From: Cryobacterium sp. GrIS_2_6
GTDB lineage: Bacteria; Actinomycetota; Actinomycetes; Actinomycetales; Microbacteriaceae
DNA: 64,000 bases
Direction: 5' to 3'
Assembly: GCF_035984545.1 (NCBI RefSeq)
Contig: NZ_JAXCHP010000001.1
Span: 2,480,001-2,544,000 of the forward strand
Shown here: in pieces, positions 1 through 64,000 of the stretch
How positions within the stretch are numbered: the stretch's first letter is position 1
Layout of the letters: the number at the start of each line of letters is the position of its first letter
Translations under genes and position numbers: made by a program
Notes under the pieces: model-generated
What the model was told of the DNA's origin: nothing
Databases searched by the model: none
What the model saw: the letters and a program-made list of their open reading frames with translations, nothing else

Positions 1-601
1 GATCCGCGGCATCGACGTCGACATCGAACCCGACCTCTCCAACGCCGCGCCGTTCCTCGCGGCCGCGCTCGTGGCCGGCGGGAGCGTCACGATCACGGGC
101 TGGCCGGCCGAGACCACCCAGGTCGGCGCCGACCTCGCGCACCTGCTGCCGCTGTTCGGCGCGATCGTCACCCGTGCGGGCGACCGGCTCACGGTCACTG
201 CGGGCAAGCATCTCACCGGCGTGAGTCTCGACCTCTCCACGGGAGGTGAGCTCGCGCCGGCCCTCGTCGCCCTCGCCGCCCTCGCGGACTCCCCGAGCAC
301 GATCACCGGCATCGGCCACATCCGGAACCACGAGACCGACCGCCTCGCCGCCCTCGTGGCGGAGATCAACGGCCTCGGCGGCGCCGTCACGGAGCTGCCG
401 GACGGCCTGCAGATCGACCCGCGGCCCCTGCACGGCGGACAGTGGCACAGCTACGACGACCACCGGATGGCGACGGCCGGCGCCCTGATCGGCCTCGCTG
501 TTCCCGGCGTCCTGGTCGAGGACATCGGCACGACTGCGAAGACGCTCCCCCAGTTCCCCGAACTGTGGCACGCGCTCCTCGCTTCGACCGTGCTCGCATG
601 A
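1..601 (+). CDS. aroA: 3-phosphoshikimate 1-carboxyvinyltransferase (EPSP synthase), 3' part
   Basis: This is the C-terminal part of EPSP synthase, which transfers enolpyruvate from PEP to shikimate-3-phosphate in the cytoplasm (shikimate pathway). The frame is open from base 2, so the gene enters from outside the window and about 199 residues are visible. Family signatures seen are DLSNAAPFLAAALVAGG near the start, HIRNHETDRL in the middle and YDDHRMA near the C-terminus. Its stop overlaps the rsgA start (ATGA), so the two are probably translationally coupled, the usual aroA-rsgA order in actinobacteria. Only the missing 5' end is uncertain. Confidence 0.95.
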   Translation, partial: IRGIDVDIEPDLSNAAPFLAAALVAGGSVTITGWPAETTQVGADLAHLLPLFGAIVTRAGDRLTVTAGKHLTGVSLDLSTGGELAPALVALAALADSPSTITGIGHIRNHETDRLAALVAEINGLGGAVTELPDGLQIDPRPLHGGQWHSYDDHRMATAGALIGLAVPGVLVEDIGTTAKTLPQFPELWHALLASTVLA

Positions 602-1647
602 GCTGGTGGGCCGGCGCGGACGATGACGAACCCGAGTTCGACGAGTCGAGCGTGCGGGTGCGCCCTAACCGCAAGGGCAGCAAACCGCGCACCAAGACCC
701 GACCTGACCACGAGGACGCGCTCACCGGGCGCATCCTCTCGGTCGACCGCGGCCGCTACACCGTCATGCTCGACGAGAACAAGCGCACCGAACGACGGGT
801 GACCGCGGCCAGGGCGAGCGAGCTGCGCAAGCACGCCGTCGTGACCGGCGACCGCGTCGACATCGTCGGAGACACCACCGGAGCGGAGGGCAGCCTCGCC
901 CGCATCGTGCGGATCGTGCCGCGGGTCACCCTGCTGCGCCGCAGCGCCGACGACACCGACGCCGTCGAACGGGTCATCGTCGCCAATGCCGACCAGATGC
1001 TCATCGTCGTCGCCGCCGCGAACCCGGAGCCGCGCATCCGCCTGGTCGACCGGTACCTCGTCGCGGCGTACGACGCGGGCGTCACGCCAATTCTCTGCAT
1101 CACGAAGACCGACCTCGCCGATCCCGCAGAGTTCCTGAACAATTTCGCCGGCCTCGACCTGATCGTCTTCACGAGCCGCGACGACGCCATGCCGCTCGAG
1201 AGCATCTCCGCTGCGCTCGTCGGCCACGACACGGTCTTCGTCGGCCACTCCGGCGTCGGCAAGTCCACGCTCGTCAACGCCCTCGTGCCGGACGCGCACC
1301 GCGCCGTCGGCGTCGTGAACACCGTGACCGGCCGCGGCAGGCACACCTCGTCCTCGACGGTTTCGCTGCGACTCGAAACGGATGCCGGCCGCGGCTGGGT
1401 CATCGACACCCCCGGCGTGCGCTCCTTCGGCCTCGGGCACATCAACACCGACAACATCCTCAAGGCGTTCACCGACCTCGCCGCGATCGCGGAGAAGTGC
1501 CCGCGCGGCTGCACCCACCTGCCGGACTCGCCGGACTGCGCCATCAACGAGGCCGTCGCGGCCGGCGAACTCGGCGACACCGGCAAGGCCCGCCTCGACT
1601 CGCTGCAGCGACTGCTCGCGACCTTCGCGGTGTCCCCGCACCACTAA
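598..1647 (+). CDS. rsgA: Ribosome small-subunit-dependent GTPase RsgA
   Basis: A circularly permuted GTPase of 349 residues that acts in late maturation of the 30S subunit. After an N-terminal OB-fold, the G4 motif TKTD (about residue 170) precedes the P-loop GHSGVGKS (about 215), the order that defines the family. A zinc site of the form C-x4-C-x-H-x-C type (CPRGCTHLPDSPDC) lies near the C-terminus. I chose the ATG at 598 because it overlaps the aroA stop and starts with MSWWAGADDDEPEFDE, as in actinobacterial RsgA. A longer reading from 442 would lie inside aroA. Confidence 0.95.
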   Translation: MSWWAGADDDEPEFDESSVRVRPNRKGSKPRTKTRPDHEDALTGRILSVDRGRYTVMLDENKRTERRVTAARASELRKHAVVTGDRVDIVGDTTGAEGSLARIVRIVPRVTLLRRSADDTDAVERVIVANADQMLIVVAAANPEPRIRLVDRYLVAAYDAGVTPILCITKTDLADPAEFLNNFAGLDLIVFTSRDDAMPLESISAALVGHDTVFVGHSGVGKSTLVNALVPDAHRAVGVVNTVTGRGRHTSSSTVSLRLETDAGRGWVIDTPGVRSFGLGHINTDNILKAFTDLAAIAEKCPRGCTHLPDSPDCAINEAVAAGELGDTGKARLDSLQRLLATFAVSPHH

Positions 1648-1656
1648 CGTGGGGGC

Positions 1657-2136
1657 ATGACGGATTCCACGCGCCTCGAAGCCGGCGACCCGGCACCGCA
1701 GTTCACGCTCACCGACCAGGACGGTGCATCCGTCTCGCTCGCCGGGTTCGCGGGCTCGAAGGTCGTCGTCTACTTCTACCCGGCCGCGCTCACCCCGGCC
1801 TGCACGAAGCAGGCCTGCGATTTCCGCGACAGCCTCGGCTCGCTCGAGACGGCGGGCTACCGCGTGCTCGGCGTCTCGAGGGACACGCCGGAGAAGCTCC
1901 GGGCCTTCCGGGACGCCGAGGGCCTCACGTTCCCGCTACTGAGCGACAGCGACCTCACCGCGCACCGGGCGTATGCCGCCTGGGGCGAGAAGAACCTCTA
2001 CGGCAAGACGGTCACCGGCGTGCTCCGGTCCACCTTCGTGATCGACGAGGCCGGGCTGGTCACGCTCGCGCTCTACAACGTGCGTGCGACGGGCCACGTC
2101 GCGAGCCTGCGCAGGAAGCTCGGCCTCGGCGACTGA
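1657..2136 (+). CDS. bcp: Thioredoxin-dependent thiol peroxidase, Bcp/PrxQ type
   Basis: A 159-residue peroxiredoxin that reduces hydroperoxides using thioredoxin. The peroxidatic cysteine is Cys49 in TPACTKQAC and the resolving cysteine is Cys54, the five-residue spacing typical of PrxQ. Threonine and arginine of the active site are also visible (TPAC, and an Arg near residue 126 in GVLRSTFVID). It starts 10 bp after rsgA in the same direction and is followed by a hairpin, so it is probably the last gene of an aroA-rsgA-bcp unit. Confidence 0.93.
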   Translation: MTDSTRLEAGDPAPQFTLTDQDGASVSLAGFAGSKVVVYFYPAALTPACTKQACDFRDSLGSLETAGYRVLGVSRDTPEKLRAFRDAEGLTFPLLSDSDLTAHRAYAAWGEKNLYGKTVTGVLRSTFVIDEAGLVTLALYNVRATGHVASLRRKLGLGD

Positions 2137-2162
2137 CACCCGGTCCCACTCCCCCCGGGGCT

Positions 2163-2188
2163 GTCAGCGGCCCCCAGCGGCCGCTGAC
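2163..2188 (+). terminator. Hairpin downstream of bcp
   Basis: A perfect 10-bp inverted repeat (GTCAGCGGCC / GGCCGCTGAC) with a 6-nt loop lies 26 bp after the bcp stop. There is no clear T-run, as is common in high-GC actinobacteria. Confidence 0.6.
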
Positions 2189-2263
2189 GACATCCGTTGC
2201 TGTCCGGGTGTCACCAACCTGGTGCCTGGACGAAATACTGTGTGAACACTCGGCGACGGATGC

Positions 2264-2737
2264 CTACCCGGCCGTGTCGCCCTCATCCCGCGGGGTCTGC
2301 GTGGCCGCGAGCACCGCGGGGGTGAACAGGAGCCCGAGCACCACGATCGAGGGCACCAGGAGCGCCCAGCCGAGATCCGGCCGCGCGTACAGCCCCTGGA
2401 AGCAGCCGACGGCGACGGCGATCTGCACGACCTGCCAGGTCACCGCGGCGCCGCGGATCCAGCCGCGGCGCCTCAGGGAATTGACCGCGATCGCGGTCAC
2501 CCAGGCGGCGGCGATCAGCACGATGATCAGGATCGCGACCCCGCTCGCGAGCGAGGTCGGCGTCGCGGTGAGGAGCTCGAGGACGAGCCAGACCACCGCG
2601 GCCCAGAGCAGGGCGGCCTCTGCCCAGAGCAGGCTGGCGAGGAGAAGGAGTGCGGGCGCACGACGCGGGCGAAACGCACCGGCGTCACCGTCCGGACGCT
2701 GGTCGAACTGTTGATTCACAGAGATATCCCATACCAA
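2264..2737 (-). CDS. Hypothetical four-helix membrane protein
   Basis: A 157-residue protein with a charged N-terminus followed by four hydrophobic stretches, around residues 28-55, 64-85, 95-115 and 120-145, and a hydrophilic tail. It has no motif that I recognise. It resembles small uncharacterised integral membrane proteins common in Microbacteriaceae. It is transcribed away from whiB1 and converges on bcp. The start at 2737 is uncertain because other in-frame starts are possible before the first helix. Confidence 0.7.
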
Positions 2738-2746
2738 ACTATTGAT

Positions 2747-2775
2747 TTGACCCCACCATTATGCGACCATAATTG
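2747..2775 (+). promoter_or_regulatory. Possible sigma-70-type promoter upstream of whiB1
   Basis: TTGACC (2747-2752), a 17-bp spacer and TAATTG (2770-2775) are seen on the + strand, about 125 bp before the whiB1 start. The surrounding 160 bp are more AT-rich than the genes. A short inverted repeat (GCTCAC / GTGAGC) follows at about 2788-2806 in the leader. Confidence 0.35.
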
Positions 2776-2899
2776 AGGCCCGGTTGACGCTCACAGGGAC
2801 GTGAGCCCTATGAATGCGTAAATCGCTTACCTTCCTGCAATCGGCAGCCTCTCATCTTCGGCCAATCGGCCAGGCACCCTGCAATAAAGGAGCATCTCT

Positions 2900-3148
2900 A
2901 TGGACTGGCGCGACAAAGCGGCCTGCCTCACCGCCGACCCGGAATTGTTCTTCCCCGTCGGTAACACTGGACCCGCTGTGGACCAGATCGAGAAGGCCAA
3001 GTCTGTATGTGCCCGTTGCAATGTGACCGAGGTGTGCCTCCAGTACGCACTGGAGACCGGACAGGATTCCGGCGTCTGGGGCGGCCTGAGCGAAGACGAA
3101 CGCCGTGCCCTCAAGCGCCGTGCCGCACGGGCGCGCCGCGCGTCCTAG
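2900..3148 (+). CDS. whiB1: WhiB-family iron-sulfur transcription factor, WhiB1-like
   Basis: An 82-residue WhiB protein with four cysteines that bind a [4Fe-4S] cluster (Cys9, Cys37, Cys40, Cys46), the GVWGG turn (residues 58-62) and a basic C-terminal DNA-binding tail (RRALKRRAARARR). The opening MDWRDKAAC and the DPELFFPVG segment match WhiB1 rather than WhiB2 or WhiB7. It lies beside the pdtaS-like gene, as in mycobacteria (whiB1 next to pdtaS), which supports the assignment. WhiB1 is an essential nitric-oxide-sensitive regulator in mycobacteria; the role here is inferred from that. Confidence 0.95.
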   Translation: MDWRDKAACLTADPELFFPVGNTGPAVDQIEKAKSVCARCNVTEVCLQYALETGQDSGVWGGLSEDERRALKRRAARARRAS

Positions 3149-3189
3149 CCCCACCGCCTGTCCAGGCACCCGCCTGACCGGGCCGGTCA

Positions 3190-3228
3190 TGAGACCTGGC
3201 GCGCCGTACCTGCGGCAGTCAGGTCTCA
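3190..3228. terminator. Bidirectional hairpin between whiB1 and the pdtaS-like gene
   Basis: A 9-bp perfect inverted repeat (TGAGACCTG at 3190-3198, CAGGTCTCA at 3220-3228) separates two convergent genes. It reaches into the last codons of the minus-strand kinase gene. Confidence 0.5.
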
Positions 3229-4712
3229 CGCATGTACCGCAGGGGAATCTCGATCGTCACTTCGGTACCGCTGCCCATCATCGTGTGCCAGTCGATACTC
3301 CCGCTGAGCTCGCCCTGGATCAGGGTGCGCACGATCTGAGTGCCCAGTCCCGATCCGACCTTGCCCTCCGGAAGACCGGAGCCGTTGTCGCGCACGCGCA
3401 CCGTGAGGGTCTCTTCATTTCGCTCGGCCTCGATCACGACTTCGCCCTCCCGGCCGGCGAGGCCATGCTCGACCGCGTTCGTGACGAGCTCCGTGAGCGC
3501 GAGCGCGAGCGGCGTGGCGAAGGCGCTCGGCAGCACTCCGAAACTGCCGGACAGCTTCGGGTGCGCCGTCGTGTTGTGAGCGGATGCGACCTCGGCGATC
3601 AGGAGCAGCACCCGGTCGAAGACGACGTCGAAGTCGACCTGCTGGTTCAGCCCCGTCGACAAGGTGTCGTGGACGACGGCGATCGCCGCGACCCGGCGCA
3701 TGGCCTGGTTGAGCGCCTCGCGCGCGGTGTCGGAGTGGGTCCGCCTGGCCTGGATGCGGAGCAGCGACGCCACGGTCTGGAGGTTGTTCTTCACCCGGTG
3801 GTGGATCTCCCGGATGGTCGCGTCCTTCGTGATGAGCTCGCGCTCCTGGTGGCGCAGTTCGGTCACGTCGCGGCAGAGCACGATCGCGCCGATCCGCTGG
3901 CCGCGGTTGCGGATCGGGATCGCGCGGAGCGAGACGGTCACCCCGCGCGCCTCGACATCGGTTCGCCAGGGAGCCCGGCCGGTGACGACGAGCGGGAGCG
4001 ATTCGTCGACGACGACCGTGCCGGTGAGCAATCCCGTCGTCACCTCGGCGAGTGACTCGCCCTCGAGCTCGTCGACGAAGCCCATCCGGTTGAAGGCGGA
4101 GAGCGCGTTGGGGCTCGCGAAGGTCGTGACACCGTCGAGGTCGAGCCGGATCAGGCCGTCCGAGGCGCGCGGGGCGCCGCGGCGCGGGCCGGTCGGGGCG
4201 CCGAGATCGGGGAAATCGCCCGAGGCGATCATCGCGAACAGGTCGTTGGCGCAGTCGTTGAAGGTGAGTTCCTGGCGGCTCGGCGTGCGTGCCTCGCTGA
4301 GGTTCGTGTGCCGGGTGAGCACGGCGACGGGCACGGGTGCGATCTGGGAACCGGTCGTGCTGAGCCGGCGCATCACCGGGATCGCCCTGACGCGGGTCGG
4401 AGTCTCCTCGTACCAGTCCGGGGCCGTCGTGTCCACGATCCTGGCCGACTCGAAGGCCTCCGTCACCTGCTGGCGCCACTCCCCCTTGATTCCCTGCCCG
4501 ACGAAGTCGCGGTAGAACAGGGTCGCCGCGCTCGAGGGGCGCGCGTGCGCGACCGCCACGAAGCTCCCGGTCGTGCCGGGCACCCATACCACGATGTCCG
4601 CGAAAGCAAGGTCGGCGAGGAGCTGACCGTCGGCGACGAGCATGTGGAGCCAGTCCACATCCTCGGCACTGCTGCGGCCCTGGGCAAGTACGAGATCACT
4701 GAGCGTCGACAC
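3219..4712 (-). CDS. pdtaS: Cytoplasmic sensor histidine kinase, PdtaS-like
   Basis: A 497-residue kinase without transmembrane helices. The N-terminal 150 residues fit a GAF-type sensor region and residues 180-290 a PAS domain. The HisKA_2 phosphoacceptor motif REIHHRVKNNLQ is at about 301-312, and the HATPase domain follows with the N-box ELVTNAVEHGL and G-box DNGSGLPEG. In mycobacteria PdtaS phosphorylates the antiterminator PdtaR; no pdtaR gene is visible here. Length and synteny with whiB1 match the mycobacterial gene. Confidence 0.88.
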   Translation of the reverse strand: MSTLSDLVLAQGRSSAEDVDWLHMLVADGQLLADLAFADIVVWVPGTTGSFVAVAHARPSSAATLFYRDFVGQGIKGEWRQQVTEAFESARIVDTTAPDWYEETPTRVRAIPVMRRLSTTGSQIAPVPVAVLTRHTNLSEARTPSRQELTFNDCANDLFAMIASGDFPDLGAPTGPRRGAPRASDGLIRLDLDGVTTFASPNALSAFNRMGFVDELEGESLAEVTTGLLTGTVVVDESLPLVVTGRAPWRTDVEARGVTVSLRAIPIRNRGQRIGAIVLCRDVTELRHQERELITKDATIREIHHRVKNNLQTVASLLRIQARRTHSDTAREALNQAMRRVAAIAVVHDTLSTGLNQQVDFDVVFDRVLLLIAEVASAHNTTAHPKLSGSFGVLPSAFATPLALALTELVTNAVEHGLAGREGEVVIEAERNEETLTVRVRDNGSGLPEGKVGSGLGTQIVRTLIQGELSGSIDWHTMMGSGTEVTIEIPLRYMRET

Positions 4713-4790
4713 CCTGCCAGCCTAGGTCCCCCTGAACGAGGAAAGTGACTGGGGCGACCATGAATCGGCGCGCGGTGTCATGCTGGTCAG

Positions 4791-5176
4791 ATGAACCCCA
4801 TTCCGGGCAGGCCTGATCGCACCCTGATCGCCGTCCTGTCCGTGATCGCAGTGCTGGTCATCGTCGCGCTCGTCGTCGTCTTCTCCCGCGGAGCGCCGGA
4901 GCAGCTCGACCAGGCGACCCCGGCCGGTGTCGTCCAGCGCTAGTCGGCAGCTGTCATCGACGGCGACGAGCAGAAGGCGGCCGGTTTCCTCACCCCGCAC
5001 GCCCTCGCTAGTTGCGACGCGGTCGGCCGCCGGGCCGCCGGCAATTCGTGCCCTCGGAATACGAGAGCCAGGAGGTGTTCGACCTCCTCACGGTCGACGG
5101 CGCCTGGAAGATCGACTCCGCACCCTGGCAAATCGAGATCTGCCCGAGCATCACGTCCACAACGGATGCCCCGTGA
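4791..5176 (+). pseudogene. Decayed gene for a small membrane-anchored protein
   Basis: An ATG at 4791 opens a frame with one transmembrane helix (LIAVLSVIAVLVIVALVVVF) that meets a TAG after VVQR. The same frame then continues with AAVIDGDEQKAAGFLTPHA, and the 3' end in another frame (FVPSEYESQEVFDLL, VDGAWKIDSAPWQIEICP) is clearly protein-like up to a TGA at 5174-5176. At least one nonsense mutation and one frameshift or deletion therefore separate the pieces. The form suggests a small secreted or anchored protein of unknown function. The stop overlaps the start of the next gene. Confidence 0.6.
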
Positions 5177-5733
5177 TCGTCGGGGTGGGTCTCCTGATCG
5201 CGCTCGGCGTCGTCATCGCCGCCATCGTGATCGGCGTCCGCCGATCACCGGCACCGCGGGAAGGGGCGGCCCAGCCACCGGTCCTGCGCCTGATCGCCTT
5301 CGTCCTCCTGTTCGCCCTCGTCGTGATCGCCGCGATCGGTCTGGCCGGGCTGCTGGGGCGCCTGCTCGACGCGGGCAGTGCTCTCGCAGGGGATGACGTC
5401 GCCGGACTCGCCCGTTCGCTCGCCTTCACCTTGGTCGGCGGCCCCTTCGCCGCCCTGCTGTGGTGGGTGCTCCGGCGGCGCCTGAACGGCGAAGATCGGT
5501 CGTCCCTCGCCTGGGGCCTCTACCTCGCCGGCATGCGCACCGTCGCGCTCGTCGTCGCCTCAACCGCCCTGTTCGGCTCCGCAGCGGCCCTCGTGCGCGC
5601 GGATTGGCAGCCGCGCACCCTCGCCACCGGACTGGTCTGGGCCGCCGTGTGGGTGTGGCACACGGGGATGTCAACGAACCCGGCCACGCGTCCGCTGCGG
5701 CTCCCGACGGCGGCAAACGGGTGCTCGTCGTGA
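5173..5733 (+). CDS. DUF5671-like membrane protein, probably shortened
   Basis: Begins at a GTG overlapping the stop of the preceding remnant. The 186 residues hold four to five hydrophobic helices, and the WGLYLAGMRTVALV segment resembles DUF5671 proteins of actinobacteria. The C-terminus departs abruptly from helical character after VWVWH, ending in a hydrophilic run (NPATRPLRLPTAANGCSS) just before a short GGCTCC tandem repeat. I infer that the original gene was longer and has been cut by a frameshift or rearrangement. Function is unknown. Confidence 0.6.
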   Translation: MIVGVGLLIALGVVIAAIVIGVRRSPAPREGAAQPPVLRLIAFVLLFALVVIAAIGLAGLLGRLLDAGSALAGDDVAGLARSLAFTLVGGPFAALLWWVLRRRLNGEDRSSLAWGLYLAGMRTVALVVASTALFGSAAALVRADWQPRTLATGLVWAAVWVWHTGMSTNPATRPLRLPTAANGCSS

Positions 5734-5735
5734 CG

Positions 5736-5759
5736 GGCTCCGGCTCCGGCTCCGGCTCC
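5736..5759. repeat. Short tandem repeat GGCTCC x4
   Basis: Four perfect 6-bp units lie immediately after the stop of the DUF5671-like gene. It may be a slippage hotspot connected with the shortened C-terminus of that gene. Confidence 0.7.
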
Positions 5760-5819
5760 GGTGTCACCGTGATCCGGCTGCGGGGCTGAACCTCGGGCAC
5801 CGACGCCAGGACGCCGGGT

Positions 5820-6275
5820 TCAGAGCGCGGGCGCCCGTCGACGCCACGGCATCCGCCCCAGTCCCCGGCCCCGCGCCCGCACCGGTTCGGGCAGAACCTC
5901 CCGTTGCACCAGGCGCAGGATGCCCGTGCGGGCGGGCGACTTCGGCGCGGCATCGCGCAGCGTGCGGCCGGTCAGCACGGCAGCGTCGGCGCCGGCCTGG
6001 TCGTGCGGGACCAGGAACGGAGCGTGGATGCCGCCGAACCGGCGGAGCGCTGCGACGACCTGCCGGTTGGCGTCGATCCCGACGGCGCTCGGCCGCACTC
6101 GGTTCATCACGACACTGACCCTGTCCGTCGAGACCGCCTCGGCGAGCTCGGCCCACGACCGCAGGAACCGGGCAAGCCCGACGGGGTCGGCAAGCCCGCA
6201 CGCGACGACGCGGTCCGCTGACCGGAGCGCGGTGAGCGTCGCGGCGTTGCGCCGCGGCGCGAACAGGTCGATCAT
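5820..6275 (-). pseudogene. 3' part of a CpaE/TadZ-like P-loop ATPase gene split by the prophage
   Basis: This 151-codon frame encodes the C-terminal part of a MinD/ParA-type ATPase related to CpaE/TadZ (FAPRRNAATLTALRSADRVV, then ADPVGLARFLRSW). Its apparent start ATG-ATC comes from phage DNA just outside the 11-bp junction. The rest of the gene lies at 45192-45997. Joining the parts through the shared sequence gives SSDLF-APRRN in one frame and an uninterrupted protein of 418 residues. It is therefore a gene fragment made by integration. Whether the new ATG is used is unknown. Confidence 0.85.
6260..6270. repeat. attL: attL core (left prophage junction)
   Basis: CGAACAGGTCG occurs here and at 45181-45191. 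To its left is host coding sequence; to its right the sequence no longer fits the interrupted gene. A short shared core is normal for serine integrases. Confidence 0.85.
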
Positions 6276-6319
6276 AGGCGCACTTTACGTCGTTACGAAA
6301 CGGCCTCCATCCCCTGCCC

Positions 6320-6386
6320 TGGCGCGATTTTCCAGCCATATGACCGCTTCCCTGGCCTCACCCAAAACTCCGCCAGAATCGCGCCA
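6320..6386. repeat. 10-bp inverted repeat near attL
   Basis: TGGCGCGATT (6320-6329) and AATCGCGCCA (6377-6386) form a perfect inverted repeat with a 47-bp spacer, between the left junction and the first phage gene. It may be an operator, a directionality-factor site or an accidental repeat. Confidence 0.45.
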
Positions 6387-6449
6387 CGGGGCTTGCTCAG
6401 GCGTACGGCATGATGGGGTATACAGCCACGTTTAATTGAGGAGATCAAA

Positions 6450-6650
6450 ATGGAAATGGCACTTGTTTACCTTGGAATTGTTCTTTTACTTATTGCTCTT
6501 TTTTTCGTTTGGTTTGTCAAAGTCTTGATGCCGTGGAATGACCGTCAGATGGCAGCGCGCAGAGTCAGGGGGAAGATACGACAGGATCACAACGAAGCAG
6601 TTGCTGCTGAGCGTATTGCCGCTGAGTACAGGAAAAAGGGAAGGCTCTAG
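6450..6650 (+). CDS. Small single-pass membrane protein, copy 1
   Basis: A 66-residue protein with one long N-terminal helix (residues 3-27, rich in Leu, Ile, Val and Phe) and a basic cytoplasmic tail. The next gene encodes a paralogue of the same length. Both share the pattern VWF-x-K-x3-(P/M)PW, then R-x-MA, then a tail with AAER-x-AA-x-Y-x-KKG-x-L. A strong ribosome binding site (GAGGAG, 7 nt upstream) fixes the start. It is first in a three-gene rightward operon with the ATPase at 6911, so I infer that it could anchor or regulate that enzyme. I know of no named family. Confidence 0.8.
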   Translation: MEMALVYLGIVLLLIALFFVWFVKVLMPWNDRQMAARRVRGKIRQDHNEAVAAERIAAEYRKKGRL

Positions 6651-6655
6651 TCACA

Positions 6656-6856
6656 ATGGATCTAAGCCTGCTTGTCGTAGCGTTCATTGTTTTACTGCTT
6701 GTTCTTGGTTACGTGTGGTTCAAGAAGACCATATGGCCCTGGTATGAACGCCTGATGGCTGAACGAGACATGAAAATAAAGATTCATCAGGATCAGGTAA
6801 ACGAAAGGGCAGCTGAACGCCTGGCCGCACAGTACAAGAAAAAGGGCAAGCTGTAG
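6656..6856 (+). CDS. Small single-pass membrane protein, copy 2
   Basis: A 66-residue paralogue of the preceding gene: one N-terminal helix (residues 4-27), then PW-x2-R-x-MAER and a charged tail ending KKKGKL. It starts 5 bp after the first copy stops, and a purine-rich stretch over that stop (AAGGGAAGG) can serve as its ribosome binding site. The tandem arrangement implies a duplication that has since diverged at many positions while keeping the tail motifs, so the tails are probably the functional part. It lies 54 bp upstream of the T4CP-like ATPase. Confidence 0.8.
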   Translation: MDLSLLVVAFIVLLLVLGYVWFKKTIWPWYERLMAERDMKIKIHQDQVNERAAERLAAQYKKKGKL

Positions 6857-6910
6857 GTCGGTCGGCTCAATCAGTAAAGCTTTCAATTTTTAATCGTCTA
6901 TGCGAAAGTC

Positions 6911-9115
6911 ATGTTCAGTATGCGATTCAAGAAGCAAATAGTTCGTGACCAAAATCGGGACTCATATCTCCTGACTTTTCCGTCTGATCTTGAACCAGAA
7001 CAAATCACTGCATGGCTACGGGCCGTTGTTGAGACTCTCTATAGGCGCACTTCGGCATTCAACCGCGAGACTCTTGTCTTTGAAACATGGGCGAACAGTC
7101 GTGAGATCTTCCATCGCCTTTTGGTGTCGAAGGACATTGCTGATCACATCACACAACAGCTCAGGACTCACGGCCGCGGTATCGCCGTACTAGAAGACGA
7201 CAGCCGGCCAAATATTGACTGGACAACTGGTATTGAGCTTGGGATGAGCAATCCAACTCGCCAGCTCCAGATCGTTAGTCATGCCGATGTATCAGCAAGC
7301 ATCCTTGGCAGCATTCAGACGTTGCATGAAGGGGAAGACGCACTCATTCAATGGGTTGTCGGTGCTGCAATGGCAACTGAGAAGACAAAGCGTGACCCGC
7401 GTTCAGCTGAGTTCAGTGTCCTTAGGTCACTTGCTGGATACTCAGCTGCTCTCTCAGATGAACTGCAAGACCGCTACGCAAAGCTCGAAGAACCAAACAC
7501 TGTTGCCGTATGCCGGGTTGTTGTACGTGCTGAGCCTGCAAGGGCTTCTGACCTAGTACTCCGCATTCAGTCTGCAATTGCTTCGACGAATGCATCGAGT
7601 AACCACTGGAAACAGATCCCCTCAAATAACCTCATCGCAGAGGTAAATGAAGCGGCAACAACGTCACACCCTCAGGCGCAACTGAACCTGACTGAGTTAT
7701 CGGCACTAGTCGGCTGGAAGATCGGTGGACCTCATGTCGCGGGTCTTACAGCTGGAACATCGCGTCACCTACCAGCTACTGAGTCCATCCCTCGTGAAGG
7801 GCGAGTCATTGGCACCAGTAACTTCCCGCACGCTGCACGACCTATTGCAATCGGCCGTGTTGAGTCACTGACTCACCTGCACATCCTTGGACCAACCGGG
7901 GCAGGTAAGACAACACTGATGGCGAACCTCATGGCGCAGGACATGAACGAGGGCTACGGCGTTGTCATGCTGGAAGGGAAGGGCGACCTATATAAGGCGA
8001 CCATCAAACTGATCCCAACCAACCGACTAGATGATGTCATTATTCTCGATGTAAATGAGCAAGACAGTCCTGTTGGCTTCAACATCTTGGAGCAGGGGAA
8101 TCCAAGTGTTGTCATCGACCAGTTGACTGACCTATTTCAAAGCCTCTACGCAGACGGTGGGCGGGGAGTGTGGATGCGTGAGCTGATGTACCACGGACTT
8201 CATACGCTAGCTGAGCGTTCTGGCATGACCTTCGTTGATCTTGCTGCTCTAGTGAGCCCCCGGACGACTCGTGAGATTACCTGGGCAGACGAGATGCGCA
8301 AGGCTGTCAAGAACCCTGAGGTTCGTGAGTTTTGGCAGGACCGTTGGAACACGCTCGACAAGAAAGCGCAGGAGACTTACTCAGCACCACTGCATAACCG
8401 AATCTGGCAGCTATCGACTCGCCCTGAGCTTCGCAACATTATCGGACAGAGCAAGTCCAGCTTCTTCATGGACGACGTAATCCGTGACAACAAGATCCTG
8501 CTTATCAACTTGTCTGGCGTGCCGAAAGAAGCAGCCAGCATTGCTGGAACGCTCATCATGAACGCCATCTGGTCGTCAGTGCAGCGCGTAAAGGCTGAGA
8601 AGAACAGCTACCTATATATCGATGAGTTCCAAGACTTCATCCGGCTTCCAGTTGGAGCTGAGGACATGCTCGCCAAGTCTCGTGGTTTTGGCCTAGCGCT
8701 GACTCTTGCGCACCAGCACTTGAACCAACTGACGGACGATATCAAGTCAGCCGTTATGGCGAATGCTCGTTCCAAGATTGTCTTTGGTTTGGAAGATCCA
8801 GACGACGCCCGTGCAATGCAGCGTGCTATTGGAGGGGACACATTCAGCCAACAGGACTTCCAAAGTCTTGAGCCGCATGAGGCAGTGGCGAAGGTAATCA
8901 CGGCTAAGGGATCGAGTCTCATTACAATCTCGACGCCGCCACCACTTGCGCCTACTGGCAATGACCAGGCAGCTCTAAAACGATCGCGTGAACTGTACGG
9001 TCGGCCTGTTGCTGAAGTGCAGCAAGCGATTGAAGCTCGCCGGAACAATGAGCCGAAGAAGACCAGTAAGCGACCGGCGATTGGCTATAGCAAGATGAAG
9101 GAGTGGGGCAAGTAG
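6911..9115 (+). CDS. TraG/VirD4/HerA-type P-loop ATPase
   Basis: A 734-residue ATPase with Walker A GPTGAGKT (327-334), Walker B YLYIDEF (567-573) and a downstream glutamine motif LTLAHQHLNQL (597-607), as in type IV coupling proteins with a TraM-recognition-type domain. The first 300 residues are a mixed alpha/beta region without transmembrane helices, unlike VirD4, which carries its own anchor. The two small membrane proteins just upstream could supply it. Coupling proteins move DNA into a conjugation channel; no other secretion gene is visible, so the role is open: DNA movement, exclusion or defence. ATG at 6911 or 6920 are both possible. Confidence 0.85.
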   Translation: MFSMRFKKQIVRDQNRDSYLLTFPSDLEPEQITAWLRAVVETLYRRTSAFNRETLVFETWANSREIFHRLLVSKDIADHITQQLRTHGRGIAVLEDDSRPNIDWTTGIELGMSNPTRQLQIVSHADVSASILGSIQTLHEGEDALIQWVVGAAMATEKTKRDPRSAEFSVLRSLAGYSAALSDELQDRYAKLEEPNTVAVCRVVVRAEPARASDLVLRIQSAIASTNASSNHWKQIPSNNLIAEVNEAATTSHPQAQLNLTELSALVGWKIGGPHVAGLTAGTSRHLPATESIPREGRVIGTSNFPHAARPIAIGRVESLTHLHILGPTGAGKTTLMANLMAQDMNEGYGVVMLEGKGDLYKATIKLIPTNRLDDVIILDVNEQDSPVGFNILEQGNPSVVIDQLTDLFQSLYADGGRGVWMRELMYHGLHTLAERSGMTFVDLAALVSPRTTREITWADEMRKAVKNPEVREFWQDRWNTLDKKAQETYSAPLHNRIWQLSTRPELRNIIGQSKSSFFMDDVIRDNKILLINLSGVPKEAASIAGTLIMNAIWSSVQRVKAEKNSYLYIDEFQDFIRLPVGAEDMLAKSRGFGLALTLAHQHLNQLTDDIKSAVMANARSKIVFGLEDPDDARAMQRAIGGDTFSQQDFQSLEPHEAVAKVITAKGSSLITISTPPPLAPTGNDQAALKRSRELYGRPVAEVQQAIEARRNNEPKKTSKRPAIGYSKMKEWGK

Positions 9116-9142
9116 GGGGCACGCGTAGGCGGGGAGCAGGGG

Positions 9143-9517
9143 CTAGGCAGCAAGTGCCCAGAAACTCATGTTCAGTAGGTCATACTCATGATGACAACTA
9201 CGGCATAAGACGATGATATTGTCGCGCCGATTTGATCCTTTAGCCCAATGGGGTATGAAGTGAGCCATCTGCAAGTCATAGGTTGAACGGCACCTTACGC
9301 ATTCTCCAGGATCAAGCCCTAGCTCACGGCGGTCCTTCTTTGATGCGAAACGAGGTCCAGGTGTTCGTGACCGGTCAGCTGCTCTAATTAACTTCAGTCG
9401 TTCTGAGCTTCGCTTCCGATAAAGAGATTTGAGATGCAGTTTTGAACATCGAAGAGAGCAGTAGCTTGTTTGCTTTCCGCTTAACTCGGTACTACATCGT
9501 TTACATATCATTGCCAC
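9143..9517 (-). CDS. HNH endonuclease
   Basis: A 124-residue protein starting at GTG (9517) or ATG (9511). The N-terminus has a zinc knuckle (CKRC, then CSLRC). The C-terminal half is an HNH fold: CVRC, AHFIPH, then a central asparagine (RRDN) and CRSCHHEYD. Phage HNH proteins often assist terminase in cutting at cos sites, where they usually sit beside terS. Here it is the last gene of the leftward late operon, far from terminase, and converges on the ATPase gene. It could also be a homing-type or moron nuclease. Confidence 0.85.
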   Translation of the reverse strand: MAMICKRCSTELSGKQTSYCSLRCSKLHLKSLYRKRSSERLKLIRAADRSRTPGPRFASKKDRRELGLDPGECVRCRSTYDLQMAHFIPHWAKGSNRRDNIIVLCRSCHHEYDLLNMSFWALAA

Positions 9518-9524
9518 GTACCAT

Positions 9525-9560
9525 GAAGCACTCCCCCGATTCAGTCAAGGGGAGTGCTTC
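9525..9560. terminator. Perfect 12-bp hairpin between lsr2 and the HNH gene
   Basis: GAAGCACTCCCC (9525-9536) and GGGGAGTGCTTC (9549-9560) pair perfectly with a 12-nt loop. It follows the lsr2 stop on the minus strand and precedes the HNH start, so it may end lsr2 transcription or control HNH expression. No T-run is present. Confidence 0.6.
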
Positions 9561-9577
9561 AAGTCAGAACCAAAGGC

Positions 9578-9919
9578 TTACTTGTTCGCCCTGTACTTCT
9601 CCATAAGCGAACCAGAAATCCTGCCCCTATCACTCACAGTCTCCCCATTGGCACGAAGCCATTCACGGGCAGCAGCAAGTTCAGCAGGATCGTTCTTGCC
9701 AGCAGAAGCGCGGGTAGCAGTACCGCGCCCAGTCTTTCGCGCAGCAGCCAGATACGGCTTGAGAGCATCGCGAAGCTTCTTTGCGTTGACGTCGCTTAGG
9801 TCGATCTCATAAGCAACTGCATCAAAGGTGAAGTTGATCGTCTCAGCCTTACCTTCATCAATCAGCTTGCCATCGAGGTCGTCAATGATTGTGGTCGTCG
9901 TAACTGTTTTCTGTGCCAT
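9578..9919 (-). CDS. lsr2: Lsr2-like nucleoid-associated protein
   Basis: A 113-residue Lsr2 homologue. The N-terminal half has the beta-hairpin dimerisation region (TTTTIIDDLDGKLIDEGKAE, then INFTFDAVAYEIDLS). The C-terminal domain has AREWLRANG, then SDRGRIS, where RGR is the AT-hook-like motif that binds the minor groove of AT-rich DNA. Host Lsr2 proteins silence AT-rich foreign DNA. A phage copy could take part in lysogeny or replace or disturb host silencing. It stands between the holin and HNH genes with hairpins on both sides, so it may be expressed separately from the late genes. Confidence 0.92.
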   Translation of the reverse strand: MAQKTVTTTTIIDDLDGKLIDEGKAETINFTFDAVAYEIDLSDVNAKKLRDALKPYLAAARKTGRGTATRASAGKNDPAELAAAREWLRANGETVSDRGRISGSLMEKYRANK

Positions 9920-9941
9920 GACGACATACTAGCCATGAATA

Positions 9942-9969
9942 AAGGCTTCTGACAATCGCCAGAAGCCTT
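9942..9969 (-). terminator. Terminator hairpin after the holin gene
   Basis: AAGGCTTCTG / CAGAAGCCTT form a perfect 10-bp stem with an 8-nt loop. On the minus strand the stem is followed by TTTATTC, which fits a Rho-independent terminator for the late operon arriving from the right. Confidence 0.7.
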
Positions 9970-10024
9970 ATACGTATGAATTAGTGTCTTTTTGTTTAGA
10001 ACGCGCCACAACGCGAGCTAGGCA

Positions 10025-10273
10025 CTAATTAGAAGACTTTTGAACCCGTTGCTCAAAGTAGTTCCACGCAAATGCGACTAAGCCTGATGGAAGGCCCGCT
10101 GTCACAAGTAGTGGCACGATGTTCGATGAGATGTACTGGATGGTTGCTGCTGGTACGCCTGGTACAGCCCAAATGAAAACGATGTAGCCGATTACGATAC
10201 CGACGATGGCCTGTACGGCGGTACGGATTCCCTTTACGAGTGGTGAGTGAGTTGTTGTTGATGGTGTTGTCAT
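10025..10273 (-). CDS. Putative holin
   Basis: An 82-residue protein with a polar N-terminus, two hydrophobic helices (about residues 16-37 and 47-68) and a short charged tail (EQRVQKSSN). Size, topology and position after the endolysin fit a class II holin that forms membrane lesions and releases the endolysin. It overlaps the upstream PLD-like gene by 4 bp. The protein at 11882 is another holin-like candidate, so the division of work between the two is not clear. Confidence 0.7.
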   Translation of the reverse strand: MTTPSTTTHSPLVKGIRTAVQAIVGIVIGYIVFIWAVPGVPAATIQYISSNIVPLLVTAGLPSGLVAFAWNYFEQRVQKSSN

Positions 10274-10893
10274 ATGACCTCCTTTAATTTACGTTGTGCT
10301 TCCTGCGCTAGAGCAATGTGGTGTTCGATTGCCAGCTGAGTGCGGAAGCGGCTTATAGCGACAGCGTTAGCCGTCACGATGAGTGTGTTGTTCTGAGCTT
10401 TGAATCCCTTTGGCTGCTTGCCTACCTTGAGGCTGATGCCGACGCCTTCCCCGGCCTGTGACCAGTTAGTTGATCCCTCAAACGCCATACCTTGTCCAAC
10501 AAGCACACCACCTTTGGTGTGGCTGATCTGGTGGGTATCAGATTGCCCAATTGCGATTGAGTTAGCGAAGCATTCGGCATCACGGGACTCGTCCATTGCA
10601 ATGAGCTTCCTTTCGTGGACGCCCCCTGCTTGTGATCGGTCGAGTGTTCCTTGTACGACAATTCCTGGGTTCAAAATCAGATCCAGGACATCCTCATTGA
10701 TCTCATCATCAGCAAAGCCGTACTGGTTGAAGTCGAACTCAAGCGTCTCGCTCTGAATCAGGTGACGAAGAATGCCATGCACGTCATCTCGTCCAACCAT
10801 GAATAAGTAGTGAGATCCATAGCCCGGTGTGAGCTTGCCTTCTGGTGTGAAGATGCCGAGTTCATCTAGTCGAGGGTCATCGCCTAACATCAT
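10270..10893 (-). CDS. PLD-like domain protein in the lysis cassette
   Basis: A 207-residue protein whose C-terminal half has one phospholipase D-type active-site motif: His125 and Lys127 in SHTKGGVLVG, followed by FEGSTNWS (139-145), which matches the GSxN strand of the superfamily. Preceding segments VQGTLDRSQAG and FANSIAIGQSD fit the same fold. A single HxK motif suggests a homodimer, as in Nuc-type nucleases. It sits between the endolysin and the holin, with overlapping start and stop codons. Substrates could be phospholipid, cell-wall lipid carrier or nucleic acid; the sequence cannot decide. Confidence 0.65.
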   Translation of the reverse strand: MMLGDDPRLDELGIFTPEGKLTPGYGSHYLFMVGRDDVHGILRHLIQSETLEFDFNQYGFADDEINEDVLDLILNPGIVVQGTLDRSQAGGVHERKLIAMDESRDAECFANSIAIGQSDTHQISHTKGGVLVGQGMAFEGSTNWSQAGEGVGISLKVGKQPKGFKAQNNTLIVTANAVAISRFRTQLAIEHHIALAQEAQRKLKEVI

Positions 10894-11882
10894 TTCTGCA
10901 CCTTGAACACGCTGACAAGCCAGTTCATAAATGTTTGTTTTACAGGGGGTGTTATCAAGGGAGCTTGAACTGTTGGGTTTGTGGGTTCTGGCTTGTCAGC
11001 CTGAGCCTTGAGAGTCGAGAGCTGGGTAGAGAGGTCAGCCATCTTTGTCTCATCATCGGTGATTGTCTTGTTAGCTGTATCAAGCTTTGCGTTGGTGTCT
11101 GCGAGGTTCGTAGCAAGTCCAGCGTCTTTCAGCTGTTCGTCACCAAGTTTGGTTTGCAGGTCGGTGATCTGTCCTTGCCAGTTGTCATTCTTGGCGGTGC
11201 GTCCCCAATTAGCGAAGTCAACTTGTGCATCAGCTTCGGGGTTATCTTCCAGGGCTTCAACGAGACTAAGGAAGTCTTTGCCAATCCAAGGCTCAAACTC
11301 GCCATCACCCATGGACCGGCCACGGATCATTTGAAAGCTCTTGTTTGCTCGCGCTCTGTAGTTATCTGCATCTTGAATGATTGCCATGTTGTCACCTCCT
11401 TGTGATGGTTGCGTTGTTGGTTGATCTTGACTGACTACTTGCACAGTGCCGACGTACTCACTCCAACCGAGATAAGTGCATCCGCCGTTGTACGAGGCAT
11501 AGGTGTCGATTAGGTTCTGTAGGTTCGGGTGGATGAAGCCCTGGCTATGGAAGCCTCCCTGAGTCGAGGAAGCTACTGATCCGTCGTCTAGTGAGATAGC
11601 TGTGTGGCCCGCGGGCGTACTCCCTAGCGAGAAGTAGACGGGGACGGTTCTGCCTGCTGGTGGCAATTCCCCCGGGTGGTTTCCGTTGCCAGGGTTGGCA
11701 TCCCACTTCCCAGTTTCACCTGGATTAACCGGGCTAACAGCATTGCCGAATACGCCGGATGTTTCCTGGTTTATCAAGGTTGGAAGGGTCGCTTGCCCCC
11801 ATGCTCCCTCCACAAAGCCCTCACACCAACCACCGACGTAGGGAACTTGCCAATTAGCATCTCGTAGTTGGATCAAGCTCAT
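10890..11882 (-). CDS. Endolysin with an N-terminal CHAP-like domain
   Basis: A 330-residue late protein. The N-terminal 150 residues look like a CHAP/NlpC-type peptidoglycan hydrolase: catalytic Cys20 in VGGWCEGFVE, His93 in PAGHTAISLDDG, and the closing strand YLGWSEYVGTVQV. A glutamine- and glycine-rich linker follows (residues 150-165). The C-terminal half (166-330) has a small folded region (NYRARANKSFQ, WIGKDFLSLVEALE), a coiled coil (about 240-295) and a hydrophobic end (TFMNWLVSVFKV). An internal start at Met166 with an ideal ribosome binding site suggests that the C-terminal part is also made separately. Confidence 0.85.
   Translation of the reverse strand: MSLIQLRDANWQVPYVGGWCEGFVEGAWGQATLPTLINQETSGVFGNAVSPVNPGETGKWDANPGNGNHPGELPPAGRTVPVYFSLGSTPAGHTAISLDDGSVASSTQGGFHSQGFIHPNLQNLIDTYASYNGGCTYLGWSEYVGTVQVVSQDQPTTQPSQGGDNMAIIQDADNYRARANKSFQMIRGRSMGDGEFEPWIGKDFLSLVEALEDNPEADAQVDFANWGRTAKNDNWQGQITDLQTKLGDEQLKDAGLATNLADTNAKLDTANKTITDDETKMADLSTQLSTLKAQADKPEPTNPTVQAPLITPPVKQTFMNWLVSVFKVQK
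11385..11401 (-). promoter_or_regulatory. Internal Shine-Dalgarno and start codon within the endolysin gene
   Basis: AAGGAGGTGA (11401 to 11392 on the minus strand) is a near-perfect anti-16S match, 7 nt from AAGGAGG to an in-frame ATG at 11387 (Met166 of the endolysin). Translation from here would give a 165-residue C-terminal subunit ending at 10890. Internal starts of this kind are known for several phage endolysins that assemble one full-length chain with extra binding-domain subunits. Confidence 0.75.
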
Positions 11883-12211
11883 TACTTGCTACCTAGATGA
11901 CCACCACCGATCAGGAATCCAATCAGGCCGATGATGAAGCCGATGACTGATTGCAGAGCCACAATCTTTGCCCAGATATTCGATAGCTTCAATTCAATGT
12001 CTGTTATTCTCGCCACGTTTGAGCCTTGCACTGTTGCGAGAGAAGTTATTTGACTAATTAAGCTATCCGTCTTATCGTTGACAACTTTTGTTATTTTCGC
12101 GCCGTTATTCTCAACTGCTTTATCAATGCGTTCAAAAATGACCTGGTTATTTTCAAGAAGAGCAATCTTAATTACGTTGTTATCGACTTGAGTATGAGGT
12201 GAGTTATCCAT
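11882..12211 (-). CDS. XhlA/holin-like protein with coiled coil and C-terminal helix
   Basis: A 109-residue protein with a long amphipathic, probably coiled-coil region (residues 10-80) followed by one transmembrane helix (VIGFIIGLIGFLIGG, 88-102). This is the layout of hemolysin XhlA-type proteins that assist holins in gram-positive phages. It is directly upstream of the endolysin, sharing a base with it. The start follows a spacer after the tail-fibre gene. Confidence 0.6.
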   Translation of the reverse strand: MDNSPHTQVDNNVIKIALLENNQVIFERIDKAVENNGAKITKVVNDKTDSLISQITSLATVQGSNVARITDIELKLSNIWAKIVALQSVIGFIIGLIGFLIGGGHLGSK

Positions 12212-12240
12212 TTATGAGTGCCCCCCTATTGATAATCTCA

Positions 12241-13107
12241 CTACGCATCAGCCGTAGTCCACATAGCCGACCCAAAAATACGAGTTGATCCGGTAATTGC
12301 GTTGCGATTCGATAGTGTCATAGCGCCACTTGAGCTAATAACCCACCCAAGATCAGTAGTATTTCCGACGCTAGACACCGCTGGAAGAAAAGCAGATGCC
12401 ATTATGCCTCCGGGCCTATACCCAAGCGTCATAGTCTCAGCAACCGCGCCTGAGTCTAGAGAGGGAAGAGAACTACAGACAGTGTTCATATTTGCGATTA
12501 CGAGGTTACCGTAGCGATAGACAACAACTGCTGTGCCATATCCCATGGATACTGTTGCCGTGCGCGTCGCGGTAGCTCTAACCACTGGCACAGTAAGTGT
12601 CCGCTGGTCAGTAATATTAGGCGTCGTGATCGTTGTAGCTGAAGCGGCCACTGCTACATTCGCCAGGATGATGTACGGGTTTGCTGCACCGATAGCAGTT
12701 TGGATCTGCGCAGTTGTAGGAACTACAGGAGATCCGGCAGGTGTTCCAGCAACAGCAGCGAACTTGAGCAAATTGTTCGCGTTGTTGACTGGGGAGACGG
12801 CAGCTGTGACGCTCTTGTCGATGTAGGCCACGATGTAGTCAATGCGAGGTGAGGCCGCAGCAGTTGCGATAGTGACCGATTCACCAGCCGTTGTGTCGTG
12901 GCTGATCATGTAGTAGTAGTCACTTGGGCTTGTTCCAGTAGGGATTCGTCCGCTCCCTGGGTTGACACTCACGGTCATATTCGGCGTGCTGTTAGGGATT
13001 ACATCAAGACCCTTGAAGATTTGTCCAGTAAAGGCTTCATTCAGCGCTTTGAAAGTGCCGTATTCATCTGAACTTCCACCATTTACGTTCGCAATAAGTT
13101 TTGACAC
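12241..13107 (-). CDS. Tail fibre or receptor-binding protein
   Basis: A 288-residue protein starting at GTG. The N-terminal 180 residues (GQIFKGLDVIPNS, VNPGSGRI, DYIVAYIDKS, ANPYIILANVAV, TPNITDQR) form the beta-rich pattern of baseplate or upper-fibre proteins of siphoviruses. The last 110 residues are rich in Ser, Thr, Ala and Gly and probably form the host-binding head. It is the last structural gene before the lysis cassette, the normal place for an adsorption protein. The start is preceded by the AACTAAATAG leader motif seen at other genes of this phage. Confidence 0.75.
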   Translation of the reverse strand: MSKLIANVNGGSSDEYGTFKALNEAFTGQIFKGLDVIPNSTPNMTVSVNPGSGRIPTGTSPSDYYYMISHDTTAGESVTIATAAASPRIDYIVAYIDKSVTAAVSPVNNANNLLKFAAVAGTPAGSPVVPTTAQIQTAIGAANPYIILANVAVAASATTITTPNITDQRTLTVPVVRATATRTATVSMGYGTAVVVYRYGNLVIANMNTVCSSLPSLDSGAVAETMTLGYRPGGIMASAFLPAVSSVGNTTDLGWVISSSGAMTLSNRNAITGSTRIFGSAMWTTADA

Positions 13108-13175
13108 GATAGATCTCTATTTAGTTTTGGTTATGCCCCCAATATAAAACATCAGGTCTCATTTGCCTATGGTGA

Positions 13176-13625
13176 TTAGACAACTGTCCAAGTTCCAGTA
13201 TCAGTACCGTCAAAGATGAACTTGAGATAGACCGTTCGCGCTGAACCCGAATAGTCCTGAGCGCATATGCGCCATCTGCTCGCGTTACCGATAGGGGGAA
13301 GCTTCTGCACAAAGGAAATGTCACTGTAGGTTGAGTCAGCCCAGGGCGGCACGGCATTCGGCAACACCATAGGTTGATTGACTGTGTTGAACTGCATCAT
13401 CTCGACAATCGCTGAGTTGTTAGGTGTTGCCGGTGTAAAGGTAACAACTAGAGTCCGCTTGGCATAGGCACCTAACGAGAATGAGTAGTCGTTTTGATTG
13501 CTGCTCTGCGTCAGGTAGCCAAAGAGACTGTCTCCACTGATGAGCTGCGTTCGCTTGAGCTCGTCAACGTCCGTCCGCAGCTGCTTCAAGTCTTCGATGA
13601 TCTGAGGCTGTTTTAGGCGGGTCAT
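13176..13625 (-). CDS. Minor tail protein, third of three related genes
   Basis: A 149-residue protein: N-terminal helix (IIEDLKQLRTDVDELKRTQ) and a beta-rich body ending YLKFIFDGTDTGTWTVV. The two genes upstream encode proteins of similar length with the same plan and endings (FFKFFVQSTDNGGITVS and YVQFSIKCVDAGTIRVTKL). I infer a tandem triplication of a tail-tip or adhesin module. Stop and start overlap the neighbouring gene. No known domain was recognised. Confidence 0.7.
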   Translation of the reverse strand: MTRLKQPQIIEDLKQLRTDVDELKRTQLISGDSLFGYLTQSSNQNDYSFSLGAYAKRTLVVTFTPATPNNSAIVEMMQFNTVNQPMVLPNAVPPWADSTYSDISFVQKLPPIGNASRWRICAQDYSGSARTVYLKFIFDGTDTGTWTVV

Positions 13626-14086
13626 GAGACAGTAATCCCGCCATTGTCAGTCGATTGCACGAAGAACTTGAAGAAGCACGTCTCAGTTGCAGAGTCGTTC
13701 ATCGTGACCTTGAAGTCCCAGATTGTTGCCTTTGATCCAGTGGCCGGCGGTCGTTGGTGAATGTCGACTAGCGGGCAGGTTGGCGCCGATGTGGATGAGC
13801 CTGGATAGACCTCGTTGCTCGTGCTGTTCATGAACACCTGGTAGATCAGACTGCTAATGGGGTAAGTCTGGATTGCCCCGGTGAACGTAACGGAGAAGGT
13901 AACTACTTGCCCGTAGGTCGTCATAGTGAATGACTTGTCAGAGGCATTCGCTGTCTGATTGAGATAGGTCTTGAGCGCTGAGGTTGCGGTGTTTTGTACG
14001 GCACGCATCTCATTCACAGTGGTGCGCATGCTAGAGATAGTCGAAACCATCTGATTTTCAGGAGTGTTATCAATACGAGGATTCAT
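13622..14086 (-). CDS. Minor tail protein, second of three related genes
   Basis: 154 residues when read from the ATG at 14086, which overlaps the upstream stop (ATGA). The N-terminal helix (MVSTISSMRTTVNEMRAVQ) leads into a beta-rich domain, as in the flanking paralogues. A longer reading to 14122 would run into the upstream gene and adds a basic stretch (MRRRWNDPGHKA) unlike the paralogues, so I prefer the shorter form. Likely part of the tail tip or a short fibre. Confidence 0.7.
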   Translation of the reverse strand: MNPRIDNTPENQMVSTISSMRTTVNEMRAVQNTATSALKTYLNQTANASDKSFTMTTYGQVVTFSVTFTGAIQTYPISSLIYQVFMNSTSNEVYPGSSTSAPTCPLVDIHQRPPATGSKATIWDFKVTMNDSATETCFFKFFVQSTDNGGITVS

Positions 14087-14511
14087 AGCTTTGTGACCCG
14101 GATCGTTCCAGCGTCTACGCACTTTATCGAGAACTGCACGTAGAGATTGATTGCATTGGCATCATTAGCGATAGTGAACCTCCACTCAATCGTCTGAGGC
14201 AGCGATCCATCAGGCCAAAGGAAGGTCTTCTCAAAGCCATCAGCACCCGCGATGGTCAGGTTGTAGGTGAGTTCCGCGTAGGGATTGACCGTTTTATTGG
14301 GTGCAAAGACAACTCGGTATTGCTGCACGGCATACGCTGCAATTGCATCCCCGTTGATGTCCCAGGTACTACCAGTGACTGTGCGCTGCACAATAAGGCT
14401 CTCGGGCCCGAAAGATTGCCTACTCACCTTGATCTGGTTGATGTCGTTCGCCAGGTCAGCAAGCCAAGCACCAGGTACGTTCGCAACCTGACGATCTAGC
14501 CGACTATTCAT
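14083..14511 (-). CDS. Minor tail protein, first of three related genes
   Basis: 142 residues from the ATG at 14511, which overlaps the stop of the large baseplate gene; an ATG at 14526 would add five residues. The protein begins MNSRLDRQVANVPGAWLADL, with the helix NDINQIKVSRQSF, then a beta-rich domain ending in a strand pair (LYVQFSIKCVDAGTIRV) shared with its two downstream relatives. Position and pattern suggest a tail-tip component. Confidence 0.7.
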   Translation of the reverse strand: MNSRLDRQVANVPGAWLADLANDINQIKVSRQSFGPESLIVQRTVTGSTWDINGDAIAAYAVQQYRVVFAPNKTVNPYAELTYNLTIAGADGFEKTFLWPDGSLPQTIEWRFTIANDANAINLYVQFSIKCVDAGTIRVTKL

Positions 14512-15637
14512 TTTGGTTGACACCATAGCTATCGAAGGTCAGCTTGATTGCGCTCTCGAAGTCGTTCTCATCGATCGTTACGTCGATCTGCTCGATGCGA
14601 TATAGCCCGTTGATGTTGTCTAGCCACTTGTGAGTCATGACCTTGAGTGGGATGCGATCACCAACGCTCAGGAAGGTTGCTGGAATCTCCTTGCCTGTGA
14701 TCGTGACGATAGGTAACTCAAGGATGTCCTTCTCAAGGCTCAGTGCAGTGGCCGTGTTCTGGTCAAGGGTTGGCTGCAATAGAACACTGTTGAACTGCTG
14801 TATCTGCTCACGTAGGTAGTAGTTGAGTTGGCTCGCGTTATCCCCCGCCGTTGATGTGAGCTGGCTTGTGCCGAAGCCTGAGCCGATGCCATAGATCTTG
14901 TTGAACAGGTTGATAGCACTGCGATCAAGAGCGAAGCCGGCCACGTTGCCAAGTGCTCCCCCGTAGATGAGGTTGATGTCCTGGCGACGAGCGCCGATCT
15001 TGGCATACGTGCGGAATGCCTTGAGTGGGGAGAAGTCAAAGTCGAAAGGCGAGTCACTTAGAGCTGCCATCTCTTGGATCTTGTTCTTCACCTCGTCAAG
15101 TTGGTACGTACGGTCACTCAGCTGCGTGGTGAGGTACTGAGACCCAGAGATGGTGATGCCGACGCTTCCATTTGTCTGCGCCTGCGTCGTTGTAATGAGG
15201 TCTGTGGCTATCGCGGTGCGTTCAGTGGCTGTGTATATCTTTGTGACGTAGCGGTCTTTAAAGAAGTTCAGATACCCCGAACAGGTGATGCTAACAACGT
15301 CGCCTTGCATGCTGGATGACTGACCAGCTGCTGAGTTGTCCTGTGCTAGGTCGAAGCTCACATCAACTACTTGAGTACCGAAGAGATAGACGCCGTTGCG
15401 CTTGACTTTCACATCAGTCACGTAAGGGGCAATGAGGGTCTTAGGATCAATTCCGCCAAGGTTCTTCAGACAGTACTTTTCAAAGGCGTAGAGGTTGATA
15501 TCAAATGTCAGCGTCTCGGCTTCGTTTCGCTGCATCGTGTAGCGGCGATTGAAACAGAAAGCGCTGATATCAGCAATACGCAGCCCGCTAGAACTCCATA
15601 GTTCAATCTCGTATCGAGTTGTGCTTCCGAGATTCAC
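14504..15637 (-). CDS. Baseplate/tail protein (Gp37-like, Tal-like N-terminus)
   Basis: A 377-residue protein after the Dit-like gene. It contains the pattern of siphovirus tail-hub proteins: YEIELWSSSGLRIADIS, RRYTMQRNEAETLTFDI, a central domain with QLDEVKNKIQEMAALSD, and a C-terminal part with PIVTITGKEIPATFLSVGD and GLYRIEQIDVTIDENDF. It resembles the ReqiPepy6 Gp37-type family in gram-positive siphoviruses. No peptidase domain is evident, in contrast to longer Tal proteins. Confidence 0.75.
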   Translation of the reverse strand: MNLGSTTRYEIELWSSSGLRIADISAFCFNRRYTMQRNEAETLTFDINLYAFEKYCLKNLGGIDPKTLIAPYVTDVKVKRNGVYLFGTQVVDVSFDLAQDNSAAGQSSSMQGDVVSITCSGYLNFFKDRYVTKIYTATERTAIATDLITTTQAQTNGSVGITISGSQYLTTQLSDRTYQLDEVKNKIQEMAALSDSPFDFDFSPLKAFRTYAKIGARRQDINLIYGGALGNVAGFALDRSAINLFNKIYGIGSGFGTSQLTSTAGDNASQLNYYLREQIQQFNSVLLQPTLDQNTATALSLEKDILELPIVTITGKEIPATFLSVGDRIPLKVMTHKWLDNINGLYRIEQIDVTIDENDFESAIKLTFDSYGVNQNE

Positions 15638-16474
15638 CTAGATGCCCCGGTAACCGCTTCTCCAAGAGATCACACCTGTCACAGTGTCGAGTGAGTTTCC
15701 CGTGGTGAGTTTAATCGAGTTTGAGCCTGATAGCAGAGGCCACCAACTGCTTGTGATCGTCATGTAGGTCAGGATTGGACCACCGTTTAGGAGGACTGTT
15801 CTATTGAGCATGTCGATGACAATCACGTCGGTACCAGTTGTCGTAAGACCTTGAATGCTGAAGAACTGACCCGTTGATATGTTGGTAATCGTCGGGTTTG
15901 TTGCTGGCCCAGTCAGAGTGATCAATGGGTAGGTAGCAAGGTTGCCCGTGTTGGTGATCGTCGTAGGCAGTCCACCGGGTGCCCAGACAACGGGAGTCCA
16001 GGCGATTGGCCAGGTCACTCCCCCGCCTGTTACTGGGACGAGAGATGCTGTTTGAAGGCCACCAGCTGAGTTGTCGTAGATCGTTGGATCAGGAGCGATC
16101 AGTGTGAGATTGAACGGTGCTTTAGTCGCTGAGCGATTGATCGGGATATCAAGCGCATCGAGATAGCAGTTGATGACGTATTGGTTACCGGCATTGGTCG
16201 TAATGGTAAGCAGTATGCTGCCAGTTGATACCGCAGCCTCAAAGGCCTGCCTGGTTGATTCAAGGAGTGCTGGGGTACCGAAGATGAAGCCTGTCAGGGT
16301 TATGAGGCGCATCCCGTAGAACTGAGCCCCTACATAGCCACCATCTCGGCCGCTGTAAGTTCCGCTACTCGTGCGGATCGGAGGCATTGAAAGGCCAGCG
16401 ACAGGTTCATCTAAAGAGACCGGGTTAGCGCTCGTTGGGTCGTTGAGGGTAAATGAGTTGACCCCGATAATCAT
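15638..16474 (-). CDS. Distal tail protein (Dit-like)
   Basis: A 278-residue protein directly downstream of the tape measure gene. The order of elements is typical for Dit: an opening strand (MIIGVNSFTLND), a GRDGGYVG turn, ITLTGFIFG, a helix (LLESTRQAFEAAVSTG), strands LLTITTNAGNQYVINCYLDALDI, and then a C-terminal galectin-like half with APDPTIYD. Dit forms a hexameric ring that joins the tail tube to the tip. It overlaps the tape measure stop by 4 bp. Confidence 0.8.
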   Translation of the reverse strand: MIIGVNSFTLNDPTSANPVSLDEPVAGLSMPPIRTSSGTYSGRDGGYVGAQFYGMRLITLTGFIFGTPALLESTRQAFEAAVSTGSILLTITTNAGNQYVINCYLDALDIPINRSATKAPFNLTLIAPDPTIYDNSAGGLQTASLVPVTGGGVTWPIAWTPVVWAPGGLPTTITNTGNLATYPLITLTGPATNPTITNISTGQFFSIQGLTTTGTDVIVIDMLNRTVLLNGGPILTYMTITSSWWPLLSGSNSIKLTTGNSLDTVTGVISWRSGYRGI

Positions 16475-18387
16475 GCAAGTGACAACCTCCAGCCGAGTTT
16501 GGCTAGGAACTTGTCCTCATCCATGTTGTTGTTGTTGTTCCAGTTAGCAATGTTGACCGTGACACCCTTGCTGCCATTTGACATCTGCTGAGTCTCTTTA
16601 GCCGTATGGACTTTAGAGCCAGCGGGAAGGTTGACTAGCTCAGGGCCATTCTCACCGACCATTGTCATGCCACCTGGCGAGAAGTTTGTGCCTAGTGCAT
16701 TTGATAGAAGCTCTTTATCTAGTGCATGTGCCCTATCGACTGCCTTCTGCCATTTGGCCTTGGTTTCCGCAGAATATACGCCTGAGGACTGAACTTCATT
16801 GTTATGTGCTTCCATGTCTTTAGTGACCTGCATATCATTTTGCATTGCAGCCTTTGCGCCATTCACAGCGTCCATCGCAGATTGTATAGATTGAACAGCA
16901 GCGAGCACCAGTGCAATATCAGCCATTGCTCCGGCTGTTGCTATACCGCCCATGACGCCACCTGCACCAACGACCTTCATGACGCTTCCAAAGGTTGAAC
17001 CAATCGTCTGTACATCCTTGATGACTGCACCCGTCCCTTTCAGAAGAGGACCACCGACAGCTAACATTCCAACTAGCCACTCAATAGCAGTCTTTTGACC
17101 TGCGTCAAGCGTTCCCCACCATGTAACTAAACCTGAAATTTCCTTAGCAACAAACTGAACCGCCTTTGCAGCCTTAGGTAACAAATCGTCGCCAATCTTG
17201 ATAAGTGAAGCTTGCATAGATGACCAAGCTTCACGTAGCTGTTGGTTTGGCGTCTTATTCAGATCATCAAGTTTCTTCTGCATGTTTCCGGCATCCTTGT
17301 TGATAGTGCCGAACTTCGCATCCATGCGGTCTGTATTTTGAAGCAGGGTGAGAAGGGCTGCGTCGGTGCGACCACCACCAAACGCTTTTGCAAGCATCGC
17401 ATCCGACTCACTGGCAGAAAGACCGGCATCTTCAAGGTGCTTTTTCAAATCCTTGACCGCTACTGAGATACCGTTTGGCTGTCGTAAGTCATCAGCTAGT
17501 TTTGTAGTAGTTAGTCCGGATTTTGCGAATACAGTGTTCATGTCTGATGTCGCCTGCTTAGCGTTCTCAGCAGTTAGCCCTAAAGCCTCAAGTTGTTTAG
17601 ATGCAGCGCCACTAGGAGAAGCCATCAGGGCCATCGTCATGCGAAGGCGCGTTGCTGCTTCATCGGCATGCTCACCATTATCAGTAAGAGTTGCGAGAGC
17701 AGATCCAATTGATTGCACTGATGTTCCGAATGAGGCAGCGGTTGAAAGAATCCCAGTTCCAAGTGCGGCATTTAGATCACCCATCTTCATGTCACCTGCG
17801 CCGACGATGGAAGATAGAACGCCCATCATTGACTGAGGACCAGTTGCTCCCTTGACGCCAGATGCCATCGCACTCGTAAGTGCATAGGTCGTATCATCGA
17901 GATTAGCCATTCCGATGTTTGCACCGTCAGCTGCAACCTTCAGAATGTCGAGTTGCTGCGAGGTATTCCATATACCGTTTCCCGCACTAGCAACGTGATA
18001 GAGCCCCTTCGCGAGCTGTTCAGGAGCTTGACCAGTTGTCCCAGCTAATGCGAGGACTTTATCGCTCAGCGAGGCGATCTGATCCTGAGGGATGCCAGCA
18101 CTCGTGTGCAGCAGTTCCATTGCATTGTTGAACTTATATGCAAGATCCATACTGAGTGCGCTTACAGCAAGGACAGGCAAAGTGATAGAGGTCGTAAGGA
18201 TCGAACCTGTATCTTTGAGGTTAGTCCCCATCTTTTTTAGTGTCGCTGCCTGTGTAGCCTCAGCTCTTGCTGTTGTCGTAGCTACAGCTTCAGAGGTAGC
18301 TTTCGCATCTGTAGCTACCTGTGTCAATACAGCACTAGCCTCATTCTTCGCCGCAATGATAATACCGATTGTGTTGCTGTAGGCCAT
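16471..18387 (-). CDS. Tape measure protein, TP901-type
   Basis: A 638-residue protein with an N-terminal coiled coil (residues 15-55), a TP901 core (DLAYKFNNAMELLHTSAG, LAKGLYHVASAG, then FGTSVQSIGSALATLTDNG) and hydrophobic segments around 430-510 that may cross the membrane during DNA ejection. By the usual ratio of about 0.15 nm per residue, a tail near 95 nm is expected. It lies directly downstream of the frameshifted chaperone, as in nearly all siphoviruses. Confidence 0.9.
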   Translation of the reverse strand: MAYSNTIGIIIAAKNEASAVLTQVATDAKATSEAVATTTARAEATQAATLKKMGTNLKDTGSILTTSITLPVLAVSALSMDLAYKFNNAMELLHTSAGIPQDQIASLSDKVLALAGTTGQAPEQLAKGLYHVASAGNGIWNTSQQLDILKVAADGANIGMANLDDTTYALTSAMASGVKGATGPQSMMGVLSSIVGAGDMKMGDLNAALGTGILSTAASFGTSVQSIGSALATLTDNGEHADEAATRLRMTMALMASPSGAASKQLEALGLTAENAKQATSDMNTVFAKSGLTTTKLADDLRQPNGISVAVKDLKKHLEDAGLSASESDAMLAKAFGGGRTDAALLTLLQNTDRMDAKFGTINKDAGNMQKKLDDLNKTPNQQLREAWSSMQASLIKIGDDLLPKAAKAVQFVAKEISGLVTWWGTLDAGQKTAIEWLVGMLAVGGPLLKGTGAVIKDVQTIGSTFGSVMKVVGAGGVMGGIATAGAMADIALVLAAVQSIQSAMDAVNGAKAAMQNDMQVTKDMEAHNNEVQSSGVYSAETKAKWQKAVDRAHALDKELLSNALGTNFSPGGMTMVGENGPELVNLPAGSKVHTAKETQQMSNGSKGVTVNIANWNNNNNMDEDKFLAKLGWRLSLA

Positions 18388-18408
18388 GCTTTATTTGATT
18401 ATCGCTGT

Positions 18409-19010
18409 TTAGTTATTTGTATCTGACTTAAATCTATCATGTTTGTTATCTAAGTCCCATATAACAAAGGCGCGTTCGATCTCTTCATATGGTTGCTCTA
18501 AAGCAACCTGCTTAGTGAGGTGGAATCGCTCCATATAACGAAATAGTCTTATCTCGTCGTAGACTTGACGGCTCATTGAGGACACATCTTCGTGAACGAT
18601 GGCATCCTCGTACTGTTCGTAGACTTCTATGGCTCGATCGAAGGCGTCTTGGTTGGTGACGTTTCCGTCCCGATCGGTAAACCTTTTGGGTCAACAGTTC
18701 CCCCATTTATAGCTACAAAAAGGCGCTGAGTGAGATCAACCATGCTATCGAGGTCTTCGCCTGATAGGTCTTCAAGGATGCTATCGCCACTGTTACTTAG
18801 GAAGAAAGCTTTGCCATTAAGAAAGTGCTCTTTTGCGATCTTTAGTTCAAACTCAAGTAACTCGCTTTGAGTTTTACCAGCTTCTCCGTAGTTATTTATT
18901 TCAATCTTTCCGGCATAGCTGATGGGCATAACAATTGCGTAAGCCTCTTTCGTCCAACCGTCGTAGACTCCTTCAAGACTGACTCGCTTCGTGATAGCAG
19001 GTCTATGCAT
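18409..19010 (-). CDS. Tail assembly chaperone, long form by -1 frameshift (GpGT-like)
   Basis: A ribosome slipping back one base at 18684-18690 (CCCAAAA) would leave the 0 frame after Lys109 and read 91 more codons (RFTDRDGNVTNQDAFDRAIE, through MERFHLTKQVALEQPYEEIE) to a TAA at 18411-18409. The product is 200 residues. The -1 frame is open, has a protein-like composition and fills the otherwise empty space up to the tape measure start. Fused G and GT chaperones of this type bind the tape measure protein during tail assembly. Confidence 0.85.
18627..19010 (-). CDS. Tail assembly chaperone, short form (GpG-like)
   Basis: A 127-residue protein between the tail tube and tape measure genes. It begins MHRPAITKRVSLEGVYDGWT and has a central helix-rich part (LLEFELKIAKEHFLNGKAFF, then DLDSMVDLTQRLFVAING). 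Reading ends 18 codons after the slippery site, with a TAG. It would be the major product if most ribosomes do not shift, as in phage lambda gpG. Its start overlaps the tail tube gene stop. Confidence 0.85.
   Translation of the reverse strand: MHRPAITKRVSLEGVYDGWTKEAYAIVMPISYAGKIEINNYGEAGKTQSELLEFELKIAKEHFLNGKAFFLSNSGDSILEDLSGEDLDSMVDLTQRLFVAINGGTVDPKGLPIGTETSPTKTPSIEP
18684..18690 (-). promoter_or_regulatory. Slippery heptamer for -1 programmed frameshifting
   Basis: C CCA AAA in the zero frame (codons 107-109 of the short chaperone) fits the X XXY YYZ rule. Upstream and downstream reading frames agree with a single -1 shift. Confidence 0.85.
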
Positions 19011-19995
19011 GTGCGTATCCGTTCTGCGTGTTCGTCAGGATAGCTTTGAGCATGTAGCCGGAGATCAGGTCAAGTTCACAGGTGAAGTTGTACGTCGAGC
19101 TGAGGGTCTGGTCGAGCTTGTTGTCGAGTGTCATTGGGCTGAAACGGACTTTAGGAGCTGTCAGGACAAGGCCAGGGTTAGAAGCTGTGCCGATAGTCAC
19201 GTCAGTGTTGACAATGGCAATGCTGAGCGCTTGAGATGTGTTCAGGAAGGCAATGTCTTCGAGAGTTGTGTCTGTATAACGAGTAACAATCGTGCCAGTA
19301 ACTCCCCAAGAGTTAGGGTCGAATGAAATAGGGTCGATGACACCTACTGGTGTGAACCGTTCAGCCTTGCGGGAGATCTTAAGTTTCAAGCTCTTGATCT
19401 GAAGCGCAGTAGCTCCGGTAAGGCCGGCTATGTTCGCAGCGATCTTGGTAACAGCATGCTTCGAGGTGAACTCGTTCTCGTTCGCGTAGGCCACAGTCTC
19501 GGTGCTAGTAACACCTGATTTAGCGGTGACTGTTGCGGTGATCTGAATCCAGTCGTTTTGCTTGATATCGATCTCAAGGTCAGTCAGGGTTCCCATTGCA
19601 AAGCGTCGTGAGCGTACTGGGCTGACACGAGCAAAGGTAAGGCTTGGAGGTATTGCACTAGAGGAGACAGAGAAGGTGTTGTCGTAGACAGTGGTTTCTG
19701 TTGGGTGCAGTGCTGGTGCAACTGATCCAAAGATGTTGGCCAGGAAATAACCGATTGTCAGGTCAGTAACCTTGCCGTTAATTGAGCCTTCAACCCATTC
19801 TTCGGTGACAGCTGAGTCATTGATGTCTTCGATACGACCCATTGCACTCTTGTTCTGCACGACGGTTGTCTTTGGATCAAGGGTCAGTGCCAGGTGACGT
19901 TGCCACGCTTGAGGCGCGATGCCTGTACCGGGGACTGTTTCAATTCCTACGCCTATGGACTCTCTTCGTCCAATATATGGATTACCTGCCATCAC
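19003..19995 (-). CDS. Major tail tube protein
   Basis: A 330-residue protein (ATG at 19995 or 19992) with the opening GRRESIGVGIETVPGT typical of phage tail tube proteins, then beta-rich segments such as EEWVEGSINGKVTDLTIGYF and RRFAMGTLTDLEIDIKQNDW. It is directly upstream of the chaperone. Hexameric rings of this protein make the non-contractile tube; no sheath protein is present, so the phage is a siphovirus. Confidence 0.88.
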   Translation of the reverse strand: MMAGNPYIGRRESIGVGIETVPGTGIAPQAWQRHLALTLDPKTTVVQNKSAMGRIEDINDSAVTEEWVEGSINGKVTDLTIGYFLANIFGSVAPALHPTETTVYDNTFSVSSSAIPPSLTFARVSPVRSRRFAMGTLTDLEIDIKQNDWIQITATVTAKSGVTSTETVAYANENEFTSKHAVTKIAANIAGLTGATALQIKSLKLKISRKAERFTPVGVIDPISFDPNSWGVTGTIVTRYTDTTLEDIAFLNTSQALSIAIVNTDVTIGTASNPGLVLTAPKVRFSPMTLDNKLDQTLSSTYNFTCELDLISGYMLKAILTNTQNGYAHA

Positions 19996-20170
19996 TCACC
20001 TTTGTTTCTTTCGTTTTAAGTTTCTCTACTAGTTTGCTGACTTTTGATATAACTTCCTCTAAAGACTTGGCTTCAATTGACCCATGGATAGGGCTGAAGT
20101 ACATACGCTTAGGAGTTACTACCTTCTCAGCGATCGTTGCTTTGGGTGTTTCGGGAGTTATATCACTCAT
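19982..20170 (-). CDS. Small hypothetical protein between tail genes
   Basis: A 62-residue hydrophilic protein (MSDITPETPKATIAEKVVTP, then a coiled-coil-like end SLEEVISKVSKLVEKLKTK). It overlaps the start of the tail tube gene by 14 bp and has a start preceded by a short AT-rich gap. It keeps the direction of the late operon. No family was recognised. Confidence 0.6.
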   Translation of the reverse strand: MSDITPETPKATIAEKVVTPKRMYFSPIHGSIEAKSLEEVISKVSKLVEKLKTKETKVSDGR

Positions 20171-20187
20171 GAGGTTTAATTTAACAT

Positions 20188-20673
20188 CTAGTAAACGTCT
20201 TTGCTATAGCTAATATCTATATTCATGTTGCATAGAAGGAGAGAGCCACTCTTGCCACTCGCGATATGCCAACGGACAGATGTCACGTCCATCATCCAGT
20301 TTTGGATAAGTGGATCAATAGTCGATAGCTTGCCGATGTAGTCAGAGTGCTCAGTCGTATCGATAATGAGGTCTGTTAGGTCATACATGCGGTTATAGAT
20401 ATCGCTTTCAATCTCACTTGGTGAGTTCAAAGGGAAGTGCATGATGACTGCGAATGAAACAACATGGTCTTTGCTTGAGTTAGATGATGTCGTGCTAGCA
20501 ATGGTGTTCGGCAACACTCGGACGGCTGGATAACCCTCAAACTCATCCTTGGTGTTATCGAGCACACTAACGAAGGCCGGCTCGGCGCCTGCTCCCGTAT
20601 CGTAGGTAATCCCACTCAAGATTGCTACGAGTGCATCTTTAATTCTTCGGTTCTTGCCTTTGTATGCGCTCAT
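20188..20673 (-). CDS. Tail terminator-like neck protein
   Basis: A 161-residue protein in the position of the tail terminator, between the gp10-like protein and the tail tube. Features are an N-terminal helix (RIKDALVAILSGI), strands FVSVLDNTKDEFEGYPAVRV and HVVSFAVIMHF, a long helix (EIESDIYNRMYDLTDLIID) and closing strands ending CNMNIDISYSKDVY. This matches the fold plan of lambda gpU-type terminators, which cap the finished tail. It overlaps the preceding gene by 4 bp. Confidence 0.7.
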   Translation of the reverse strand: MSAYKGKNRRIKDALVAILSGITYDTGAGAEPAFVSVLDNTKDEFEGYPAVRVLPNTIASTTSSNSSKDHVVSFAVIMHFPLNSPSEIESDIYNRMYDLTDLIIDTTEHSDYIGKLSTIDPLIQNWMMDVTSVRWHIASGKSGSLLLCNMNIDISYSKDVY

Positions 20674-21173
20674 AGTGTTTGCATCCTCATTAAGTATTGT
20701 TCGACGCCTGTGTTGAACCGCTCGGCTACCGTCTCTTTCGTCGCGTCATAAGCTGGCTCGATATAGGGATGCGCCTTAGTTCCCCTGAGCTCGATGCTCT
20801 TAGCGACAGCCCAAACATTCAGGCCTTTCATCTCGCACCACTGCGCCAGGGCGCTATCGGGGCCAGCTGGTGGCCTGTGAGGTCGTGAGCCTGTCTCTAT
20901 AGCGTCCGCGTACTGAACCTGGTCAGTCGGTCGGATATCTGCTGTTTGAAGCACTGGGTTCACCGTGAGGCCGATGTTGCGCTTGAGGCCTGCCCCGTAG
21001 GCGAATGCCACGCCTTCAGGTGCCCTGGCGCTTACCTCTTCTTTGACGAGTGTTCCTGTCTCCACAAGCCACGAGTTGATGTACCTAGGGAACAGCTCGG
21101 CGGTGCGCACAATGACGCTCTCGACCTGAGTCGCATCCATGAAGATCTCGTAGTTGATGCCGCTATTGACCAT
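20670..21173 (-). CDS. HK97 gp10-like neck protein
   Basis: 167 residues when read from the ATG at 21173, which overlaps the upstream stop; a reading from 21218 would overlap by 56 bp. The protein has the family pattern: helix (VESVIVRTAELFPRYINSWL), KEEVSARAPEG, GLKRNIGL, a conserved YADAIETGSRPHRPP segment and a C-terminal helix after KAHPYIEPAYDATKETV. These proteins join head and tail. Confidence 0.8.
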   Translation of the reverse strand: MVNSGINYEIFMDATQVESVIVRTAELFPRYINSWLVETGTLVKEEVSARAPEGVAFAYGAGLKRNIGLTVNPVLQTADIRPTDQVQYADAIETGSRPHRPPAGPDSALAQWCEMKGLNVWAVAKSIELRGTKAHPYIEPAYDATKETVAERFNTGVEQYLMRMQTL

Positions 21174-21492
21174 TCGCGTGCTCAGTCTCAGCAGTGAACT
21201 CGATATGTGAAGTGCCACCGAACTGTAGGTATGGCTTCTTTCCCTTCACGATGTACGTCTCGCCGTTCCAGGTGAGGCGATCACCGATCAGGATGTCAGC
21301 TGAGCTGGCAGCGTACACATACCAGCCAAACCCAACATCAAACCCATTGCGCACAGCAGCTTCAGCACTCATTGGCATGAAAGCGCACCGAACACCCGTC
21401 AGGTGAGGCGTTGGAATATGGCGACCATTAGTTCCTAAGGCCGTGTTACGAGCCGTGTCACAGCGGTGGCGCAGCATCGTAGAAACACTCAC
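21163..21492 (-). CDS. Head closure (stopper) protein
   Basis: A 109-residue, beta-rich protein (TPHLTGVRCAFMPMS, GFGWYVYAASSADILIGDRL, WNGETYIVKGKKPY). Its plan and position between the adaptor and the gp10-like protein correspond to head closure proteins such as SPP1 gp16. Start overlaps the upstream gene by 4 bp. Confidence 0.75.
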   Translation of the reverse strand: MSVSTMLRHRCDTARNTALGTNGRHIPTPHLTGVRCAFMPMSAEAAVRNGFDVGFGWYVYAASSADILIGDRLTWNGETYIVKGKKPYLQFGGTSHIEFTAETEHANGQ

Positions 21493-22244
21493 CGCTGGAT
21501 CTTGCCCATACGGTTAGTAATGCCGCGCAGCGCCTCCTTAGCGTCAGGTGCGATATACAGTGACCCGCTGGTGCTCTTTGCTCCTCGTGAGTAGCTGTAA
21601 GCCCCTAGGTGTTCACTCTGCATTGCTGCGCCATCAGTGTCGAAGAAGTCACGACCTTTAGCGTTCATGAATACGCACTGGGCCGCTGTTGCACGCCGTA
21701 CAGCGTCAGGGATCATCTTGTAATAGCGAACTGGCTGGTTGATCGAGTCAAAGTAGACATCTTGAAGCCGTGGAAACTTACCAAGCTGATAAATGCGGTA
21801 AACGCTGGTCGCATCAATTGCGGTCGTCCAAGCAGATGAAACAGTCACTTGACCATCGAGCAGTGATCCAGTGACGTGGTTTGTCTGTCCTGCACCCGTT
21901 CCACCAATAATTTCAATCCAGCATCCAGCCAGATAGTCCTCTTGAAAGACAAACTGGGTGTACTGCTGCAAGATGAAATTGGTTGGATTGATGACTTGTG
22001 AGACACGACCCTTTACTTCGTATAGCGTTGGCGCACGACGATCTTGTGGATCAGGTGGCGTGTAGACACCATTGGTTCCGGAAATACCACGAAAGAACTT
22101 ATCTTGATGACCTACCCAGGCGTCAATATATTCTTCAGCTGCTGAGATTAGATCATCTGCACTGCTGTAGTCACTTGAAAGCGCCGTGCCGCTGAGGTAC
22201 TGCGTGAGATAAGTGCTATCGATATATTGTCGCCTGCTGCTCAT
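21489..22244 (-). CDS. Head-tail adaptor protein (gp6/gp15-like)
   Basis: A 251-residue protein. An N-terminal helical part (YLTQYLSGTALSSDYSSADD, LISAAEEYIDAWVGH) and a C-terminal helix (AVRRATAAQCVFMNAKGRDF) enclose a beta domain of about 100 residues with VINPTNFILQQYTQFVFQE and GTGAGQTNHV. The first gene after the coat protein and the small accessory protein, it is where the ring that binds the portal is normally encoded. The insertion domain makes it longer than typical adaptors (100-150 residues). Confidence 0.75.
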   Translation of the reverse strand: MSSRRQYIDSTYLTQYLSGTALSSDYSSADDLISAAEEYIDAWVGHQDKFFRGISGTNGVYTPPDPQDRRAPTLYEVKGRVSQVINPTNFILQQYTQFVFQEDYLAGCWIEIIGGTGAGQTNHVTGSLLDGQVTVSSAWTTAIDATSVYRIYQLGKFPRLQDVYFDSINQPVRYYKMIPDAVRRATAAQCVFMNAKGRDFFDTDGAAMQSEHLGAYSYSRGAKSTSGSLYIAPDAKEALRGITNRMGKIQR

Positions 22245-22246
22245 AA

Positions 22247-22477
22247 TTACTTACTCGTGCGGCTACGTGGTTTTGGTGCCTCTGTAGGCGCGTCAGCTGG
22301 TGCTTCCGTAGTAGGTTCAGCTGGTTTGGCTTCTTCTTTTGGTGCCTCTGTAGGCGCGTCAGCTGGTTTGACTCTGTAACCAGGCTGCAAGAGTAGATCT
22401 TGTGCTAATTCGTTTGGTACAACTACCTCGCGACCTGATGGATTGATGATTGTAATGTCGTTAGATTGCTCGCTCAC
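22247..22477 (-). CDS. Small Pro/Ala/Glu-rich protein with internal repeat
   Basis: A 76-residue protein starting at GTG. The first 40 residues (NDITIINPSGREVVVPNELA) form a short ordered segment; the rest is a low-complexity tail with PADAPTEAPK twice, matched by a DNA direct repeat of more than 20 bp. Located between coat and adaptor genes, it could be a minor capsid or decoration-like protein. RBS GGAG lies 10 nt before the start. Confidence 0.6.
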   Translation of the reverse strand: MSEQSNDITIINPSGREVVVPNELAQDLLLQPGYRVKPADAPTEAPKEEAKPAEPTTEAPADAPTEAPKPRSRTSK

Positions 22478-22521
22478 TGTGTAGTTGCTCCGATTAGTTA
22501 TCTCTTATTGATATAACACAA

Positions 22522-22548
22522 AAGCAGCTGGAGTTAAACCAGCTGCTT
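22522..22548 (-). terminator. Terminator hairpin after the coat protein gene
   Basis: AAGCAGCTGG / CCAGCTGCTT form a perfect 10-bp stem with a 7-nt loop, followed on the minus strand by TTTGTG. Located just after the major capsid gene, it probably reduces read-through to the neck and tail genes so that coat protein is made in excess. Confidence 0.75.
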
Positions 22549-22566
22549 CTAGGATCTGACGGTTGA

Positions 22567-23508
22567 CTAGGCGTGTGTGAAGTCAACTTCAACAGCACGA
22601 CGGCTGTCTACCACTGCGACGCCGTAAAGACAGTCGATAGTGACTTGGTGTGCAAGAGTCTGAGGGTTGTAGCTCAGAGTCGCACGAACTGCCATACCGA
22701 TGTCTTCGTTGACAGCGATAGCCGAGACAGCACCTTGGCCTGCTTCAACTTCTGGTAGTGGACGGCTTGCCAAAACAAGTGCGTCCTTTGTGTATGCGAT
22801 GTTGTGATCAACAAATGCACCAGTTGTTCCAGTTTGAGGAACCAGTTGGCTTTCCCAGAAGTTCAAACCGTAGATGCTCAGTACACGACCAGTGACGATT
22901 GGAGTCGCTTGGGTATTTGTGAACGTACCGATGTTCTGCGCTTGGCTAAACTGTGGAACACCAAGGAGCGCGTTATAGACGCCACTTGATACCATGACGT
23001 TTCGATCTTCCAGGATGCTTACCTTTTGGTCAGTGAAGTACTTACGGATCGCAAGGACACTGTTTACAAGGGTAGTATAGCTTGTTGTATCGAATGTAAT
23101 CACTGGGTTAGATAGACCTGCGTAAAGTGCTGCAAGCGATGATTCAACGCTTTCTGCGAGTACTTTAGCTGCGTCTTGGCCGTAACCGATGAGAACATTT
23201 TGGTTTTCAAGTACTTTGGTAACATCGTCGATACCAAACGTAACTTCAGGGTGTTTGTTTAGGGTGACGCTGACGTTACTTGCAGTTGGCTGTTGAACGA
23301 CAACATTGGCGTTATCAGCTTTCTGGTTTACGACTAGCGCTCCACGCTTAGGGATTTGAAGGACTTGTCCTTCTGTTGCTGTTGACCAGTCAGTATTCTT
23401 GCTGACTGACTTTGCGAGGTTCATAGTTGCGCCGAAATATCCAAGAGCTTCTTTTGCGATGATCGTTGGAATAAACGCGGCGTTACTAGTGTTGTTCATT
23501 TGTGGCAT
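22567..23508 (-). CDS. Major capsid protein
   Basis: A 313-residue protein following the scaffold gene. It shows the pattern of phage coat proteins in the P22-coat-like/HK97-fold group: FIPTIIAKEALGYFGATMNL, EGQVLQIPKRG, HPEVTFGIDDVTKVLENQN, then MVSSGVYNALLGVPQFS, GRVLSIYGLNFWES and a closing beta region. There is no N-terminal protease-linked delta domain, in agreement with the separate scaffold gene. A terminator follows directly. Confidence 0.9.
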   Translation of the reverse strand: MPQMNNTSNAAFIPTIIAKEALGYFGATMNLAKSVSKNTDWSTATEGQVLQIPKRGALVVNQKADNANVVVQQPTASNVSVTLNKHPEVTFGIDDVTKVLENQNVLIGYGQDAAKVLAESVESSLAALYAGLSNPVITFDTTSYTTLVNSVLAIRKYFTDQKVSILEDRNVMVSSGVYNALLGVPQFSQAQNIGTFTNTQATPIVTGRVLSIYGLNFWESQLVPQTGTTGAFVDHNIAYTKDALVLASRPLPEVEAGQGAVSAIAVNEDIGMAVRATLSYNPQTLAHQVTIDCLYGVAVVDSRRAVEVDFTHA

Positions 23509-23551
23509 AAACTACCTTTCGTTAATTACCGAAGGCAGTCGGGTCTTGCTT

Positions 23552-24199
23552 TTAGGTTCGATCGTTTACTACATTGCCGGAGGTGATTGCGCGCATAATT
23601 GCGTCCTTATTCTCGGCATACTCAGCTCCAGTCATATTGTTGATCTGTGAAAGGGTGAATTTCGGATTACCTTGATTGCTAGAGTTGCCCGGGTTTGTTC
23701 CCGAGCCGACTGTGGTCTTCGTTTGATTGTTAAATAGATGAGGTTTCGCGTCGAATAGCGCTTTAACTGCTTCTTCTGCACCTGTGACAACTCCATCTTT
23801 GATTTCGACACCAGCTTTATCAGCTAGGGCGGCAATGTCATTGATGTCAAAAGCGCCTAACTTCGCAGCAAAGGCCTTGAGTTCAGCAGCAATAGTGCTC
23901 TTCTCAACGGATTTGATACGTGTCTCTGCTGCTTCTGCGAGTTCTTTCCACTTGCCTTGCTCTTTGAGAGAGTTTTCTTCGGCAGTAGCTTTGTCTTTGA
24001 TGAGTATTTCGGCTTGCTTCGCCTTGTCGTTCAGTTGCTTGAATCGATCACTTTTATAGATCTCAGCCCAAGCTTCTTTTGGTAGGTCCGCAATGTTAAA
24101 GCCTTTACCTTCCGCAGACTCTCCAGTCTGTACTCCTGTATCGACGGTAGTTTCGGTTGTTGTTACACCTGTTGAGGTGTCAGTAGCTTGTTCAGCCAT
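23552..24199 (-). CDS. Capsid scaffold protein
   Basis: A 215-residue acidic, helical protein upstream of the coat gene. A long coiled coil (residues 45-115; QLNDKAKQAEILIKDKATAE, KWKELAEAAETRIK) is flanked by disordered ends, and the C-terminus (KFTLSQINNMTGAEYAENKD) probably contacts the coat protein. Layout and position match DUF4355-type scaffolds of gram-positive siphoviruses. Confidence 0.82.
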   Translation of the reverse strand: MAEQATDTSTGVTTTETTVDTGVQTGESAEGKGFNIADLPKEAWAEIYKSDRFKQLNDKAKQAEILIKDKATAEENSLKEQGKWKELAEAAETRIKSVEKSTIAAELKAFAAKLGAFDINDIAALADKAGVEIKDGVVTGAEEAVKALFDAKPHLFNNQTKTTVGSGTNPGNSSNQGNPKFTLSQINNMTGAEYAENKDAIMRAITSGNVVNDRT

Positions 24200-24284
24200 A
24201 AATTGCCTTTCTTCGGCGTTTATCGTGACCGCTCACGTGATTAGATTGGCTCTATCCTTAATGTCTGCTATTCGATATATCTTG

Positions 24285-25160
24285 TCAAGACTCTGCTTCA
24301 GCCCAATAGCCGTTGGGGAAATCACTAGGAGATACCGGATCTAATGAATGCTGGCAATTGACGTGGAACAGTCCCCCACCTGCTGCATCGCTGACAGTAA
24401 AGAATCCCGGAGTAGTTCCGTCTACGCTTAGGATTGCGCCCTCCCACTCTCGACAGAGGTCACTAGCGCCATGTGAAGAGACCTGGACTAAGTCGTAGCC
24501 GGCCCCGCTCAGTGAGTTAGTCATTCCAGTGTTGCGAGCCTGGGTCAGCATCGTGCGACTGACCATCTCGGCATAGACACCGGGTGACCAGCGGCGGCCA
24601 GCACGATCCAGCAAGGCATACACGCCGTTCTCATCAAAGGCGCTAAGAATGCTCTTGCGGAGTGCCTTAGCGGTAGTTGACTCGTCAACACTGGCGATCT
24701 TTGAACGGATGCTTTCACGGAGGATCTGCCCGAGTGTCTTGTCAGCAGATCGAGCCATCTGCGTAATGGCATCACTGAGACGTATCTGGAGCTCTTGAGC
24801 AAGCGCCTGTGCAGCATCGCGATGTAATTGGTCGAGTACAACGCTTCCGGCGATGATGGCAGCGGCTGCGGCATCTGAGTGCTCATCCTCGAAGCTTTGA
24901 AGCTCTGCGATGGCGTCGGACTGTCCCTGGTTGTATGCCTCTTGAATTTGTCCTGCGCACCAATCAGAGATCCGAGAAGCCAGGTCATTGATGTGCTGCT
25001 GGATCATGGCACGTGCTACTGCAACGCTTGAGATCGTGACTAGTGTCTTGCCTGTCGTAAAGACGATGCCGTGCAGCTGGTCGGCACTCGCATTGAACAA
25101 GTCCCTCAGCTCAGAGATACTCGCATCATCAAGATCGACTCGTGTAGGAAATAGTCCCAT
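24285..25160 (-). CDS. Minor capsid protein (phage minor capsid 2 / MuF-related)
   Basis: A 291-residue protein after the portal gene. A helical N-terminal part is followed by a C-terminal domain with VSRTMLTQARNTGMTNSLSG, the motif LCREWEGAILSVDG and GGGLFHVNCQHSL, the C-x2-WEG ... H-x-NC-x-H signature of this group. These proteins sit inside the procapsid near the portal and may be ejected with the DNA. Confidence 0.85.
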   Translation of the reverse strand: MGLFPTRVDLDDASISELRDLFNASADQLHGIVFTTGKTLVTISSVAVARAMIQQHINDLASRISDWCAGQIQEAYNQGQSDAIAELQSFEDEHSDAAAAAIIAGSVVLDQLHRDAAQALAQELQIRLSDAITQMARSADKTLGQILRESIRSKIASVDESTTAKALRKSILSAFDENGVYALLDRAGRRWSPGVYAEMVSRTMLTQARNTGMTNSLSGAGYDLVQVSSHGASDLCREWEGAILSVDGTTPGFFTVSDAAGGGLFHVNCQHSLDPVSPSDFPNGYWAEAES

Positions 25161-25162
25161 CC

Positions 25163-26779
25163 CTAAACGCCCGCGTCAGGTGCCTTCTGAGTTACGGGAA
25201 CGCTGATACTCGTGGCAAACGGATCAGTCTTCTGCGGAGGTGCGATGGGTGCATTGCCTGGCATCGTTGGAACGCTTGGCTCTAGTTGCTTCTTCTCTGC
25301 ATAGATTTCTTGTATCTTCTGAACAGCCTGCTCATCGTCAACCTTGTCGATGTTCTTGATTGAGTCCTTGAGTGATTGGTTACCACTCGACAGTCGTAGC
25401 TCTTCCTCTTGCGCTTGTTCATAGCTATCAACAGGGATTGGATCAGCCCATTCGATGCTTGGAATCTCAGGATCACCTTCGAAGTGGACTCCGTTTGCTG
25501 GGATGTTATGCACTTTTGCTAGTAGTTCAGCAAGGTAGATAATTTCTTTCAGTGCATAGTCGTAGTAGCGCTGCTTACGATGAATCTTGGCAACGGTTCG
25601 CATCAATCGGTACTTCAGAGCACGGCCGCTCTCACTCTTTGAGCCACCGCCTTTACCACCTTGTTCGCCGAAGACACTTGGTGATGTCTCTGAGTACATG
25701 TAGAGGCTTTGTAATAACGTCTCAATCTCAGTAAAGCTAGCTTCGAGCTTTGCATCCCAGACGATGTATTCAGGCTTCTCGCCGTCTTGTGTCTTCTCAT
25801 AGACGCCTAGCTTTGATCGCTCGATCTCACCGTTCTCATCCATGACGCCCTCAGGGACAGCCAGGATTGGATCAGCGTGTTTGTCCAAGATGTTATCGAC
25901 CATTGATACACGGTTGTTGAGTGCATAGACCAGGCTCGTGATGTCTTGGTAGTCATCAATCCCGAAGTGTGTTGTGCCATCAGACCAGTTAGGAATGTGG
26001 ACAATCAGCAGTCGATCGACGCCTGTTGTCTCTACATCCATGAGGTTCGGATCACCTAGGACGCTCAGTGGCTCCTGACGCACGATCTTTGTTCCGTTCA
26101 TCAGGAACACTTCGTTTTCGATCTGACCTGGCGTGTGGATCTCTTTGCGAAGGTAGGTATTATCACCGATGTCGATACAAAAGGCTATTTCAATGCGTTG
26201 AGGATCAGCCGATACGTTCTGTGCATCTAGGTCTGGGAAATAGAAGTCCGGCATGATCTGCTCGATGATGACGCTGGTGTTGTCTGGGTCTCGGAGCGTT
26301 CCCACACGAAGCTTGAAGAGAGCGTCGCCCTTGTAGCTGTTGGTCAGTGCGCTCTCGTAAAGCTGGATATCAAGACGGTTCTCGAATATAAGGTTTTCGA
26401 CCCACTCTTGGTTTGGGTTTGGTTTGGGTATCTCCAGTTTGAACACGTCATCAGCTGCTGAAGCATTGGAGTTTGGATTCACTGCATCGTCATTGTCCTT
26501 GTTATAAGGGTTAGCCTTGTCGATTAAAGGCAGGCGAACGATCGGCGGTTCTGAGAATAAGAAGTCCGCACTGACTTTGCTTAGAAGCCCTGTGAAGTTG
26601 TTGACGATGTAGCGCAATTGCGCATAGGCACGGTTGAAGTCTTTGCTCTCCACTTTGATAGAGAAAGCCTTGAAATGATCACCTGCAAAGAGCTGTTGAT
26701 TAGTCTTGTACCTATTAAGACGATTGACACTGTTTTTGTAAGGAAATTGGTTATAGTCATCGTTTATTTTATTCGTCAT
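25163..26779 (-). CDS. Portal protein
   Basis: A 538-residue portal, the dodecameric ring for DNA passage and the site of terminase docking. Typical elements: LRYIVNNFTGLLSKVSADFL near residues 55-75, EALTNSYKGDALFKL-like region (about 145-160), a central stem with DYQDITSLVYALNNRVSMVD and the region SETSPSVFGEQGGKGGGSKS near 370. The disordered C-terminus contains Pro- and Gln-rich sequence. It lies 11 bp downstream of terL. Confidence 0.9.
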   Translation of the reverse strand: MTNKINDDYNQFPYKNSVNRLNRYKTNQQLFAGDHFKAFSIKVESKDFNRAYAQLRYIVNNFTGLLSKVSADFLFSEPPIVRLPLIDKANPYNKDNDDAVNPNSNASAADDVFKLEIPKPNPNQEWVENLIFENRLDIQLYESALTNSYKGDALFKLRVGTLRDPDNTSVIIEQIMPDFYFPDLDAQNVSADPQRIEIAFCIDIGDNTYLRKEIHTPGQIENEVFLMNGTKIVRQEPLSVLGDPNLMDVETTGVDRLLIVHIPNWSDGTTHFGIDDYQDITSLVYALNNRVSMVDNILDKHADPILAVPEGVMDENGEIERSKLGVYEKTQDGEKPEYIVWDAKLEASFTEIETLLQSLYMYSETSPSVFGEQGGKGGGSKSESGRALKYRLMRTVAKIHRKQRYYDYALKEIIYLAELLAKVHNIPANGVHFEGDPEIPSIEWADPIPVDSYEQAQEEELRLSSGNQSLKDSIKNIDKVDDEQAVQKIQEIYAEKKQLEPSVPTMPGNAPIAPPQKTDPFATSISVPVTQKAPDAGV

Positions 26780-26790
26780 GCTATTCTTAC

Positions 26791-28353
26791 TTAAAAGCCT
26801 TTTGGCTTGTTTGTAAATACCCTACGGCGAGATTGCAAAACGAGTTCTTCAGCGGCTCCGAGGTAGGCATCAAACATGTCGTCGTGTTCGCCTTGAGGGA
26901 ATTGCACTATCTCTTCAACAAACGCACTGGCAAGCGGGTGATCTTCACGCAGGTGAACGTAGCCAGCTTGGAACATGCCAGCCTGCATCGATGCACGTCG
27001 CACCTTGTCACGGTCTGGCTTCCATTTGACGATTGGCATGTTGATACCGTTGCGCTGCGCGATGTTGCGAGTCAGTGCATAGAGCCCTGCTTGATACGCA
27101 ACGGCTTCAATCTTTAGTCGGTCATGTCGCCAGGTTTGGAACTGGTCGCCGATCATGTTGGCTTGCTTCTCTGGGTCTGACTCTCGTAGCCGTACGTAGT
27201 CGAGAATGACCACATGATTACGCGGATGTCCTTCACAGAATGGACAAGCCTTTGTAATACCGATCGTTATCATCGCCCACCAGTCGGCAGTTGTCTTTTC
27301 GCTGATTGCTGGGTCAATGTGCCCGACAATCTTCGAAAAATGTGCCCTTAGCCATTCGTCTCGTGCGTTCTGAAGCGTCTTAGCTTTGATAACGCTCTGA
27401 TACTCACTGATCGACTTCATGAAGCTGTAGCGGCTTTGTAGCCATTCAGGGCGGATGATCTGATCCTGGTCACTGATTGGATCGTTCTGGATCTCGCGGC
27501 TGAACTCAACAACGCCGAGATACATCGGATGCTCTGGGTCATCACGCATGCCCTGTAGATATTCAAGACTGAAACGCTCAGGCCACAGGCTCTCCCCTTC
27601 ACTGGTGATGCCTTGATACTTGTGCGTCTTCCACCCGCTAAACACACCCTTCTTAGCGATGATGTGGCTCAGTAGGCTCTCACGGTGCAAGATCGTGCCA
27701 ATGATGATGATCTTTGAGATGTCCTTAGCCATTGCGGGCATCAGGGCACGCATGAACCAGTTGTAAAGCTTCTCTCGGCGCTCCGGACTGGCAACCAGCT
27801 CATCGTTCTCCAGGTCATCGAGGATCGCTAGGTCAGGACGGTACTGCTTGTAGCGCAGACCACGAACCTTCATGCCAGCGCCACGTGGCAGGACTCGCAC
27901 AAGCTCACGGCCGTTCTCTCCGTAGGCATTGATCGTCAGGCCTTCACTCGACCACTCACGGCCTTTTACATCGCCGTAGATCCACAGCAACACTTCATTG
28001 CTTTCAAGCTCGCTCTTGAGTCCGTCGATCATCATCACGGCCTGCGTGTACGTGTCTGATATCAACATGGCAAAGTGTGACCGTGCGTAGAGCAAGCGAT
28101 GCGCCAGGTAGATCGTGTCTGTCACCGTCGTCTTTGAGAAGCCACGTGGCGCTGCGATACCTACGTTGCCATCGTCTTCGAAGTAGTCGAAAAGTTCAGA
28201 GTGGAAGCCAGCGAGCTTTGTTGGCACGTAACTAGAAAACAGTTCTGCGAACTCTTCAATGTGCGCTGGATCGCGGTAATAGGTTCGGTAAACGAGTTTG
28301 GCCTGATCCTCACCGAGCTGTTGGATTAACTCACTCGGGTTCGGTAACGCCAT
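26791..28353 (-). CDS. terL: Terminase large subunit
   Basis: A 520-residue packaging motor. Walker A is APRGFSKTT (68-76), Walker B with the catalytic acid is LAILDDLEND (175-184), and the coupling motif IIIIGTILH follows. The C-terminal nuclease domain carries acidic residues in GHIDPAISEKTTADWW and near the end in FPQGEHDDMFDAYLGA. I chose the ATG at 28353 because GAGGG precedes it by 7 nt. An upstream ATG at 28407 lies deep in terS and adds a basic stretch that is not typical. Confidence 0.93.
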   Translation of the reverse strand: MALPNPSELIQQLGEDQAKLVYRTYYRDPAHIEEFAELFSSYVPTKLAGFHSELFDYFEDDGNVGIAAPRGFSKTTVTDTIYLAHRLLYARSHFAMLISDTYTQAVMMIDGLKSELESNEVLLWIYGDVKGREWSSEGLTINAYGENGRELVRVLPRGAGMKVRGLRYKQYRPDLAILDDLENDELVASPERREKLYNWFMRALMPAMAKDISKIIIIGTILHRESLLSHIIAKKGVFSGWKTHKYQGITSEGESLWPERFSLEYLQGMRDDPEHPMYLGVVEFSREIQNDPISDQDQIIRPEWLQSRYSFMKSISEYQSVIKAKTLQNARDEWLRAHFSKIVGHIDPAISEKTTADWWAMITIGITKACPFCEGHPRNHVVILDYVRLRESDPEKQANMIGDQFQTWRHDRLKIEAVAYQAGLYALTRNIAQRNGINMPIVKWKPDRDKVRRASMQAGMFQAGYVHLREDHPLASAFVEEIVQFPQGEHDDMFDAYLGAAEELVLQSRRRVFTNKPKGF

Positions 28354-28828
28354 GGTCAGCCCTCGACGCTTTAGACAAGACAGCAAGCGCTTCTGGGGAT
28401 AATTCATTGGTGCTAGTCACGTTGGCATCAAGCGTCTGCTTGCTTTCGTCAACGTAGGCAAAGTTGTTCTTAGCGAGGAAGATACCGCCTTGTGGAGTGC
28501 GTGATTCCATGATGCGTGTCTCTAAGTCGTCTTGAACTTTGGCACGTGCCCGCGCGATAGTGGGGAAATACTCGTCCCGCTTGCTGTAGTTGACTATGGT
28601 CTTTCGATCAATATCGAGGAAGTAAGCCAGTCCAGCCATCGTGTACGGCGCAGGGTTGTTGTATGTAACCTCGTCCATCGTCTTATCGCTGTAGAACGTC
28701 TTGATCCTGTTGTCACAGTACGCAAAGTATTCATCAATCTTCGCTTGCAACTCTTTATCGCTCTTGAAAGCTAGAGGCCTTCCGATGAATGCCTGTTGTG
28801 ATGGTTTACCGTTCTTAGGAGCAACCAC
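28331..28828 (-). CDS. terS: Terminase small subunit
   Basis: A 165-residue DNA-recognition subunit. After GRPLAFKSDKELQAKIDEYF comes a HTH-like segment PYTMAGLAYFLDIDRKTIVNY (residues 60-80), then a helical oligomerisation part (PTIARARAKVQDDLETRIME) and a hydrophilic C-terminal tail. It overlaps the terL start by 23 bp. The packaging site probably lies in or near this gene. Confidence 0.85.
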   Translation of the reverse strand: MVAPKNGKPSQQAFIGRPLAFKSDKELQAKIDEYFAYCDNRIKTFYSDKTMDEVTYNNPAPYTMAGLAYFLDIDRKTIVNYSKRDEYFPTIARARAKVQDDLETRIMESRTPQGGIFLAKNNFAYVDESKQTLDANVTSTNELSPEALAVLSKASRADHGVTEPE

Positions 28829-29031
28829 TACAGCTTTGCTCCGTTAGCTCTTACGTCCGCATGAATCGCATTGAGCTTATCCATCTTCTGGCTATGGTGC
28901 TTCTTCATGCGGTTGAGAATAAAAAATAGCGAAGGTGTCGCCCATATAGCTGAGGCAATCAAGTTAGACCAAACGCTACCGATGGGCCATGAGAAGAAGA
29001 GAGTTATTATGTCTTGCATATCTGTATACAT
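28828..29031 (-). CDS. Small membrane protein upstream of terS
   Basis: A 67-residue protein (start at 29031 or 29019) with one or two hydrophobic stretches (IITLFFSWPIGSVWSNLIAS, IWATPSLFFIL) and a basic, hydrophilic C-terminus (KKHHSQKMDKLNAIHADVR). It shares its last base with the terS start, so it opens the late operon. Holin-like topology is possible, but its position speaks against a lysis role. No family was recognised. Confidence 0.6.
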   Translation of the reverse strand: MYTDMQDIITLFFSWPIGSVWSNLIASAIWATPSLFFILNRMKKHHSQKMDKLNAIHADVRANGAKL

Positions 29032-29131
29032 TTATGCACAAAAGTTCTCACTTGGAAAGAGCATCTGTCATGACCGGCCAATATCAGAAGAGCGTGTTCG
29101 CCCTACACGAATGACGTGCCATCATTGAGTC

Positions 29132-29695
29132 ATGAAAGACAACGCGACTCAAACCCCTTTGTTCGTCGACTCGGTGCTAGATCAAAAACAAGCCCTCGAG
29201 GATTACCGCACAATGTACGCGAAACTTGGCGAATTGGAATTGCTAAACCTCAAGAATCCGAGTCCGCAAATACTCGAACAGATGGAGAGAGTGAGCCATC
29301 ACCTCAATAAACTCAGTAAAAGAATGGGACAGGGATCAAAAAAGCCATGGAGATGGCCAGATGATCGGCCAAAGTCACAGTCGTTCATGGCTATCGTATC
29401 TGCCAACGTTGTATCGGGAATAATCCTTTCTGTAGTCCTCTATGTTGCAGCGGCGTTCTTTGGATACATAAAAACGCCAGCAGGTTTGCATATCTACTTG
29501 ATAGCAATTGGAATCTTAACCGGAATTTCTGGTATATTTTCACTACAATACTATCTCAACCTAATTAGACACAAAACTCATTACCCATGGGTAATGAGCC
29601 ATATGAAACTAATTATTGCTTTATGGATAATTGCTATAGCTGCCTTCATTGTGTCAATCGGCTCACTTGCTGTGCAGATCATACGTGGTTATTAA
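29132..29695 (+). CDS. Hypothetical membrane protein, lone rightward gene
   Basis: A 187-residue protein. The N-terminal 80 residues are hydrophilic and helical (DQKQALEDYRTMYAKLGELE, QMERVSHHLNKLSKRMG); the rest has about three transmembrane helices (FMAIVSANVVSGIILSVVLY, IYLIAIGILTGISGIFSL, LIIALWIIAIAAFIVSIGSL). It is read opposite to the genes on either side and begins without a clear ribosome binding site. This fits a lysogenically expressed accessory gene, for example superinfection exclusion, but the role is inferred only from context. Confidence 0.65.
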   Translation: MKDNATQTPLFVDSVLDQKQALEDYRTMYAKLGELELLNLKNPSPQILEQMERVSHHLNKLSKRMGQGSKKPWRWPDDRPKSQSFMAIVSANVVSGIILSVVLYVAAAFFGYIKTPAGLHIYLIAIGILTGISGIFSLQYYLNLIRHKTHYPWVMSHMKLIIALWIIAIAAFIVSIGSLAVQIIRGY

Positions 29696-30050
29696 CTACA
29701 TTAGGCGACGCAGCCTCAAGTAGTTCAGGTGACTCGTAGATGTTGCCAATGACTTCACAGTCAAAATCTCCAAGTGTCATATTTTTATTAGTTCGAAAAG
29801 CACCTAATGTAAACGTAACTGGAAATTGTTCACCCAAACGATTTTCAAGTATATCCCCCTCGTATATCTCCATACCGTTCTTATCTTTGAGTCCGGTGTA
29901 TTGCATTAATTCGGTACGTTCATGATCCATGTCGCCAAGATCAACGTAATGAGTATAACTGAAACCGATCTGCCCTACTCCGACGTACATCTGGTCAAGC
30001 AGTCGCATCGTCTCTCCGTCCCAAGCTCGAAACTTGATCTCCCTATTCAT
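29679..30050 (-). CDS. YopX-family protein
   Basis: A 123-residue protein with the family opening MNREIKFRAWDGETMRLLDQ and the central signature LMQYTGLKDKNGMEIYEGDIL, followed by a C-terminal segment (CEVIGNIYESPELLE). YopX proteins are widespread in phages and prophages of gram-positive bacteria; the function is unknown. Its 3' end overlaps that of the rightward membrane protein gene. Confidence 0.9.
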   Translation of the reverse strand: MNREIKFRAWDGETMRLLDQMYVGVGQIGFSYTHYVDLGDMDHERTELMQYTGLKDKNGMEIYEGDILENRLGEQFPVTFTLGAFRTNKNMTLGDFDCEVIGNIYESPELLEAASPNVVNNHV

Positions 30051-30225
30051 CGCTTGGCTCCGTTGGGTTGCCCCACCACTTACTCATCTGGCCACGTCGT
30101 AACAAGTACCGATCTATAGCCTTAGACATGTCGAGTACCTCTTCGGCGACTAAGATCGCCAACAACTCGATGTAAAGCGCCTGGTCTATCGGCATTCCCT
30201 TTTTCATGTCCGGAAGGACATCCAC
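30043..30225 (-). CDS. Small hypothetical protein
   Basis: A 60-residue protein (MDVLPDMKKGMPIDQALYIE, then two helices and a basic end RYLLRRGQMSKWWGNPTE). It overlaps the YopX gene by 8 bp and shares its start base with the upstream stop, which supports a real coding unit. No family was recognised. Confidence 0.6.
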   Translation of the reverse strand: MDVLPDMKKGMPIDQALYIELLAILVAEEVLDMSKAIDRYLLRRGQMSKWWGNPTEPSDE

Positions 30226-30749
30226 TAGAAGTCACCCCCGCTTACCCACGCATCGTGAGCTGCTGACCATGAGCCATAGGTGATTGAGACGTAGTGATCT
30301 ACCCGCTGAAGATTCCAGAACAATCCTTCTGATGCGTTACGGGTTGCGTACTTCCAAAGAGCAGGACCAACAGTGCGCCAACCGTGATCGCCTAGAACCA
30401 TGTCGGTTACATAGCCATAGTCAGCCTGGGCAATCCCCGCTGCGCTCATCTCAGCTGCAAATGGGATAGCCGGCTGCACGGTAGCTGCTGGGGCTACAGC
30501 TGCAACAGGCGCCGGTGCTGGTGTCGCGGTATCAACTGCGGGGGCTGCCGGAGCTTGAACGGCTTCAACCGCTACAGGCTTAGTGGGTACGGTACTGGGC
30601 TCAGTAAGAGCAGACGCAGTACTGGTGCTTGCTGGTTCGGCGGCAATCGTGTGAATGACAAAGCCGAATGTGAAAATAATTCCAATCACAATAGCTAGTG
30701 CCAGTGTGAGGAAGATGATTATTAGTTTGAGATTTGATTTCCGTTGCAC
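30225..30749 (-). CDS. Membrane-anchored protein with Pro/Ala-rich linker
   Basis: A 174-residue protein starting at GTG (30749), with AAGGA 9 nt upstream. An N-terminal helix (LIIIFLTLALAIVIGIIFTF) is an anchor or signal, followed by a Pro/Ala/Thr/Val-rich linker (residues 38-95) and a folded C-terminal domain (ADYGYVTDMVLGDHGWRTVG, then YATRNASEGLFWNLQRVDHY). The outer domain faintly resembles muralytic or resuscitation-type modules, but no catalytic set is evident. It is a possible lysogenic surface protein. Confidence 0.6.
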   Translation of the reverse strand: MQRKSNLKLIIIFLTLALAIVIGIIFTFGFVIHTIAAEPASTSTASALTEPSTVPTKPVAVEAVQAPAAPAVDTATPAPAPVAAVAPAATVQPAIPFAAEMSAAGIAQADYGYVTDMVLGDHGWRTVGPALWKYATRNASEGLFWNLQRVDHYVSITYGSWSAAHDAWVSGGDF

Positions 30750-30820
30750 ATTGATGTTCCTTGTTTAGTTATGCCACGTACTATGCGCTCACCCGATTGA
30801 AAAGTCAAGACATTTCGCAA

Positions 30821-31306
30821 CTAAACAGTGCCGTCAATAGTCGCCTGGTCAGCCTTCTGATTGATCTGGTCTTGCCAGTACTCCGGCCTAGGGATCATTG
30901 TGATCTTTGCCTGAACCGATCCACCGTTTGTTTCAATGCTGATAGTGCCGTAGTTCAAGACCTGGCCGAAGATGCCGCCTTTGGCAGCCGTAGAGCGCGA
31001 GACACGCACCCACTCGAACTTCTCGTCTTTGCTAACGAATAACGTAAACCAGTTCTTGATGACAATGCCGTCAGAGTTGAGTTCTATGTAACTAAGGCTA
31101 TAGACCCATGTTTGGATGATGGCGATGGTAACTATGGATAGCACGGCAACTACGGCGATCCAGAAGACGAGTAGAGGGTCAACAGTGCCGCTTTGAATAA
31201 GCGAGAGCATACCGACGTAGACAAGCCCGAGAGTCGATGCAGCGGCTACCGCAATAATTACGTAGCCAAACCAGTGCTTGAAGACTCGTGCGGGTAGAGG
31301 GATCAT
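30821..31306 (-). CDS. PH-domain membrane protein
   Basis: A 161-residue protein with two N-terminal helices (YVIIAVAAASTLGLVYVGML, LLVFWIAVVAVLSIVTIAII) and a C-terminal bacterial PH-like domain: YIELNSDGIVIKNWF, KFEWVRVSRSTAAKGGIFGQ, VLNYGTISIETNGG. This is the plan of YdbS/YdbT-like proteins. A phage copy is unusual; membrane surveillance or exclusion is conceivable but not shown. Confidence 0.7.
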   Translation of the reverse strand: MIPLPARVFKHWFGYVIIAVAAASTLGLVYVGMLSLIQSGTVDPLLVFWIAVVAVLSIVTIAIIQTWVYSLSYIELNSDGIVIKNWFTLFVSKDEKFEWVRVSRSTAAKGGIFGQVLNYGTISIETNGGSVQAKITMIPRPEYWQDQINQKADQATIDGTV

Positions 31307-31343
31307 GCCCTAAATATGCGCAATTACGTTCTAGGCGTCAAGA

Positions 31344-31667
31344 CTAGTAAGCGCGGTGAGGATAGCCCTGAAGCCTCATGAACTGCCCTCTGTCCATCGT
31401 CAGCATCGACGTCACTACCTCCATGCCGTCCACTTCAGACCGCACAGCGACTCCAAGTTCACCCGTGTAGTAATCAACGAAATTGCCGATCCTGGTGGTG
31501 ATGTGTTCGGTGTACTTGACCGTTCCACTCTTCCAGGTACCAGGCCAACCTTGTTCCGGAGTCTCACCAGCAGACCACTCAAGCAACGTCGCATCATCGT
31601 AGAACCGGATGATGAACTTGTTGCCGGCCGATGTCTCCTTGTTGTACTCACCCAGTATCTTTGCCAT
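31344..31667 (-). CDS. Hypothetical protein, possibly leaderless
   Basis: 107 residues when read from the ATG at 31667 (MAKILGEYNKETSAGNKFII). The composition is beta-rich with several aromatic residues, and the C-terminus ends LQGYPHRAY. I see no known domain. Upstream is a possible promoter (TTGTTT, 16 bp, TAGGGT) that ends only 6 bp before the ATG, so the mRNA may have almost no leader. A 14-bp palindrome lies 34 bp upstream of the start. Confidence 0.6.
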   Translation of the reverse strand: MAKILGEYNKETSAGNKFIIRFYDDATLLEWSAGETPEQGWPGTWKSGTVKYTEHITTRIGNFVDYYTGELGVAVRSEVDGMEVVTSMLTMDRGQFMRLQGYPHRAY

Positions 31668-31700
31668 GCACAAACCCTAGACCTTACTCAGTTCCAAACA

Positions 31701-31714
31701 ACACGAATTCGTGT
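31701..31714. promoter_or_regulatory. Perfect 14-bp palindrome, possible operator
   Basis: ACACGAATTCGTGT is a perfect palindrome upstream of the gene starting at 31667 and at the left edge of the noncoding region. It shares the centre CGAATTCG with the 24-bp palindrome at 42011-42034. Confidence 0.5.
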
Positions 31715-31760
31715 ACATTGACCCAAACCAAATAAGAACCCTTGACCGCGGTATTAGCGC

Positions 31761-31840
31761 GGGGAGTTGATATTCAAGCATTCCCTGAGTGAGGTGCAGC
31801 AGTTCGGTTGGATCAGGGTTAGCTTGATTACTAACTCCCC
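31761..31840 (+). ncRNA. Extended 80-nt imperfect hairpin (part of the structured region)
   Basis: Arms GGGGAGTT / AACTCCCC (8 bp), TCAAGC / GCTTGA (6 bp) and CCCTGA / TCAGGG (6 bp) stack in order, separated by symmetric internal loops of 5x5 and 3x3 nt, with a 24-nt terminal loop. The two 28-nt arms agree at 22 positions. It has neither the stem lengths nor the loops of a tRNA. Confidence 0.6.
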
Positions 31841-31887
31841 CCTTACTGAGCCATATCGTTGCTGGCAACAAAATGGAACCAATAGGT

Positions 31888-32002
31888 ATTGAAGGTATGT
31901 GGCTGCCGCTGCTAACTTATGGTCTTACAACCTTCCCGCTGGTATGAGTCAGTTGCTTTGCGAGTTTATAAGCTGTACCAGCTGCGGCCATCTACCTTCA
32001 AT
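31888..32002 (+). ncRNA. Extended 115-nt imperfect hairpin (part of the structured region)
   Basis: ATTGAAGGTA (31888-31897) pairs perfectly with TACCTTCAAT (31993-32002), and pairing continues inward with few mismatches through about 31914/31976. An alternative inner helix GCTGGTA / TACCAGC (31938-31944 / 31976-31982) competes with the inner part, so two conformations are possible. Confidence 0.55.
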
Positions 32003-32021
32003 CGTTATACAGTCACATGGT

Positions 32022-32141
32022 GCTAGTAGCAAGGCGGAGCCTTTAAGGTGACAATGTAAACAGATTCCGCTTTAGCCTCACTTCTTGCCCTTTAATCGGT
32101 ACTCTCACTACTAGCTGACTACACAACTTAAAACCGCCTTG
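32022..32141 (+). ncRNA. Possible pseudoknot in the structured region
   Basis: GCTAGTAG (32022-32029) can pair with CTACTAGC (32108-32115), and the directly adjoining CAAGGCGG (32030-32037) with CCGCCTTG (32134-32141). The order A-B-A'-B' is that of a pseudoknot with two 8-bp helices. If only one helix forms at a time it would be a switch. Confidence 0.4.
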
Positions 32142-32359
32142 ATGCGACCATCTCAGATCGTAGGCTCGTCATGTAGCCATGCGACTGTATAACTTGATCC
32201 AAATTGTGAAGGTACAGTTCATCAGTACAAAGCAGACTTTACGAAGTCTAAAACGTTTAGCTAGATATTCAGTCATTTGTTTATACCCGCATCCTGACCT
32301 ACCTAGTCGAAAGCTCCCCACGGGTGTTGCATAAGATTTCAAAACTGTTAAAATAGAAC

Positions 32360-32449
32360 CAGTAGAGAATGGCATTAGAGGCTCCGAGCAATCGGGGCTT
32401 TTCTTTTGCCTACTTATATCAGCCGAATGCCAAACAGTAGAGAATGGCA
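32360..32449 (+). repeat. 15-bp direct repeat flanking the terminator
   Basis: CAGTAGAGAATGGCA occurs at 32360-32374 and 32435-32449, 75 bp apart, with the terminator hairpin between the copies. Possible protein-binding site or duplication product. Confidence 0.6.
32381..32407 (+). terminator. Rho-independent terminator of the noncoding region
   Basis: GCTCCGA / TCGGGGC (7 bp with one G-T pair), loop GCAA, followed by TTTTCTTTT. It points rightward although no coding gene precedes it on that strand, which supports a noncoding transcript. Confidence 0.75.
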
Positions 32450-32583
32450 ATCGGTTATGACTGAAGTATGCGGAAAGTCACACATTAAGTCAATGCTAAA
32501 TCACGCTGCAATTGTGACGTTAAGTGGATAACTCCCAAACTTCACACTATGCAAACAGATACTGGTAACGCATACTACGGGGC

Positions 32584-32799
32584 ATGAAGAATGGGCAAAA
32601 CAAACAATCACTGTTCAGAGTCATAGACGTACCAGATCTCATCTTTCCCCGCCCTCAGAGCGCTATAGATGCTGATAGAGCAGACGATAGGAAAAAGGTG
32701 CAATACCTGTCACAATTAGTCGAGAGAATGAAAGGACAGCCCCCTCGCAGGCGTCGCCCTTCGTCCTCACTGCCAGAAGAAACAAACCCCGCTGCTTAG
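32584..32799 (+). CDS. Small basic hypothetical protein
   Basis: A 71-residue protein (MKNGQNKQSLFRVIDVPDLI, a helix VQYLSQLVERMKG and a basic tail PPRRRRPSS). No good ribosome binding site is seen. A strong terminator begins inside its last codons. It might be a DNA-binding or regulatory peptide, and it is the only rightward frame between the RNA region and 34.7 kb. Coding status is moderately supported. Confidence 0.5.
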   Translation: MKNGQNKQSLFRVIDVPDLIFPRPQSAIDADRADDRKKVQYLSQLVERMKGQPPRRRRPSSSLPEETNPAA

Positions 32800-32815
32800 G
32801 CGGGGTTCTTCTTTT
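32785..32815. terminator. Bidirectional terminator
   Basis: AACCCCGC / GCGGGGTT with a 7-nt loop followed by CTTCTTTT on the + strand. It ends the small rightward gene; the convergent minus-strand gene stops at 32814 within it. Confidence 0.8.
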
Positions 32816-33005
32816 AGTGGATTAGTGACATAGATGCGACCAGGAGAGCGAGTATCCCGATCCACAAGGCCGTGTCATCAGTCCTGGCACTTGTTCGGTA
32901 ATTCCGAACCACTGGATGCCGTGCAACTCGATGGACTATTCGCCTGGAGGATCTCCTCAGCTTTGAGAGGTCAATGATCTCACCAGTTGCGGTATTGACG
33001 ATCAT
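32814..33005 (-). CDS. Small membrane protein
   Basis: A 63-residue protein: MIVNTATGEIIDLSKLRRSS, a basic middle (RRIVHRVARHPVVRNYRTSA) and a C-terminal helix (ALWIGILALLVASMSLIH). The opening TATGEIIDL resembles small phage proteins of unknown function. The start overlaps the upstream stop by 4 bp (ATGA). It is the third gene of a short leftward unit starting at 33387. Confidence 0.65.
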   Translation of the reverse strand: MIVNTATGEIIDLSKLRRSSRRIVHRVARHPVVRNYRTSARTDDTALWIGILALLVASMSLIH

Positions 33006-33214
33006 ATTCGTTCAACACCAGCCCACAAGTAGGTCTTATCCTCCTCTGCAATCAGAAGATATTCGGCACCTTGCTTTAGGAGTTTATTGTAGGCACTTGA
33101 AGCAATTCTACGATCTGAATATACAAAGACTACTTTCTTGCCATCCACTTTGGCGCATAGATCAATGGTGCCATTTCTATGGTTTGTCGTCGTGTTGCGA
33201 GCTATTTCAATCAT
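33002..33214 (-). CDS. Small hypothetical protein
   Basis: A 70-residue protein of alternating strands and helices (MIEIARNTTTNHRNGTIDLC, KKVVFVYSDRRIASSAYNKL, YLLIAEEDKTYLWAGVERI). It overlaps both neighbours by 4 bp, consistent with coupled translation. No family was recognised. Confidence 0.65.
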   Translation of the reverse strand: MIEIARNTTTNHRNGTIDLCAKVDGKKVVFVYSDRRIASSAYNKLLKQGAEYLLIAEEDKTYLWAGVERI

Positions 33215-33387
33215 GACGCGACCACGCTAACTATTTCATACTCTTCTGTAAAACTATGTTGGACAAAGCTACTAGGGCATTTGTATCCCATCAGTTGAGC
33301 ACTATCTTGTGCAGCCTTACAGTGTTTACAACGCATCAATCGTTTGGCGGTTACGGCATGAGTTAGAGCAAGTGGTAGTTCATTCAT
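33211..33387 (-). CDS. 58-residue CxxC protein
   Basis: Reading from the ATG at 33387 gives MNELPLALTHAVTAKRLMRC, then KHCKAAQD, then YKCPSS and an acidic end. CKHC plus a later Cys suggests a partial zinc ribbon. AGGAAAC stands 8 nt before the ATG, the stop overlaps the next start (ATGA) and a good promoter lies upstream, so the short frame is probably real. Confidence 0.65.
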   Translation of the reverse strand: MNELPLALTHAVTAKRLMRCKHCKAAQDSAQLMGYKCPSSFVQHSFTEEYEIVSVVAS

Positions 33388-33416
33388 TTGAGTGTTTCCT
33401 ATTTAGTTATAAAGGT

Positions 33417-33445
33417 ATTATGCGCCTAACACCTTGAATAATCAA
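33417..33445 (-). promoter_or_regulatory. Promoter of the three-gene leftward unit
   Basis: On the minus strand: TTGATT (33445-33440), 17-bp spacer, CATAAT (33422-33417), about 30 bp before the ATG at 33387. An inverted repeat (CTTGA-AATA-TCAAG type, 33433-33446) overlaps the -35 element and may be an operator. Confidence 0.6.
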
Positions 33446-33471
33446 GTGTATTGCGTTGTAGTTAAAGCTAC

Positions 33472-34185
33472 TTAACTAAAGATCAAAGGCGCAAACTCAG
33501 ACATCGTAGAAACAAGAAACAAGTCCTGTGCGTCTTTCGGTCCACGTTTAACAATCGCACGCAGCCAGCGCGCCCGTGCATCGTCTGGTGCTATGAATAC
33601 AACTAGAGGGAAGACTGGAAGCGTCTCACTATCCGCATTCTCGAACGCGTGAAGATAGCGTTGCAGTTTGTCTTTGATCGCACTTTCCCGCTCCGTGCCC
33701 AGGTCAATTTCTAGCCACAGACTCAAATTACGCTGACGGCCAATGTCGGAGATCTCAACGTGTAAGTCAGGGCGCAGGTCAGATCCCGCGATTACTCGCC
33801 AGGTATAAGGCTCAGTGGTGACTGTATCTATAGAGATGCGCCCCTCATGCTGTAGGTGCAATAGCTCTAGGTAGGCATCAGCTATCCCTATGGTGTGGTG
33901 ATTCACCGACCTAGTAGGCCAGTACCTACCTTCACGCCCGCTGATTGCCCAGCCCGCGCTACCAAGTTGATAGACGTACTGGCCGCTCCCTGATCCGTTC
34001 CCGCCTATAGGACGACGCTCTAGTCGTTTGATGTAGCGGAAGGCCACCAGACGGTCTAAGGCGCGGTACATAGGAGTGACTGACTTGTGATCGTTGAAGT
34101 GCATGACTTTGATGTGGCCTGAAGGTAGTTGTCCGAACTGAGCAATAGACAGGACGATTTGACGGTCACGATCAAGTATGAACAT
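33472..34185 (-). CDS. Replication-relaxation family protein (Replic_Relax)
   Basis: 237 residues when read from the ATG at 34185 (MFILDRDRQIVLSIAQFGQL). An N-terminal winged-helix-like part (HIKVMHFNDHKSVTPMYRAL, then YIKRLERRP) is followed by AGWAISGREG and a C-terminal alpha/beta domain (RPDLHVEI, LWLEIDLGTE). This matches Replic_Relax proteins of actinobacterial plasmids and integrative elements, linked to replication initiation. A promoter ends 7 bp before this ATG, so the mRNA is predicted to be leaderless; a reading from 34320 would cross the promoter. A DnaA box lies 145 bp upstream. Confidence 0.82.
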   Translation of the reverse strand: MFILDRDRQIVLSIAQFGQLPSGHIKVMHFNDHKSVTPMYRALDRLVAFRYIKRLERRPIGGNGSGSGQYVYQLGSAGWAISGREGRYWPTRSVNHHTIGIADAYLELLHLQHEGRISIDTVTTEPYTWRVIAGSDLRPDLHVEISDIGRQRNLSLWLEIDLGTERESAIKDKLQRYLHAFENADSETLPVFPLVVFIAPDDARARWLRAIVKRGPKDAQDLFLVSTMSEFAPLIFS

Positions 34186-34192
34186 GTGAGTC

Positions 34193-34221
34193 ACTATGTA
34201 GCAACGAAGTACGCGTGTCAA
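34193..34221 (-). promoter_or_regulatory. Leaderless promoter of the Replic_Relax gene
   Basis: On the minus strand: TTGACA (34221-34216, full consensus), 17-bp spacer, CATAGT (34198-34193), then GACTCAC and the ATG at 34185. The expected transcription start coincides with the A of the ATG. Confidence 0.75.
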
Positions 34222-34329
34222 ACTGCCGCAGTCCCCCGTGATTCTGGGCGTCTGGTGTGGGGCGAAAACCACAGCAGCCACACAGCCATTTACACACAGT
34301 GACAGATGACCTAATTGCATTGTGAAAAG

Positions 34330-34338
34330 TTATCCACA
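34330..34338 (+). promoter_or_regulatory. DnaA box
   Basis: TTATCCACA, the full consensus, between the two divergent promoters and next to the Replic_Relax gene. Supports a replication origin or DnaA-dependent control in this region. Confidence 0.5.
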
Positions 34339-34367
34339 TAGCCACGTATATTCGATCACTAATACAC

Positions 34368-34396
34368 TTGACTATTAAAGTCCTCAAGCTCATAAT
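34368..34396 (+). promoter_or_regulatory. Promoter of the rightward early operon
   Basis: TTGACT (34368-34373), 17-bp spacer, CATAAT (34391-34396). The predicted start near 34403 leaves a leader of almost 300 nt before the first gene at 34698. A 10-bp palindrome ATCAATTGAT (34419-34428) just after the start could be an operator. Confidence 0.6.
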
Positions 34397-34591
34397 ACGA
34401 CACAGACAAAAGCGGGACATCAATTGATTGGTCCGACAGTGATTAGTCTGCATACATTAACAATTTGAGCGTAGCTGCGTCAGTATGGCGAAACCGAGAC
34501 ACTCTTGCAAGGGTTAGGTACGGAAATTCCAAATGAGAGAGGCTTGCGATGGACAACCGAAAGACTAGCCATACACGGTAGCAAACGTCCT

Positions 34592-34641
34592 GTAATGCAT
34601 TACTCAGTACGACTAAGCGAAGTACAAGTTAGGTCGTACTG
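34592..34641 (+). promoter_or_regulatory. Palindrome and hairpin in the early-operon leader
   Basis: GTAATGCATTAC (34592-34603) is a perfect 12-bp palindrome. Directly after it CAGTACGAC (34605-34613) and GTCGTACTG (34633-34641) form a perfect 9-bp stem, extended inward by TAA / TTA after one bulged G. It may be an operator, an RNA control element or part of an origin. Confidence 0.55.
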
Positions 34642-34697
34642 GCGCACATACGCTCAATCAACTATTTCTAAGGGGGAAGCATTAAGGACACACGACA

Positions 34698-34988
34698 ATG
34701 GCACTAATCAAATGGTGGATACCGAAAAAGAAGAAGGGGCGCAAGCTCGCAAACCCAGGGTACAGCTTCGAAGCAGAACTCATACAGGTTCTCACAGAGG
34801 CAGCAAGAGCAGAGACAATCCTCCAAGGTAAGAAGGTAGCGCCGTCAGTAATGGCCGCGAACCTGATTCTCCGAAATGGAAACGTCTTCATCCCAGTTCG
34901 ATCAACACTGCTCAGGAACTATTTACAACTAAAAAGGGAAACAGATCAACATGAAACATCTACAAAGCAAACGAGCACAACTGAGTAA
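34698..34988 (+). CDS. Hypothetical protein, first gene of the early operon
   Basis: A 96-residue basic protein (MALIKWWIPKKKKGRKLANP, a helix YSFEAELIQVLTEAARAETI, then SVMAANLILRNGNVFIPVRS). AAGGA precedes the ATG by about 9 nt. The central part could be a ribbon-helix-helix-like or other small DNA-binding fold, but that is a guess. The last 38 bp overlap the next gene. Confidence 0.65.
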   Translation: MALIKWWIPKKKKGRKLANPGYSFEAELIQVLTEAARAETILQGKKVAPSVMAANLILRNGNVFIPVRSTLLRNYLQLKRETDQHETSTKQTSTTE

Positions 34989-35151
34989 GGCCACAGCAGA
35001 GCGCGTGAACATGCGTCGCAGCATTGCAGAAGCAAAGCGATCCGCATTCACACCTAAGCGCCACGACTTCACTACAGCCCGCCAGTACGTCAAAAAGACG
35101 CTACGAGACATCGTGCTAAGCAAGACGAACGTCTGGGGAACTATTGCGTAA
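34951..35151 (+). CDS. Small basic hypothetical protein
   Basis: A 66-residue highly basic protein (MKHLQSKRAQLSKATAERVN, a helix RSIAEAKRSAFTPKR, then TARQYVKKTLRDIVLSKTNV). RBS AAGGGAAA lies within the preceding gene, and its last base is shared with the ERF start. No family was recognised. Confidence 0.65.
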   Translation: MKHLQSKRAQLSKATAERVNMRRSIAEAKRSAFTPKRHDFTTARQYVKKTLRDIVLSKTNVWGTIA

Positions 35152-35783
35152 TGGCAGAGGATTTTTCAACTCTTAACCTTTACCAGAAGATTGCGAAGAT
35201 CACTGGCGAAGTAGGCCTCATCAAAAAGGGCGGCACGAACAAAGACCAGGGCTATGCGTTCATCGAGTACGCAGCTGTTGCAGGAGAGCTACGAAGCCTC
35301 TTTGCCAAGTACGGAGTGGTAATCGTCCCCCGCATGCAAGTTGCCTCTAAGCAGAGTCGCAATGAGGTAGAGAGCAAGTACGGAGCCAAGGGAAACCACG
35401 CGCTCATCGACTTCTCATTCAACGTGGTCAATGCCGACAAGCCAGAGGATAGGTTCACAGTGCCTTGGACAGGCGAAGCCCTGTCATTCGATGACAAGGG
35501 AACCAACAAGGCAGCAACGTCCGCATTGAAGTACTACCTAATGCGACAGTTCAATATCAGTGAGAAGGGTGAAGATCCCGACGCTGATAGTCCGACAGCT
35601 ATCGTGCCGCCGGCCACAGCAGTAAGCGATGCACCGACAGAAGAACAGCTTGACCGCATTGAAGAACTTGCACCTATCAAGGGTAAGGACGCCGCCTGGT
35701 TGAAGCTACTTGGTCCGAAACTAACGACAGCTAAGGCAGCAGCACAGGCAATTGAACAGCTTGAAGCTATGGAAGACGCGTAA
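35151..35783 (+). CDS. erf: ERF-family single-strand annealing protein
   Basis: A 210-residue recombinase of the ERF group (LNLYQKIAKITGEVGLIKKG, YAFIEYAAVAGELRSLFAKY, GVVIVPRM, then GTNKAATSALKYYLMRQFNI). It anneals complementary single strands during phage recombination and replication. The C-terminus has a helical domain (TEEQLDRIEELAPIKGKDAA), which may contact single-strand-binding protein or a nuclease partner. It overlaps the genes on both sides. Confidence 0.92.
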   Translation: MAEDFSTLNLYQKIAKITGEVGLIKKGGTNKDQGYAFIEYAAVAGELRSLFAKYGVVIVPRMQVASKQSRNEVESKYGAKGNHALIDFSFNVVNADKPEDRFTVPWTGEALSFDDKGTNKAATSALKYYLMRQFNISEKGEDPDADSPTAIVPPATAVSDAPTEEQLDRIEELAPIKGKDAAWLKLLGPKLTTAKAAAQAIEQLEAMEDA

Positions 35784-36034
35784 TGCACGTCGATGACCTG
35801 GACTTCACAGCAGAGGCCCTAGAAGAGCAAGCACGCGAGGAAGAAGCCCGTGACCTGGTACACGGTGAACGGTACCCGAACGATGCGGATTGCATTGCTT
35901 GTCTCACCTTTACATCAGTAGACAAAGACGGCCTATGTGAGCCGTGCAACCGTCGCAACGTCAATAGTCGAGCAGAGTTGCTTGCACTGTTGAAGCCAAT
36001 AACTAAAGGGCCAAGTGCCCAGGAGAAGAACTAA
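35783..36034 (+). CDS. Small zinc-ribbon-like protein
   Basis: An 83-residue protein with an acidic helical N-terminus (TAEALEEQAREEEARDLVHG) and a pair of cysteine knuckles (CIACL, then GLCEPCNRRN) that can bind one zinc ion. The pattern is common in small phage early proteins. It shares a base with the ERF stop. Confidence 0.65.
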   Translation: MHVDDLDFTAEALEEQAREEEARDLVHGERYPNDADCIACLTFTSVDKDGLCEPCNRRNVNSRAELLALLKPITKGPSAQEKN

Positions 36035-36496
36035 ATGGGACGAGGACTAAATATGACAGCAGCCAGGTTCCGCGCTATCAAGCGTGCAATCAGATCTCAG
36101 GCAGAGACGAACTACTACAACCCTAATAGCATTGCACGGCAGCACGGCACAAGCGAAGCAACTGTCAATAATATCAGCGAACTCAAGAACTGGGCAGCAT
36201 ACGAAGCTCAGAAACACGCAGCACAGGCTCGACAGAAGCAGCTAGGCATCAACAAAGACTTTTCGAACTATGGCCCCACTGTCACCGCTGAAAAAACCCT
36301 TCAGCAAAAGATAGAAGCGCACAATGAGAAGAGAATCCAGATGATGATTGACGACCATGAAGCTGAGATGGACAAACCTATGACTCAGCGGCAGATGCTG
36401 GAATTTGAGAAACAGCTGAACGAACGAATTAGCGTACAGAACCAGCTCATCGCAGCTAAAGCAAACAAGCGCAAGATGTTTTGGAGCCGAGGCTAA
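36035..36496 (+). CDS. Putative HTH protein with coiled coil
   Basis: A 153-residue protein (ATG at 36035 or 36053). A HTH-like segment (NPNSIARQHGTSEATVNNIS, about residues 30-49) is followed by a helix-rich C-terminal part (TLQQKIEAHNEKRIQMMIDD, EFEKQLNERISVQNQLIAAK) that looks like a coiled coil. It might be a transcriptional regulator or a DNA-binding replication accessory. It ends TAATG, overlapping the next start. Confidence 0.65.
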   Translation: MGRGLNMTAARFRAIKRAIRSQAETNYYNPNSIARQHGTSEATVNNISELKNWAAYEAQKHAAQARQKQLGINKDFSNYGPTVTAEKTLQQKIEAHNEKRIQMMIDDHEAEMDKPMTQRQMLEFEKQLNERISVQNQLIAAKANKRKMFWSRG

Positions 36497-36804
36497 TGCC
36501 GGGCAATCAAGTTGGAGGTCTAAAGGCGAGGGACAAGAACCTGGCAAGTGATCCAGACTTTTACAAGAAGATCGGACGCAAAGGTGGGTCTAACGGCAAA
36601 GGCCCTGACTACCAAAAGGGCGGGATCAAGGCAGCAGGTTTTGCAGCTAACCCGGAGCTGGCACGAGTAGCTGGAGCTAAGGGTGGTTACATCTCAAAGC
36701 GCCGACCAGCTGCATCAAAAGAAGCTGAGCTAGTACAGGAAGAAGCTGAACCAGCAGTGGCTAAGCACTCGATCTGGAACAAGATCGTCGGACGGAATAG
36801 CTAG
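36496..36804 (+). CDS. KGG-repeat phage protein
   Basis: A 102-residue basic protein starting at the ATG that overlaps the preceding stop. Three Gly-rich motifs are spaced along the chain (FYKKIGRKGGSNGKG, KGGIKAAGFAAN, GAKGGYISKRR), as in the KGG stress-protein-like domain found in phage proteins. The C-terminal third is acidic and then basic. Probably nucleic-acid-binding; the exact function is unknown. Confidence 0.7.
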   Translation: MPGNQVGGLKARDKNLASDPDFYKKIGRKGGSNGKGPDYQKGGIKAAGFAANPELARVAGAKGGYISKRRPAASKEAELVQEEAEPAVAKHSIWNKIVGRNS

Positions 36805-37074
36805 ATGTCACGGGTAGTCATTCACATCCGAACTGATGAAGAGAACTCTGGATTTGAGGAAGCATTCCGCTCCCTACGATCTGGGTATGTTCTATCGTTG
36901 CCGACTGTGTATGACTTGAAGGGTCCAGACCCTCTAGACATCTTCACTCATACAAAAGAGGTGTTCGACGCCAACTGCACAATTCAGATTGGTGAACCGC
37001 GTATGGAGTTGAGTAACAATTTGCAATCAAAGGTCTGGCTATTGATGTCCGCTGGAATGGGCCTCTATGAGTAA
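36805..37074 (+). CDS. Hypothetical protein
   Basis: An 89-residue protein starting directly after the previous stop (MSRVVIHIRTDEENSGFEEA, then DPLDIFTHTKEVFDANC). The alternating strands and helices suggest a compact alpha/beta fold. Its 3' end overlaps the resolvase start by 8 bp. No family was recognised. Confidence 0.65.
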   Translation: MSRVVIHIRTDEENSGFEEAFRSLRSGYVLSLPTVYDLKGPDPLDIFTHTKEVFDANCTIQIGEPRMELSNNLQSKVWLLMSAGMGLYE

Positions 37075-37714
37075 AGTCGTCGCCTATGTTCGAGTTAGTA
37101 CCAACCATCAAGACCACGAGAATCAGCGATATGAGATTACTCAGTTCGCAGTACGGCAAGGTTTAGAAATCAGTGAATATGTAGCTGAAGTCATTACTGG
37201 TAAGGCAGCAGTCAAAGATCGAAAGATCGGCGACCTGCTCGCCTCACTGGAAGATGGCGACACATTAGTCGTATCAGAAGTCAGCCGGATCTCTCGAAGC
37301 CTCACAGCAGTTCTTACAACCATTGAAGATGCAACTAAGCGTGGCGTCACGATAATGACAGTAAAGGGTGGCCATGTCTTCGGTGACAACATCAACTCAA
37401 AAGTCATCGCTTTTGCCTTCGGCTTAGCAGCTGAGATCGAGCGCGATCTCATTTCAGCAAGAACCAAGGAAGCGCTAGCACGCAAGAAGGCAGAGGGAGT
37501 CATCCTAGGACGCCCAGTCGGAAGTCACACTGTTGAGAATCTGAAGCTTTGGGGTAAGGATGAGGAAATCTTGACAATGATGATGAAACGAGTTCCAAAG
37601 TCAGCTATTGCACGATTACTTGACGTAAACCGAAACACATTGTCTGCATATATAGAACGGCGTGAATTAGTCAAGGAACTACTGTGGAGACGTCACAATC
37701 AAATCAAGAATTAG
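37067..37714 (+). CDS. Small serine recombinase (resolvase/invertase)
   Basis: A 215-residue serine recombinase: catalytic Ser11 in VAYVRVSTNHQD, the LVVSEVSRISRS arginine segment and a long E-helix (KVIAFAFGLAAEIERDLISA RTKEAL region). The C-terminal HTH (KSAIARLLDVNRNTLSAYIE) binds the site. It is separate from the large integrase. Nested inverted repeats lie about 85 bp downstream and may be its target. Resolution of multimers is the likely role if the element has a circular replicating stage; inversion is the alternative. Confidence 0.88.
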   Translation: MSKVVAYVRVSTNHQDHENQRYEITQFAVRQGLEISEYVAEVITGKAAVKDRKIGDLLASLEDGDTLVVSEVSRISRSLTAVLTTIEDATKRGVTIMTVKGGHVFGDNINSKVIAFAFGLAAEIERDLISARTKEALARKKAEGVILGRPVGSHTVENLKLWGKDEEILTMMMKRVPKSAIARLLDVNRNTLSAYIERRELVKELLWRRHNQIKN

Positions 37715-37797
37715 ATAAAACAAGCACTATCTGCCTAAAAGTGAAATAAGGACAGAATGGCTGCAAAAAGTAAAGAACCGTCCCGGCTTGGCTCGAA

Positions 37798-37842
37798 CGT
37801 CGCGGAAATATAACTAACTCCTATTAGGACTATGCCGCGACG
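37798..37842. repeat. Nested inverted repeats downstream of the resolvase gene
   Basis: CGTCGCGG (37798-37805) and CCGCGACG (37835-37842) enclose a second dyad TCCTA-T-TAGGA (37819-37829). A recombination site for the resolvase is possible; a terminator is less likely because no T-run follows. Confidence 0.45.
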
Positions 37843-37889
37843 GTCGATTCAGGCCAGGACCGAACAACAACTGAATATGGAGAACCAAG

Positions 37890-38039
37890 ATGCCAAACGC
37901 AGAACAAGAGACTGAGCGACTAGCCCAGTACCTCATGAAGAACTTTCCAGAAGCAATCAGGTTTGGCCTTACAGCCGTAGACATTGCGATACTTCTACTG
38001 AACGATCTAAAGCAGAACACGGACGATGGGTCCCTCTGA
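37890..38039 (+). CDS. 49-residue hypothetical protein
   Basis: Reads MPNAEQETERLAQYLMKNFP, then EAIRFGLTAVDIAILLLNDL and a polar end. TGGAG precedes the ATG by 8 nt and the frame overlaps the next start by 14 bp, as for other gene pairs here. Small, helical, unknown function. Confidence 0.55.
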   Translation: MPNAEQETERLAQYLMKNFPEAIRFGLTAVDIAILLLNDLKQNTDDGSL

Positions 38040-38289
38040 GCGCTTGAAGCAAGACGTAGCTATTGAGCTCACTACGCGAGAGCTTCACAAGTCAACGGAA
38101 TACGCGGACCAGGAGAAGTTCAGTGACAGCGCACTCGTGACTGTAGAGCAGCACCTAGACGTAATCGGTCAATTCGCCCAAGACTTCCCTTCCCTGCTGA
38201 GCATCGTTGCTCTGATCAGGAACCGAAGGGACTTTGAATGCGACCAACGAGCAATTGAGAATCAAACTAAACAGGAACCACATGAATGA
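38026..38289 (+). CDS. Hypothetical protein
   Basis: An 87-residue mostly helical, hydrophilic protein (MGPSERLKQDVAIELTTREL, LVTVEQHLDVIGQFAQDFPS, LLSIVALIRNRRDF). It overlaps the ArdC-like gene by 4 bp (ATGA). The start of the latter is set off by the AACTAAACAGGA leader motif within the 3' end of this gene. No family was recognised. Confidence 0.6.
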   Translation: MGPSERLKQDVAIELTTRELHKSTEYADQEKFSDSALVTVEQHLDVIGQFAQDFPSLLSIVALIRNRRDFECDQRAIENQTKQEPHE

Positions 38290-39098
38290 CAGAGCTTCTA
38301 ACCAACAGCCGGCCACCCGAGAAGTTCAACCCGCAGGAAGTTGAGTGGGCAGCACTACTTGAAACGGCGCTGACAATGCCGGGTGCGCTTGGAGCTACCT
38401 ATAGCCGCTTCAGGCAGTACAGTATGGGCAATCAGATTGCTCTCTTCATGCAAGGAGCCACAGGTCCAGTAGCGCCGTACAAGAAATGGTTAGAGCTAGG
38501 ACGCCAGGTACGCAAGGGATCAAAAGCGATGGCCGTGCAAGTTCCTCTTCTCTACAAAGAGGCGAACCGTGAAGGTCTGATCGAGAACAAGGTCAAGGGC
38601 TTCAAGTGGGTCAACAGCGTCTTCGAGCTGGCAGACACAGACGGTGAGGACTTACCGCAGTACGAGCCGCCTGAGTGGTCCAGAGAGCGTGCAATGGGCA
38701 CCCTAGGGATTCAGCAAGTGGCGTTCGAGAACTTCAACGGAAACAGCCAAGGCTACTCACGCGGCAATGAGATCGCAATCAACCCAGTTGCTGCATATCC
38801 GTTCAAGACGACGATCCACGAGATGGCGCACGTCGCAATGAAGCACACGACGCCTGAGGGTTTAGCCGAGTACCAGTCCCACCGAGGACTGATGGAGTTC
38901 GGAGCTGAAGGTACGGCATACCTGGTGATGAATGAGCTCAATGCGCTAGATCAGATGGATGCCCCTGAGAGCCGCGCTTACATCCAGACCTGGCTACGGG
39001 GCGAGACACCAGACGACAAGGCGATCCGGCAAGTACTGGCGACGACAGGAACGATATTAAAAGCAGGGCGTGAACAGCCTAAGGAGGAACAAGAATGA
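38286..39098 (+). CDS. ArdC-like antirestriction protein with zincin domain
   Basis: A 270-residue protein. The N-terminal part (ALGATYSRFRQYSMGNQIAL, then YKKWLELGRQVRKGSKAMAV) is the ArdC single-strand-DNA-binding domain. The C-terminal part is a metallopeptidase-like zincin with HEMAH (178-182) and a downstream acidic ligand in EFGAEGTAYLV (Glu208). ArdC proteins on conjugative plasmids protect incoming single-stranded DNA from restriction. In a phage it may serve early infection or DNA transfer by the T4CP-like module; that link is inference. Confidence 0.85.
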   Translation: MTELLTNSRPPEKFNPQEVEWAALLETALTMPGALGATYSRFRQYSMGNQIALFMQGATGPVAPYKKWLELGRQVRKGSKAMAVQVPLLYKEANREGLIENKVKGFKWVNSVFELADTDGEDLPQYEPPEWSRERAMGTLGIQQVAFENFNGNSQGYSRGNEIAINPVAAYPFKTTIHEMAHVAMKHTTPEGLAEYQSHRGLMEFGAEGTAYLVMNELNALDQMDAPESRAYIQTWLRGETPDDKAIRQVLATTGTILKAGREQPKEEQE

Positions 39099-39361
39099 GT
39101 ACCCAGACAGAGTTCGATAAAGAGCTAGAGACAATTCTCAATAACTTCAGATGGAAGATCCAGACAGAAAGCTATAACACATCAACTAATACCATCGAAG
39201 CTGAGGCTAAAGAAGCTATCAAACAAGTTGTTGATAAGTATATTATTGGTAAAGACGTAGCGGTACTTGATGAAATAGCAACGGGTCAGTCTCAGACAGG
39301 TGTGTTACTTCACAATTCGATCAAGAGAGAGCAACGTCTAACTCTCTGGGAGAACAAATAA
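39095..39361 (+). CDS. Small hypothetical protein
   Basis: An 88-residue helical protein (MSTQTEFDKELETILNNFRW, IEAEAKEAIKQVVDKYI, then SIKREQRLTLWENK). AAGGAGG stands just before the ATG and the start overlaps the ArdC-like stop by 4 bp. It is possibly related in its N-terminus to the next gene (MST-T-TD/EFDEL). Unknown function. Confidence 0.65.
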   Translation: MSTQTEFDKELETILNNFRWKIQTESYNTSTNTIEAEAKEAIKQVVDKYIIGKDVAVLDEIATGQSQTGVLLHNSIKREQRLTLWENK

Positions 39362-39362
39362 C

Positions 39363-39791
39363 ATGAGTACCGAGACAGACGAACTATTTGAGCTATGTAA
39401 GGAAGTGTACGAGAAAACTGGATGGGAAGATACACTACAGTTCTATCGTGATGACGAGGTGTTTGCTGAAAATGAGTACGAAGATTACGGTATGGCTTAT
39501 TCGTTTCGTTCTGGTAATGATACTCCTCTCTACACCTCCGACTACCTACTAGAGAAGTTGCCAAAGAAAGTCTTTGGAGTTCACTCGTATGATCTTGAAC
39601 TTAAACCGATCGCTGATGATCTATGGATTGCATTGTACTGTCCGATGGGTGAGCTATTCCAACCTTCAGACCAAGCAAGAAAACCATTTAAGTTATGGTC
39701 TGAAGCTGACACCCCGTTGAAAGCCCTCCTAAAGCTCACACTCGCATTGCATGAAGCTAAGGAACTACCCACTAAGAAGGAGAACAAGTAA
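39363..39791 (+). CDS. Hypothetical protein
   Basis: A 142-residue acidic protein. It contains ELCKEVYEKTGWEDTLQFYR and a C-terminal region with DLWIALYCPMGELFQPSDQA, then ALLKLTLALHEAKELP. Such a pattern is common in phage early proteins with no assigned function. It ends directly on the start of the next gene, with AAGGAG before that start. Confidence 0.65.
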   Translation: MSTETDELFELCKEVYEKTGWEDTLQFYRDDEVFAENEYEDYGMAYSFRSGNDTPLYTSDYLLEKLPKKVFGVHSYDLELKPIADDLWIALYCPMGELFQPSDQARKPFKLWSEADTPLKALLKLTLALHEAKELPTKKENK

Positions 39792-40072
39792 TGTCACAAG
39801 ATAAAGAACTAGATGCAATAGCGAACATTATACGAGACCAATTAGCACCACTACCATACAAAAATATGTTCCCAGAAAAACAGGAACAGGTCAGAGAAAT
39901 CCAGCAACTCATCGCTACTTTAATCAGGGAAGCACGGCTAGATGAGCTAAACGCAGTATTTGTATCATATGACGATGTAGCTTCATCCGAGCTTGCTATT
40001 CCTGTTGATTGGGAATACGGAACTGTTGCTGACCGTATTACTCAGCTTACTAATCAACAGAAAGGATTGTAA
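39791..40072 (+). CDS. Hypothetical protein
   Basis: A 93-residue acidic, helical protein (MSQDKELDAIANIIRDQLAP, then EQVREIQQLIATLIREARLD). It ends TQLTNQQKGL; the same DNA sequence encodes the end of the next protein (KLTNQQKGKQE), so the 3' parts of both genes share a 21-bp duplicate. Unknown function. Confidence 0.65.
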   Translation: MSQDKELDAIANIIRDQLAPLPYKNMFPEKQEQVREIQQLIATLIREARLDELNAVFVSYDDVASSELAIPVDWEYGTVADRITQLTNQQKGL

Positions 40073-40451
40073 TGATTAGCACAAACTACATTGTTATTTG
40101 CCCAAATGATGGTAAACCAGCTCCATGGGTCGAGAATAAAGAAAAATATGGACGTAACTACGGCAAATCATATATGTGTTACTACTGTAAGGAACATGAT
40201 ACTTACGTAGGTTGCCATAATAATACACGGCAACCTCTTGGCAGTATGGCAGACGAACCTCTTAGAAAAGCTCGTATGGCTGTACATGCAAAAATTGACC
40301 CGTTATGGAGAGTACAAGGACACAGTCGCAAAGATGTTTATCGTTTTATATCTAAAGAACTAGGTTATCAATATCACACAGGTGAAAGTGACATTAATAC
40401 TTGTAACATAATACTAAAAATGATGTTTAAGCTTACTAATCAACAGAAAGG
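40045..40451 (+). repeat. 21-bp direct repeat at the ends of two neighbouring genes
   Basis: Identical 21-bp copies at 40045-40065 and 40431-40451, beginning GCTTACTAAT and ending AGAAAGG. Each encodes LTNQQKG and supplies the AGAAAGG ribosome binding site for the next gene. Confidence 0.75.
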
Positions 40452-40464
40452 GAAACAGGAATGA
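40072..40464 (+). CDS. DUF3268-like zinc-finger protein
   Basis: A 130-residue protein with an N-terminal zinc site (CPNDGKPAPWVENKEKYG, then MCYYCKEHDTYVGCHN) followed by PLGSMADEPLRKARMAVHAK and IDPLW, the signature of the DUF3268 family of phage proteins. Function unknown. It overlaps the next gene by 4 bp. Confidence 0.8.
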   Translation: MISTNYIVICPNDGKPAPWVENKEKYGRNYGKSYMCYYCKEHDTYVGCHNNTRQPLGSMADEPLRKARMAVHAKIDPLWRVQGHSRKDVYRFISKELGYQYHTGESDINTCNIILKMMFKLTNQQKGKQE

Positions 40465-40613
40465 GTAGATGGTTCTATAGACAACTTTGGAATTTGAGTG
40501 AGTGGAGTGGAATTGGTCTCCATAAGGTAGGCATTTCTGCGCCTTATGTGTTTGGGAAGGCTTTCGGCCTAGGAGGCAAAGAAGTCGACTCACTTGGTAA
40601 GGAACTCAAATAA
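40461..40613 (+). CDS. 50-residue hypothetical protein
   Basis: Reads MSRWFYRQLWNLSEWSGIGL, then HKVGISAPYVFGKAFGLGGK and a charged end. AAACAGGA precedes the ATG and the start overlaps the previous stop (ATGA); the next gene starts directly after its stop. These couplings support a real gene. Aromatic N-terminus; unknown function. Confidence 0.6.
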   Translation: MSRWFYRQLWNLSEWSGIGLHKVGISAPYVFGKAFGLGGKEVDSLGKELK

Positions 40614-40925
40614 GTGACCCCTCAAGCTGACCCCGTACAAGACATCATCGATTGGACGAAAATCTACGGTCGCAGATTGGTCTTGACCTTAATGGCTGAA
40701 GACTCCACAATAAGCGCCGGAGATCCATCTATGGTGATTACCAAAGGAGAGCCGAACGAGATAGTGACGACAATCGTCCCCTTCATCGCTCGACTCGATT
40801 CAGAGCCAGACCCGCGCAGAGTGGCACAGCTGAATCGTCGTTCTAGAGAACGCAAGCTGCAAAAACAGATAGCCGGTACCGTTCAATTTTGTGCAACCTT
40901 GTTCGCCTCTAGCAATTACAAGTAG
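40614..40925 (+). CDS. Hypothetical protein at the end of the early operon
   Basis: A 103-residue protein starting at GTG right after the preceding stop (DPVQDIIDWTKIYGRRLVLT, EPNEIVTTIVPFIARLDSEP, then a basic RRVAQLNRRSRERKLQKQ). The start has AAGGAAC 9 nt upstream. No family was recognised. Confidence 0.6.
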   Translation: MTPQADPVQDIIDWTKIYGRRLVLTLMAEDSTISAGDPSMVITKGEPNEIVTTIVPFIARLDSEPDPRRVAQLNRRSRERKLQKQIAGTVQFCATLFASSNYK

Positions 40926-41254
40926 CACGTACTCGGTGAGCGTCAACCATCGTGGCAGACGTATGAAGTGCGCAACGTAACTAAGCACTGCCGAGTCGTA
41001 CCTTTACAAGATGATTTATTGAACAAGCATCGTGAGAATGCGGGTAGCACGAACCCTAGGTGAATTAGAAAGCCGATGAGTGTGTAACCGGAGACGAACA
41101 CAAGGGCAGCTTCCACTGTCCTATATAGCTCCTAAATGCTGGGATGAATCCCAAAGTCACGGTGCTTGTTCAGTAAGTCAGTCAGGTCAGATCGCCGCCC
41201 TTGTTGAGAGGCGGGGATCTGATCGCAATTTATAACTAAACAGGGGAATCATTC
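40926..41254 (+). other. Noncoding stretch with a terminal hairpin
   Basis: About 330 bp without a supported gene. A short hairpin (GGGAT-GA-ATCCC, about 41138-41151) and the strong hairpin at 41188-41221 are the only structures noticed. The 3' end carries the AACTAAACAGG leader motif of the next gene (41235-41245). No tRNA was recognised. Confidence 0.5.
41188..41221 (+). terminator. Terminator-like hairpin after the early operon
   Basis: CAGATCGCCGCC (41188-41199) and GGCGGGGATCTG (41210-41221) form a 12-bp stem with one G-T pair; loop 10 nt. Only a weak T-run follows. Confidence 0.6.
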
Positions 41255-41470
41255 ATGAGCACTGCAACATCATCGTTTAGCATCACTAGCGACATAGGTC
41301 TAATATTAGTAATCGTCTTTATAGTACTAAAGCTCGTAGGAGTCATCACATGGTCGTGGTGGTGGGTACTTTCACCAATTTGGATTGGTCTACTAATATC
41401 AGGTCTTGTACTAGGAGTAGTCTTCACTACTTTTTTGATCATCTTGCTGATTAGGCGTAAGAAATCGTGA
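41255..41470 (+). CDS. Small two-helix membrane protein
   Basis: A 71-residue protein with two hydrophobic helices (IGLILVIVFIVLKLVGVITW and LLISGLVLGVVFTTFLIILL) around the motif SWWWVLSPIWIG, and a basic end (RRKKS). This motif is found in widespread small phage membrane proteins (transmembrane Fragile-X-F-like). Start preceded by AACTAAACAGGGGAA. Overlaps the nuclease gene by 4 bp. Confidence 0.75.
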   Translation: MSTATSSFSITSDIGLILVIVFIVLKLVGVITWSWWWVLSPIWIGLLISGLVLGVVFTTFLIILLIRRKKS

Positions 41471-42003
41471 GCCTGTCGTCTGAGCGAGGCGTCAGCCTGG
41501 AAAACGATATAGCCACGTTGCTCCGCAAGAAGCTAGGCGCACGAGTAGCACGGGACAAGCGCAGCGGGGCAGGTAGTCACCAGAAAATGGACCTGACCGA
41601 TTTCTTCAGGGATACCCCCCTCGACATCGAAGCTAAGAACCATAAGACGATCAAGCTCCGTGAGTTCTGGAAGCAGACGGTACAGGGCGCGAGTCTAGGT
41701 CGCATCCCAACACTCGTCGTTCGTTTGGAAGATGACAACGGCGGCATACTGGATGACCTGGCCGTACTTAGGTTCTCTGACCTGGTGGACTTCATCGCTG
41801 AGATTCAAGACGGTACAAAGACCATTACTGATCTGCGGAAGCCAATCGAGGTAGCCGGCCTAGATGAAGTAGTCGCTTCTACTGTGCAGAAGGGCGCCAA
41901 GGCCTGCCGTAACGGTCACCTCCTCAGTCCTAGCAGAACTCAGTGTTTCGCTAAGGGGTGCCCTTACAGCGCTGGGTACAAGGCGAAGAAGATCAAGAAG
42001 TAG
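41467..42003 (+). CDS. PD-(D/E)XK nuclease, Holliday-junction-resolvase-like
   Basis: A 178-residue protein starting at GTG. Catalytic pattern: Glu12 (SLENDIATLL), basic-Ser-Gly loop (RDKRSGAGSHQKMD) with Asp42, and Glu55-x-Lys57 in PLDIEAKNHK, followed by a Trp/Gln helix (FWKQTVQGAS). This resembles Hjc-like resolvases and related phage nucleases. A C-terminal zinc site is likely (CRNGHLLSPSRTQCFAKGCP). It could cut branched DNA before packaging or work with the ERF protein. Confidence 0.8.
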   Translation: MSLSSERGVSLENDIATLLRKKLGARVARDKRSGAGSHQKMDLTDFFRDTPLDIEAKNHKTIKLREFWKQTVQGASLGRIPTLVVRLEDDNGGILDDLAVLRFSDLVDFIAEIQDGTKTITDLRKPIEVAGLDEVVASTVQKGAKACRNGHLLSPSRTQCFAKGCPYSAGYKAKKIKK

Positions 42004-42010
42004 CAGTTCT

Positions 42011-42034
42011 AATTCCCTCGAATTCGAGGGAATT
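42011..42034. promoter_or_regulatory. Perfect 24-bp palindrome
   Basis: The left half AATTCCCTCGAA is followed by its exact reverse complement. It lies 7 bp after the nuclease stop and 65 bp before the preferred start of the next gene. No T-run follows, so an operator is more likely than a terminator. The centre CGAATTCG is also the centre of the palindrome at 31701-31714. Confidence 0.65.
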
Positions 42035-42099
42035 GATCGTGATTTGAATCCTGTCGCTAAATGGCGATAGGTACAACCCACGATAAGGATGTGGAGCAC

Positions 42100-42585
42100 A
42101 TGGTTACTGGCATCGTGATCCCAGCTGATGAAGATCAGCCGATCTTTCAAAGAGAGTTCCGAGGCCTCAGTGAGTACCAGGAGGTAGTCGGCGGCTACAT
42201 AGAAGCTATCGACCTTGGATCTCTGGGCGCTTCGTTCTTCGCCCACGACGAGAGCAAGCTAGTCGGTGCGCCAATGAACCGACGCGCGACACTCGCCTGG
42301 TGGCTTGCCTGCCCCTATATGAGGCACCGAGACACTATCGGCGGTGACGTAGTGCTCATCGGGCTACCTGATGCCGAAGGAGACACCAAGAGCGTCCCTG
42401 ACGAGCTGATCACCCTGCTGTTCAATACGAAGTCCTACAAGGCTGAGTACCAGACGGCAGACAACGACGACGCGTTCAACAGCAACTCCATGGTCTACGA
42501 GGACTACTGGGAAGCAGTCAACGCAGCACTCGTGAAGTTCGATCGCTGGGCAGCTGTGATCCGTGCCCGTGTAGTTCCTGCCTGA
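42100..42585 (+). CDS. DUF3846-like phage protein
   Basis: 161 residues when read from the ATG at 42100, which has GGAG/AAGGA upstream; the ATG at 42061 lacks a ribosome binding site. The pattern (MVTGIVIPADEDQPIFQREF, RGLSEYQEVVGGYIEAIDLG, then VGAPMNRRATLAW and IGGDVVLIGLPDAEGDTKSV) fits DUF3846 proteins of actinobacterial phages. Function unknown. A strong terminator follows. Confidence 0.75.
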   Translation: MVTGIVIPADEDQPIFQREFRGLSEYQEVVGGYIEAIDLGSLGASFFAHDESKLVGAPMNRRATLAWWLACPYMRHRDTIGGDVVLIGLPDAEGDTKSVPDELITLLFNTKSYKAEYQTADNDDAFNSNSMVYEDYWEAVNAALVKFDRWAAVIRARVVPA

Positions 42586-42593
42586 AAGTGGAA

Positions 42594-42623
42594 GACCCGT
42601 TACCGAAATGGTGACGGGTTTTT
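42594..42623 (+). terminator. Rho-independent terminator
   Basis: ACCCGTTACC / GGTGACGGGT (10 bp, one G-T pair), a short GAAAT loop and TTTTT. Ends the DUF3846-like gene transcript. Confidence 0.85.
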
Positions 42624-42647
42624 CCCATTTGACGAGAGAATGAGCAC

Positions 42648-43016
42648 ATGACTGAAAATAAGCCAGAACTGTACGAATTGTCTGCTCTAATGCAGCGACA
42701 AGCTGAAGTAATTGAGGAGATTGCTGATAAGGCAAAGCAATTGCCCAGTCTAGAAACTGGTCAAGTAGTCGGACCACAGGATTTCAAAGATTTAGTGCAT
42801 AACGTCGACTTTCACCTGTTCAGTATTTACGGGATGATCAGAGATCTGAGTTGGGCTCAGAAAGTCATGTTGAGCGAGCTTTCTCCTGATTCCCCGGCGA
42901 TGAATATAAATGCGGGAGTAGACGAGATGCTAGATATTGTCGAAGGTCACCTCGATCTTGGTCTTGTTGATGATCCTAAAAAATTAGCCAGCAATGAAGA
43001 TCTAGCGTCCGAATAA
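42648..43016 (+). CDS. Hypothetical protein
   Basis: A 122-residue acidic, helical protein (MTENKPELYELSALMQRQAE, VIEEIADKAKQLPS, then DFKDLVHNVDFHLFSIYGMI and MLDIVEGHLDLGLVDDPKKL). AGAGAA lies upstream of the ATG. It is the last rightward gene of the right arm. No family was recognised. Confidence 0.65.
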   Translation: MTENKPELYELSALMQRQAEVIEEIADKAKQLPSLETGQVVGPQDFKDLVHNVDFHLFSIYGMIRDLSWAQKVMLSELSPDSPAMNINAGVDEMLDIVEGHLDLGLVDDPKKLASNEDLASE

Positions 43017-43023
43017 AAGGGAA

Positions 43024-43064
43024 GCCCCTACCTAGCGAGAAGACTTCTCAAGCTAAGTAGGGGC
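43024..43064. terminator. Strong hairpin between convergent genes
   Basis: GCCCCTACCTAGC (43024-43036) pairs with GCTAAGTAGGGGC (43052-43064) with one mismatch, and the loop contains a second hairpin (GAGAA-GAC-TTCTC). On the minus strand the stem is followed by TTCCCTTTTATT, so it probably ends the leftward gene at 43135. Confidence 0.75.
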
Positions 43065-43134
43065 AGTAGATGTAGTCACCTCATCCTTCTTTTCCGGCTC
43101 ATTTTGAACTGAGATGTTGAAGAGGGTTGAGGGG

Positions 43135-43440
43135 TTATGCCTTGGGGCTGACGCCGATTCGACGCCCACGAGTCCCTTGCGCGCCGACGATGATCTCGTC
43201 AGGAACGACCTTGCGAAACTCAGCGAGCGTTGTCACGATCTGACGCGAGTCACCGTTGTTCTTGACTTCGAGGATGACGAGATCAGCGGCTTCTTTCAAA
43301 GCTGCGATCTCCCCGGGGAGAACATCGAGCTGCTTGGCTTCGTCAACGGCCTTGTGGTTCCGAACGACCAGCTGCACGAAGTCGTCTTCCGGCGCTTCGG
43401 CACCAGTGATGTCGGACACCATCTTTGAAACTCTTGCCAT
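43135..43440 (-). CDS. Hypothetical protein next to the integrase
   Basis: 101 residues from the ATG at 43440 (MARVSKMVSDITGAEAPEDD); GGAAGTG precedes this start. Helical N-terminal part (FVQLVVRNHKAVDEAKQLDV, EIAALKEAADLVILEV) and a basic end (QGTRGRRIGVSP). Codon use is higher in GC than in other prophage genes. It is read leftward alone beside the integrase, a place where lysogeny regulators are common, but no HTH is evident. Function unknown. Confidence 0.6.
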   Translation of the reverse strand: MARVSKMVSDITGAEAPEDDFVQLVVRNHKAVDEAKQLDVLPGEIAALKEAADLVILEVKNNGDSRQIVTTLAEFRKVVPDEIIVGAQGTRGRRIGVSPKA

Positions 43441-43577
43441 TGGTATCACTTCCAATCAATCTACGAGCGATAGCGGGGTGCTATCACTTGACCCCATTTA
43501 CACATATCGGCATGAGTCCGTAAATTGTAGAAAGTACAACATAGCTTTCAACAGGGGCGAGTATAATTAGGGTATAA

Positions 43578-43706
43578 ATGAAACCTAGTGAACTTGTTAC
43601 TTACCTAGAAGGCTCGACTACTGCAAGCGCAGTACCTTTGAAGGTAGATAACAAAGAAGCCCTTGAGCAGGCTTTATTACAGGTTATATCTTCCACTTTA
43701 TTGTGA
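43578..43706 (+). CDS. Possible 42-residue protein opposite the integrase end
   Basis: ATG at 43578 opens MKPSELVTYLEGSTTASAVP, then LKVDNKEALEQALLQVISST. A TATAAT (43562-43567) stands 10 bp upstream, so a leaderless or nearly leaderless mRNA is conceivable, but no good -35 was found. The 3' end overlaps that of the integrase gene by 23 bp. Coding status uncertain. Confidence 0.35.
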   Translation: MKPSELVTYLEGSTTASAVPLKVDNKEALEQALLQVISSTLL

Positions 43707-45105
43707 TGCGTGATGGTGCAAAACGACGACGACTACCGTCATCAAGCGTGTAATAAGGCTTCTCATCAGATGAATCGACATCAATCTTCTCAATGAACAT
43801 GTCAGTTAGTTCACGACGCCATCCATCAGGGTTACTATTCCAGGCATCTCGAATAGTTTCACCTGGCTTGAGAGAGACTCGTGTCTGCGTCTTATACAGA
43901 GAATCAATGTCACGCTGAAGTACTGTGATCTTCTGGTTAAGTCGGTCTTGTGCATATGCAAATTGACGCTTGTCGATCTTGCCATCAACGAAAGAGTCGA
44001 ACATCACATCAATACGTGCTTTCAACCGTCGCTGTTCTTCTAGCATCCTTAGGAGGATAGGTCCCTCTGACTTTTGAGCTTGCAGTACTTCACCCATCAA
44101 CTCACTGTCCAACCGAAATATGACAGACTCACGGATGAAGTGGTCAAGTGGGTCAGCACCAATACACATTCCATTGCATCCTCGGCACTGATACGTACGT
44201 CTGAGCGGTCTTGAACTAGCGTCACGCTTTGTCATACCAAATAGATCTCCCCCACACTTCTTGCACTTCAACAGGCGAGTCAGTAGGTATCGGCTATTAT
44301 TCGGCCTTCCACGTATATTCTCATGTCGACGCTGGATGATTGCCTGCATGATAAGCCAGTCATCATCTTCAAAGACGTGCTCCCACTTACCTTTGTACTT
44401 GACGCCTTCAAGAACCCTGAACCCAGCATGTCGAGGATTAGTAAGGTGTTTGCGAATCGTACTTGGTTCCCAAGGTTTTCCAGCACGTGTCGGTAGACCT
44501 AGCTCAGTCAGTCGCTTTGCGATCTCGTAGTAACTAAAACCACTCTTCAGATAGGAACCCATGAGCTTCAGAACATGTGCTTCCTGCGGATCAAGGATCA
44601 TAGGGTTATCGCTGTACCCATAGGGTCGAATAGGTGATCCGTGGGGCTTACCTTCCTGCGCGTTCTCAAGAAGCTTCCTCTTAATCCGACGACTAGTATC
44701 GCGGGAACTCTTGTTTGCGAAAGCCACCATGATACGAGCCATAGTGATTCCCTCACCAGCAAGATCTATATCCCCCTGAACTGTTGCAAATGTCAGTTCA
44801 GCGTGATCCTCGTAGATAGCAATTAGGCGTTCGAGATCACTTGGTTGTCGAGCAATGCGATCTAGGTCATACGCGACTATGCCATCGATGATGCCTGCCT
44901 TAAGATCGAGGATCATCTGCTCGAACTGAGGCCGCACAATGTGCTTCTTGAAGGCGCTGAAGTTGTTGTCTGTATAGTCGCGAATAATTGACCATCCACG
45001 TATCTCTGCGAGCTTGTGCGTGTCCTCAAGCTGCCTGGCGACACCCAATCCATCGCCCTCTCCGTCGAAACTAATCCGCTGGTATGCTCCAATTTTGCTG
45101 CTCAT
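43684..45105 (-). CDS. int: Large serine integrase
   Basis: 473 residues from the ATG at 45105, with GGAGAG about 9 nt upstream. N-terminal catalytic domain with Ser12 (GAYQRISFDGEGDG) and VAYDLDRIARQ, then the recombinase domain (PHGSPIRPYGY, STIRKHLTNPRHAGFRVLEG), a zinc ribbon (CKKCGGDLFG, then CRGCNGMC) and a coiled coil (LLRMLEEQRRLKARIDVMFD). It catalyses integration at the CpaE-like gene. The start is 75 bp from the attachment core, as in many serine-integrase phages. A longer reading from 45162 would run close to the attachment core. Confidence 0.95.
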   Translation of the reverse strand: MSSKIGAYQRISFDGEGDGLGVARQLEDTHKLAEIRGWSIIRDYTDNNFSAFKKHIVRPQFEQMILDLKAGIIDGIVAYDLDRIARQPSDLERLIAIYEDHAELTFATVQGDIDLAGEGITMARIMVAFANKSSRDTSRRIKRKLLENAQEGKPHGSPIRPYGYSDNPMILDPQEAHVLKLMGSYLKSGFSYYEIAKRLTELGLPTRAGKPWEPSTIRKHLTNPRHAGFRVLEGVKYKGKWEHVFEDDDWLIMQAIIQRRHENIRGRPNNSRYLLTRLLKCKKCGGDLFGMTKRDASSRPLRRTYQCRGCNGMCIGADPLDHFIRESVIFRLDSELMGEVLQAQKSEGPILLRMLEEQRRLKARIDVMFDSFVDGKIDKRQFAYAQDRLNQKITVLQRDIDSLYKTQTRVSLKPGETIRDAWNSNPDGWRRELTDMFIEKIDVDSSDEKPYYTLDDGSRRRFAPSRITIKWKI

Positions 45106-45997
45106 CAGGTATTTCTCTCCGCTTATGGGCCTCACTATGAGGCAACCAGTCCGATACGTCAATACCGGTGCCTACTGCGCCGAACAGGTCGCTCGAGATC
45201 TCCTCGTCGCTTTCGAGGCTGAACCCGGTGTCGAGAACGACGTAGTCGACCCAGTTCCGCAGCACCTCGATGGTCTTCGAGACGCGCTCGCCCGACAGCT
45301 CCGGCCAGCGCGAGGGCCGCCCGATGCCCGTGAGCACCCAGAACGCGCCGCGCGGAGAGGTGTAGCGCTGCGCGATGCGTTCGAGTTCCGGGCGGGTGAG
45401 GCTGTCGGTCCCGGCGAGGCGGCAGGCCGCGGCGAAACCGGGTGATTCGTCGAGCATCCCGAGGGCCGGCGCGATCCCACCTCCGTAGCTGTCGACGTCG
45501 ACGAGCGCCACGGTGTGACCCACCGCCGCGACCTCGGCGGCGATGTTGATCGCGAGCGTCGTGCGGCCCGGCGCGCCGGAGGGCCCCCAGACCGCGATCA
45601 CAGTGCCGCGAGCGGACAGTGTGCGCGTGGCTTCCCGCTCGGCGACCCGCAACGGGATCACCACGCCGGCCTCGATCACCGCCTCGATGCCCGCCCAATC
45701 CGCCGTTGCGTCGATCACGTCGAGGAGGCCGAGTCCCGCCGCGTTCCTGCGATCCTGGTCGGTCGCGGCGAGGGCGATCACGCGCACGCCGTGCTCGTCG
45801 CACGCCCGGATCACGGCGGCACTCAGCGTCCCCCGTCCCGCGCTCAGGAGTGCGACGTCGGCCTCGGTGCGGTCCAGGACCGCGAGCAGTTCCGCTGCCC
45901 CCGAAAGCCGGGCGAGGACGGCGTGCCCGTACTGCACGATGTCTGCGAGGAGGCGGTCCTCCGTCGAACGGTCGAGCGCGAGCAGCAGCCGGGCCAC
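45071..45997 (-). pseudogene. 5' part of the CpaE/TadZ-like ATPase gene split by the prophage
   Basis: From the GTG at 45997 the frame encodes a receiver-like N-terminal region and a MinD/ParA-type domain with a deviant P-loop (VWGPSGAPGRTTLAINIAAE) and LVDVDSYGGG. After SSDLF the host sequence ends at the 11-bp core and the frame runs on for about 36 codons in phage DNA to a stop at 45071, overlapping the integrase start. The missing C-terminal part is at 5820-6259. Such proteins are linked to Flp/Tad pilus assembly; the SAF-domain gene upstream fits. Confidence 0.85.
45181..45191. repeat. attR: attR core (right prophage junction)
   Basis: Second copy of CGAACAGGTCG. To the right is the 5' part of the interrupted ATPase gene; to the left is phage DNA with the integrase. 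Confidence 0.85.
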
Positions 45998-45999
45998 GA

Positions 46000-46635
46000 T
46001 CAACCGCCGAGGGGCTGGTTGGCCGGAACGACCGCGATCGCCGCTCCGTTGGCGATCGCGGTGAGCACGGCGGCGACGGCCTCCCTGGGCACCCGGAGCT
46101 CGACCGAGCGGCGGCCGGCTCCCACCGAGAGACCGCCCGGCTCGAGCACGCGCACCACCCCGGCCTGCCCGACGAGCACCGCAGGCGGCCCGAACGCACC
46201 CCGCTCGGTCTGCGGCGACGACCACACGTCGACAACGGCGCCAGGCGCGACGGCCTGCGCGAGGGCGTCCGTCGGTTCGACGACGACCGTCGTCTCGCCG
46301 GCGTCAGCGGATGCGCCGACCGCGGACACCGGGATCAGCTCGCCGGCGGAGACGGTCCGGGCCAGGACCAGGCCGTCCGCGGGCATCCGCTCGGGGGTCA
46401 CGTAGAGCGGGAGCGCCCCGTCGAGGCGGACCTGGCTGAGCTCGAGGTCTGCGGCCGTGACCCGGTCGCCGACGATGAGGGCGCCACGGGCGGCGTAGAC
46501 GGCGGTCGTGCGGTCGCTGCCTGCGACGACCGCAGAGACGCCGCCGACCGCACCGAGCACGAGCACCAGGCCGATGAGCAGGCGCGGGTCGAACCAGACT
46601 CCCGGGCGTCGTGCGCGATTCGGCCTCGAGACCAT
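46000..46635 (-). CDS. SAF-domain protein, CpaB/RcpC-like
   Basis: A 211-residue protein with a basic N-terminus, one transmembrane helix (LLIGLVLVLGAVGGVSAVVA) and a SAF domain (YAARGALIVGDRVTAADLEL, VLARTVSAGELIPVSAV) followed by a second domain (GAVVDVWSSPQTERG). SAF proteins of this kind (CpaB/RcpC) take part in Flp pilus assembly. It overlaps the start of the CpaE-like gene (TGATCGTG), so the prophage probably separates this gene from a once-functional partner. Confidence 0.8.
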   Translation of the reverse strand: MVSRPNRARRPGVWFDPRLLIGLVLVLGAVGGVSAVVAGSDRTTAVYAARGALIVGDRVTAADLELSQVRLDGALPLYVTPERMPADGLVLARTVSAGELIPVSAVGASADAGETTVVVEPTDALAQAVAPGAVVDVWSSPQTERGAFGPPAVLVGQAGVVRVLEPGGLSVGAGRRSVELRVPREAVAAVLTAIANGAAIAVVPANQPLGG

Positions 46636-46783
46636 GGTCGCCCCTCTCCTCGGCGCGGGCAGCTGCCGCCGCCCGCCTGATCAGTGGTCTCTATCGTCGC
46701 CGTTCCCGGCCCACGGCGGGAAAGTTATCCACAGGCTGTCGTTTTCCCGGCGGAACGCCGCAGGAACCCCCGATAATCGAAGC

Positions 46784-47086
46784 ATGAACGCTCCCGACGC
46801 CTATCGTGGGCTGGGCCGCTTCCTCACCCTCGCGGACACCGCCGACATACTCGCCCTCACCGCGTCCGAGGTCAGCGAGCTTGTGCACACGGGCGAGCTT
46901 CCTGCCATCCGGATCGGCCCGTCTGCGCCCGAGCGGATGCAGCACTGGCGCGTGGAGCGGGTCGTGCTCGAGTCGTACATCGAGGCCAAGTACGAAGAGG
47001 CCAGACGGCTGTCGCTGTGGGAGCAGTCCGACTACGCGAACATCCCCGAGCTCTCCGGCGGCACGATCATCCGGCCGCCCGACTGA
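46784..47086 (+). CDS. Excisionase/BldC-like HTH protein
   Basis: A 100-residue protein with a MerR-type winged helix (RFLTLADTADILALTASEVS, ELVHTGELPAIRIGP) followed by a segment HWRVERVVLESYIEAKYEEA typical of host helix-turn-helix proteins in Microbacteriaceae. It belongs to the host, not the prophage, since it lies in high-GC DNA. I chose the ATG at 46784; a DnaA-box-like TTATCCACA lies 51 bp upstream. Likely a small transcription regulator. Confidence 0.75.
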   Translation: MNAPDAYRGLGRFLTLADTADILALTASEVSELVHTGELPAIRIGPSAPERMQHWRVERVVLESYIEAKYEEARRLSLWEQSDYANIPELSGGTIIRPPD

Positions 47087-47102
47087 ACCGGGGCCTGCGC
47101 GG

Positions 47103-47744
47103 TCAGGGCAGGCACAGCAGCCGGATCTCGGCGAGGGGAATGATCCGGTACTGCCGCACCTCCGAGGTACGGCGCGGCACCCCGCGGTCGTGCATCGCGA
47201 GGTCGATGTGGTCGCGACCGACCCTGTCGATCGTTCCGCTGAGGAGACCACCCGGGGTGTGCACCTCGACGAACTTGCGTCGCCTGGCCAGGTCGCGAAG
47301 CACGAAGGCGAACCCGATCCGGTCGACGACCCCCGACCCGGGTTCCGCGGGCGCGGCGAGGGAGGCGCGCACCTCCGCAGACTGCAGGATCACCCCGGCG
47401 ATCGCCGCGATCGGAACGACGCACTGCGGAGCGCCCAGGGCGGGGACACCGGGCCGGGCCGTCCCGGCCGACGCAGTGGGCGTTTCGAGGATCTCGGCGG
47501 CGAGCCAGTCCCGCCCGAACGTCGTCGGGCGGATGGCCAGCGTTGCCCCGGAGGTGAGCACCAGCCGCACGACACCGCCGCCGGCGCGCGGGCCCGCGCC
47601 GGCGCCCAGGCTCATCAGCCGGTGCCGAAGAGACAACCGGCCGAGCCGGAGCCGTTCCTCTTCCGCGCGCAGCTCGAGGTCCTCGGCGTTCAGCTCGTGT
47701 TCGAGCTGTCCCTCGAGGTCGTCGAACAGGTTGTCCCAGCGCAC
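47103..47744 (-). CDS. Hypothetical actinobacterial protein
   Basis: 213 residues from the GTG at 47744 (VRWDNLFDDLEGQLEHELNA), the usual opening in Microbacteriaceae. A helical start (DLELRAEEERLRLGRLSLRH) is followed by a beta-rich region that includes GVVRLVLTSGATLAIRPTTF and GGLLSGTIDRVGRDHIDLAM. Readings from further upstream (47855) would cross the AT-richer intergenic part. Function unknown. Confidence 0.7.
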   Translation of the reverse strand: MRWDNLFDDLEGQLEHELNAEDLELRAEEERLRLGRLSLRHRLMSLGAGAGPRAGGGVVRLVLTSGATLAIRPTTFGRDWLAAEILETPTASAGTARPGVPALGAPQCVVPIAAIAGVILQSAEVRASLAAPAEPGSGVVDRIGFAFVLRDLARRRKFVEVHTPGGLLSGTIDRVGRDHIDLAMHDRGVPRRTSEVRQYRIIPLAEIRLLCLP

Positions 47745-47875
47745 ACACACGACGCTAACTCGCCGCGAACCGGCCAGCCGTGTTATCCACAGGACATATA
47801 AGCGCTCGACACAGCGGGCATCCGCTGGTTGAGTAGCGAACCTGTACCTCAGCACCCGGAACCCCCGGAGGAGTC

Positions 47876-48313
47876 ATGAGCGATTCAGTCGGCAAGAGTG
47901 AGCAGGCGAGCGCCCGAGTGGAGCGGTTCGCCGAGGAGGATTACTTCGGGCAGCAGCCGAGTTCCCGCGGGCAACTGCCGGACCCGGAGCCGCTGCTCAT
48001 CAACCTCACGCGGTGCGTGATCGAGGTGCTCTCCGGGGCTCGCGAACTCGACCAGCTCGCGCGCTGGGTGAGCGACGATGTCTACAGGCACCTGCTGAAA
48101 CGGGTCGTCCTCTCCAACCGGGCACGGGCGGTCAAAGGCCTCCGGGCACAGCGGCCCACGATCTCCATCGGCAGGGTCACCATCACGGAACCGAGGGACG
48201 GGGTGGTCGAAGCCGTGGTCATCGTGCACAGCAAGGTGCGCGTGCGCGCGGTGGCGCTGCGCCTCGAGGGCCTCGACAACCGCTGGCGGGCCAGCGCGAT
48301 CAACGTGCTGTGA
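47876..48313 (+). CDS. Rv3235-like protein (DUF6459)
   Basis: A 145-residue protein. The N-terminus is disordered; the conserved part runs from LINLTRCVIEVLSGARELDQ through WVSDDVYRHLLKRVVL to AVALRLEGLDNRWRASAINV, the pattern of the Rv3235 family. It lies upstream of secA and hpf, as Rv3235 lies near secA1 in mycobacteria. GGAGG stands 6 nt before the ATG. Function unknown. Confidence 0.85.
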   Translation: MSDSVGKSEQASARVERFAEEDYFGQQPSSRGQLPDPEPLLINLTRCVIEVLSGARELDQLARWVSDDVYRHLLKRVVLSNRARAVKGLRAQRPTISIGRVTITEPRDGVVEAVVIVHSKVRVRAVALRLEGLDNRWRASAINVL

Positions 48314-49001
48314 CGGCCGTATCCCCTGCAGCAGGCGACTCCGCGTCCGGGCCGGCCGCCGGGCCGGCACCCAGGCCCACCGCGGGCAGGATCACCCCGT
48401 CGATCAAGGAGATCAGGAATTCCCTGTCGATGGTCTTCCGCTCGAACAGGATCCGCATGGAGGCCATGGCTGTGGTCACGGTCGACAGGTTGTCAACGTC
48501 GCAGTGCGATGAGATCTCGCCGCGCTCGACGGCCCGGCGCAACAGGAAGCGATGCGCGGTCACCCGGGGTTCGACGACGGAGAGGCGGGCGGTCTCGGCG
48601 AGCTCGGGCGAGTGGGCGAGGAGGGACATCAGGCCGGCGATGACCCGGAGCTTCTTCTCGCCGTCCTCGATCGAGTGCGGCTTGATCATGGCGATCAGAT
48701 CCCCGCGCAGTGTGCCGGTGTCCGGAAGCTGGGACAGGTTCAGGTCACCGTTCTTCATGCACGCGACCGCGTCGATGACGAGTTCGCCCTTCGACGGCCA
48801 TCGCCGGTAGAGGGTGGCCTTGCCTGCTTTTGCCCGGGCCGCGACCATGTCGATGGTCATGCCGTCATACCCGCATTCGGCGAGCACGTCGACGGCAGCG
48901 GCGAGGATGTCAGGATCGCGGGTGTGGTCCCGTCTGCGTCCGAGCTTGACGGGCTCCGTCTCCTCGGCGGGATCGAGCTGCGTCGTCGCCACACTCACCA
49001 C
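48300..49001 (-). CDS. TetR-family regulator
   Basis: A 233-residue regulator. The HTH is near residues 26-70 (DILAAAVDVLAECGYDGMTI, DMVAARAKAGKATLYRRWPS), followed by a ligand domain with SLLAHSPELAETARLSVVEP. It is divergent from the MFS gene, so it probably represses that pump and itself. The start is uncertain (GTG at 49001 or a few codons later). Its 3' end overlaps that of the Rv3235-like gene. Confidence 0.88.
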   Translation of the reverse strand: MVSVATTQLDPAEETEPVKLGRRRDHTRDPDILAAAVDVLAECGYDGMTIDMVAARAKAGKATLYRRWPSKGELVIDAVACMKNGDLNLSQLPDTGTLRGDLIAMIKPHSIEDGEKKLRVIAGLMSLLAHSPELAETARLSVVEPRVTAHRFLLRRAVERGEISSHCDVDNLSTVTTAMASMRILFERKTIDREFLISLIDGVILPAVGLGAGPAAGPDAESPAAGDTAVTAR

Positions 49002-49003
49002 TT

Positions 49004-49043
49004 TCTGATCGAAATCCTCTGATCGAATGTTACCCGGAGGTAA
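49004..49043. promoter_or_regulatory. Candidate operator between the tetR-like and MFS genes
   Basis: A 10-bp direct repeat TCTGATCGAA (49004-49013, 49018-49027) is followed by the dyad TTACC-CGGA-GGTAA (49030-49043). One of them may bind the TetR-like protein. Confidence 0.4.
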
Positions 49044-49096
49044 ATTCAGGAACTGTTAAGATCCGGAACTCCACAGTATCGTATATAGTCGCCTTC

Positions 49097-50623
49097 ATGC
49101 CAAAGACTTCCGCCACTTCGTCCACTCTAACGAGCCCCCCCGTGCCGCATTCTCGGCGCTGGTGGACCCTCAGCACCGTTGCCCTCGCCCAGCTCATGGT
49201 CGTGCTCGACTCGACCGTGGTCAACATCGCCCTGCCCTCCGCGCAGACCGACCTCGGCTTCTCCAACGGAGACCGCCAGTGGATCATCACCGCGTATTCC
49301 CTCGCCTTCGCGAGCCTCCTCCTGCTCGGCGGACGTCTGTCCGACCTGATCGGCCGGAAGCGCACCTTCATCATCGGACTGATCGGCTTCGCAGCCGCCT
49401 CGGCGCTCGGCGGTGCGGCAGGCACCTTCGGGCTGCTCGTCGGCGCCCGCGCCCTGCAGGGCGCGTTCGGCGCCCTCCTCGCCCCGACCGCCCTCGCCGT
49501 GCTCACGACGACGTTCACCATCCCGAAGGAACGCGCCCGTGCCTTCGGAATCTTCGGAGCGATCGCCGGTGCCGGCGGCGCCGTCGGACTGCTTCTGGGC
49601 GGTTTCCTCACCCAGAACCTCGACTGGCGCTGGAACCTCTACATCAACATCCCCATCGCCGTGATCGGGGTGATCGGTGCGATCGTCTTCGTCGACCACC
49701 TCGAGCGCACCGGCCCGCGCCCGAAGCTCGACATTCCCGGCACGATCCTGGTCTCCGGAGCCCTCTTCGGCCTCGTCTACGGCTTCTCCAACGCCGAGAC
49801 CGACGGCTGGGACTCGCCGCTGACCTGGGGCATGCTCGCGGGGGCCGTCGTGCTTCTCGTCGCGTTCGTGCTGTGGCAGCGCCGTGCCGCGCATCCGCTT
49901 CTGCCGCTCGTGATCGTGCTCGACCGCAACCGCGGTGCCGCGTACCTCTCGGTGCTGATCGCCGGTGCAGGCATGTTCGGCATCTTCCTGTTCGTCACGT
50001 ACTACCTGCAGGTCTCGCTGGGCTACACCCCGGTCCAGACCGGACTGTCGTTCCTGCCGATGATTGCGATGCTCGTCGTCGCGGCCCAGTTGTCGACGAA
50101 CATCTTCGTGCCCCGGTTCGGCCCGAAGATCATGGTGCCGTTCGGCATGACGCTCGGAGCGCTCGGGATGATCTACCTGACCCATCTCGACCTGGGCAGC
50201 ACCTATGCCGCCGACGTGCTGCCGCCCCTGATGATCCTCGGCTTCGCGATGGGCTCAATCATGCCCGCCTCGATGCAGACGGCGACGCTCGGCGTCGACC
50301 GGCAGTTCGCCGGGGTCGCCTCCGCGATGGTGAACACGAGCCAGCAGGTCGGCGGGTCGATCGGCACCGCACTGCTCAACACGCTCGCCGCGACCGCCGC
50401 GACGAACTTCCTGGCCGCGAACACCCCGCTCACCGCTGCGGTGGCCGCGGATGCCGCGATCCACAGCTACGCGGTCGCATACTGGTGGGGCGCCGGCTTC
50501 TTCGCCGTCGGCGCGATCCTCGCGGCGCTGCTCTTCCGGCGGATGGGCCATGGCGTGTCGCTCTCGAACCCGCACGGCACCCCCGCGGCAGCGCCCAACG
50601 AAGTGCCCCTTCCTGTGCATTAG
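49097..50623 (+). CDS. MFS drug-export permease, DHA2 (14-helix) family
   Basis: A 508-residue transporter. Typical motifs are LDSTVVNIALPSAQTDLGFS in the first helix, GGRLSDLIGRKRTF (motif A), and GAIAGAGGAVGLLLGGFL (motif C of antiporters). About 14 helices can be counted. It probably exports drugs or toxic metabolites by proton antiport. Control by the divergent TetR-like protein is likely. A very strong terminator follows. Confidence 0.92.
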   Translation: MPKTSATSSTLTSPPVPHSRRWWTLSTVALAQLMVVLDSTVVNIALPSAQTDLGFSNGDRQWIITAYSLAFASLLLLGGRLSDLIGRKRTFIIGLIGFAAASALGGAAGTFGLLVGARALQGAFGALLAPTALAVLTTTFTIPKERARAFGIFGAIAGAGGAVGLLLGGFLTQNLDWRWNLYINIPIAVIGVIGAIVFVDHLERTGPRPKLDIPGTILVSGALFGLVYGFSNAETDGWDSPLTWGMLAGAVVLLVAFVLWQRRAAHPLLPLVIVLDRNRGAAYLSVLIAGAGMFGIFLFVTYYLQVSLGYTPVQTGLSFLPMIAMLVVAAQLSTNIFVPRFGPKIMVPFGMTLGALGMIYLTHLDLGSTYAADVLPPLMILGFAMGSIMPASMQTATLGVDRQFAGVASAMVNTSQQVGGSIGTALLNTLAATAATNFLAANTPLTAAVAADAAIHSYAVAYWWGAGFFAVGAILAALLFRRMGHGVSLSNPHGTPAAAPNEVPLPVH

Positions 50624-50632
50624 GCACGGGTC

Positions 50633-50682
50633 GCACACACCGGAAGGCCGGGTCCCGAGGGACCCGGCCTTCCGGTGTGTGC
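50633..50682. terminator. Strong bidirectional terminator between MFS and secA genes
   Basis: A perfect 24-bp inverted repeat (left arm GCACACACCGGAAGG... at 50633-50656, right arm at 50659-50682) with only two bases between the arms. It separates two convergent genes. Confidence 0.85.
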
Positions 50683-50693
50683 GACGGGCGGTG

Positions 50694-53516
<2,823 letters not shown>

Positions 53517-53689
53517 GAATGCACTCCACTAGTCACGGCGCCGTTACGCCTGTCGTCTCGGTGAGATGAACCAGGGTCTGGCTGCTCACGCGACGGATTG
53601 AACCACGCCGGCACTGTTGTGCGCCGGTGTGCGGCAACTATAACAATGCTAGTTGGTCAGGGAGTGCACTCGACGGCCTACCGGAGGCC

Positions 53690-54397
53690 TTACTCGGCGG
53701 CGACCCGCAACTCCTCGCTGTTCTCAGCCAGTTCGATGACCCCGTAGTCCCAGCCCTTGCGGCGGTAGACCACACTCGGCCGGTTCGTCTCGGAGTCCTG
53801 GAACAGGTAGAAGTCGTGCCCGACCAGTTCCATGAAGTACAGGGCGTCGTCGACGGTCATCGGGGCAGCGGAGAAGACCTTGCGGCGGATGACGACCGGC
53901 GTGTACACCTCGTCGGCTTCCTCCTCGGCGGCGGTGGCCGCGGCGGCTGCCTCCGACTCGGTGGGGCGCACCACCCGGATGACTCCGGTGCGCACCTCGT
54001 CGAGGGTTTCGGCGTCGGCCGGCTTGATGTCGACGACGCTGAAGTCAACGGATGCCGCGTCGTGCAGCGAGGTGGGGCGGTGCGCTCCGCCACGGTGCAG
54101 CTTCTGGCGGTCCTTGGCGCGGCGCACGCGCTCGAGGAGCCGTCCGAGTGCCACGTCGAAGGCTGCGTACTTGTCCGAACCGTCCGCTTCAGCGCGGACG
54201 ATGGGACCCTTCCCGATCAGGGTCAGCTCGACCCTGTCGTTGCCGGTGGCTGAACCCTTTTCGCGGTTCCGGCTGAGCTTGACTTCGAGGGCGAGGGCCT
54301 TGTCGGCCAGGCCGGCGATCTTCTCGGCCTTTTCCGACGCATATGACCGGAAACGATCAGTGATCCCCAGGTTTCGTCCGACGATGTTAGTTTCCAT
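53690..54397 (-). CDS. hpf: Long-form ribosome hibernation promoting factor
   Basis: 235 residues from the ATG at 54397, which has GGAGG 5 nt upstream; an earlier ATG at 54487 adds an atypical basic leader. The N-terminal domain (METNIVGRNLGITDRFRSYA, VELTLIGKGPIVRAEADGSD) binds the 30S subunit, and the C-terminal domain (RRKVFSAAPMTVDDALYFME, HDFYLFQDSETNRPSVVYRR) mediates 100S dimers. It acts in stationary phase or stress. Confidence 0.93.
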   Translation of the reverse strand: METNIVGRNLGITDRFRSYASEKAEKIAGLADKALALEVKLSRNREKGSATGNDRVELTLIGKGPIVRAEADGSDKYAAFDVALGRLLERVRRAKDRQKLHRGGAHRPTSLHDAASVDFSVVDIKPADAETLDEVRTGVIRVVRPTESEAAAAATAAEEEADEVYTPVVIRRKVFSAAPMTVDDALYFMELVGHDFYLFQDSETNRPSVVYRRKGWDYGVIELAENSEELRVAAE

Positions 54398-54496
54398 GAC
54401 GACCTCCAGATCTGGCGAACCGCCCGGTCCCGGGCGATTGGTGCGCGCCTTTAGCTCCACCGTAGCCCTGCCTGCAGGAGAAGTCACCGCAATTTG

Positions 54497-55300
54497 TCAA
54501 TCGGTTTCTGATGAACGATGTGTGACCGGTAGGCGTCTCCGGGTTTCCGCGAGGGCGGCCACGCCAACGACCTCTCCCCCGGCGGCGAGGATGGCGCGGC
54601 GGGCTTCGAGAACGGTGGCGCCCGTCGTCACGATGTCGTCGACGAGCAGGCAGCGCACCCCGGTCAGGGAACGAAGGGCGCGCAGCGAACCGTCCCGATT
54701 CCTGGCCCTGGCGGCACGGTCGAGCCCGACCTGGTCGGCGGTCTCCCTGCTGGTGAGCACACGGTGCGGTACGAGTCCGGCCCGGCGGAGCAGCAGCTCG
54801 ACCGGGAGGAATCCGCGCGCACGCCAGGCCCGTCGCGATGAAGGAATCGTCACCAGGCGGATGCCGGCATCCGGGCGCCGGGCGCCGCCAGGCTCCGCAG
54901 CACCGCCGGACTCCACTGCACCGCCGGACTCCACTGCACCGCCGGACTCCACTGCACCGCCGGACTCCACTGCTCCGCCGGACTCCACTGCGGCGAGCGC
55001 GGCCACGACGGCGGCCAGGAGCGGAGGGGCGAGCGCGGCGGCGGCATCCGTTCGCCCGCCGTCCTTGAAGCTCGCGATCACGCGCCGCGGAACGCCGGCA
55101 TAGTCGAGCCCCGCCCAGACCCGCAGGCCGCCGCGCTCGGTCACGCGCAGGGCAGGCGCCAGGAGGGCGCGGCAGGCCGCGCAGAGGGCACGGTTCGGCG
55201 CCCCGCAACCGCTGCACGCCGTGGGCAGGAGAACGGCCCACGCGTCCAGCACGGCCCGCCAAGCGGCCCGTGCCGTTCGTGCCGCTCCGGTCCCGGTCAT
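54497..55300 (-). CDS. comF: ComF-family phosphoribosyltransferase-like protein
   Basis: A 267-residue protein: an N-terminal zinc finger (CSGCGAPNRALCAACRALL), an inserted low-complexity repeat (AVESGG five times, about residues 103-135) and a C-terminal PRTase domain with the PRPP loop LLVDDIVTTGATV. ComF proteins take part in DNA uptake in competent bacteria; their role in actinobacteria is unclear. The repeat is not typical of the family. Confidence 0.88.
   Translation of the reverse strand: MTGTGAARTARAAWRAVLDAWAVLLPTACSGCGAPNRALCAACRALLAPALRVTERGGLRVWAGLDYAGVPRRVIASFKDGGRTDAAAALAPPLLAAVVAALAAVESGGAVESGGAVESGGAVESGGAVESGGAAEPGGARRPDAGIRLVTIPSSRRAWRARGFLPVELLLRRAGLVPHRVLTSRETADQVGLDRAARARNRDGSLRALRSLTGVRCLLVDDIVTTGATVLEARRAILAAGGEVVGVAALAETRRRLPVTHRSSETD
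54901..54990. repeat. 18-bp tandem repeat within comF
   Basis: Five units of CACCGCCGGACTCCACTG, the last with one change. Each encodes AVESGG on the minus strand, so length changes keep the frame. Confidence 0.9.
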
Positions 55301-55396
55301 GCCGCCAGACTGGCCGACCTGACGCGAGCGCGTGATCGCGAGCGCACGCCGGTGCGCGCGCGGCCGGGCGCCGGTCCTGTGGAGGACAGGCCCCGC

Positions 55397-57145
55397 CTAC
55401 CCGCCGATTCCCTGCTGGGTGGCCACGAGAGTCACGTCGTCGATGCGCTCCTGCCAGCCGACTCCGCGCTGCATCATCAGGCTGCCCGTTGTGGCGAGCG
55501 CGCGCACGTCCCTCAGGGTGTTGCTTCCCGTGATCGTCGCACTGCCTGGCGCTGACTCGATGCTCGAGCTGACGCCGCCGAGCTGCTGGGTAACGATGCG
55601 GTCCTCTCCGGTCGGGAGCGCGACGAGGTAGGCGACCGTGAGCTCGTCGATCCAGGTGGCGTCGAGGGGGATGCCCGGAACGGACTGGAGCTGGACTTCG
55701 TCTCCGAGGGCGACCGGGACGGACTTGTCCCGCTTGATCGAGACGACCACGAAGCGGGTCTCCGTACCGGATGTGAGCAGCGCGATCAGCCGGGTACCGT
55801 CCCGGGACACCCGCAGCGCCACGATTCCGGAGGCCTCTGGCCAGGAGGTCGGCACGGCCGTCGCATCCCCGTTCGGGCTGTAGACGAACAGCTCATCCGG
55901 ACGGTTCGAGGGAACGGACCAGACGTAGCCGAAGTTGTCGACGGCAGGCGCGATGAGGCCGGGCCGCGGATCGAGCAGCTTCGCGACCTCGCCGACCCGG
56001 ACGGAGGAGACCCCGGTCGCGGCCCGCGCCGCCGCGACGGTCTGCCCCGGTGAGAGGGTGACCGCCGTCGGGCCGAGCGCGACGACCTGCTCGGAGAGCC
56101 CGGGGATCGGGGTGACCGTCTTCCCTGCTGCGGACAGGAACCCGAAGGCGCCCTGCCGGAGCACGAGCGCCCGGGCGTCCACCCGCGGGTTGACGATCGG
56201 GGCGTTGGCGCCGAGGTCCCCGATGTCCTGGGAGTTCTGGTTGATCGAGATCGTGACGGTGATGCCCGTGGGGAGGCTGTTCGTGAGCTGTGCCCGCATC
56301 CGCTGCAGGGTGACCCTGTCTGCGTTCAGGGCTTCGCCGTTGAGGTCGACCTTCGCGTCGCGCGACACGACCTGAACGGCATCCGCGGTGAGCTTGGTTC
56401 CGTCGGGGAACGCGCTGACGACGGCCCCGCCCAGCCATGGGCTCGGCCCGTGCAGCACGCCGTTGACGATCTTGGTCAGGGTGGCGCCCCCGCGCGGGAA
56501 CCAGCGCAGCTCTGGAACCAGGAACGCGAAGCTCGAATCGAAGAAGTAGAGGGCCTGGGAGCTGAACACGTCGCTGAACGTGGTCTGGTCGACGACGGTG
56601 CCGTTCGGCGCAGCGCTGATCCGCCACTGGTCGCCGACCTTCTGGAACTGGTAGCGCAGGACGACGGGCGAGGGAGACTCGACCTCGTGGTATTCACCGA
56701 TCCCGTCGACGTCGGCGATGGGATTCACCGAGAACTGCATGGTCTCGGCGTCGACGGGGATGATGGTGCGCGCCGTCCCGTCGTCGACCGTCACCCCGGC
56801 ATCCGCCGCCCAGGCGCCGCTGAAACCGGGGGCGAGGAATTCGCGGGCGATCGCGTAGTCGTTCTCCGGGCTGGTCTGGGCGTCGATGAAACCGCGCAGG
56901 ATGCTTTCCTGGCTGGCATCGGCCTGCGGGTGCGACGGCAGGAAGACGGGTGCGGGGTTGTCGCCGGCTGCAACCGCCTGCCCGGTGCGCACGCTGCCGC
57001 TCCGGGGAATCCCCGAGCATCCGCTGAGCAGGACCGCGAGCACGAGGAGGGCGGCCAGCGTGCCCCCTGCGCGCCACGGTCCGCTTCCGCGGGTTTCCCG
57101 GGTCGCACGGGTTGCACGGCGGATGCCGTCGCTCCGGTCAATCAT
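55397..57145 (-). CDS. lpqB: LpqB lipoprotein
   Basis: 582 residues from the ATG at 57145, preceded by GAGGGAG. A twin-basic leader and hydrophobic helix (LAALLVLAVLLSGCSGIPRS) with a lipobox LSGC marks it as a lipoprotein. The Gmx-like and beta-propeller-like domains of LpqB follow. In mycobacteria LpqB modulates the MtrAB two-component system, and the genes are adjacent here too. The start overlaps the mtrB stop by 8 bp. Confidence 0.93.
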   Translation of the reverse strand: MIDRSDGIRRATRATRETRGSGPWRAGGTLAALLVLAVLLSGCSGIPRSGSVRTGQAVAAGDNPAPVFLPSHPQADASQESILRGFIDAQTSPENDYAIAREFLAPGFSGAWAADAGVTVDDGTARTIIPVDAETMQFSVNPIADVDGIGEYHEVESPSPVVLRYQFQKVGDQWRISAAPNGTVVDQTTFSDVFSSQALYFFDSSFAFLVPELRWFPRGGATLTKIVNGVLHGPSPWLGGAVVSAFPDGTKLTADAVQVVSRDAKVDLNGEALNADRVTLQRMRAQLTNSLPTGITVTISINQNSQDIGDLGANAPIVNPRVDARALVLRQGAFGFLSAAGKTVTPIPGLSEQVVALGPTAVTLSPGQTVAAARAATGVSSVRVGEVAKLLDPRPGLIAPAVDNFGYVWSVPSNRPDELFVYSPNGDATAVPTSWPEASGIVALRVSRDGTRLIALLTSGTETRFVVVSIKRDKSVPVALGDEVQLQSVPGIPLDATWIDELTVAYLVALPTGEDRIVTQQLGGVSSSIESAPGSATITGSNTLRDVRALATTGSLMMQRGVGWQERIDDVTLVATQQGIGG

Positions 57146-58886
57146 GGATCGCTCCCTCACCGTGTTGGGCGCCCTTGACCCCGGCCCTGCCGACCTCGCC
57201 GACCGTAAGGCGCGGCAGCGTGCCGTCGGACCCGGCGTCCTCCGGCGGCAGCGGGCTCGGCGAGCCCGTGATCTCGCCGCGCGCGGTCCGTGGCAGGGTC
57301 AGCCGGAAGCACGAACCCTTCCCGGGGCTCGACCAGACCTGGAGCCAGCCACGGTGAACGGTCGCGTCCTCGAGTGAGATCGAGAGGCCGAGGCCCGTAC
57401 CGCCGATGGTGCGCTTGCGGGAGGGGTCTGCCCGCCAGAACCGGTCGAAGACGTGGTTGACGTCGACCTGGCTCATGCCGAGGCCGTAGTCGCGCACCGA
57501 GAGGGCAACGGCGGACTCGTTGCTGTCGACCGAGACGATGACGGGCTTGCCCTCGCCGTGCTCGATCGCGTTGCCGATCAGGTTGTGCATGATCCGGCGG
57601 ATGCGACGGGGATCGACCTCCGCGTCGAGGTGTCCTCCCGGGGCGACGAGGTTGAGCCGGGTGCCCTTGGATTCGGCAAGCGACCGCAGGCCCTCGACGG
57701 CGTCTGCGGCGAGGTGCACGAGGTTCGTCGGCTCGGCCTCGAGTTCGACGGACCCTGCGTCGTACTTGCTGATCTCGAGCAGGTCCGCGAGCAGGAGTTC
57801 GAACCGCTCGACCTGGGCGTGCAGGAGCTCCGCGGTGCGACCCGTCGCAGGGGGGAAGGCGGCCCGCTGGTCGTAGAGCATGTCCCCGGCCAGCCGGATC
57901 GTCGTCAGCGGGGTGCGCAGCTCGTGCGACACGTCGGACACGAAGCGCTGCTGCACCTCGGAAAGGTCGGCGAGCTCCTTGATCTGGCTCTGCAGGCTGT
58001 CCGCCATCCCATTGAACGACCGGGCGAGGGTCGTGATGACGTCGTCGCCCTTGACGGGCAGCCGCACACCGAGGTCCCCGGAGGCCAGCCGCTGGCTGGT
58101 CTCGGCCGCGACCCGGATCGGCGTCACCACGAAGCGCACGACGATCCAGGTCACCGCACCGATCAGGATAATAAGCAGGAGCCCGGCGATGCCGAGGGTT
58201 CGCTGCACGAACTGCAGTGTCGTTTCCGCCTCGCCGAGGTTGTAGCCGATGTAGAGCTCGTACCGGCCGGCGACGGGGACGGTGATCTGTGAACCGACGA
58301 CGATCCCGGCGACCTGGCCGTCGTCATCCGTCGCTAGGGCCACCGACTGCCAGAACTGGGTGCCCGGCGAGCCCTGCACGGCGGTGCGCAGCTCGGGCGA
58401 GATGACCTCGGTCGAGTCGCCGAATGTCGAGAAGTCCTGGGGCACGGACGTCGAAGGGTCCTGGCCGGGAACCCGGAACACGGCGACGAGCCGGCTCGAG
58501 GACGCCGCGGAGATGGCGCTCCGCGCCGAGGCAAGCAGGCTCTGCACCTGGACCCGGTCGGCCGCGTCCGAGGAATCCAGGATCCCCTGGGCCGCGCTCG
58601 TCGCCCGGTTCGAGTCGAGCTCGACCTGGCTGAGCCGGGACTGGAAGAGATCGTTGCCGACGCTCACCGAGACATAGACGCCGACCATGACGATGGCGAT
58701 GCCGGACAGCACGACCGTGATGGTCACGGTGCGGAACTGCAGGGAGGACCGCCAGGTGCGGAGCAGGCGGGCACGCCAGGATCTCCAGTCGCGCCAGTCC
58801 CGCCACCCCCTGCGCCATGTTCGGGCAAACCCGGTCGGTTCGGCCATGCGGAGCCTAGATGGCCGCGCCGGCCCGGTACCCGACAC
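57138..58886 (-). CDS. mtrB: Sensor histidine kinase MtrB
   Basis: 582 residues from 58886, or 569 from the ATG at 58847, which lies after the mtrA stop and may be the true start. Two transmembrane helices (VTITVVLSGIAIVMVGVYVS and GIAGLLLIILIGAVTWIVVR) flank an extracellular sensor domain. HAMP follows, then the H-box FVSDVSHELRTPLTTIRLAG, N-box LIGNAIEHGEG and G-boxes YGLGMS and GGTGLGLSI. It phosphorylates MtrA and controls cell-wall and division genes. Confidence 0.95.
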   Translation of the reverse strand: MSGTGPARPSRLRMAEPTGFARTWRRGWRDWRDWRSWRARLLRTWRSSLQFRTVTITVVLSGIAIVMVGVYVSVSVGNDLFQSRLSQVELDSNRATSAAQGILDSSDAADRVQVQSLLASARSAISAASSSRLVAVFRVPGQDPSTSVPQDFSTFGDSTEVISPELRTAVQGSPGTQFWQSVALATDDDGQVAGIVVGSQITVPVAGRYELYIGYNLGEAETTLQFVQRTLGIAGLLLIILIGAVTWIVVRFVVTPIRVAAETSQRLASGDLGVRLPVKGDDVITTLARSFNGMADSLQSQIKELADLSEVQQRFVSDVSHELRTPLTTIRLAGDMLYDQRAAFPPATGRTAELLHAQVERFELLLADLLEISKYDAGSVELEAEPTNLVHLAADAVEGLRSLAESKGTRLNLVAPGGHLDAEVDPRRIRRIMHNLIGNAIEHGEGKPVIVSVDSNESAVALSVRDYGLGMSQVDVNHVFDRFWRADPSRKRTIGGTGLGLSISLEDATVHRGWLQVWSSPGKGSCFRLTLPRTARGEITGSPSPLPPEDAGSDGTLPRLTVGEVGRAGVKGAQHGEGAIHD

Positions 58887-59535
58887 CGCGGACCGTCATC
58901 ACGATGCGGGGGTTGTCCGGATCGTCCTCGACCTTGGCGCGGAGGCGTTGCACGTGCACGTTCACGAGCCGGGTGTCGGCCTTGTAGTGGTAGCCCCACA
59001 CCTGTTCGAGCAGCATCTCCCGGGTGAACACCTGCTGGGGACGGGACGCGAGGGTGAGCAGGAGGTCGAATTCAAGTGGGGTCAGGCCGATCTGCCGGTC
59101 GCCGCGGCGCACCTCGTGCCCGGCGGCGTCGACGGTGAGGTCGCCGATCGAGAGGTTCGCGGGAGATTCCGTTGACACCGGCCGCAGCCGGGTGCGGATC
59201 CGGGCGAGGAGTTCCTTCGGGTTGAACGGTTTGACCATGTAGTCGTCCGCGCCGGATTCGAGGCCCTTGACCACATCCGTCGTATCGGTGCGAGCGGTGA
59301 GCATGATGATCGGCGTTCCCGATTCGGCGCGGATCAGGGTGCACACCTCGATGCCGTCGAGGCCGGGCAGCATCAGGTCGAGCAGGACCAGATCGGGTTT
59401 GATCGTCCGGAATGCGTCGAGTGCGAGTGAGCCGTCTTCGCAGAAGTGCGGGTCGAAACCTTCACCCTGCAAGACAATGCCGATCATTTCCGCCAGCGCG
59501 GTGTCGTCGTCGACGACCAAAATGCGTGCGTTCAT
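58855..59535 (-). CDS. mtrA: Response regulator MtrA
   Basis: A 226-residue OmpR-type regulator. Receiver domain with VVDDD (7-11), Asp53 in LLDLMLPGLDG as phosphoacceptor, T and K in MLTARTD and VKPFNPKEL. The DNA-binding winged helix is at the C-terminus (GLTPLEFDLLLTLASRPQQV, LEQVWGYHYKADTRLVNVHV). First gene of the mtrA-mtrB-lpqB operon. Confidence 0.97.
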   Translation of the reverse strand: MNARILVVDDDTALAEMIGIVLQGEGFDPHFCEDGSLALDAFRTIKPDLVLLDLMLPGLDGIEVCTLIRAESGTPIIMLTARTDTTDVVKGLESGADDYMVKPFNPKELLARIRTRLRPVSTESPANLSIGDLTVDAAGHEVRRGDRQIGLTPLEFDLLLTLASRPQQVFTREMLLEQVWGYHYKADTRLVNVHVQRLRAKVEDDPDNPRIVMTVRGVGYRAGAAI

Positions 59536-59671
59536 CCAACCGTTTTCTGCTTAGGTCACCGGAGGGAATACTCCCGGTGAGTCATGCAATCACTGACACC
59601 AGAGTAGTCGAGGGGGGGCTGGCATTGCCCGTCGCGCCCGTTTCGATGCCGAGTATGCCAGCATAGGTCTC

Positions 59672-60823
59672 GTGACGGACCCGCAGAACTGGCACGCACC
59701 GACAGGTGACGCTTACGATCGACCGCGCTACGGCGAATACGCGCCGCCGCCGGCGTCCGGTGCACCCCAGGCCTGGGGTCCCCCTCCCGCGTGGACCCCG
59801 CCGCCGCGCCCCGGCCTCCTCCCGTTACGGCCGCTCGGCTTCGGCTCCCTGCTCTGGGCGCCCTTCCAGGTGCTGCGGCGCAATCCCAAGGCCACCTTCG
59901 GAAGCGCACTCCTCGTACAGGGCGCGATCCTCCTGGTCACCCTGCTGATCGTCGGCCCGGTGACGGTGCTCGCCCTCGGCCGGGTCGACAGCGCCCCGCT
60001 CGCGGACAGGGACGCGGTCCAGGCCGGCGCCAACCTCACCATCGTGTTGTCGGCGATCGTGCCGATCCTCCTCTCCGTGATCGCCTCCGCGATGCTCCAG
60101 GGCGTCATCGTCGTCGAGGTCTCCCGTGCCATGCTCGGCCAGAAGCTCCGGCTCGGCCAGCTCTGGCGGGCGGCCGGCCGACGCCTCTGGCCGCTCGCAC
60201 TCTGGGCCGCGATCCTCAGCGGAGCCCTTCTCCTCGGCCTGGCCATCGTCGCAGGGGTCGTCGTCGTGTTCGTGCTGCTCGGCGGAGCCGGCGTCGTCTT
60301 CGGGATCGTCTTCGGCATCCTCGGCGCACTGGGCATCCTCGCGCTCTCGGCCTGGCTGGCCACGAAGACGTCCCTCGTCCCGAGCCTGATCGTGCTCGAA
60401 CGCCTCGGCATCGGGGCAGCCATCGCCCGATCATGGTCGCTCACGAGGGGCTACTTCTGGCGCACGCTCGGAGTGCAGTTCCTCGTCGCCGCGATTGTGA
60501 ACATCGTCTCGCAGATTGTCTCGACACCGCTGTCACTGCTCGGCGGCGTCGCGGTCTCCCTCATCAACCCCACCGGCGCCATCGACTCCTGGATCCCCGT
60601 GATCGTGCTGTACGTGCTGACCATTCTTCTGAGCCTCGTACTCGGGGCCGTCGCCGCGGTGGTCCAGTCCGGCACGACAGCGCTGATCTACATCGACCTG
60701 CGGATGCGCAAGGAAGGCCTCGATCTCGACCTGCAGCGCTTCGTCGAGTCTTCCCCCGGCAACGACGCTGCAGATCCGTACCTGATCCCAGCCGGGCGGA
60801 TGCCGGCAGCGCCGCAGTCATGA
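59672..60823 (+). CDS. Polytopic membrane protein (GDPD membrane-domain-like)
   Basis: A 383-residue protein starting at GTG. A Pro- and Gly-rich N-terminus (residues 1-50) is followed by a segment PLRPLGFGSLLWAPFQVLRR and six to seven hydrophobic helices. It matches membrane proteins labelled as glycerophosphoryl diester phosphodiesterase membrane domain, but the catalytic domain is absent. It is followed without a gap by DUF4129, DUF4350, MoxR and DUF58 genes, a common actinobacterial operon. Confidence 0.8.
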   Translation: MTDPQNWHAPTGDAYDRPRYGEYAPPPASGAPQAWGPPPAWTPPPRPGLLPLRPLGFGSLLWAPFQVLRRNPKATFGSALLVQGAILLVTLLIVGPVTVLALGRVDSAPLADRDAVQAGANLTIVLSAIVPILLSVIASAMLQGVIVVEVSRAMLGQKLRLGQLWRAAGRRLWPLALWAAILSGALLLGLAIVAGVVVVFVLLGGAGVVFGIVFGILGALGILALSAWLATKTSLVPSLIVLERLGIGAAIARSWSLTRGYFWRTLGVQFLVAAIVNIVSQIVSTPLSLLGGVAVSLINPTGAIDSWIPVIVLYVLTILLSLVLGAVAAVVQSGTTALIYIDLRMRKEGLDLDLQRFVESSPGNDAADPYLIPAGRMPAAPQS

Positions 60824-61503
60824 CCGGTGCCGGGGGCACGTGGTCTGGTCCGTTTCCGGGGGGCACCCCTGTCGATCCCGATGCCCCGACGGCCACGGCC
60901 TGGTTGCGGGACGAGCTCGCCAAGCCGCCGTACCAGGCAGCGCGGCCGACCTGGTTCGACCGGGTCAGCAAGGCTTTCTTCGACTGGTTCGCTTCACTCG
61001 GCGCGCCGTCGGGTGCGGGCCTCGGACCCTGGGTTCCGCTCGTCGTGACGCTTGTCGTCGTCGCCGTCGTCGTGGTGGCCGTGCTCGTCTTCGGGTTGCC
61101 GCGGTGGAACAGGCGCAGCGCCCTGCAGCACGAGATGTTCGGCAGGAACGACGCCCGGTCCGCCGACGAGTTGCGCCGGGCGGCGCTGTCGGCAGCATCG
61201 CACAAGGACTGGAATCTCGCGATCAGCGAGATGTTCCGGACCCTGGCACGGTCGCTCGTCGAACGCACAGTGCTCTTCATCACTCCCGGCACGACCGCGC
61301 ACAGCTTCGCCGAGCGGGCGGCAACGGCGTTCCCGGAGGAGCGGGTCAGCCTCAGGACGGCGGCGGACCTCTTCGACGGCGTGCGCTACCTCAATGCCGA
61401 GGGCACCGAGTCCGGCTTCCTGTCCCTCGCCGCGCTCGAAAGCGCCCTGCGCACGCGGACGCCGACGACCCGCGAAGACCCGGCACCGACGGCAACGCAG
61501 TGA
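60820..61503 (+). CDS. DUF4129-domain membrane protein
   Basis: 227 residues from the ATG at 60820, overlapping the upstream stop (ATGA). One transmembrane helix (LVVTLVVVAVVVVAVLVFGL) is followed by the DUF4129 part (ADELRRAALSAASHKDWNLA, FRTLARSLVERTVLFITPGT, TAHSFAERAATAFP). DUF4129 proteins usually accompany MoxR and DUF58 genes. Function unknown. Confidence 0.85.
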   Translation: MTGAGGTWSGPFPGGTPVDPDAPTATAWLRDELAKPPYQAARPTWFDRVSKAFFDWFASLGAPSGAGLGPWVPLVVTLVVVAVVVVAVLVFGLPRWNRRSALQHEMFGRNDARSADELRRAALSAASHKDWNLAISEMFRTLARSLVERTVLFITPGTTAHSFAERAATAFPEERVSLRTAADLFDGVRYLNAEGTESGFLSLAALESALRTRTPTTREDPAPTATQ

Positions 61504-62753
61504 CCACTCTCGCGGGCGCCGACGCCGTAGCGACGACCCCGACCCTGCGCGTCGCCGCACGACGCTCCCGGTTCTGGGTGCTCGCCGGCGTCGGCGCCCT
61601 GCTCGTCGCCATCGCGGCGACGCTGCTCGCTGGCGCCGGTTCGAGCGGCGGGACCCCGCTCGCCGCCGACAATGCCGCACCGGCGGGCGCCCGCGCCCTC
61701 GTCGAGGTGCTGCGCCAGCAGGGCGTGCACGTCACGACGGCGGACACCCTGGACGAGGCCCACACGCTCGCCGCGGCGAGCACCGATCCGACCCTGTTCT
61801 TCAGTGACCCGAACGGCTATCTGACGAACGACCGGATCTCGGCCATGGCGGCCCTCGCGCCCCGGACCGTCGTGGTCGCCCCCGATTTCCTCCTGCTGCA
61901 GACGCTGACCCCCGCCGTCGGCTTCGGCGGGGTCGCCGACAGCCTGGACGGGCCGGGCGATCGCTGCGACCTGCCCGCTGCGATCAGGGCAGGCGGCGTC
62001 GCCCCCGGCGGGAAGACACTCAGCCTTCCCACCGACGCCGCGGAACGCGGTTGTTTCCCGTCCGGCCGGAACTCCTTCGCCGTCGTCGGCGCGACCCTGC
62101 CGTCCACGGAGCTGACCCTCGTCGCCGATGACGCCATCTTCAGCAACGACGAGATCACGGCATCCGGTCACGCGGCGCTCGCACTCGGACTGCTCGGGCC
62201 GAGCTCCGACCTGATCTGGTACCAGCCGACTCTGGCGGATGTCGCGGCAACCGGCCCGCCGAGCCTCGGCGAGTTGACGCCGGGCTGGGTCACTCCCTCG
62301 ATCCTGCTGCTCGCGGTCGTGTTCCTCGCGGCTGCCGTGTGGCAGGGCAGGAGACTCGGACCGCTCGTCGCCGAGAACCTGCCGGTGATCGTGCGCGCGA
62401 GCGAGACGATGGAAGGCAGGGCGCGCCTCTATGCCCGCGGCAACGCTCGCCTCCGCGCCCTCGACTCCCTGCGGGTCGCCACCGTGCAGCGCCTCGCGAC
62501 CCGGGTCGGGCTGTCCAGGCTCGCGAGCCTCGACGACGTCGTGCTCGCGGTGTCCGCACTGACCGGTCGGGCACCGGCCGAGGTGCGCTTCGTCCTCGTC
62601 GACGGGGTCCCGGCGACGGACCGGGACCTCATCGCCCAGTCCGACCTCCTCCAGGACCTGGAGCGAGCCGTGATCGCCGCGAGCGGCCTGCCCGCTGCTC
62701 GGCCGGCATCCGCCCCACCCACCGCAACCACCCCCGGAAGAATGGACCCATGA
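61500..62753 (+). CDS. DUF4350-domain membrane protein
   Basis: 417 residues from the GTG at 61500, overlapping the previous stop (GTGA). Helices at the start (FWVLAGVGALLVAIAATLLA) and near residue 260 (PSILLLAVVFLAAAVWQGRR) enclose an extracytoplasmic DUF4350 domain (APAGARALVEVLRQQGVHVT). The C-terminal cytoplasmic part has ASETMEGRARLYARGNARLR. Part of the MoxR-type operon. Confidence 0.85.
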   Translation: MTTLAGADAVATTPTLRVAARRSRFWVLAGVGALLVAIAATLLAGAGSSGGTPLAADNAAPAGARALVEVLRQQGVHVTTADTLDEAHTLAAASTDPTLFFSDPNGYLTNDRISAMAALAPRTVVVAPDFLLLQTLTPAVGFGGVADSLDGPGDRCDLPAAIRAGGVAPGGKTLSLPTDAAERGCFPSGRNSFAVVGATLPSTELTLVADDAIFSNDEITASGHAALALGLLGPSSDLIWYQPTLADVAATGPPSLGELTPGWVTPSILLLAVVFLAAAVWQGRRLGPLVAENLPVIVRASETMEGRARLYARGNARLRALDSLRVATVQRLATRVGLSRLASLDDVVLAVSALTGRAPAEVRFVLVDGVPATDRDLIAQSDLLQDLERAVIAASGLPAARPASAPPTATTPGRMDP

Positions 62754-63721
62754 GCACACCGACCGATACCACCGTTTCCCTTCGGGAATCGCTCGCGCAG
62801 GTTCGCACCGAGGTCGGCAAGGCCGTCGTCGGCCAGGACGGCGCAGTGACGGGACTCATCATCGCCCTGCTCGCGCGCGGCCACGTGCTGCTCGAGGGCG
62901 TGCCCGGTGTCGCCAAGACACTCCTGGTGCGCTCGCTCAGCCACGCGCTCAGCCTCGAGACGAAACGGGTGCAGTTCACGCCTGACCTGATGCCGGGCGA
63001 CGTCACGGGGTCGCTCATCTACGACGCGCGGGCCGGCGAGTTCGAGTTCCGTAAGGGCCCCGTGTTCACGAATATCCTGCTCGCGGACGAGATCAACCGG
63101 ACACCGCCGAAGACCCAGTCCGCACTGCTCGAGGCGATGGAGGAACGCCAGGTCAGCGTCGACGGCCGGACGATTCCGTTGCCGGACCCGTTCATCGTCG
63201 CCGCGACGATGAATCCGATCGAATACGAGGGCACGTACTCGGTGCCCGAGGCGCAGCTCGACCGGTTCCTGCTCAAGCTCGTGCTCGACGTGCCGGAACG
63301 CGACGCGGAGTTCGAGGTGCTCCGCCGCCACGCCGCCGGTTTCAACCCCCGCGACCTCACCGCGGCCGGGGTCACTCCTGTGCTCGGTGCCGAGCAGCTC
63401 ACCGCCGCGCAGGCCGCCGTCATGGGGGTCGGCTCGAGCGCGGACGTGCTCGCCTACATCGTTGATCTCGCGCGCGCGACCCGGCGCAGCCCCTCGGTCA
63501 AGCTCGGCGTGAGTCCCCGCGGGACGACGGCGCTTCTCGCGGCGACGAAAGCCTGGGCCTGGCTCAGCGGCTACGACTCGATCACTCCCGACCACGTCCA
63601 GGCGATGGTCCTCCCAGTCTGGCGGCACCGGATCCAGCTCCAGCCGGAAGCCGAACTCGAGGGCGTGTCCGTGGACGCCATCCTGCGCAGCGTGCTCCAG
63701 CAGGTCCAGGTTCCGATCTAA
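62750..63721 (+). CDS. MoxR-family AAA+ ATPase
   Basis: 323 residues from the ATG at 62750 (ATGA overlap). Walker A GVPGVAKT, Walker B ILLADEINRTPPKTQSALLE, sensor 1 AATMNPIEYEG and the arginine-rich C-terminal lid domain are all visible. MoxR ATPases act as chaperones with partners containing DUF58 or VWA domains; the next gene encodes a DUF58 protein. Confidence 0.95.
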   Translation: MSTPTDTTVSLRESLAQVRTEVGKAVVGQDGAVTGLIIALLARGHVLLEGVPGVAKTLLVRSLSHALSLETKRVQFTPDLMPGDVTGSLIYDARAGEFEFRKGPVFTNILLADEINRTPPKTQSALLEAMEERQVSVDGRTIPLPDPFIVAATMNPIEYEGTYSVPEAQLDRFLLKLVLDVPERDAEFEVLRRHAAGFNPRDLTAAGVTPVLGAEQLTAAQAAVMGVGSSADVLAYIVDLARATRRSPSVKLGVSPRGTTALLAATKAWAWLSGYDSITPDHVQAMVLPVWRHRIQLQPEAELEGVSVDAILRSVLQQVQVPI

Positions 63722-63722
63722 G

Positions 63723-64000
63723 GTGACGGTCTCCGGTCGGTTCACACTGCTCGTCGCCCTCGGCGTCGTGCCGATTGTGCTGCTCGGACGCAGCCAGGCG
63801 GCCGCGGGCGGTATCCTCGCCCTGTGGCTGCTGCTTTCGGTCGGGCTCGGCCTGCTCGACCTCGCGCTGGCCGGCTCGCCCAGGGCCGTGCGCCTCGAAC
63901 GCAGGCTGCCGGCCAGGGTGAGCCTCGGCGAAACCGTGACGAGCCTGCTCTACGTCACCAATTCCGGCTCCCGTCGCCTCCGGTCTTTTGTGCGGGATGC
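63723..64000 (+). CDS. DUF58-family protein, 5' part
   Basis: Starts at GTG 63723, one base after the MoxR stop, and runs off the window. About 92 residues are visible: two membrane helices (FTLLVALGVVPIVLLG, GGILALWLLLSVGLGLLDLA) and the conserved RLERRLPARVSLGETVTSLL strand, which opens the DUF58 domain. Confidence 0.85.
   Translation, partial: MTVSGRFTLLVALGVVPIVLLGRSQAAAGGILALWLLLSVGLGLLDLALAGSPRAVRLERRLPARVSLGETVTSLLYVTNSGSRRLRSFVRD

Follow-up and report, generated by a model that had tools for sequence, protein, structure and literature searches.

A coupling protein without a membrane domain and its linkage to a Replic_Relax protein in a Cryobacterium prophage: a candidate MOBC-type mobilization module in temperate tailed phage

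Introduction

Coupling proteins without a membrane domain form a described class, 'T4CP lacking TMD' (PMC7434980). In pIP501, TraI, a small protein of the same cluster with two transmembrane (TM) segments, has been proposed as the anchor of TraJ; there is published precedent for a MOBC element bringing its own coupling protein; and PF13814 (Replic_Relax) stands in print as the MobC relaxase, accompanying VirD4 in streptococcal integrative mobilizable elements (IMEs). As for phages, PMC10879196 (2024, on phage-plasmids) reports an oriT or a relaxase for plasmids derived from P1 after loss of its phage functions, and for just two P1-like phage-plasmids. In a search of open-licence PMC texts that included PMC11389934, PMC10879196 and PMC12977533, we met no description of a phage module made up of a relaxase and a coupling protein.

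The locus analysed here lies in a window of 64,000 nucleotides from Cryobacterium sp. GrIS_2_6 (genome G000), to which all positions refer unless another genome is named. A preliminary description of the window had pointed to three rightward genes at the left edge of a prophage, encoding two paralogous 66-residue single-pass membrane proteins and an ATPase resembling TraG/VirD4, had seen no other conjugation gene, and had put forward DNA translocation, superinfection exclusion or defence as possible roles, with the small proteins as split anchors. The observation stands in part, since the three genes, their orientation and the character of the ATPase are confirmed but the lack of a further conjugation gene and the conservation of the small-protein pair are not; the interpretation is likewise supported in part.

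Results

The element is a tailed-phage prophage

The same 11-bp string, CGAACAGGTCG, is found at both edges of the element, and joining the flanks at this string restores one open host frame of 520 aa, which together define a prophage of about 38.9 kb. We take the interrupted host gene, by reading alone, to be ParA/CpaE-like. GC content is about 50% within the element, against about 70% on either side. The gene set comprises TerL, portal, minor head, tape-measure and Dit proteins, with ERF, ArdC and resolvase among the early genes; neighbours of the trio are an HNH gene (Table 1) and Lsr2. An IME would have an integrase and a relaxase but no capsid genes; the presence of TerL, portal and tail genes makes this element a prophage, not an IME. 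Once the prophage is circularized, its layout would bring the trio next to attP and the integrase. A separate observation concerns 29132-29695 (+), which is read against the direction of the late genes; in its 187-aa product several hydrophobic stretches can be seen by eye, and the product has no PHROG match and no Pfam match over cut-off.

Table 1. Positions of the features discussed, in window coordinates.
Feature	Positions	Strand	Remarks
attL core CGAACAGGTCG, left prophage end, inside host gene	6260..6270		longest string common to both edges, 11 bp
Small membrane protein a, 66 aa	6450..6650	+	one TM; polar tail AAERIAAEYRKKGRL
Small membrane protein a-prime, 66 aa	6656..6856	+	one TM
ATPase, VirD4/TrwB-type coupling protein without TM domain, 734 aa	6911..9115	+	
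HNH gene	9143-9517	-	strand opposite to trio
TerL, ordinary	26791-28407		PHROG 38, 8.1e-75
Replic_Relax (PF13814, MOBC relaxase family)	33472..34185	-	237 aa from conserved start; ORF open to 34320
DnaA-box sequence TTATCCACA, upstream of Replic_Relax	34330..34338	+	exact match
Early promoter-like TTGACT-17-CATAAT	34368..34396	+	diverging from Replic_Relax, conserved leader
Serine integrase, right prophage edge	43684..45162	-	PHROG 95 integrase, 2.4e-89; PF07508 at 44326-44589
attR core CGAACAGGTCG	45181..45191		

The ATPase is of the coupling-protein type

The ATPase is very probably a coupling protein, and its placing among those that lack a membrane domain is well supported. TrwB is its best fold match among solved structures, in an alignment that spans residues 83-686 as a whole, and its Pfam matches are TrwB_AAD_bind and T4SS-DNA_transf. 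The RecA-like nucleotide-binding domain is of the T4CP type. The alignment upholds both Walker motifs of the preliminary description, motif A reading GPTGAGKT at residues 327-334 and motif B having its acidic residues at D571/E572, and a helical region of the model (398-525) between the two motifs fits the all-alpha domain of this type. No TM segment is present in the first 70 residues. The combination of such an ATPase with small membrane ORFs upstream is the layout of the TMD-less subfamily. The ATPase is under purifying selection and its active-site residues are conserved: all 33 of 33 aligned sequences have the same residue at G327, G332, K333, D571 and E572, and a comparison of the window with the sister phage in genome G002 (simple counting, Jukes-Cantor corrected) gives dN/dS values of 0.03 (ATPase), 0.095 (a-prime) and 0.116 (Replic_Relax). 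The trio is indeed read against the late genes, which occupy the other strand. No promoter-like site was found 5' of it in a scan of 6200-9600, the single site in that range being at 9191-9220 (shuffle mean 2.0).

The small membrane proteins vary

Proteins a and a-prime each have one N-terminal hydrophobic segment and have 30 of 66 residues in common; their DNA has matching blocks (48, 34 and 17 nt) spaced 206 bp apart, and the genes look like a diverged tandem duplication. The pair as such proved not to be a conserved layout. In the sister phage of G002 a single type-a gene was found, the orthologue of a-prime (55 of 66 residues identical), and protein a was not. 1-TM ORFs do occur 5' of the ATPase in other phages, and most close relatives have one 1-TM and one 2-TM ORF. 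We surveyed 20 close-family loci, a set without duplicates and without loci cut at the ATPase, and found a 2-TM ORF (type b) within 450 bp upstream of the ATPase in 15 of them. The other five are the window, its sister L105, L090, where the second hydrophobic segment of a 52-aa ORF falls under the threshold, and L087 and L212, where a 2-TM ORF is present 661 and 747 bp upstream; no 2-TM peptide was found in this phage lineage, to which the window's prophage and the sister phage of G002 belong. A 1-TM ORF was named by the script in 17 of the 20 loci (none in L087, L209 and L213), though in the window and L090 it took a different ORF from type a.

The 2-TM peptides of phages match those of the IME-like loci described below in a profile comparison (hhalign probability 88.6%, E 2.7e-6, 42 columns, 10% identity), which we read as support rather than proof, because hydrophobic segments can align by composition. 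The distribution of the 2-TM ORF over both kinds of locus makes this peptide the widespread partner of the ATPase, with a layout like that of TraI in pIP501. Kinship of types a and b receives no support (hhalign probability 1.8%). Among Pfam matches of the two window proteins there is one to ATP-synt_B by a-prime, below threshold (6.7e-4, 20.2 bits vs 28), which we take as a coiled-coil-like chance match. The idea that the small proteins are T4SS pilins was discarded, none of 13 type-b peptides matching a pilin family (Pfam, E 0.05).

A Replic_Relax gene in the early region

The statement that the prophage has no other conjugation gene does not survive closer inspection, as an ORF 24 kb from the ATPase matches PF13814 at 3.6e-19 (70 bits; cut-off 25.3). 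Our first alignment of Replic_Relax had no match to solved structures at E <= 1. A DnaA box with at most one mismatch is present in 24 of 31 phage upstream regions, against 3.3 expected from mononucleotide shuffles, the 31 including the prophage's own record (L164, one of the 24) and mutual near relatives; the promoter pattern is present in 11 of the 31, all within the first 15 listed records. Since Replic_Relax occupies a repressor-like position next to a DnaA box, its role may be in regulation or replication. Ten ORFs scanned, a subset of the early ORFs, gave no repressor domain, and a repeat search for oriT near Replic_Relax gave two-copy direct repeats only, nothing convincing. The stretch 34330-34396, placed between Replic_Relax and the early genes and with a leader conserved in many related phages, is a possible origin and operator.

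The ATPase and Replic_Relax are linked in phages

A scan of viral records with the ATPase yielded 20, of which 13 also have PF13814 (E 0.001; one of them, G462, under the Pfam cut-off). Nine of the 12 with a closer ATPase (L085-L096) have it, the three misses being only 16.6, 18.0 and 23.4 kb long, as do four of the eight with a more distant ATPase, where two of the four misses are not small (G458, 57 kb; G459, 44 kb). In the nine closer records the two genes lie at least about 6 kb apart. Starting from Replic_Relax, 33 phage records were found, 20 with the ATPase: 20 of the 26 records of 37 kb or more, against none of the seven shorter ones. That record boundaries can hide the ATPase is seen from G466, a 34.8-kb record that holds this prophage's own Replic_Relax (100% identity) and no ATPase. 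Of 19 records, 13 have the ATPase no more than 5 kb from one of their ends, a count made without G489 (175 kb, weak two-piece match). Six larger Replic_Relax records are without it (G476, G479, G480, G481, G482 and G487), and four of these share about 9-12 kb (BLAST pieces added up) at 88-93% with an ATPase-bearing record, in a comparison with 10 of the 20 such records; loss and trimming would look alike in these data.

Of the 50,697 INPHARED records, tblastn matches a single one to the ATPase, that of a Microcystis phage (E limit 1e-5; identity 24.8%), and none to the window's Replic_Relax (E limit 1e-3), a search too insensitive to show phage G (see below). The 22-kb record of Microcystis phage Mwe-JY31 (L004) has a distant ATPase and then an ORF with a weak PF13814 match (5.6e-4).

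The same families form IME-like loci in bacterial genomes

A search of 398 genomes of the family, with an E limit of 1e-30, showed a more distant ATPase, 26-33% identical, in 23 further genomes (25 when G000 and G359 are counted in); it is present in G000 itself and in G025 as well. In all 25 loci (the 23, G000 and G025) a PF13814 gene stands on the same strand directly 3' of the ATPase, its match starting at most about 0.42 kb after the ATPase match ends. A serine recombinase (PF07508) on the same strand follows within about 7 kb downstream in 23 of the 25, the others (G416, G237) being contig ends, and a 2-TM ORF of 45-80 aa is found within 450 bp upstream of the ATPase in 23, the two misses (L112, L121) beginning at contig edges. 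Such an ORF precedes 27 of 308 other long ORFs, a control set chosen mechanically and uncurated. With a 2-TM peptide first, followed by coupling protein, MOBC-family relaxase and serine recombinase, these loci therefore look like IMEs. One of them is a second element in the same genome as the prophage (L137, G000:C1:4138853-4145000), with 2-TM peptide, coupling protein, Replic_Relax, serine recombinase and an MT-A70 gene, and no capsid gene recognized by eye; G025 holds a similar locus.

A scan of contigs with the ATPase gave at least 80 loci, mostly from Patescibacteria and other MAGs among the matches listed; many Patescibacteria (CPR) genomes in that list (L007-L084) encode relatives of the coupling-protein core. 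The one close ATPase locus among the matches listed, L005 (Streptomyces sp. PTY087I2), has two PF13814 genes nearby, one of them immediately 3' of the ATPase, as well as small membrane ORFs. Distant ATPase matches occur in 91 plasmid records, none covering 80% of the query. Linkage gives good support to a partnership of the ATPase with a MOBC-family protein, and partnership with Replic_Relax itself is likely.

Search for a mating channel

No match to VirB4 (TIGR00929, PF12846) or TrbL (PF04610) lies over cut-off in G000, G002, G025 or G359, with models so strict that they stay under cut-off in most of 14 control genomes too; the sub-threshold VirB4 matches in G000 are its two coupling proteins themselves and nothing else. 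No resident mating channel was therefore found, and in the whole genome G000 these three models show no T4SS with VirB4 of the kind that an ICE would bring. Elsewhere in the genus, matches below threshold to VirB4 and to TrbL stand near each other in two genomes, at a distance of about 3 kb in G002 (C19, 153693-157942) and about 6 kb in G025 (C1, 324479-331965), which makes a divergent T4SS there possible but unproven.

Bacillus phage G has both families (L226, JN638751, 85059-93336): gp146 is a PF13814 gene, and about 5 kb from it gp156 matches the ATPase A1 profile at 4e-64. In the same region gp150 matches T4SS_pilin (27.4 bits, cut-off 26.6), and gp153 and gp155 match TrbL_4 and P-loop_TraG/AAA_10 models, respectively, above cut-off. 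This region is possibly a phage-borne T4SS, and in view of its pilin-, TrbL- and VirB4-like matches a conjugation-like apparatus in phage may not be unique. Phage G is lytic, so lysogeny is not needed for the ATPase and Replic_Relax to occur together. Phage Slash, a structural match of the ATPase, has no PF13814 match.

Discussion

The two proteins are identified by their domains and are linked in phages and IME-like loci alike. They may well be the coupling-protein and relaxase halves of a MOBC-type DNA-mobilization module in a temperate tailed phage. Mobilization of phage DNA by this module is the leading but unproven function, and we propose it tentatively. Replic_Relax would bind phage DNA through a putative winged helix and nick it with a putative PD-(D/E)XK-like domain. 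Because the coupling protein has no membrane domain of its own, we propose that the small membrane proteins, here a and a-prime and elsewhere the 2-TM peptide, would hold its hexamer at the membrane, where it could take up the nicked DNA or a relaxase-DNA complex and pump it out. To reach another cell the DNA might use the mating channel of a different element, or a simpler pore. Expression in the lysogen would fit the location next to attP and the transcription against the late genes.

In layout the trio resembles TraJ/TraI of pIP501, each having a VirD4-type ATPase without a membrane domain and a small membrane protein; the trio differs in lying in a phage, with no T4SS genes seen, and in having one-TM proteins in place of the 2-TM protein. 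CloDF13 and the streptococcal IMEs of class 8 (serine integrase, PF13814 and VirD4) have the same three protein families as the prophage but not its tailed-phage gene set, and in the prophage the genes are dispersed. The IME-like loci of the same bacterial family (e.g. G000 at 4.139-4.145 Mb) also share coupling protein, Replic_Relax and serine recombinase with it, although the ATPases are just 26-33% identical and the relaxase adjoins the ATPase only in those loci. Phage G resembles the prophage in combining a PF13814 gene with an ATPase of this family (gp146, gp155, gp156), but is a lytic jumbo phage in which pilin-, TrbL- and VirB4-like genes adjoin.

The same genes could serve the phage inside the cell, Replic_Relax being its replication initiator, regulator or both and the membrane-held ATPase moving or segregating phage DNA without export. 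Its place in the immunity and early-promoter region, the excess of DnaA boxes upstream, the want of a repressor-like domain in the ten ORFs scanned, and the naming of PHROG relatives ('replication initiation by nicking', 'replication initiation protein') speak for such a role, as does the presence of both families in a lytic phage. We nevertheless consider it unlikely, given that the same pair, with 2-TM peptide and serine integrase, makes up compact IME-like loci, and that replication should have no need of a coupling-protein fold with membrane partners. A role in superinfection exclusion or defence, with the membrane ATPase expressed from the prophage and acting on incoming phage DNA, appears improbable. 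In its favour are the location of the trio at one end of the prophage and its orientation opposite to the late genes, the membership of HerA-type ATPases in known defence complexes according to structure titles, and the result of PADLOC, which, run on the trio and the Replic_Relax alignment, returned mad8 at 1.8e-23 with weak HerA matches. HerA and HerA-type anti-phage ATPases differ from the present case in that the trio has no SIR2, DUF4297 or NurA partner and the ATPase fits TrwB better; no effector domain was found in the trio, and the HNH gene at 9143-9517 is on the other strand.

That the genes are idle cargo from an IME, functionless in the phage, is very unlikely. The family has a clear IME form, and the window and sister phage are without the 2-TM partner; this reading is countered by the low dN/dS of the ATPase with its invariant catalytic residues and by its retention together with Replic_Relax in diverse phages. 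A PHROG 2666 terminase match (1.3e-12) might suggest that the ATPase is the virion packaging motor, a notion we reject as hardly credible, the prophage having an ordinary TerL with portal and head genes, and the ATPase gene lying outside the late operon on the other strand.

If the mobilization module is real, the small 2-TM peptide would be a detachable membrane domain of coupling proteins. It is also conceivable, though doubtful, that a lineage of temperate tailed phages with a standing MOBC relaxase and TMD-less coupling protein leaves its host in two ways, as virions or as nicked DNA by conjugation-type export, with phage G as a second, fuller hybrid. The movement of DNA by phages is usually set apart from that by conjugative elements; a relaxase and a coupling protein as strongly selected, standing phage genes would, if true, blur the line between phage and conjugation.
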